This document shows, piece by piece, positions 1 through 20,611 of a stretch of DNA of 20,611 nucleotides. The stretch spans positions 1 through 20,611 of the IMG/VR virus record IMGVR_UViG_3300042987_001774. One strand, written 5' to 3'. The stretch comes from a virus. The notes under the pieces are model-generated. The model was not told the DNA's origin and searched no databases. It was given only the letters and a program-made list of their open reading frames with translations. Both the position numbers and the translations under genes were made by a program. How positions within the stretch are numbered: position 1 is the stretch's first letter; every line of letters starts with the position of its first letter.

Positions 1-161
1 TGGATATTGGTGTAGGCAATTTGGGTGATGTTTGCAATCACCGTGTTGGTGTTAACGGGCACAGTGTTAGTCAGTGCTACCGTCAGCGTGTCAGAGCCGA
101 GGTTATGAGTCTTCTCGGCAAGCGCTTCAACGAAAGAGTTGAACTTATTAAAGGTTGCCAT
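1..161 (-). CDS. Small virion-type protein, 3' end outside window
   Basis: An ATG at 161 opens a frame that runs uninterrupted off the left edge of the window (53 codons visible). It begins MATFNKFNSFVEALAEK and continues with a Thr/Val/Asn-rich stretch containing LTVALTNTVP. From memory, this opening (FNKFN-FVEAL, then HNLGSDTLTVALTN) recurs in many phage structural-region hypotheticals, but I cannot name a proven function. It lies 30 nt downstream of the fibre gene in the same orientation, so it is probably co-transcribed as a late gene. The ribosome-binding signal is weak (AGGTAAG placed rather far upstream). The reading frame and start look sound; the product is a guess at class level only. 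Confidence 0.7.
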   Translation of the reverse strand, partial: MATFNKFNSFVEALAEKTHNLGSDTLTVALTNTVPVNTNTVIANITQIAYTNI

Positions 162-191
162 AGCTGTAGCTTACTTACCTATATCTTAGCG

Positions 192-2117
192 TCAAAATGC
201 AATGGATACATTAAATTCGTCTACGGTTCCACTGACATTAGTAATCTTAAGCCAGATATAATATCCGGAAGCAATCGGTTGGTTTTGAATTGCAGCCGAA
301 TCTCCCGTAGTTGAATTAGTTACTGTATCTGGAGCCATGGCTAAAGTACCTGATGTACTCCGATCGCTAGCATAGCGTATTTCATAAGTAACACTAGGTG
401 TTGAGCTCCCCTGCACTATTCCAATTACAGAAGAAAACGTAATCTCTCTATCTGTTCTAAAAAGCGTAAAGCCATCACCAGTTTGTGGTGCAGCAATAGT
501 AATGCTACGTGGAGAAGCATTTGGTAGCGTAATAGGTTGCCAGCGCTGAAAAGCTTCTGTCCAACCCAAGTATTGAAGATTAGAAGCACCTAGCCCAACA
601 TCAACATCATGACAGTCAGCAATGTTGCGACCCGTTTCAGCCCTTACAAAAAGAATGCCATTTGTAGGATGTGACTTAATAACAGCAGCAGCGGCAATCT
701 TTAGATTTGGGGCTTCTGGTTCTGTTAATTGAAATTCACCAGGATTTGTTGGGCTTAACCAAAGGACCGAATCTTCGGGAAAAGCACTCGTATCAACATT
801 ACGTACCTTGCCTAATGTTGTGACATACCCTACAGCACCGATTGCAATAGGCTCTGTAGCCACGCCAAAAAATACATAGCCAGGCAAAGTGCCATCGGCT
901 ATCATGTGGGCTATTTCTATGTATCCAGTAGTTGAATCTGCCCCCATGAACATGACGGCTTCACCATCCAGGATATTGTCAGCTGAGGTATTTTTACATT
1001 TGAACGATATTTCTTGACCCAGTTGATACGTTACACCTGGAGTTCCAAGGCGCACGGTTCCTTCTGTGGGATCCCAACTAAGCTCACCAGAACTTGGTGC
1101 TAAGTCTAAAGTTGTATTGATTGCCAGCTTGCTAACCGTTGGGGTTGCAGTCCAGACAGTTGTGTAGTCAGGACCGGCACCACGTGTTAACAGATCATTT
1201 ACGTTACCTCCTGATGCAACTCCAGGGCCTACTGCACCTGTGGCACCAGTAACACCAATAGGGCCTGTAGCACCTGTTACGCCAATAGGACCGGTAACTC
1301 CAGTTGCACCAGTAACACCAACGGGACCTGTAGCACCTGTTACACCAATGGGGCCTGTTTCACCAATTAGCCCAGTTGGACCTACTGCACCTGTGGCACC
1401 AGTAACACCTGTCGCGCCCGTAATGCCAATAGGACCTGTAGCCCCTGTAACACCAATAGGACCGATAGGGCCTGTGGGGCCAGTGACACCGATTGGTCCT
1501 GTTGGGCCAATGGCACCTGTGGCACCTACACCACCTGTATTACCAAGTGGTCCAGTGGCTCCTGTTACGCCAATAGGGCCTGTAGCACCAGTGACACCTG
1601 TTAAACCCTGTGGGCCTGTAGGTCCTTGAGTACCTGTTGGTCCTTGTACGCCAGTAGGACCTGTAACACCAATAGGACCTGTAGGACCCGTGGCACCTGT
1701 AGGGCCGCCAGCTGGGCCTGTAGGACCCGTAGGTCCAATCATTGTATAAACTTTTTCTAAACCATTTGCTGCATATACTTTCCAGGTTCCATCCTGAACA
1801 AGACTCAGCTCTTCTTCTGTTGCTAAGTCACCTTGCCAAATTGTAGATACTGTTGTCCCATTATCATGATTAACTGTCAGTGTATTGGTACCAAGCCCTT
1901 CATTCTTCAGGTAAAGAGTACGTACGTTACGTTGTGTTGTAGTTGCACTAGGACTTGAAACAATAGTAGTTGTTGTTGCCGTAGAAATTAAGGTGTTTGC
2001 TCTACCTGGAACAACTTCACCGGCTACGTTATCAACATAAGAAGCATGTACCTCAATAGCATCAGCACTGCTGGTAACCAGTAAAATACGATCTGATGTA
2101 GAGGTTAATAAAAGCAT
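192..2117 (-). CDS. Collagen-like phage fibre protein
   Basis: A 641-residue fibre. Residues 1-127 form a Thr/Ser/Val-rich N-terminal domain, presumably for virion attachment. A Gly-X-Y collagen-like stalk follows (about 128-299), and then a globular C-terminal region. The stalk breaks register once at 137-138 (Gly-Gly) and then holds 54 uninterrupted triplets dominated by GPT, GPI, GVT and GAT. Threonine in the Y position is typical of bacterial and phage collagens that lack hydroxyproline. Residues about 370-500 (containing GDEAVMF-like and [17 protein letters not shown] motifs) resemble a module often seen in phage tail and head fibres. Residues 535-641 look like a beta-rich tip. It acts on the virion surface and probably mediates adhesion or host contact. 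The ATG at 2117 is followed by [10 protein letters not shown]; the ribosome site is poor. Whether it decorates head or tail cannot be told here. Confidence 0.85.
1221..1736 (-). repeat. Degenerate tandem repeat encoding Gly-X-Y stalk
   Basis: This is a run of 9-nt and 18-nt quasi-repeats inside the fibre gene (read on the minus strand as GGN-NNN-NNN codons). The commonest unit translates as GVTGATGPI or GPTGPIGVT. Near-identical copies differ mostly at third codon positions, as expected for repeats held by protein selection while recombination makes and trims copies. The opposite strand stays open through this stretch only because the repeats avoid stops. Confidence 0.9.
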
Positions 2118-2158
2118 TACCTATATCGACCTGTGTTTTTCTATTTTACAGCAACTGG

Positions 2159-3796
2159 TTACGCCTGCGGCCGCTCACCGTTGGATGGAACATAGGAATT
2201 TCCATCCTTATCATACATAATAAAGCCTTGCATCAAAATGAATGTAGATGGGATGTTAAACAATTTCTGCATCATCGGCATCATCATTGGAGATTGACAG
2301 TTGTAAGGAGGAACATCCATGTAAGACAAGGCTCTTGTTGTTAATGCTGATTGCCTTTCAACCTCTGTTTCTGCCTTTAACACAAGTTTCTGTTCCCATT
2401 CCACCATGCTTTCTTGTCCCATTGGGAAATCAGAAGGTTCAGGTGGGAACACATCTTCTCTAAACTTCATTGCATAGATGTGCTTGCAGTAACGCATCTC
2501 ATCCAACAACGGAGCCCAATAGTCGTCAATACTTGTTATCTCTCCTTCACTAGAAGTGTAGTCTTCATAAATAGGCATACCATCTGCCCTGGCACCAGGT
2601 AGAGAGGGGTCTGTACTAGACCGTAAATACATGGCACCAAAATCTCTAAATACACCAGGATTATCTCGTGTGGTCCCAGGTACTGTAGAGGAGTTAGGAG
2701 TAATGGTAGGAGGAACGTTGTATTCAGGGGAAGGTGACACAATCGTCATGTTTCTATTTGTGTTCCCCGGTGTCATTGCACTGTTGTCTACGTTATTCAA
2801 GCGATCTTTCATAATTTCGTAACGACCAGGCTTAAGAGAAGCAAGGCTGGTACGAGGAAATTTACGCTTGATACTATCTGTTAATGTTGTCATGTATGAA
2901 TATTCTCTACGGCTAAAGTCTTGACAGGAGCAACAATAACGTGTTCCAGTCATTAAGAACCTTCCAATAGAAGGTGGTCTTGTCGCAGGAGTTACTAGCG
3001 TACGATCCGGTGTTGCTTCAACAGAACCTGCTTTGCGCAGTTTTAGTATGCCTGTAGAAGGATACGTTTCAACTAAAACTGCTTGAACGTAGCCATATCT
3101 TTTTTGTGTTTGTGGATCAATTGTATCGCGTGTTACAGGAACACCTCCTACAGTTAAGATTCGATCTTCTAGCACCTCACCATTGATTGCCTTGATTCCA
3201 CCTGGAATACCCGGTACAGGCACATAAAGAGGAGGAGGTAAAGGAGTTGTTTCACTCCATCCACCAGCCAATTGCACATACCAATAATCAGCATCTTCTG
3301 TTACAGATTCAATAGATGCTGGTACTGTTGCAGAATGTGTTTCTTCATCAAAGAAAAGACCAGGGTTTTCGTAGTCTTCAAACTCTGAATCAGGCCAGTA
3401 TTCTGTATCTAAGATTTTTGTATTGCGTATGTTATCTAAACGTAGACTGCCAGCTACACGAGTGCCTGCCCAATGCATGCCAAACTCTTTACAGGATGTA
3501 GGAAAGCCTTGGAAGAGTCCAGGAATTGTTGGGTAATTACCTGTTATTGGCTGAACACCTGGTGGAAGTGGAATACGATAAGAAAAAGAGTATTCATAGT
3601 TGTTGTCCATTAAGGAAGAAACGGCTATCTCAAAGCCACGGCGCCATCTTGTCCATGCCGCTTCCCTATTAACTGAATACAAAGAATCAGGGACAGAACC
3701 CTTGGAAAATTCTGTCGTGATTGGCTTTACAGGCCTTGGGTCAAATATGGTTGATCTTTGAAAATTACCAAAAGAGCTTCCACTCTTTTTTGCCAT
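2159..3796 (-). CDS. Unrecognised structural protein with CxC...CxH motif
   Basis: A 545-residue protein of the late operon, with its ATG two nt after the stop of the neighbouring 3799-4596 gene. It opens MAKKSGSSFGNFQRSTIFDPRP and is rich in Pro, Tyr and Trp, with an acidic middle. Two cysteine clusters stand out: C288, C289 and C291 in TRYCCSCQDFSRREYSY, and C437/H439 in MRYCKHIYAMKF. The arrangement C-x-C...C-x-H has the ligand order of a SWIM-type zinc site, but with about 145 residues between the halves instead of the usual few tens. Met-rich and Pro-rich patches occur near residues 500-512. No signal peptide or membrane segment is seen. By position, between the lysozyme/adaptor block and the fibre, it is probably a tail or baseplate component. 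I do not recognise the family. Confidence 0.75.
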   Translation of the reverse strand: MAKKSGSSFGNFQRSTIFDPRPVKPITTEFSKGSVPDSLYSVNREAAWTRWRRGFEIAVSSLMDNNYEYSFSYRIPLPPGVQPITGNYPTIPGLFQGFPTSCKEFGMHWAGTRVAGSLRLDNIRNTKILDTEYWPDSEFEDYENPGLFFDEETHSATVPASIESVTEDADYWYVQLAGGWSETTPLPPPLYVPVPGIPGGIKAINGEVLEDRILTVGGVPVTRDTIDPQTQKRYGYVQAVLVETYPSTGILKLRKAGSVEATPDRTLVTPATRPPSIGRFLMTGTRYCCSCQDFSRREYSYMTTLTDSIKRKFPRTSLASLKPGRYEIMKDRLNNVDNSAMTPGNTNRNMTIVSPSPEYNVPPTITPNSSTVPGTTRDNPGVFRDFGAMYLRSSTDPSLPGARADGMPIYEDYTSSEGEITSIDDYWAPLLDEMRYCKHIYAMKFREDVFPPEPSDFPMGQESMVEWEQKLVLKAETEVERQSALTTRALSYMDVPPYNCQSPMMMPMMQKLFNIPSTFILMQGFIMYDKDGNSYVPSNGERPQA

Positions 3797-3798
3797 AA

Positions 3799-4596
3799 TT
3801 AGAAGAAACCACCTTGAGCAATTACGTGTGCGCCAGGGATGTAACCAGAGCTATTAGGACCATCTGGGAACACACCGACATAAATGCGATCACCACGCTC
3901 CAGGTAAATCCCTTTGTTGCGTAGAGGAGCAGTAGAGCCAAGGCCTGTGGTATTACCCCCAGCTGGCATTGGATATGCAAGTTGCGGCATTACATCACTG
4001 CAATCAACAGTACCACTGTTGGCGGGAACTGTTTTAGCAAACAGAAGACGGTAGTCACCAGAACCAGGAATTGGTGTAGTTGTACCACGTGTTTGATAGA
4101 AAGCAAAGGTTACAGCTGGCTGGTAGCCGTAAGCAACACCTTTGTAATCAAAACCACTCGCAATGCCACCGGAGTAGTTAAGGGCTGTATTGACGCCTGT
4201 GAGGGTGCTAGAGCCTGTGTAGGTGTAGTACCCGTAACCGCTGAAAGGAGCGCCTCCACCGGTCAGTACGCCAGTGCTGGAGATGAATACGATCTGACCA
4301 CTGACCAAGGAGATGGGTGTGCCAGAGGTTGATGCGTTAACTGTGTAATCAGCTGCACGATAAGCATCATTACGTACGATGGTGATGGAGTCAACAACAC
4401 CACCAGAGTTTGTGTCTTCGCTTAGGGCAGCATCCATGTCAACAAGGATGGATGGTGCCTGACCACCTTGCACAAACAGTGTATTTGTGGATGCACTACC
4501 AACTGTTTGTGTAGTGACACGCACCGAATCAAACAGTGGGCGATCACTAAATACGGGTTGTTTATTCGAGCTAGTACTGGATATTTGCTTAAACAC
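3799..4596 (-). CDS. Structural protein, 5' end apparently cut by HNH insertion
   Basis: The visible frame from GTG 4596 gives 265 residues: MFKQISSTSSNKQPVFSD, then a Gly/Ser/Thr-rich, beta-type sequence with ALSEDTNSGG and DRIYVGVFPDG. It looks like a virion protein, and it precedes the 545-residue gene by 2 nt. The GTG has no sensible ribosome site. The frame stays open upstream to about 4660, and residues just before the GTG (IRIKEVFGGPYQSTRDR, codons 4647-4597) look like genuine protein rather than leader. The plus-strand HNH gene begins at 4646, exactly where that sense ends. A matching orphan start (MLVLTDIER, 5275) sits beyond it. I infer that the native N-terminus was longer and has been separated. 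A GTG re-start, a non-canonical start or an inactive product are all possible. Confidence 0.7.
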   Translation of the reverse strand: MFKQISSTSSNKQPVFSDRPLFDSVRVTTQTVGSASTNTLFVQGGQAPSILVDMDAALSEDTNSGGVVDSITIVRNDAYRAADYTVNASTSGTPISLVSGQIVFISSTGVLTGGGAPFSGYGYYTYTGSSTLTGVNTALNYSGGIASGFDYKGVAYGYQPAVTFAFYQTRGTTTPIPGSGDYRLLFAKTVPANSGTVDCSDVMPQLAYPMPAGGNTTGLGSTAPLRNKGIYLERGDRIYVGVFPDGPNSSGYIPGAHVIAQGGFF

Positions 4597-4645
4597 CCTA
4601 TCTCTGGTAGATTGATAGGGGCCTCCGAAAACTTCTTTTATTCTA

Positions 4646-5203
4646 ATGGTACAAACAGTATTTCAGTGCAATCGTTGCAATCAACTTTTTGAAAGATTTG
4701 GTAATGCGGCTGCGTGGCATAGAAAAAGAATGCGTGATCGGGGTTATGTGTATTGTTCAAAACAATGTGCTGCATTTAAACATGGCGGCAATCGTGACAA
4801 AACACCTGAATATGGCTCATGGTGTGCCATGAAATCACGTTGTAACCATTCTGGCACTAGTCATTATGCGAGGTACGGAGGGCGTGGTATTACGTATGAC
4901 GCTGCTTGGGAAGACTTTAGTGTGTTTTTAAAAGATATGGGATTTAAACCTGATCCCAAAATGGAATTAGAACGTATTGACAACAATGGAAACTACTGTA
5001 AAGATAACTGTAAATGGGCAACACGAAAAGAACAAACACGTAATCGCGGTGGTAAACGTGCTACACGTCTTTATACCTTCAATGGCAAAACAATGTGCAT
5101 TGCTGATTGGGCAAAAGAAATAGGTATTAAACCCCAATCAATGCAAAAAAGACTAAACAAAGGATGGCCCCTTGAAAAAGCCTTTGCTAAAAACAAATTC
5201 TAA
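4646..5203 (+). CDS. HNH homing endonuclease with zinc ribbon and HTH tail
   Basis: 185 residues, the only convincing gene on the plus strand. The N-terminus carries a zinc-ribbon-like set (C8, C11, C37, C41). Residues about 54-133 match the HNH family typical of phage homing genes: TPEYGSW, YARYGGRGI, then ELERIDNNGNYCKDNCKWAT and EQTRNR. Residues about 143-180 (YTFNGKTMCIADWAKEIG, RLNKGWPLEKAF) look like a NUMOD/helix-turn-helix DNA-recognition tail. Such enzymes cut an unoccupied allele and spread by repair. The gene is free-standing (no intron core was recognised) and opposes all its neighbours. Its ATG sits at the left edge of the inferred insertion with no clear promoter or ribosome site, so expression may rely on antisense transcription. 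Function is confident at family level; the target is inferred to be the flanking gene. Confidence 0.9.
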   Translation: MVQTVFQCNRCNQLFERFGNAAAWHRKRMRDRGYVYCSKQCAAFKHGGNRDKTPEYGSWCAMKSRCNHSGTSHYARYGGRGITYDAAWEDFSVFLKDMGFKPDPKMELERIDNNGNYCKDNCKWATRKEQTRNRGGKRATRLYTFNGKTMCIADWAKEIGIKPQSMQKRLNKGWPLEKAFAKNKF

Positions 5204-5245
5204 ATAACAAAAACTTTTAATTTGTATCCCTAGTAGACGACACTG

Positions 5246-5275
5246 TTACCGCTCAATATCTGTTAGTACCAACAT
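5246..5275 (-). pseudogene. Orphan 5' stub of interrupted structural gene
   Basis: ATG at 5275 reads MLVLTDIER and then TAA. It starts 17 nt after the stop of the 103-residue gene, which is the normal spacing for this operon. It points straight at the truncated 3799-4596 gene, whose open frame resumes beyond the HNH gene as IRIKEVFGGPYQ. Joining the two gives a continuous helix-like N-terminus (TDIER followed by IKEVFGG). This is inference from position and sense: nine codons alone could arise by chance. Confidence 0.45.
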
Positions 5276-5292
5276 TCTAGTCTAATTTTTTC

Positions 5293-5604
5293 TTATTGGC
5301 CAAACTGAGAGAAAGCTGCAAATGCTGGAGGTACTTGCATCTTGTCTTGTGCCAATGCTTCTGGATTATTCATCAGGTTTAAAAACCTCTGGAAGGTATT
5401 TCCTCTATGACCACCTTTAGATCTAAATTCACTTGCTCTATTAAACAAGGAGCTGATCAGTGTATTAGGGCGTTCATCAAATGCCGTAGAAGCACCTGCC
5501 GTAGAAATAAAAGGAAGTGATTTGGCTCCAGTGGAATACTGGAGCCAGTCACTTGGTAATGCGTCATCCGAAAGGTAAGAACGCCTTGTAGAAGGTGTAG
5601 CCAT
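5293..5604 (-). CDS. Small hypothetical virion-region protein
   Basis: 103 residues, not recognised. It opens MATPSTRRSYLSDDALPSDW and ends in an Ala/Phe/Gln-rich tail (AFAAFSQFGQ). The middle (FNRASEFRSKGGHRGNTFQ) is basic. Its ATG shares one base with the TAA of the transglycosylase gene (TAATG), so the two are probably translationally coupled. Both proteins begin MATP. No signal peptide or membrane segment is seen. The tight coupling suggests a partner or accessory of the lysozyme-like protein, but this is only context. Confidence 0.7.
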   Translation of the reverse strand: MATPSTRRSYLSDDALPSDWLQYSTGAKSLPFISTAGASTAFDERPNTLISSLFNRASEFRSKGGHRGNTFQRFLNLMNNPEALAQDKMQVPPAFAAFSQFGQ

Positions 5605-6272
5605 TATTGGAACATCTCCAGGGGGTTAATTGAGTGGAGACCATATTGAGTAAATAAATCAGTAGGGCTTAAAATCCCTGACAAAGGTGAAGGTGGCTGT
5701 TGGTTTTGTTTGCGTTCAATCAGTGCTTTAACAACAGAATCAACAAGCATTTGTCCAAAGGAATTGCCTCGTTGAACAGCTTGTGAAGTAGATGTGGCAC
5801 CTAAATCACTTGGTACATCACCAAGTACCCGTCGAGCACTTTCGTAAAGATCGCCACCTTTCTTAAATCGAGGTGCAGCACCAGCAACAGATGTGCCAAA
5901 GGAATCCTTAGCTGTTAAGGAAACATTGGGATTACCCCCTAAGACAGTGGCATAGGCCCGTTCAACACCCATTTCACCGGGTTTAAACCCGCGATCAAGT
6001 AGGAATTGAACAGCGTGAGGAATTTGTTCAGCGCGTGTGTACTTACCGATCTTGGCAGGATCTAAATACTTTTGTCGTTCACCTGGTCCAAATTGAATCA
6101 TGCCGTAGTAGTTACCACCGGCACCACCACGGATGTTTGGATCCATATTAGGACCCGACTCAAGGCTAAGAAAGCCTCCAAATTCGTAAGGATCTAATTT
6201 AAGTTGACGGGCGGCATTAAAAATTGCCATCCGCTCTGCATGTGGAAGAGTACCTACGCGTGGTGTAGCCAT
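5604..6272 (-). CDS. Lysozyme-like lytic transglycosylase, probably virion-associated
   Basis: 222 residues. Residues about 10-125 resemble an SLT/lysozyme-like fold. LDPYEFGGFLSLESG contains the likely catalytic glutamate (E38), followed by the GGNYYGMIQFGPGERQKYL block (the G-x-x-Q-F signature of soluble lytic transglycosylases). Later come AVQFLLDRGF and RAYATVLGG. The enzyme would cleave the glycan backbone of peptidoglycan. With no signal peptide and a place among virion genes, it is more likely an entry enzyme carried in the particle than a lysis endolysin. The C-terminal about 90 residues are Gln/Pro/Ser-rich and may anchor it in the virion. The start at 6272 is preceded by AAGGA about 10 nt upstream. 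Its stop overlaps the next gene. Confidence 0.75.
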   Translation of the reverse strand: MATPRVGTLPHAERMAIFNAARQLKLDPYEFGGFLSLESGPNMDPNIRGGAGGNYYGMIQFGPGERQKYLDPAKIGKYTRAEQIPHAVQFLLDRGFKPGEMGVERAYATVLGGNPNVSLTAKDSFGTSVAGAAPRFKKGGDLYESARRVLGDVPSDLGATSTSQAVQRGNSFGQMLVDSVVKALIERKQNQQPPSPLSGILSPTDLFTQYGLHSINPLEMFQ

Positions 6273-6285
6273 GGTATTTGTTTCC

Positions 6286-6402
6286 TTATTCTCCTACCCA
6301 ATTTGAACTTGCCTTGAGACCAGGAATAAAAACTGTTTGGAGTGCCAGGGTTGTGGCAAGAGTGGTCAAGGTTCGTTTAACAAATCGAGGACAAAGAATC
6401 AT
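6286..6402 (-). CDS. Possible 38-residue membrane or signal-like peptide
   Basis: Within the 226-nt gap between the 378-residue gene and the transglycosylase gene, an ATG at 6402 opens 38 codons: MILCPRFVKRTLTTLATTLA, then a hydrophobic stretch and FIPGLKASSNWVGE. It has a basic N-terminus followed by a hydrophobic core, and AS-SN could be a cleavage site, so it resembles a signal peptide or a one-pass membrane peptide. It ends 13 nt before the transglycosylase start, so it could couple to it. There is no clear ribosome site. It is small enough to be chance. The rest of the gap holds a short GAATC-TTTT-GATTC inverted repeat and nothing else I recognise. Confidence 0.3.
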   Translation of the reverse strand: MILCPRFVKRTLTTLATTLALQTVFIPGLKASSNWVGE

Positions 6403-6498
6403 GGTTTTAAAGCAACAACACTGGCCCCCGTGAATCAAAAGATTCGTGTCCAGTTGGCTGGGCTTACATGCCGTAGCAATGCCAAGAAAGTTTAAAGA

Positions 6499-7635
6499 CT
6501 ATTGAATATATTGCTGCATTGCCCGCAAACGCTTGGCAAACTCATCATCACCTGTGATCTCACCTTTATAGATATCTACCAGGTTTTGAGCAGCAGCTGC
6601 TTGAGGCGTCGGAGCAGCAGGAGCAGACATAGGAGTAACCAACCGTCCACCATCTGTAACAGCTTGATACATTGCTTCTGATGCTGTGCCAAAAGCAGGT
6701 AGTTGCCCAGGCATTGGTGTGATGTCAGGACGGATACCCTGTGAATTTACTGGCGCAACTGCATCAAGCATTCCTTGAGCAGCAGGAGAAAGAGGCGGAA
6801 GAGGAGCCCCTTGTGGATATAAAGTACGTTGGATTACATCGTATCCAGACTGACCTGGCTTGACGCGACTAGCTAAACCAGGTTTGCCATACTTGTCAGG
6901 TTTGCCATACTTGGCAGCCCAAATAGCCATACCTTGATCACGCACTGCATCCATACGTGCTTGATCACCGGAAGCTTTTGCATCTGCAGCATCCTTTTCA
7001 TAACGAGTTAACTCTGGATTTTGTGCTGCAAGCTGAGCAGTACGCGAAACTTCTTGACGATAGGCGCGTTCTGCAGGGCCGCCACCGCCGCCACCTGTGC
7101 TTTGTTGTCCAGCATTACCGCGCCCCAAGAAACGACCAGAGCGGCGATCAAAATAACCAACGCCAGGCTGTTCATAAATATCTTGAGTAGGGCCAATAAA
7201 GCCACGAATTGAACTACTTATATCAGCACCTCTAGAGGGTGCCTCATAAGGACGACCTTGCGCAAAATTACCCACTCCACGTACAAGCCTTGTAACAGTA
7301 GGGACAAGTCCAGTCTGCGGGTCAATTAACGTATTAACAGATCGAATTCCACTCTGAAACATTACTCCTGCTAAAGGACTGAGCGATGCTAAACCTGCTG
7401 CTCCAGAAACTAATTGAGTAAGCGGATTTGCCGCTGGTTGATTCTGCCTAATTCGTGTAGCTGCAGCTGCTGCATCCCGCTCGGTTTGCGCAACAGATTG
7501 TTGAAGCCTGGTCGGAGGAGGCCAATTAGATCGCCATGACGGACTTGCCGGAGGATTAAAACGACGAGTAACGTTACTTACAGCTCCACTAACTGCACCT
7601 CTAGCCTTGTTAAGTAGATCTTGAAAATTTGGCAT
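6499..7635 (-). CDS. Ala/Pro/Gly-rich structural or internal virion protein
   Basis: 378 residues, unrecognised. It opens MPNFQDLLNKARGAVSGAVS. Residues 70-105 are weakly hydrophobic (LVSGAAGLASLSPLAGVMF). A poly-Gly linker (STGGGGGGPAER) lies near 183-192 and is followed by a charged helical segment. Residues about 245-255 contain a small internal duplication (KYGKPDKYGKPG). The C-terminal third is Pro/Ala-rich and ends in a charged helix. The modular, low-complexity build, the lack of a signal peptide and the place between the adaptor-like gene and the transglycosylase suggest an internal or tail-hub protein. Its ATG is two nt after the upstream stop, with AGGT close by. Confidence 0.7.
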   Translation of the reverse strand: MPNFQDLLNKARGAVSGAVSNVTRRFNPPASPSWRSNWPPPTRLQQSVAQTERDAAAAATRIRQNQPAANPLTQLVSGAAGLASLSPLAGVMFQSGIRSVNTLIDPQTGLVPTVTRLVRGVGNFAQGRPYEAPSRGADISSSIRGFIGPTQDIYEQPGVGYFDRRSGRFLGRGNAGQQSTGGGGGGPAERAYRQEVSRTAQLAAQNPELTRYEKDAADAKASGDQARMDAVRDQGMAIWAAKYGKPDKYGKPGLASRVKPGQSGYDVIQRTLYPQGAPLPPLSPAAQGMLDAVAPVNSQGIRPDITPMPGQLPAFGTASEAMYQAVTDGGRLVTPMSAPAAPTPQAAAAQNLVDIYKGEITGDDEFAKRLRAMQQYIQ

Positions 7636-7637
7636 GA

Positions 7638-8099
7638 CTACCTACAAACCTCTCTTAAATAAATGCGTGAACCGACAGCTGTATCGGCGGGTCCAGGTAA
7701 CGCCTGGATGAATTCAGCACCAGAGCGTTCGTAACGGTATCTGGCCTGGAACGGATCCTTGTAGTTAGGAACATAAAGGATACCGGCTAAACGATTGGTT
7801 TCGTAGAGATAAATCTCATCCCAAACTTTCAGCGCTTCCTTGGCATTACTGGATCTGATCGTACGATCAACGTCACCAGCAATACTTTCAAGGCGGGTAG
7901 AAGGTGAAGTAGCAACCTCAGTTTTCTTTTCTGCTGTATCACAGCGTCCAAGTTGAATAGCGATCTTGTCGTAGAAGTAAGAATCTGGGATGGTATTCAT
8001 TGCTTCTTCCAGCCTGGCATAGTCACCAGCTGGAACAGAAACCGTGAAGTATCCCAGGTGATATCTCACCCTACTTTTATCAAAATCACTAAGCTGCAC
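7638..8099 (-). CDS. Putative head-tail adaptor or connector protein
   Basis: 153 residues, mostly helical: QLSDFDKSRVRYHLGYF, ARLEEAMNTIPDSYF, then RTIRSSNAKEALKVWDEIY and a C-terminal RYRYERSG. Size and helical character match the small adaptor that follows the capsid genes in many tailed phages; that role is inferred from context only. The start is uncertain. GTG at 8099 has a good-looking AAAAGGA 15 nt upstream, which is too far, and the sense frame continues upstream through GHRVSE, so translation could begin a little earlier with a rare start. The portal gene has a near-identical leader (TAATAAAAGGCACC versus TAATAAAAGGACACC here). Confidence 0.7.
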   Translation of the reverse strand: MQLSDFDKSRVRYHLGYFTVSVPAGDYARLEEAMNTIPDSYFYDKIAIQLGRCDTAEKKTEVATSPSTRLESIAGDVDRTIRSSNAKEALKVWDEIYLYETNRLAGILYVPNYKDPFQARYRYERSGAEFIQALPGPADTAVGSRIYLREVCR

Positions 8100-8138
8100 T
8101 TCGGAAACCCGGTGTCCTTTTATTATAAAAGAAACAAA

Positions 8139-8843
8139 TCAACTCATACCAAGTAAAGAGGAATCTAGTAACACGTCTTGGTATGGATTGGCAGCTTGCG
8201 ACAACAAACCTGCGTAAGAAGAAAGAAAACTTTGTGGTTCTCTTTGACGTAGTTTAGATGAGATTGCAGAACTAAGCAGCTGTTCAGTCAGAGAAGGTTT
8301 GTCTTCTTTTGTTGGACGCAGTAGTTCAGTCAACAAAGAAAATGCAGCGCTATCAGAGGATGATTGTTGTGTAGGTTGAGAAGCACCAGTAATTGAACCT
8401 GGTTTACCCAGGGATTGCATATGTCCTACACCAATTTCATATTTGTTATCAGCTGTAGTAAATGTTGCTAAGTTTCCATAACCACCTTGGTTAGCAAGTG
8501 GCTTATAGGTACCAGCTCCTTCAAAATAGATTGGTGTTCCTTCAGGTAAAGCCCAATCTTCTCCACGATGATATGTAGAAGCCCCAGCAGTTGGAGCAGA
8601 GCGATGGCCAAAACCCGAAGTAAGTGTAATCCCTGATTGAGGATTGATGATATATTTGCCAGCACTATCTTTCGTTAATGCTGGAATACGATCCTTACCA
8701 ATGCGAAACCCACTAAGTACAGATCGAATTGTTGCTGGATCAATGTATTGACCACTGGCAATGTCTTTCACATAGACATGTTTATGTGGTCCAGTGGAAG
8801 TCCCTGTGGATCCAACAGTACCAAAATATGTGATGCCAGCCAT
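8139..8843 (-). CDS. M23-type peptidase with circularly permuted motif order
   Basis: 234 residues. M23/LytM peptidases cut peptidoglycan cross-link peptides using zinc. The usual order is H-x3-D, then GYGN, then a catalytic His (AHL), then GSTG-STGPHLHFEV near the end. Here the last block comes first: GTVGSTGTSTGPHKHVYVKD at residues 8-27 (H20, H22), then QYIDP. The rest follows: SGFGHRSAP (76-84), YHRGEDWALPEGTPI (H92, D96), GYGN (121-124) and GVGHM (H141). All five expected metal and catalytic residues are present, only reordered. The C-terminal about 85 residues are Ser/Gln/Leu-rich. There is no signal peptide, and it is placed with virion genes, so it is likely a particle-borne entry hydrolase. 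ATG 8843 is the first possible start after a terminator. Confidence 0.85.
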   Translation of the reverse strand: MAGITYFGTVGSTGTSTGPHKHVYVKDIASGQYIDPATIRSVLSGFRIGKDRIPALTKDSAGKYIINPQSGITLTSGFGHRSAPTAGASTYHRGEDWALPEGTPIYFEGAGTYKPLANQGGYGNLATFTTADNKYEIGVGHMQSLGKPGSITGASQPTQQSSSDSAAFSLLTELLRPTKEDKPSLTEQLLSSAISSKLRQREPQSFLSSYAGLLSQAANPYQDVLLDSSLLGMS

Positions 8844-8870
8844 CTATCGTTTTATTTCTAATTCTAAAGT

Positions 8871-8893
8871 AAAAACCCCTGGTTTCCCAGGGG
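8871..8893 (-). terminator. Rho-independent terminator with GAAA loop
   Basis: On the minus strand, CCCCTGG-GAAA-CCAGGGG is followed directly by TTTTT. It is a perfect 7-bp GC-rich stem with a stable tetraloop and a U-tract. It lies 18 nt after the stop of the helix-hairpin-helix gene and 27 nt before the peptidase start, so it should end or reduce transcription from the capsid block into the hydrolase/tail block. Confidence 0.88.
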
Positions 8894-8911
8894 CTTACTT
8901 TGCACTTTAGA

Positions 8912-9322
8912 TTACACTCGGATTAAATCAGCAGCGAGTACGGAATCCCAATCCACTCTTTTGATTTGTTTTAACTGCTCCAAGCTATTGAACTTTTCAC
9001 CTGATAAAGACATCTGAAGGTCTTTAATCTCACGAGCAGTTTTAAGACCAATACCTTTGATGTGATCAGAGATCATTTGAGGTGTGGCCGTATTGACATT
9101 TAAACGCGTCTCAGGTGGAAAGGTACGGGGCTCTTCCTTCGCTGCTTTATCTTTTACCTGTAGAGTCTGCACTTTTTTAGTTGCAGCTTCATCAGGTAGC
9201 AGTTCAGTTTTGTAAGCAGTGTAGAGGCGACCGTCTTGATCTTCGACCATGAACCAATCGCCGTTATCCCACTCACTAACGACTTTGACACGTGCACCCG
9301 TCTTTTTGTGCTGATAAAGCAT
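8912..9322 (-). CDS. ComEA-like helix-hairpin-helix protein
   Basis: 136 residues. Residues 1-42 (YQHKKTGARVKVVSEW, WFMVEDQDGRLY) look like a small beta-barrel of the SH3/KOW kind. A charged Lys/Glu linker covers about 45-70. Residues about 73-134 match a ComEA-type helix-hairpin-helix: RLNVNTATPQMI, HIKGIGLKTAREIKDL, then FNSLEQLKQIKRV. HhH units bind DNA backbone non-specifically, and in phages they could sit at the DNA-filled head or connector. No nuclease residues are seen. The gene lies between the decoration-like gene and the peptidase, flanked by a hairpin abutting its start and a strong terminator after its stop, so its expression seems controlled separately from the neighbours. The family call is firm; the virion role is inferred. 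Confidence 0.75.
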   Translation of the reverse strand: MLYQHKKTGARVKVVSEWDNGDWFMVEDQDGRLYTAYKTELLPDEAATKKVQTLQVKDKAAKEEPRTFPPETRLNVNTATPQMISDHIKGIGLKTAREIKDLQMSLSGEKFNSLEQLKQIKRVDWDSVLAADLIRV

Positions 9323-9323
9323 A

Positions 9324-9346
9324 AGGACCAGAATTACTCTGGTCCT
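9324..9346 (-). promoter_or_regulatory. 9-bp hairpin abutting the HhH start codon
   Basis: On the minus strand, AGGACCAGA-GTAAT-TCTGGTCCT is a perfect 9-bp stem with a 5-nt loop. It ends one base before the ATG of the helix-hairpin-helix gene. No U-tract follows, so it is a poor terminator. It leaves no free ribosome site, because the only purine-rich stretch (AGGA) is inside the stem. Translational control or mRNA processing/stabilisation of the capsid message are the obvious options. Confidence 0.65.
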
Positions 9347-9358
9347 AGTTTAACCTAA

Positions 9359-10162
9359 TCAGCTAACAGTGCGACCTGTCAGGTAGCCATCAATATCTTC
9401 GTAGCCAGGAGCCACATCAGGTTGGATGTAGCACACTTCGACCACCAGGTAACCGGTCTTACCGGCACTTGCATCACCGCTGGAGATGTAGAAGCCACCA
9501 GACGTTGTAGTGCTGTTAGCTGTCTCCTTGGCATACACCTTGAGAGTGGTAGCAGCAGTGGCGGAGTAGTACACGTTACCGGCGGTCACACCAGCGGCAC
9601 CAGAAGCGATGACGAAGGGGTTAGTGCCATAAGCAGCTGCGCCAGCAGCAAAGAAGATTTCACCTGCTTGGCTACCAGAGGTAGTGGAAGTCAGGTTGGC
9701 TTGAATCACGCCTTCACCCACGCCAGAAGCAGCGGTAGGGCTGCCACCATTATCGCGGCCAAAGGAGATGACGTTACCTGTGGCAGCGTAGATGCCAGAA
9801 GCAACACGGCCATCGCCCCAGCCAGAAGCAACGGAGACGGTGGTGCGATACACGTAAGCAGGCAGAGTGCTGCTGCCAGAGATCACCATGCCAGTGATGT
9901 CAGGACGGGTGTCGTCTTGACGATATGGCGAAGGAACAATTACACTGCCACTAGCTTGGGCACCAGCACCAGAGGTGGTTGTCACAGGGACATAACCACG
10001 CTGCTGGAAGTAACGATAGCCAGGAAGTGCAAGGACAGAAGTAGGGCCGCCTTTAGAGCTGTCATTGGTACCGCTATCATCGGTATCAATGTTTTTGTAC
10101 CAGCCATTCAGGGGCTCAGCCCAGTTACCTGGGTAGATTTTCTTTGCGGACAAATAGGTCAT
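9359..10162 (-). CDS. Likely capsid decoration or other major structural protein
   Basis: 267 residues, directly downstream of the coat gene. It opens MTYLSAKKIYPGNWAEPLNG. A beta-rich Gly/Ser/Thr/Ala sequence follows, with VTTTSGAGAQASGSVIVP, ISFGRDNGG and GVTAGNVYYSATAATTLKVY. It ends YEDIDGYLTGRTVS. The strong ribosome site (AAAGGAAAG about 6 nt before the ATG) and GC-richer codon choice, shared with the coat gene, point to high expression. Position and composition fit a head decoration/cement protein; a tail-tube protein is possible. No family was recognised, so the role rests on context. Confidence 0.7.
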   Translation of the reverse strand: MTYLSAKKIYPGNWAEPLNGWYKNIDTDDSGTNDSSKGGPTSVLALPGYRYFQQRGYVPVTTTSGAGAQASGSVIVPSPYRQDDTRPDITGMVISGSSTLPAYVYRTTVSVASGWGDGRVASGIYAATGNVISFGRDNGGSPTAASGVGEGVIQANLTSTTSGSQAGEIFFAAGAAAYGTNPFVIASGAAGVTAGNVYYSATAATTLKVYAKETANSTTTSGGFYISSGDASAGKTGYLVVEVCYIQPDVAPGYEDIDGYLTGRTVS

Positions 10163-10197
10163 TTATCTTTCCTTTAGAGAGATGTATTAGTTAACGA

Positions 10198-11361
10198 TCA
10201 GACGGTACCGTCATCTTGAACGTAGCTGAAGCCAGTGGTCACAAAGTCCTTATTCAGGATTTCAAAACCAGCATACAGCTGCCAAATGAGGATGATGAAG
10301 CGGCTGAAATCGTCGTTGTTGTTGATCAGCACCTGAGCGTTCGGGCCGCCGATACCAACGCCAACAGCTTGTGGACCAAAGAAGTAACCTTGAGCAACTT
10401 CCTTAGAAGCATAGGTGGAGCCACCATCAAAAGATGTGCTCACATTCTTAGTCGGGAAGTTAGTCGACTCAAAGAACTTCACGCCTTCAAACTGGACACC
10501 AGTCGGCATCACAGGCTCACCAGCGAGGAAGTAAGCCTGACCAGCTTGAGGACCTTGGAAGAAGCTGGAGTTATTAGGCATCATGGGGTTACCCATGTAC
10601 ATGCCTTGACCAGGATTACCAGCGTAACGGGCAATCTCACGGAAATCAGGGTCACGACGCAGGTGCATCATGAAGGTAGGATCGCAAATGCAGCGATACA
10701 GACCATCACCATAGGTGGGGACGTTACGCTTGCGCAGATCCCTAACAACGGTCAGCAGGTCAGTGCGCACAGAGAACTGCTGCACTTCATTGCCATACTC
10801 AGTGCTGGTGTAAGAGATACGACCAGAAGAATCTTTGGTCTTTGCACCAGGGAAGTAGTAGCCACCTTGGCTAGTAGAAGCAGCGCCATTAGCTTCTGCT
10901 TTTGCAATTTCGTCAATGAAGACGCGATCACGCCAGCGGCGATAGTCGTCAAGCAGCGTCAGGCTACCGATCGACTGGTGGAACATATTCAGGTTACCGG
11001 TGTCCAGCAGCAGACGCTGAGCAGTAACCAGAGTTTCGCGGGCAATCTTGAAGGTGCTGGGTTGAGTCGGGTCACCCGGATCAGCAGGGCCAGTGTATTC
11101 CTTAAGCACCACCAGGACTTTCTCCTTGGTGATGTTACGGCTGTTAGCGGTACCGATGGTTTGGTCGGCAATACGCTCACGGCTGTCCTTGGTACCAGGA
11201 GTAGCCCAGAACTTGTAGCGATCTAACTGAACGGTTTGACCAGGTTGACGAGTGAAGTCATGGACAACCACAGGCTCCACTGCCATTTCGGCAATATAGG
11301 CAGGGTGTGGACGGTAAAGTTCCGCACCAAGAATCTTTGGAAAGTCGGTATCGAGAAACAC
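10198..11361 (-). CDS. Major capsid protein
   Basis: 387 residues. Early residues form a hydrophobic/basic opening (MFLDTDFPKILGAELYRPHP). The middle contains LRKRNVPTYGDGLYRCICDP and FMMHLRRDPDFREIARYA (about 209-247), a pattern seen in N4-gp56-like and P22-type coat proteins, where a conserved helix follows a V-P-x-Y-x-D-G strand. The C-terminal part has FFGPQAVGVGIGGP. The place after portal and scaffold is the canonical coat position. GTG at 11361 is supported by GGAGG ten nt upstream and a 105-nt leader. Codon use is GC-richer than most neighbours, in line with a heavily expressed gene. The role is confident; the precise fold family is tentative. Confidence 0.85.
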   Translation of the reverse strand: MFLDTDFPKILGAELYRPHPAYIAEMAVEPVVVHDFTRQPGQTVQLDRYKFWATPGTKDSRERIADQTIGTANSRNITKEKVLVVLKEYTGPADPGDPTQPSTFKIARETLVTAQRLLLDTGNLNMFHQSIGSLTLLDDYRRWRDRVFIDEIAKAEANGAASTSQGGYYFPGAKTKDSSGRISYTSTEYGNEVQQFSVRTDLLTVVRDLRKRNVPTYGDGLYRCICDPTFMMHLRRDPDFREIARYAGNPGQGMYMGNPMMPNNSSFFQGPQAGQAYFLAGEPVMPTGVQFEGVKFFESTNFPTKNVSTSFDGGSTYASKEVAQGYFFGPQAVGVGIGGPNAQVLINNNDDFSRFIILIWQLYAGFEILNKDFVTTGFSYVQDDGTV

Positions 11362-11466
11362 TTTAGTTTATCCTCCAGTGTCGCAGGAAGTGTTTTTTAT
11401 CAGGTGAAAGATTCAGACAATTTATGTCTTATCTAACACAAATTTTAGCAGCCGGTAATTTATTTA
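11362..11466 (-). promoter_or_regulatory. Leader of the capsid gene with strong ribosome site
   Basis: This 105-nt gap is one of the largest in the operon and precedes the most heavily expressed gene. It ends with GGAGG at 11372-11376 before GTG 11361. The upstream half is AT-rich on the minus strand (AAATTTGTGTTAGATAAGAC, then CATAAATTG), where a promoter could sit. I cannot identify a pair of consensus boxes with correct spacing, so only the ribosome site is firm. Confidence 0.4.
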
Positions 11467-12009
11467 TTACGCGTACTGCATGGTTGGTGTTTTATACTGA
11501 GCACCAGGGGAATTGCTGGAGCCATAGGCCTCAGGATCTACAGCACCACCTTGGACAAAACCTGGTACACCCATCGAACCAGGAATAGCACCAAGTGCTA
11601 CGCCACCGAGGCCAGCAGCAAGCGCAGAGGCGGGAACAAGGCCGGCAGCTGCAACTTTTCCATAAGAACGCGTAGAAGGACCCATTCCTTTTTCAGGAGC
11701 TGCAGCAAGAGAAGGATTAACAGGTCCCTGTGCAACTTTACCTTCACCAATTGTTCCAGGCTTAACTGGAAGCGCAAGAATCTGTTCTTTAGTCAAACCA
11801 CTTGCTTTTTGACCCTTGAGATTTGCACCAGAAGCAGCCGCAATTTCAGGTGCATAACGTCCGGCTAAACGTAAGCCGCCATAAGCACCAAGGCCACCGG
11901 CAATACCTGCAAGTGCGGCAGAACCTGGATCTTCCCCTTGAGAAAGGGCGTACCCACCAGTAGCTAAGCCAGCGGCAAGAGGTACGCCATATTTAAGAGC
12001 TCCGCGCAT
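11467..12009 (-). CDS. Glycine-zipper, membrane-prone head-region protein
   Basis: 180 residues, Gly/Ala-rich, with three weakly hydrophobic segments (about 6-22, 29-48 and 118-142). They carry repeated small-residue spacing (GLATGGYALSQG, AGIAGGLGAYGG, AAGLGGVALG), typical of glycine-zipper helices that pack in membranes. The linker (60-115) is Lys/Pro-rich. ATG 12009 follows GGAG seven nt upstream, inside the end of the scaffold gene, and starts 4 nt after the scaffold stop. No enzyme motif is seen. Between scaffold and coat, such a protein could be packed in the head and ejected to form or protect a membrane channel. That is inference: it could also be a minor head protein. Confidence 0.65.
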   Translation of the reverse strand: MRGALKYGVPLAAGLATGGYALSQGEDPGSAALAGIAGGLGAYGGLRLAGRYAPEIAAASGANLKGQKASGLTKEQILALPVKPGTIGEGKVAQGPVNPSLAAAPEKGMGPSTRSYGKVAAAGLVPASALAAGLGGVALGAIPGSMGVPGFVQGGAVDPEAYGSSNSPGAQYKTPTMQYA

Positions 12010-12013
12010 GGCA

Positions 12014-12979
12014 TCACTCCATTACAAACAGTTTGTTTGCCAGGACTTGAGGTTGAGCTTGGTTGATGACACGCCAAGCATTCTGGGGATCACGCTCCAT
12101 CACTTCGTTAAAAGTGCCCCAGAAGTTTTCAGGCTGCTGAGGAGCAGCGGCAGCAGGAGGAGCAGGGAATTGACCGAGCTGTGGCTGCTGAACTGCTTGG
12201 GTTGGATACCCACGAGTCTCAAGTTGAGTCTCATTTTCGTACACAGGGTACGGGCCTTCTGGACCAAAGAACTTCAGCGTGTAATCGCTGAGGATATCTG
12301 GGTTGGTAAGGATCTCGTTATATGCCAGGTTCTCTTGATGTTCGTTGGTAGCGAACTGGGCATAACCTTGGATTGTATTAGCGGCGCGGTTTCCCCACTC
12401 GACGGCGCTGTCCAGCATTGCCTCCAGATTCAGGGCGTACCCGTTCAGAAGAGCCGGAGCTTCGATCCCGAACGCGTCCATCACCTGACGGCTTTCCTGG
12501 CTCATTCCCAGGTAATCCGCGATTTGCTCCAAGGAGGGAGTCGAGGAGGTTTGGGAAGAGTTGGGCGAGTAATCCTGGCTGGGAGACCAGGTCTGCGTCA
12601 CCGATTGTTGCGTAGCTGGGCTGCTGACCTGACCGTAATTGGCCGGGGTATATGCTGTCGCCGGAGTCGATGGTTGACCCTGGAACGGGGATTGAACTGG
12701 AGCGCTCAGCAGGTTCACTACCTTGTTGAACGCCGATTCCCATGGGTTCGCCTGTGGAGCTTCCGGTTGGGATTGGGGGGCGTACTGAGTAGGGGCTGAT
12801 TGGTAGCTGGGGGCTGCCTGAGGTACCGCTTGGGGGTAGCTGGTACCCACCTGATACGCCACTGGAGCCGGCGCTTGTGTCGCCTGGTAGCTGGGGGCTG
12901 GTGCCACGTAGCTGCTCGGTGCGACGGCCGCTGGTACTTGGCTCGTCTGTGGGATCGATTGGACGGTAGCGTCCTGCAT
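12014..12979 (-). CDS. Putative scaffold protein (overlaps portal 3' end)
   Basis: 321 residues. The N-terminal about 100 residues are Pro/Gln/Ala/Ser/Tyr-rich and disordered. Residues about 100-300 are helical and acidic (ANPWESAFNKVVNLLS, SLEQIADYLGMSQESRQV, NEHQENLAYNEIL). The last residues are helical (NAWRVINQAQPQVLANKLF). A disordered start followed by an acidic helical body ending in a coat-binding helix is the usual phage scaffold plan, and the gene sits between portal and coat. The start is well supported: AAAAGGAG, seven nt spacing, ATG 12979, and an in-frame TGA two codons upstream. Its first 602 nt are also read in another frame by the portal gene. Confidence 0.75.
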   Translation of the reverse strand: MQDATVQSIPQTSQVPAAVAPSSYVAPAPSYQATQAPAPVAYQVGTSYPQAVPQAAPSYQSAPTQYAPQSQPEAPQANPWESAFNKVVNLLSAPVQSPFQGQPSTPATAYTPANYGQVSSPATQQSVTQTWSPSQDYSPNSSQTSSTPSLEQIADYLGMSQESRQVMDAFGIEAPALLNGYALNLEAMLDSAVEWGNRAANTIQGYAQFATNEHQENLAYNEILTNPDILSDYTLKFFGPEGPYPVYENETQLETRGYPTQAVQQPQLGQFPAPPAAAAPQQPENFWGTFNEVMERDPQNAWRVINQAQPQVLANKLFVME

Positions 12980-14729
12980 AACTCATCTCCTTTTGTAGAG
13001 CTTCTAAAGTGCGATACAGATATGGGGTTAAATCCAATCGCGGATCCGCAGCCATCGGTAGATCTGGTGACTGCGGGTGAGGGGTCTGCATCATTCCCCC
13101 CACAAGGCTGGCAAATTTAGAGTATGCACCCTGTAGTTCACCTACCATCCTGAACGGGAACCCCGATAACATCGCGGCCCGCTCTTCATCCGTTTTTGAC
13201 GGGAAGAGGTATTTCAGTGCTTCAATGCTATCAACACCTAACTCCTGCAGGTTGCGTACCACGATGGAGTTATTAAGAATATCTTGAGTTGACTCTTCAT
13301 AAACAGGACCCAACCAGCGCCAGAGACAAGTAACATCGCCGTCTGGAATTAAACCAAGAACACCTGGTGGGATTTGTTCTGTCTTTAGACATGCCATCAT
13401 AAGCTGTTTGACTTTATCTTCAAACATCTTCATGGCGTCGTTATACATCCGCATATCTTCATCTGTTGATTCCTCTGGTAGTTCCAGGGGGCGCTCAAGT
13501 CCTGCAGCTGCAGCAAGCGTTTCTTTAAACAAACGCTCTTCTTGATAAATAATCAATTCAAGGCAACGACAGATGCCATAGGTATAAATGGCATTTGCTT
13601 TCTTCTTGGCTGTAGCGGCAACACGACCAAACAATGATTTGTATTCAGTTGCAGTTACACCTGCAGAGATGGAAAGTTCATCAACGCCACCAAGTGCAGT
13701 ACGAATTTCTTCTCGGTATTGACGTGCAAAAGAATTCTGGTCACCAGTGATTGCATCTGGGACGATGTAACCAACACGATCGTTTGGCTCCAGGTTTGCA
13801 ATGACTCGTGGCACACGGATCTGGCCATCTACACCACGTGATACCGGATCTGATTTGAAGCGAGATTGAGATAAAGCTCCCATCCCAGTGAAGCCAGAGT
13901 TTGCTGCAATGGAAGGGCGTTGAACAACGGAATCACCACCTGCTTCCATCAGGTCTGTCTTAGGCCTGGAAGAAAGAAGGGTTGGATTACCAAAGAATTG
14001 TACATTCTTACGCATGGTACGAACCATTTCATCATGCGTACAAATGTGATTAGCAAGTGCGTCAAATTCACCCGTACCTTCTGTCGAGAAACCTTTGGGA
14101 TTGTTAAAGATTTCAACGCAGGGAATGTATCCGAGTGTGTTTTTAAAAGTCTTTGTTTTACCAGTGGCTACTTGATAGTTTGTATCGAATGAAATCTCAC
14201 CTTCTGAATGAGTTTCTTCAATTGTTTTACGCTTGATGGAAAGACGGATGTAGCGTTTAGCACCCCTTTGACCCATCATTTGTGGACCAGTAAGACTTGA
14301 GTTATCAATGTCCTGCTGGTAACCAAACCCTTGACGTACGCGATAGCTGTAAATGATTACAACTTCATCAAGCTCGCCATCAACGTTGTAAAAGCTACGA
14401 TATTCATGCTTACGAAAGTAATAAAGACGATAGTTATTTTGTGTGGGACGAACATAAAAGATACCCTGGCCATCACAAAGGAAGTAGTCCCAGATGGAAT
14501 CTAAGCGTGTATCAATTTGATTGTATTTGAGTACACGATCAATAAAGTCTTTGCGTTGATTGCCGAAGTTGTCTTGAGATGGAAAGAACTCAACCCCTTG
14601 GCGAATACCAAAGAGTTTCATTTGGGCAAGATGAGACGCAACAATGCCAGTATCAATTGCAGCCCCACCGTCCTTCTCAAGGTAAGAATCAACAATTTCT
14701 TTAAGTCGGGATTTAGCGTCGCCAGCCAT
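12378..14729 (-). CDS. Putative portal protein with overprinted C-terminal tail
   Basis: 783 residues. The core (about 1-580) begins AGDAKSRLKEIVDSYLEKDG. It contains FNNPKGFSTEG-like strands, VGYIVPDAITGDQNSFARQY and a long helical region around 340-450 (NAIYTYGICRCLELIIYQEE). Size and position between large terminase and scaffold fit a portal, the dodecameric ring through which DNA is packaged. No portal signature was recognised, so the call is contextual. Residues from about 584 to the end are Ser/Gly/Pro/Arg-rich without apparent fold, ending GQRRRVGKPRR, and lie entirely within the out-of-frame scaffold gene. The most likely history is an original stop near residue 580 that was lost. ATG 14729 has AAAAGG eight nt upstream. 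Confidence 0.75.
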   Translation of the reverse strand: MAGDAKSRLKEIVDSYLEKDGGAAIDTGIVASHLAQMKLFGIRQGVEFFPSQDNFGNQRKDFIDRVLKYNQIDTRLDSIWDYFLCDGQGIFYVRPTQNNYRLYYFRKHEYRSFYNVDGELDEVVIIYSYRVRQGFGYQQDIDNSSLTGPQMMGQRGAKRYIRLSIKRKTIEETHSEGEISFDTNYQVATGKTKTFKNTLGYIPCVEIFNNPKGFSTEGTGEFDALANHICTHDEMVRTMRKNVQFFGNPTLLSSRPKTDLMEAGGDSVVQRPSIAANSGFTGMGALSQSRFKSDPVSRGVDGQIRVPRVIANLEPNDRVGYIVPDAITGDQNSFARQYREEIRTALGGVDELSISAGVTATEYKSLFGRVAATAKKKANAIYTYGICRCLELIIYQEERLFKETLAAAAGLERPLELPEESTDEDMRMYNDAMKMFEDKVKQLMMACLKTEQIPPGVLGLIPDGDVTCLWRWLGPVYEESTQDILNNSIVVRNLQELGVDSIEALKYLFPSKTDEERAAMLSGFPFRMVGELQGAYSKFASLVGGMMQTPHPQSPDLPMAADPRLDLTPYLYRTLEALQKEMSYAGRYRPIDPTDEPSTSGRRTEQLRGTSPQLPGDTSAGSSGVSGGYQLPPSGTSGSPQLPISPYSVRPPIPTGSSTGEPMGIGVQQGSEPAERSSSIPVPGSTIDSGDSIYPGQLRSGQQPSYATIGDADLVSQPGLLAQLFPNLLDSLLGANRGLPGNEPGKPSGDGRVRDRSSGSSERVRPESGGNAGQRRRVGKPRR
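12987..12994 (-). promoter_or_regulatory. Scaffold ribosome-binding site inside portal gene
   Basis: AAAAGGAG on the minus strand, followed by seven nt and the scaffold ATG. It is the best Shine-Dalgarno match in this part of the window and lies within portal coding sequence. That shows the scaffold frame is translated independently rather than by frameshift from the portal. Confidence 0.85.
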
Positions 14730-14759
14730 TATTGGTGCCTTTTATTAAATACTAGCAAA

Positions 14760-14957
14760 TTAAAAGACGGATTTACCAGTGAATCCACCTGGAATATTTT
14801 GAGATGCTACGCCTGCAACATTACCTACTCCTACAACAAAAGGACTTGGTGGAGCACCATAGCAAACTTGGCAGGGAGTTGGTGTCACCATAAGATTGCT
14901 ACGAGTGAACAAATTACCTGGGGCACCAGGGACGTTTACTTCTCCGCCGTATCGCAT
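14760..14957 (-). CDS. Small hypothetical protein with CxxC
   Basis: 65 residues from ATG 14957 (MRYGGEVNVPGAPGNLFTRS). An in-frame TTG three codons earlier would add only three residues and is less likely. It contains PTPCQVCYGAPP, a single C-x-x-C, then Gly/Val-rich VVGVGNVAGVASQNIPGG. It sits 23 nt after the AbrB-like gene and 30 nt before the portal, in the same direction. The CxxC could bind metal as a dimer, but nothing confirms this. No family is known to me. Confidence 0.65.
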   Translation of the reverse strand: MRYGGEVNVPGAPGNLFTRSNLMVTPTPCQVCYGAPPSPFVVGVGNVAGVASQNIPGGFTGKSVF

Positions 14958-14980
14958 GGCTATCAATGCTTTTTTGTATT

Positions 14981-15163
14981 CTACTCTTCTATGACTTCGT
15001 AGCCGTCAGCTGCATTCAACTTAGAAAGGATGATGCCATTACCCTTGATATTCCATTCAAGTAAGTCTCCTTCTTTCCAGCCAACTTCTTCAAGGAGTTC
15101 ATCTGGTAACTCGATGAAACAGTCACCGTTATCGGCTTCCTGTACTTCGATGATGTAGCTCAT
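14981..15163 (-). CDS. AbrB/SpoVT-like small protein
   Basis: 60 residues. IELPDELLEEVGWKEGDLLEW followed by KGNGIILSKL matches the swapped-hairpin (SpoVT/AbrB) pattern: a strand, a short Leu/Val helix, then G-D-x-L-x-W. Such proteins dimerise and often bind DNA as antitoxins or regulators, but some phage copies may simply be structural or host-directed. The surface is strongly acidic, with few basic residues in the first strand, which is unusual for DNA binding. Its ATG overlaps the upstream stop by four nt (ATGA), so it is coupled to the membrane/coiled-coil gene. No toxin partner is evident. Confidence 0.65.
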   Translation of the reverse strand: MSYIIEVQEADNGDCFIELPDELLEEVGWKEGDLLEWNIKGNGIILSKLNAADGYEVIEE

Positions 15164-15453
15164 TTTGCTAAAAGCTTTTCAATAAGCTTATCAAGCTTAT
15201 TGTTAATTTCACGAAAGTTATCATGCATTTCTTGAATTTCCCTTAAGAAGTCCACCTTAAGGACATAGTCCAAAGGCATGCGATTAATCTGCTCTTCCAA
15301 GGAATCAATCCTACGTTTTTGAGAGGACGTATAACTAAGACTTTGCTGGATTTTTTCAGTATGCCTCTGAAGAATCTTGTTAGCTACCCAGGTACCAGCA
15401 CCTGCTGCTGGCACTGCAATAGCAACAAGGATTGCTAGGTACTCTGGTCCCAC
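15160..15453 (-). CDS. Single-TM coiled-coil protein
   Basis: 97 residues. A hydrophobic N-terminal segment (about 4-25, YLAILVAIAVPAAGAGTWVA) is followed by two charged heptad stretches (about 32-57 and 66-96, ending NNKLDKLIEKLLAK). This build suits an inner-membrane anchored, oligomeric protein. A holin-like or lysis accessory role is possible, as is a tether, but no family was recognised. The GTG start at 15453 has no clear ribosome site. It lies 28 nt downstream of the terminase and its stop overlaps the AbrB-like start. Confidence 0.65.
   Translation of the reverse strand: MGPEYLAILVAIAVPAAGAGTWVANKILQRHTEKIQQSLSYTSSQKRRIDSLEEQINRMPLDYVLKVDFLREIQEMHDNFREINNKLDKLIEKLLAK
15180..15202. 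repeat. Perfect 10-bp inverted repeat in coding sequence
   Basis: CAATAAGCTT-ATC-AAGCTTATTG, ten bases pairing across a three-base spacer, in the last codons of the coiled-coil gene. It encodes the heptad NKLDKLIEKL, so it may simply follow from repeated Lys-Leu codons. No U-tract follows on the minus strand. Confidence 0.7.
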
Positions 15454-15481
15454 CGCACTAAACTTTTCTTTTTATTCTAAA

Positions 15482-17008
15482 TCAATAATCCAGATGTAGT
15501 TGCCCTTTACGTGCAAGACCATTTACTAACCATACTAACGCGTCGACCGTGTCATCGTGACTACTGATGCCAAAGTTAGTCAGCTCTTCAAACATGGTTG
15601 TGAAGTTGCGGAAACGATTGAAGATAATCTTGCGATCTTCAAACATGCCCATGATTCCACGGAAGCGAGCAAGTTTATCTGCTCGGAATCCTTTAACAGG
15701 ATGCCAGATCAAGTTGTAGAGAGCTTCATTGTTTAGACATACACGCTTGAAATCAGCTTCTAGTGATGCTTGGTATTGGACAGCTTCACTCCAGATGTCG
15801 CAAGTTGAATGAGTCGGAAAGTAATTGCCGTTATCATCGCGACCGAGAATAGACCAATCATTAAGCAATTCTTTAAGAGCGTCAAGCTTCTCCAAGTTAC
15901 CCATGACACGCAGGCGCCTGTAGTCAATGATGTGGATACGATCACCGATGCGGCCGCCCAAGACCATCACCGTATAGTCATTCTTCTCCTTGGTCCCAGC
16001 TGAGAGGTCAATACCAACACCAATAGTGTCGAATTCAGTTGAGATCTCTGCCTTAACCAACAGTTCTGGCGCCAGGGACAACTCGTTCTGTCTGACGACT
16101 TGATTCATGTACTGGAAAGAAAAAGCAATAGGTGCTTGCCTTTTCTTTTCTTTCAAGTAATCCAATGACCACATCTCAGGCCAATAGGAGTATTCATCGC
16201 CTGTTACAGGATCTGTCTGGATAGCAGAGAGTACAATCTGACGCCAGTTGTTTTGTTCGTTGAATGTGGTGGAGTGAATGTCATCATGCCTAAAGCGTGT
16301 GCCAAGACAGATTGCTCGTCCACCTTCAAACATGGTGGGAGCAATCACAGCATTCCAGTTATCTTGCATCTGTTTGCGGATATCTGGATTAGAAATATCT
16401 GCAGCAGATTTAATGGCGTCATCGATGATGACTAGATGACTACGTTTAGATGTCACCGAACCTTTAAGGCCTGCAGCACAAAGCGTAAATTGCTCATCAC
16501 CCGTGGTATCAATACCAGCAAACTTATGGTCAATAGACCAATACTCATTACTGTTTACATTCTTAAGAAGGCGAACAGTAGGAAATACTTCTTGGTATCG
16601 CTTGCTTTCAATGATGCGCTTGATTGTTGCCGACTTAGAGCGAGCAATATCAACCGTATAGGAAAGATAAAGAATCTGCAGAGGCTTCTTGGCAATGGTA
16701 TGGATGCCGATAGCCCATGCCGTAAACAAACCTAAGATTGTGGACTTGGCTGAACCGCGTGGTGCCAAGAGATCAATGTTGGGTCCAGCAATATGTAGCA
16801 GACAGCTACTGTCTTCTTTCGTTACGAAGTGGCGATTCCATTCTTTATGATGTGTAGCCGGTGGTTTATCTGCTACATACTCACAGAAGAAACCAAAGTC
16901 TTTTTGTGCCTTGGTGATGTTTTCTGCGTTACGTGGCTTACGAATTTGTTGCCGCATGACAGCGGCCTTCGCGTTACGGCGGTAAGCAAGATGGGTATAG
17001 CTGGGCAC
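15482..17008 (-). CDS. terL: Large terminase subunit (TerL)
   Basis: 508 residues, the ATP-driven motor and nuclease that packages DNA through the portal. Walker A is LLAPRGSAKST (80-90). Walker B is HLVIIDDAIK (191-200) with D196/D197. The coupling motif is CLGTRFRHDD (234-243). The nuclease domain follows, with metal-binding aspartates in GVGIDLSAG (D334), STCDIW (D404) and a late HDDTVDA (D485/D486). All expected landmarks are present at full length. The GTG start at 17008 lacks a ribosome site and lies 12 nt after a hairpin. An internal ATG (residue 18, codon at 16957) has AAGG eight nt upstream and could be the real start. A neighbouring mini-gene and a candidate small terminase precede it. 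Confidence 0.95.
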   Translation of the reverse strand: MPSYTHLAYRRNAKAAVMRQQIRKPRNAENITKAQKDFGFFCEYVADKPPATHHKEWNRHFVTKEDSSCLLHIAGPNIDLLAPRGSAKSTILGLFTAWAIGIHTIAKKPLQILYLSYTVDIARSKSATIKRIIESKRYQEVFPTVRLLKNVNSNEYWSIDHKFAGIDTTGDEQFTLCAAGLKGSVTSKRSHLVIIDDAIKSAADISNPDIRKQMQDNWNAVIAPTMFEGGRAICLGTRFRHDDIHSTTFNEQNNWRQIVLSAIQTDPVTGDEYSYWPEMWSLDYLKEKKRQAPIAFSFQYMNQVVRQNELSLAPELLVKAEISTEFDTIGVGIDLSAGTKEKNDYTVMVLGGRIGDRIHIIDYRRLRVMGNLEKLDALKELLNDWSILGRDDNGNYFPTHSTCDIWSEAVQYQASLEADFKRVCLNNEALYNLIWHPVKGFRADKLARFRGIMGMFEDRKIIFNRFRNFTTMFEELTNFGISSHDDTVDALVWLVNGLARKGQLHLDY

Positions 17009-17020
17009 AACAAAAGATCA

Positions 17021-17041
17021 GACGTACTTTAATAGTACGTC
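17021..17041. terminator. Hairpin between mini-gene and terminase
   Basis: GACGTACT-TTAAT-AGTACGTC, a perfect 8-bp stem with a 5-nt loop. It overlaps the stop of the Lys-rich mini-gene and lies just upstream of the terminase GTG. On the plus strand it is followed by ACTTTTTAG; on the minus strand by TGATCTTTTG. It could be a weak terminator in either direction, or a structure restricting terminase translation. It is not GC-rich. Confidence 0.5.
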
Positions 17042-17198
17042 ACTTTTTAGCTTTTTGCTTTTGATCTTTATATTTACGTGCTTTATCTAAGGCAGCTTTA
17101 CGCTTTTCTTTATCTGACATCTCAGAACCATCCTCTTTCTTAGCTTCTTTTTTCTTGAGGTACTCAAGAAACTGAGGAGGCATTTTACCTTTGGCCAT
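17040..17198 (-). CDS. Lys-rich 52-residue protein
   Basis: ATG 17198 opens 52 codons: MAKGKMPPQFLEYLKKKEA, then a Lys/Glu/Asp/Ala-rich helical tail ending KDQKQKAKK. Lysine and glutamate alternate as in a highly charged helix. The composition suggests nucleic-acid contact or a disordered accessory. I recall similar MAKGKMPP-type mini-proteins in phages of cyanobacteria but cannot assign a job. An alternative start at the sixth codon (Met) has AAAGG close upstream. It lies between the candidate small terminase and TerL. Confidence 0.65.
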   Translation of the reverse strand: MAKGKMPPQFLEYLKKKEAKKEDGSEMSDKEKRKAALDKARKYKDQKQKAKK

Positions 17199-17246
17199 AA
17201 GAATATCTGGTTTAGATCCAGGGATTGTTCAATTCTACTACGTTAT

Positions 17247-17864
17247 TTACTCTTCCATTTGCATGCGTGCCCACACACTCATGGCAGCTTCTTCCAATGC
17301 AATCTCCATCGGGTCATCTTTAAAGACAAGAAGAAGCTCACGAATAGCACGATCAGCACCAGACATCAGGAGTCCTTTGCGATCACGATTTGACATGAAA
17401 CGATCTAATTGATCGATGTGTCCACGAAGCTCACGTTGTACGTTAGCGATGCGTGCAACACCTGCATCACGTTTGACAACAGTTTCTTCAATGGCTGTAC
17501 GTAGCTTACGGATGTCCTCCTGCATCTCATCAATTTCAGACAGGAGTTTCTTGCGCTGATCAGGCTTTGGGTAATTGGTATTGACCCAAAGTTCACACGC
17601 AGTAATAGGACCCTTGTAACCAAGGAACCTGGCATAGATATAGATCTCAATGACAGAGTTTACATCTGCGGCAAAACCACAGAATGAATCTTGGGTTGAT
17701 GCATCAAGATTATCAACCCAATAATCAAAGAGCTCAATATCGATATGCTCGTTGGGCCTGATTGTAGTCTCGTTCTTCGTCTCTTTGCTTGAACTGCTGG
17801 GCTTGTTCAGCAGAGGTACGTTGTTCTTCTGCGCCCTTGCCGATGGTTTCACGTTCTTGCTCAC
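17247..17864 (-). CDS. Coiled-coil protein, candidate small terminase
   Basis: 205 residues. Residues 1-40 are Lys/Ser/Asn-rich and disordered. Residues 41-100 form a compact helical part (IELFDYWVDNLD, IEIYIYARFLGYKG, ACELWVNTNYP). Residues about 102-158 are a clear coiled coil (KKLLSEIDEMQEDIRKLRTA). A helical C-terminus ends VWARMQMEE. A DNA-binding helical head plus a coiled coil, encoded just before TerL, is how small terminases are built. The call is from architecture and position only. GTG 17864 has GGAG seven nt upstream. The first 131 nt overlap the 82-residue gene in a different frame, which explains the low-complexity N-terminus. Confidence 0.6.
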   Translation of the reverse strand: MSKNVKPSARAQKNNVPLLNKPSSSSKETKNETTIRPNEHIDIELFDYWVDNLDASTQDSFCGFAADVNSVIEIYIYARFLGYKGPITACELWVNTNYPKPDQRKKLLSEIDEMQEDIRKLRTAIEETVVKRDAGVARIANVQRELRGHIDQLDRFMSNRDRKGLLMSGADRAIRELLLVFKDDPMEIALEEAAMSVWARMQMEE

Positions 17865-17982
17865 CAGCAGTCTCCATTTTCTTTTTAGAGAATTCGTAAG
17901 CCACGCCAGCAGCCTGGCGGTATTTGTCTAGATCAAACCAGTCATCGGCATCGGTTTGACCCGCCGGTACGCTAGAAGTCAT
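17734..17982 (-). CDS. Mini-protein with PAGQTDADDWFD tag (paralogue A)
   Basis: 82 residues. The N-terminus MTSSVPAGQTDADDWFDLDK closely matches that of the next gene upstream (MTTTPAGQTEADDYFDINKF). The rest is an Ala/Gln/Glu/Arg-rich charged helix (QERETIGKGAEEQRTSAEQA) ending RDYNQAQRAYRY. This is likely a tandem duplicate that kept the tag and diverged after it. The C-terminal 43 codons overlap the candidate small terminase out of frame. TATAAT lies ten nt before the ATG, so if used the message would be nearly leaderless. Function unknown. Confidence 0.65.
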   Translation of the reverse strand: MTSSVPAGQTDADDWFDLDKYRQAAGVAYEFSKKKMETAGEQERETIGKGAEEQRTSAEQAQQFKQRDEERDYNQAQRAYRY

Positions 17983-17984
17983 GG

Positions 17985-17999
17985 CTTAAGAAATTATAG
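17985..17999 (-). promoter_or_regulatory. CTATAATTTCTTAAG element before paralogue A
   Basis: Minus strand: CTATAATTTCTTAAG, then CC and the ATG. It contains a perfect TATAAT -10 box, but no -35 box at standard spacing. It matches the element before paralogue B at 14 of 15 positions, so it was either duplicated with the gene or is a functional site. Confidence 0.5.
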
Positions 18000-18008
18000 A
18001 GGAATGGA

Positions 18009-18185
18009 TCAGAAGTTGCCCATCATGCTGGCAAGACCCTGAGCAAAGATGTCACGGCGACCTTCAGTGGACTTTTGACGCTGTTGACGACCTTTAGAGG
18101 CTTCCAGGCGATTGAGAAGCTGCTCAAACTTATTGATATCAAAATAGTCGTCAGCTTCAGTTTGGCCAGCAGGAGTAGTAGTCAT
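18009..18185 (-). CDS. Mini-protein with PAGQTEADDYFD tag (paralogue B)
   Basis: 58 residues from ATG 18185: MTTTPAGQTEADDYFDINKF, then EQLLNRLEASKGRQQRQKST and a C-terminal DIFAQGLASMMGNF. It shares PAGQT-[DE]-ADD-[YW]-FD-[IL]-x-K with the 82-residue neighbour, 26 nt downstream. Beyond the tag the two differ, as if the tag is the conserved functional part. The 167-residue protein further upstream also opens with AGQTD. No known family. Own promoter-like element upstream. Confidence 0.7.
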   Translation of the reverse strand: MTTTPAGQTEADDYFDINKFEQLLNRLEASKGRQQRQKSTEGRRDIFAQGLASMMGNF

Positions 18186-18202
18186 TTATTTAGATGTTGA
18201 CT

Positions 18203-18219
18203 CTTAAGTAATTATAGCA
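18203..18219 (-). promoter_or_regulatory. Extended -10 promoter before paralogue B
   Basis: Minus strand TGC-TATAAT (18219-18211), a perfect extended -10 box, followed by TACTTAAG. Transcription from it would start about 19 nt before ATG 18185. The -35 position reads TTCTGG, a poor match, as is acceptable for an extended -10 promoter. The whole block CTATAATTACTTAAG recurs before paralogue A. Confidence 0.6.
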
Positions 18220-18227
18220 ATTGATAC

Positions 18228-19124
18228 TTAGGACCAGAAGCCGGAGACAAGATTGGAATAGACATTGCCCATGGCACCAATCTTAGCAACTTCTTTAGTG
18301 CCTTCATTTTTTAACTTCTGTGTTTCTTTATCAATTTCTCCTTGGAGGTTAGTCAAACCTGCACTGTAAAGATACTGTCTGGTATCGCGAATATTTTGTG
18401 TCTGTTCTTCCAGCTCTGCCGGAGTCCCTTCAAACTGATCTTTGAAATCTGGAATAGTAATTCCAGTACGTTGTTGAGTTGCTGCTGTGTAAGTGGGCAG
18501 TAAGCTCTTATCAAATTTGAAAGTACGTTTACCTGTTTTCTCACCAGCTGCATCAGTAAGCTGTTTGCCGTACTGAGTGTCGTAATAGTTATCAAGATAG
18601 CTTTGATTAAACTTCTTTTGATATTCAGGACTACGAGTAAGAGCGTCTCTCAGATCTTCATTGGTTTGATAATAGCCCTGGTTAAAACGCTCTTGTGCTT
18701 TTGAAAGTTCCTCAGGCGTGGCTTGACGGCCAAGAATTTCCTCATAAGCAGCAGAAACAGCGGTACCCCTTCGGCCTGGAAGCAACTCTTGTGTATAGAT
18801 ATTTGTAAGAGAAGAAACATCTTGCTCTGGTGGTGCTAGATCATATTTTGCAGCATAGTCACGAAGTTGAGATGTGGCATCGCCATAGCTGATGAGCCCT
18901 TGTCGCAGCTGTGCTTCAATGCCACTACGAAGACCTGAATAACCGGCAGCGCCAGCGGCTGTACGTGCGCTTTCTTTTGCTTTTGCTTCTGCACGTTCTT
19001 GCGCTGCACGATCTTCTGCCGCACGTTCACGAGACTGTTGGTATTCTAAATAACGCTGAAAACTATCATCCTTTGGGATGTTAGGAGGAGTATAGTTAAC
19101 TGATGTTCCACCGCCGCCGCCCAT
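18228..19124 (-). CDS. Coiled-coil protein with DUF4214-like segment
   Basis: 298 residues. It opens with six near-consecutive glycines (MGGGGGTSVNY). Residues about 22-58 form an Arg/Glu/Ala-rich charged helix (EDRAAQERAEAKAKESARTA). Residues about 126-168 (AAYEEILGRQATPEELSKAQ, then LRDALTRSPEYQ) fit the DUF4214 pattern of short helical repeats with Y-x-x-I-L-G-R and a terminal S-x-E-Y. The C-terminal about 130 residues are helical with a basic Lys/Thr patch. DUF4214 appears in bacterial surface proteins and phage virion proteins, of unproven function. ATG 19124 has GAGG six nt upstream. Likely an internal or fibre-associated virion protein. Confidence 0.7.
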   Translation of the reverse strand: MGGGGGTSVNYTPPNIPKDDSFQRYLEYQQSRERAAEDRAAQERAEAKAKESARTAAGAAGYSGLRSGIEAQLRQGLISYGDATSQLRDYAAKYDLAPPEQDVSSLTNIYTQELLPGRRGTAVSAAYEEILGRQATPEELSKAQERFNQGYYQTNEDLRDALTRSPEYQKKFNQSYLDNYYDTQYGKQLTDAAGEKTGKRTFKFDKSLLPTYTAATQQRTGITIPDFKDQFEGTPAELEEQTQNIRDTRQYLYSAGLTNLQGEIDKETQKLKNEGTKEVAKIGAMGNVYSNLVSGFWS

Positions 19125-19132
19125 AATTAACC

Positions 19133-19624
19133 TCAGGTAAACATTGTACCAACATTAACAGGAGCAATAGGACCAAACATACCTCGGCCTGCTGCCAAGT
19201 AACCCGCCATTTTATCTTCTAGTGCTTGTTTATTTGCACGTTGTCCAACTTCTCTTGCTTGCGCAGAGGAAGCTAGATCAAACTGGCGGCGAGCACGATC
19301 GGTATCAAAAGCAAGTTGTTTTTCAGCAAAAGGACCTAACTCAAGTTCTTTTGCACGCTGTTGACGAGCAAAGTCTAAATCTGCTGCAATTTGCCCAAAG
19401 TTACGTGCTGCCGTACTCTCACCAAGCTGACCATACATCCCCTCCCTGGAGAGCATGGCATTTGTTTCTAGAGCTGCGTTTTGCGCCCGAAGCTGAGCTT
19501 CCAGGCCAGAACGCATGATATCCTGCTGGCGACGCTGAGAAGCAATCTGAAAAGGTAAGCCTACTAAGCCAACGGCAGCAGATGCAATTGGACCACCAGC
19601 TCCAGACCAAAAATCAGCTGTCAT
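19133..19624 (-). CDS. Ala/Gln/Arg-rich protein with hydrophobic N-terminus
   Basis: 163 residues. A short hydrophobic stretch near the start (GGPIASAAVGLVGLPFQIAS) is followed by a long Arg/Gln/Ala helical region (SQRRQQDIMRSGLEAQLRAQ onward) and a Gly/Pro-rich tail (GRGMFGPIAPVNVGTMF). It is not recognised. A hydrophobic N-terminus with a long charged helix recalls phage internal or ejected proteins, but no motif supports that. AAAGGT lies seven nt before ATG 19624. The gap to the next gene is 8 nt. Confidence 0.65.
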   Translation of the reverse strand: MTADFWSGAGGPIASAAVGLVGLPFQIASQRRQQDIMRSGLEAQLRAQNAALETNAMLSREGMYGQLGESTAARNFGQIAADLDFARQQRAKELELGPFAEKQLAFDTDRARRQFDLASSAQAREVGQRANKQALEDKMAGYLAAGRGMFGPIAPVNVGTMFT

Positions 19625-19666
19625 CTAATCGACCTTTATTTAAACTTAGTTTACTACAGGTATTAA

Positions 19667-20170
19667 CTACGAAAAGTAGTTGCCGGCTGGCGTAGAGTAG
19701 CCAACCGGTTGAATCTGCTGACGGGGGAATGTCCGATAGGTTTCAGACACAATACTGGGAATTTGGCCGTATAAATTAGCCATTAGTTCACGCTCGCCTG
19801 CACCGCCAAAAGCAGAGGCAATTGTACCAGGTAGTTTATTGATTTGGTTGTATAGAGAAGTAAAGGCAAGACTTTCTTTGCCTAGTTTTTGCGCGTCTCT
19901 TGCTTGTTGTGCTTGCCTTGTAGCTTGTGCATCAAGCACACGATTTAACCTAGCTTCCTCACGTTGTTCTTGAGCAATACGCTCTTGTTCAGACCTGCCG
20001 CCATCAGGCGAAATCAAATTGCCTAACACCACAGTTTGAAAAAGTGTATTTGGATCCAAGCCAGGAACAGCCTTCATATACGCACCAAAATCTTCTGGTG
20101 TAAGACCACCAAAAATTTTGGATGCTCTACTGAAGGTGTCTGTTTGACCGGCGAGAGGGATATCAGCCAT
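19667..20170 (-). CDS. Unrecognised protein opening with AGQTD motif
   Basis: 167 residues. It opens MADIPLAGQTDTFSRASKIF, sharing AGQTD with the two mini-proteins downstream. Residues about 58-105 form a charged Arg/Gln/Glu/Ala helix (SEQERIAQEQREEARLNRVL). Residues about 110-150 are compact (LYNQINKLPGTIASAFGG, ELMANLYGQIPSIV). It ends in Pro/Gln/Tyr-rich sequence. ATG 20168-20170 is two nt after the upstream stop. Function unknown; the shared tag suggests that it binds the same partner as the mini-proteins. Confidence 0.65.
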   Translation of the reverse strand: MADIPLAGQTDTFSRASKIFGGLTPEDFGAYMKAVPGLDPNTLFQTVVLGNLISPDGGRSEQERIAQEQREEARLNRVLDAQATRQAQQARDAQKLGKESLAFTSLYNQINKLPGTIASAFGGAGERELMANLYGQIPSIVSETYRTFPRQQIQPVGYSTPAGNYFS

Positions 20171-20172
20171 GA

Positions 20173-20611
20173 TTAACCAAAGCTAATGGAAGGAGCAGAT
20201 AATGTGGCGCCAATGTATGGATTATTACTAATGGCAGTACGCAGAGTAGCACCTGTTTCAGCTTGAGCACCTTGGGCAAGTTTAAACATGCCAGCAGTGC
20301 GTCCTAGTTGTTGATAAGAAGCTGTTTGAGAAGCAAGCATGGCTTGCGCATTGACCAGGTTACTGCGTTGGATCTGCTCCATCATCGGAAGCATTGCTTT
20401 ATTCCGAAGAATTTCATCGTTGCGTGCATCTGCCATGTATTGACGATTGACGGCAAGATCTTGATCAGAAGCAGCTTTAGAGGCTCGCAACTGATAAGCA
20501 AGGTCACGATTACGAAGATTTTCGTACTGAGCAGCTTGATTAAGTGGGATATTGGTGCCAGGGATGTAGAGGGGTTCAGCACTAGGCTCTTGTGCTTTTG
20601 CGGCTACCGCA
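20173..20611 (-). CDS. Ala/Gln-rich helical protein, 5' end outside window
   Basis: The frame has no stop and runs off the right edge, so its true start lies outside; at least 145 residues are visible. The first visible residues include KAQEPSAEPLYIPGTNIPL, followed by a long helical Gln/Arg/Ala/Asn region (QAAQYENLRNRDLAYQLRAS onward) and a Gly/Ala/Ser-rich tail ending APSISFG. It is the first gene of this block in the window and is followed two nt later by the AGQTD protein. Composition matches the neighbouring genes. Function unknown. Confidence 0.7.
   Translation of the reverse strand, partial: AVAAKAQEPSAEPLYIPGTNIPLNQAAQYENLRNRDLAYQLRASKAASDQDLAVNRQYMADARNDEILRNKAMLPMMEQIQRSNLVNAQAMLASQTASYQQLGRTAGMFKLAQGAQAETGATLRTAISNNPYIGATLSAPSISFG

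Follow-up and report, generated by a model that had tools for sequence, protein, structure and literature searches.

A probable natural circular permutant of the M23 peptidase domain in S-EIVl-related cyanobacterial viruses

The gene at 8139-8843 on the minus strand of the viral DNA analysed here (the window, the 20,611 nucleotides of IMG/VR record IMGVR_UViG_3300042987_001774 from position 1) encodes a 234-residue protein. We interpret it as an M23 (LytM/lysostaphin) peptidase domain that has undergone natural circular permutation and bears a tail at its C-terminal end. The protein is probably carried in the virion, where it would serve to open the host wall at entry. Based on sequence comparisons and a predicted structure, we give this reading a probability of about 80%. 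The gene, whose coordinates include the stop codon, is defined by its open reading frame and by 58 distinct sequences, and a conserved natural circular permutation of an M23 enzyme in the S-EIVl-related cyanobacterial viruses is well supported.

The open reading frame starts with an ATG at 8843, and all of its features lie on the minus strand. The half that is C-terminal in canonical M23 domains (the G-strand, GSTG-STGPHKH and DP) comes first, at residues 7-39 (8727-8825). It contains the HxH block GSTGTSTGPHKH at residues 11-22 (8778-8813), with a predicted catalytic H20 and a predicted zinc ligand, H22. The old C- and N-termini are connected by a linker of residues 40-60 (8664-8726), which lies outside the canonical HMM. 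The canonical N-terminal half is second, at residues 61-145 (8409-8663; HMM positions 12-95), and includes the predicted zinc motif Hx3D, which reads HRGED at residues 92-96 (8556-8570; H92 and D96), the GYGN motif at residues 121-124 (8472-8483) and GVGH at residues 138-141 (8421-8432) with the predicted catalytic H141. The variable tail of residues 151-234 (8142-8393) is a proposed virion-loading tail. The first-pass annotation was right that the HxH block stands first in the chain, and it placed H20, H22, H92, D96, GYGN and GVGH correctly, with each expected active-site residue occurring once; the extent it gave for the block, residues 10-22, becomes 11-22. Beyond the active-site histidines, the protein has a single extra one, H80.

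A terminator-like hairpin (8873-8896, minus strand) is located just upstream of the gene, and in most homologues the ATG is preceded, at a distance of a few to 27 codons, by an in-frame stop. Together, these indicate that the open reading frame is not the tail end of a longer gene. The one exception is a homologue in contig L176, which has 154 codons of open frame upstream of its start. The start region of the homologues (MAG or similar) is conserved.

The swapped order is real, goes beyond a chance order and is not the result of truncation. Against an HMM made from 75 M23 domains with canonical order, the window protein scores 86 bits, and the best of 500 shuffles reaches 6.9 bits. The match consists of two pieces in exchanged order, residues 7-39 aligning with HMM positions 109-139 and residues 62-145 with positions 13-95. 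The canonical stretch covered by neither piece is about positions 95-108, the loop that directly precedes the G-Q-x-I-G turn, and this gap suggests that the chain was opened at that loop, in agreement with the earlier proposal that the N-terminus is at this turn. Pfam likewise splits PF01551 into two stretches on the native protein, with the strongest at residues 91-145 (profile positions 2-55). When the first 57 residues are moved behind the rest, a single match covers positions 2-96 of 96 (E 4e-8). A scan of all cut points with the canonical HMM has its optimum at residues 40-50, within the linker between the halves, where one domain of 92 bits spans HMM positions 12-139 of 142. A missing upstream half in another frame is ruled out by a six-frame scan of the window, which gave no other M23 piece of note (the next best scores 4 bits). 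A truncated pair or a misassembly is also ruled out, since the order is the same in isolates (S-EIVl and Acinetobacter and Moraxella phages) as in many contigs.

Homologues were collected by scanning IMG/VR with three queries (the proteins of the window, S-EIVl and L033), which gave 84 loci, some of them overlapping; some searches with the S-EIVl protein used a query that lacked the first 24 residues (start at L002:7962 and not 7890). Of the 84 loci and S-EIVl taken together, 74 passed a motif filter, and with the window they make the 58 distinct sequences. The HxH (or HxD) half is first in all 58, and H20, H92, D96 and H141 are each invariant (58/58). Position 22 is His in 44 of the sequences and Asp in the other 14. 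H141 pairs with the further catalytic His of canonical domains in the HMM alignment. Eight further loci (L144, L146-L148 and L150-L153) keep the order and H-x3-D and are missing the G of H-x-G-x-D. Hence the Hx3D motif, the HxH motif and the further His of the M23 family are all present, and judged by all of the sequence evidence the protein appears M23-like, the linear order Hx3D-H-HxH being the only tested feature in which it departs from the family.

Purifying selection acts on both halves with equal strength. Over 210 pairs with dS near 1, and so near saturation, dN/dS was 0.110 in the HxH half, 0.120 in the Hx3D half, 0.158 in the linker and 0.343 in the tail. Replacement changes are thus suppressed equally in the two halves, which is unlike a decayed leftover.

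A structure prediction points the same way. AlphaFold2, given 50 aligned sequences, modelled residues 1-151 as one domain (pLDDT 89.8, pTM 0.84), and the sole region with a pLDDT below 50 is the GTSTG loop at residues 14-17. The model would bring the active-site residues of both halves together at one site. Foldseek searches of the PDB aligned 85 columns of lysostaphin 4qpb at 3.3 A, with the Hx3D half, and 83 columns of StM23 9gy1 at 4.0 A, both with weak E-values; these matches cover about half of the domain, as would be expected when an aligner that runs in chain order meets a permuted chain. Foldseek found no full-length PDB match for either model. Family profiles matched the PDB chains 3slu, 6muk, 9m7n and ShyA (6ue4 and 6u2a) in two stretches of reversed order. 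The Hx3D half of the family profile also matches residues 657-718 of chain E of 9k2v, a solved 1058-aa protein named 'Internal protein'.

We therefore prefer the reading of the first-pass annotation, one domain with moved termini: order and catalytic residues are preserved across the homologues, the rejoined sequence is a complete M23 domain, the constraint is equal in both halves and a single confident model is obtained. The canonical chain would have been opened in the loop preceding the G-Q-x-I-G strand, and the old termini would be bridged by a linker of about 20 residues. On this reading, H22, H92 and D96 would bind a single zinc ion, flanked by H20 and H141. The predicted activity is the cutting of peptide bonds of peptidoglycan.

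The gene neighbourhood is that of a virion lysin, with the M23 gene inside the structural module. It comes after capsid-, decoration- and HHH-type genes, and next to it on the other side is a conserved gene for a 153-aa protein. S-EIVl, L006 and L162 have the same arrangement, as does the part of L033 that was read. In these comparisons, identity is lower for the M23 gene (36-60%) than for its direct neighbours, the HHH gene (79-88%) and the 153-aa gene (88-96%).

The same cluster encodes a second hydrolase (5604-6272, minus strand), a lysozyme/transglycosylase-like proposed partner. Its only Pfam match in the window is Phage_lysozyme2 at E 0.044; its ortholog in L019, which is 52.6% identical, matches SLT at E 2.3e-4. 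The tail of the M23 protein resembles the tail encoded by the gene just upstream in L146 (z 28), L150 (28), L144 (20) and L153 (15), and the upstream-gene proteins of L144, L150 and L153 carry SLT-type Pfam domains. The S-EIVl M23 tail resembles that of its Phage_lysozyme2 protein AHV82234 at z 9.3, and the M23 tails of L006, L019, L023, L162, L165, L160 and L034 resemble the second-slot gene at z 4-8; these scores come from shuffles of a stretch prone to low complexity and are the best of many ORFs, so the weaker values need caution. Tail similarity is weak or absent in the remaining loci tested, about half, including the window itself (z 2.9).

The type of enzyme in the second slot varies by phage and includes SLT_3, SLT, Phage_lysozyme2, a PHROG 90 endolysin (L006) and unrecognised types. 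At L144:3174-3926, L146:840-1577, L150:3087-3926, L153:1802-2551 and L002:10218-10895, the protein in this slot ends in a tail resembling the one on the M23 protein encoded by the same phage. There are also three loci (L141:3355-4113, L142:3512-4267 and L143:3554-4312) in which the M23 domain itself is replaced. Here a tail 66-78% identical to that of S-EIVl is joined to an unrelated domain with an HxxGxAxD...HxH pattern, which had no significant family match (Pfam gives Extensin-like_C alone, at E 0.35) and is perhaps an M15-like, putative metallopeptidase-like domain. These patterns suggest that the virion carries two enzymes that cut the wall, one acting on peptide bonds and the other on glycan, whose catalytic domains can be exchanged on a shared tail. 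The structural-gene neighbourhood, and a tail that in many relatives resembles that of a second, lysozyme-type enzyme, point to a virion-associated lysin that would help to breach the host wall at entry, with a lysozyme/transglycosylase-type enzyme as its presumed partner. We infer the catalysis, the virion location and the role at entry from this evidence.

Some other features of the window deserve mention. A portal-like ORF (783 aa, 12378-14729, minus strand) overlaps a P/A/Q-rich ORF (321 aa, 12014-12979, minus strand) by 602 nt in a different frame. In comparisons with L006, L019, L023, L024 and L011, the portal gene shows third-position differences of about 0.44 outside the overlap but 0.12 within it, and first-position differences rise from 0.11 to 0.20; this combination suggests that both frames are constrained. 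The S-EIVl annotation of the P/A/Q-rich gene covers only its last 402 nt. A 185-aa ORF on the plus strand (4646-5203), opposite to the structural genes around it, appears to encode an HNH-type endonuclease, and a 641-aa protein (192-2117, minus strand) with a long collagen-like repeat (GPTG, GVTG) is perhaps a fibre.

Three other explanations of the M23 gene were considered. The same permuted enzyme could be an endolysin that releases progeny and is not borne by the virion. The protein is small, and its Hx3D half has relatives that carry the annotation endolysin. However, in the syntenic contigs the gene is flanked by capsid/decoration-type genes and by further conserved ones, permuted relatives sit inside tape measure and virion structural proteins, and the tail is common with the second enzyme of the same gene cluster, so that we consider an endolysin unlikely, at perhaps one chance in five. 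A pseudo-enzyme, in which the permuted fold binds peptidoglycan or has a structural role and does not catalyse, would account for the Asp that replaces H22 in the 14 sequences mentioned above and in the tape measure forms. The zinc-ligand position is Asp in the S-EIVl branch and the tape measure forms and is His in 70 of 70 canonical-order loci. Yet Asp is able to bind zinc, the other four active-site residues do not vary and the window protein retains every active-site His, all of which make a pseudo-enzyme improbable.

The remaining explanation is that two incomplete M23 domains adjoin each other, either decayed or active through a domain-swapped dimer. Tandem part-domains do exist, since an additional M23 piece precedes the HxH block in the S-TIM5 protein AEZ65701, and a swapped dimer would be compatible with the sequence as well as with the monomer model. 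Nevertheless, two incomplete domains were not seen in the family: the halves are equally constrained, each active-site residue is single and conserved, an upstream half is absent from the window, and the monomer is confidently modelled as a single domain. We regard this explanation as very improbable, and continue with the circular permutant.

The first-pass annotation knew of no described permuted M23, and we also found no description in the literature searched, which took in only a small part of the subscription papers. The permutation is not unique to these viruses, however, since it also occurs in the tape measure proteins of Moraxellaceae phages. In the Acinetobacter and Moraxella phages, these proteins have the same swapped order and the same cut loop, with GISGxSGxxTGxHLDxR followed by SxYGxRKAPxxGASSxHxGID. 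A control scan of genomes with the shared motif gave 80 loci, of which 69 have a canonical-order M23, three are unclassed and eight are permuted; all eight are Acinetobacter tape measure proteins. Several similar-looking tblastn matches (Vibrio Yong MS32, podovirus ctEw122, ACG-2014f, Sf-CH1a and sm033) were of canonical order on reading.

In a tree of 115 domains, in which the permuted ones had been rejoined into canonical order, 29 S-EIVl-like forms and 10 from tape measure proteins fall into one clade, which has a support of 0.84 and includes none of the 75 canonical domains. With a short alignment and canonical sequences drawn mostly from Lachnospiraceae, a single origin of the two permuted groups is likely, short of proof. 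Cyanophage S-TIM5 displays a more complicated pattern. Its virion protein AEZ65701 (L126:7229-10222) combines an extra M23 piece (Pfam positions 45-79, residues 430-464), a permuted-order M23 consisting of an HxH block and then Hx3D and His, and Phage_lysozyme2. Such an arrangement could be a remnant of a tandem duplication en route to permutation. The M23 stretch of S-TIM5 is placed outside the permuted clade, a search for relatives of the segment found none, and the case may be a separate event. As a tentative scenario, to which we give somewhat less than an even chance, one permutation (a tandem duplication with loss of the outer halves, S-TIM5 maybe being an intermediate) gave rise to a phage lineage of permuted M23 that spread among virion proteins, some branches changing from H/D/H to H/D/D, and in the S-EIVl-like phages it became one of several catalytic domains that can replace each other on a shared tail for virion loading.

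M23 is among the best-studied families of wall-cutting enzymes, and a conserved natural permutant would show which of the chain connections are dispensable to its fold. The permutation explains why in-order domain searches report fragments or one half, and the protein provides a lysin scaffold of natural origin whose termini are new. The tail common to two hydrolases in many of these phages provides a testable handle on how wall-cutting enzymes are loaded.

Compared with known systems, the window protein has the same Hx3D, GYGN, H and HxH as peptidase family M23 (PF01551: LytM, lysostaphin, NMB0315/3SLU and ShyA) and fits the full-length profile once rejoined, but its halves are swapped, its termini lie before G-Q-x-I-G and the old ends are linked. 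The closest named relative is S-EIVl AHV82231 (KJ410740), annotated 'peptidase M23 family', which is the same gene in the same place with the same permuted order; it is 36% identical over 77% of the query and has Asp at H22, and its annotation is silent on the order. The tape measure M23 domains (PHROGs 3519, 1506 and 20119) share the order, the cut loop and the clade with the S-EIVl-like forms, but differ from the window protein in being within a long protein, with a shorter linker and HLD instead of HxH. Virion M23 lysins of the phi29 gp13 type presumably have a common role with it, peptidoglycan cutting at entry, whereas they are described as ordinary M23 enzymes (PMC9662197) and the window protein is a free-standing permutant with its own tail. 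The same paper gives the M23 motifs Hx3D and HxH and the InterPro domain bounds from Hx3D to HxH, and permutation goes unmentioned. Finally, the circularly permuted NlpC/P60 enzymes (YaeF and LRAT-like; PMC6403190), although they have a cysteine peptidase fold unrelated to M23, are a precedent for permutation in a wall-hydrolase superfamily.
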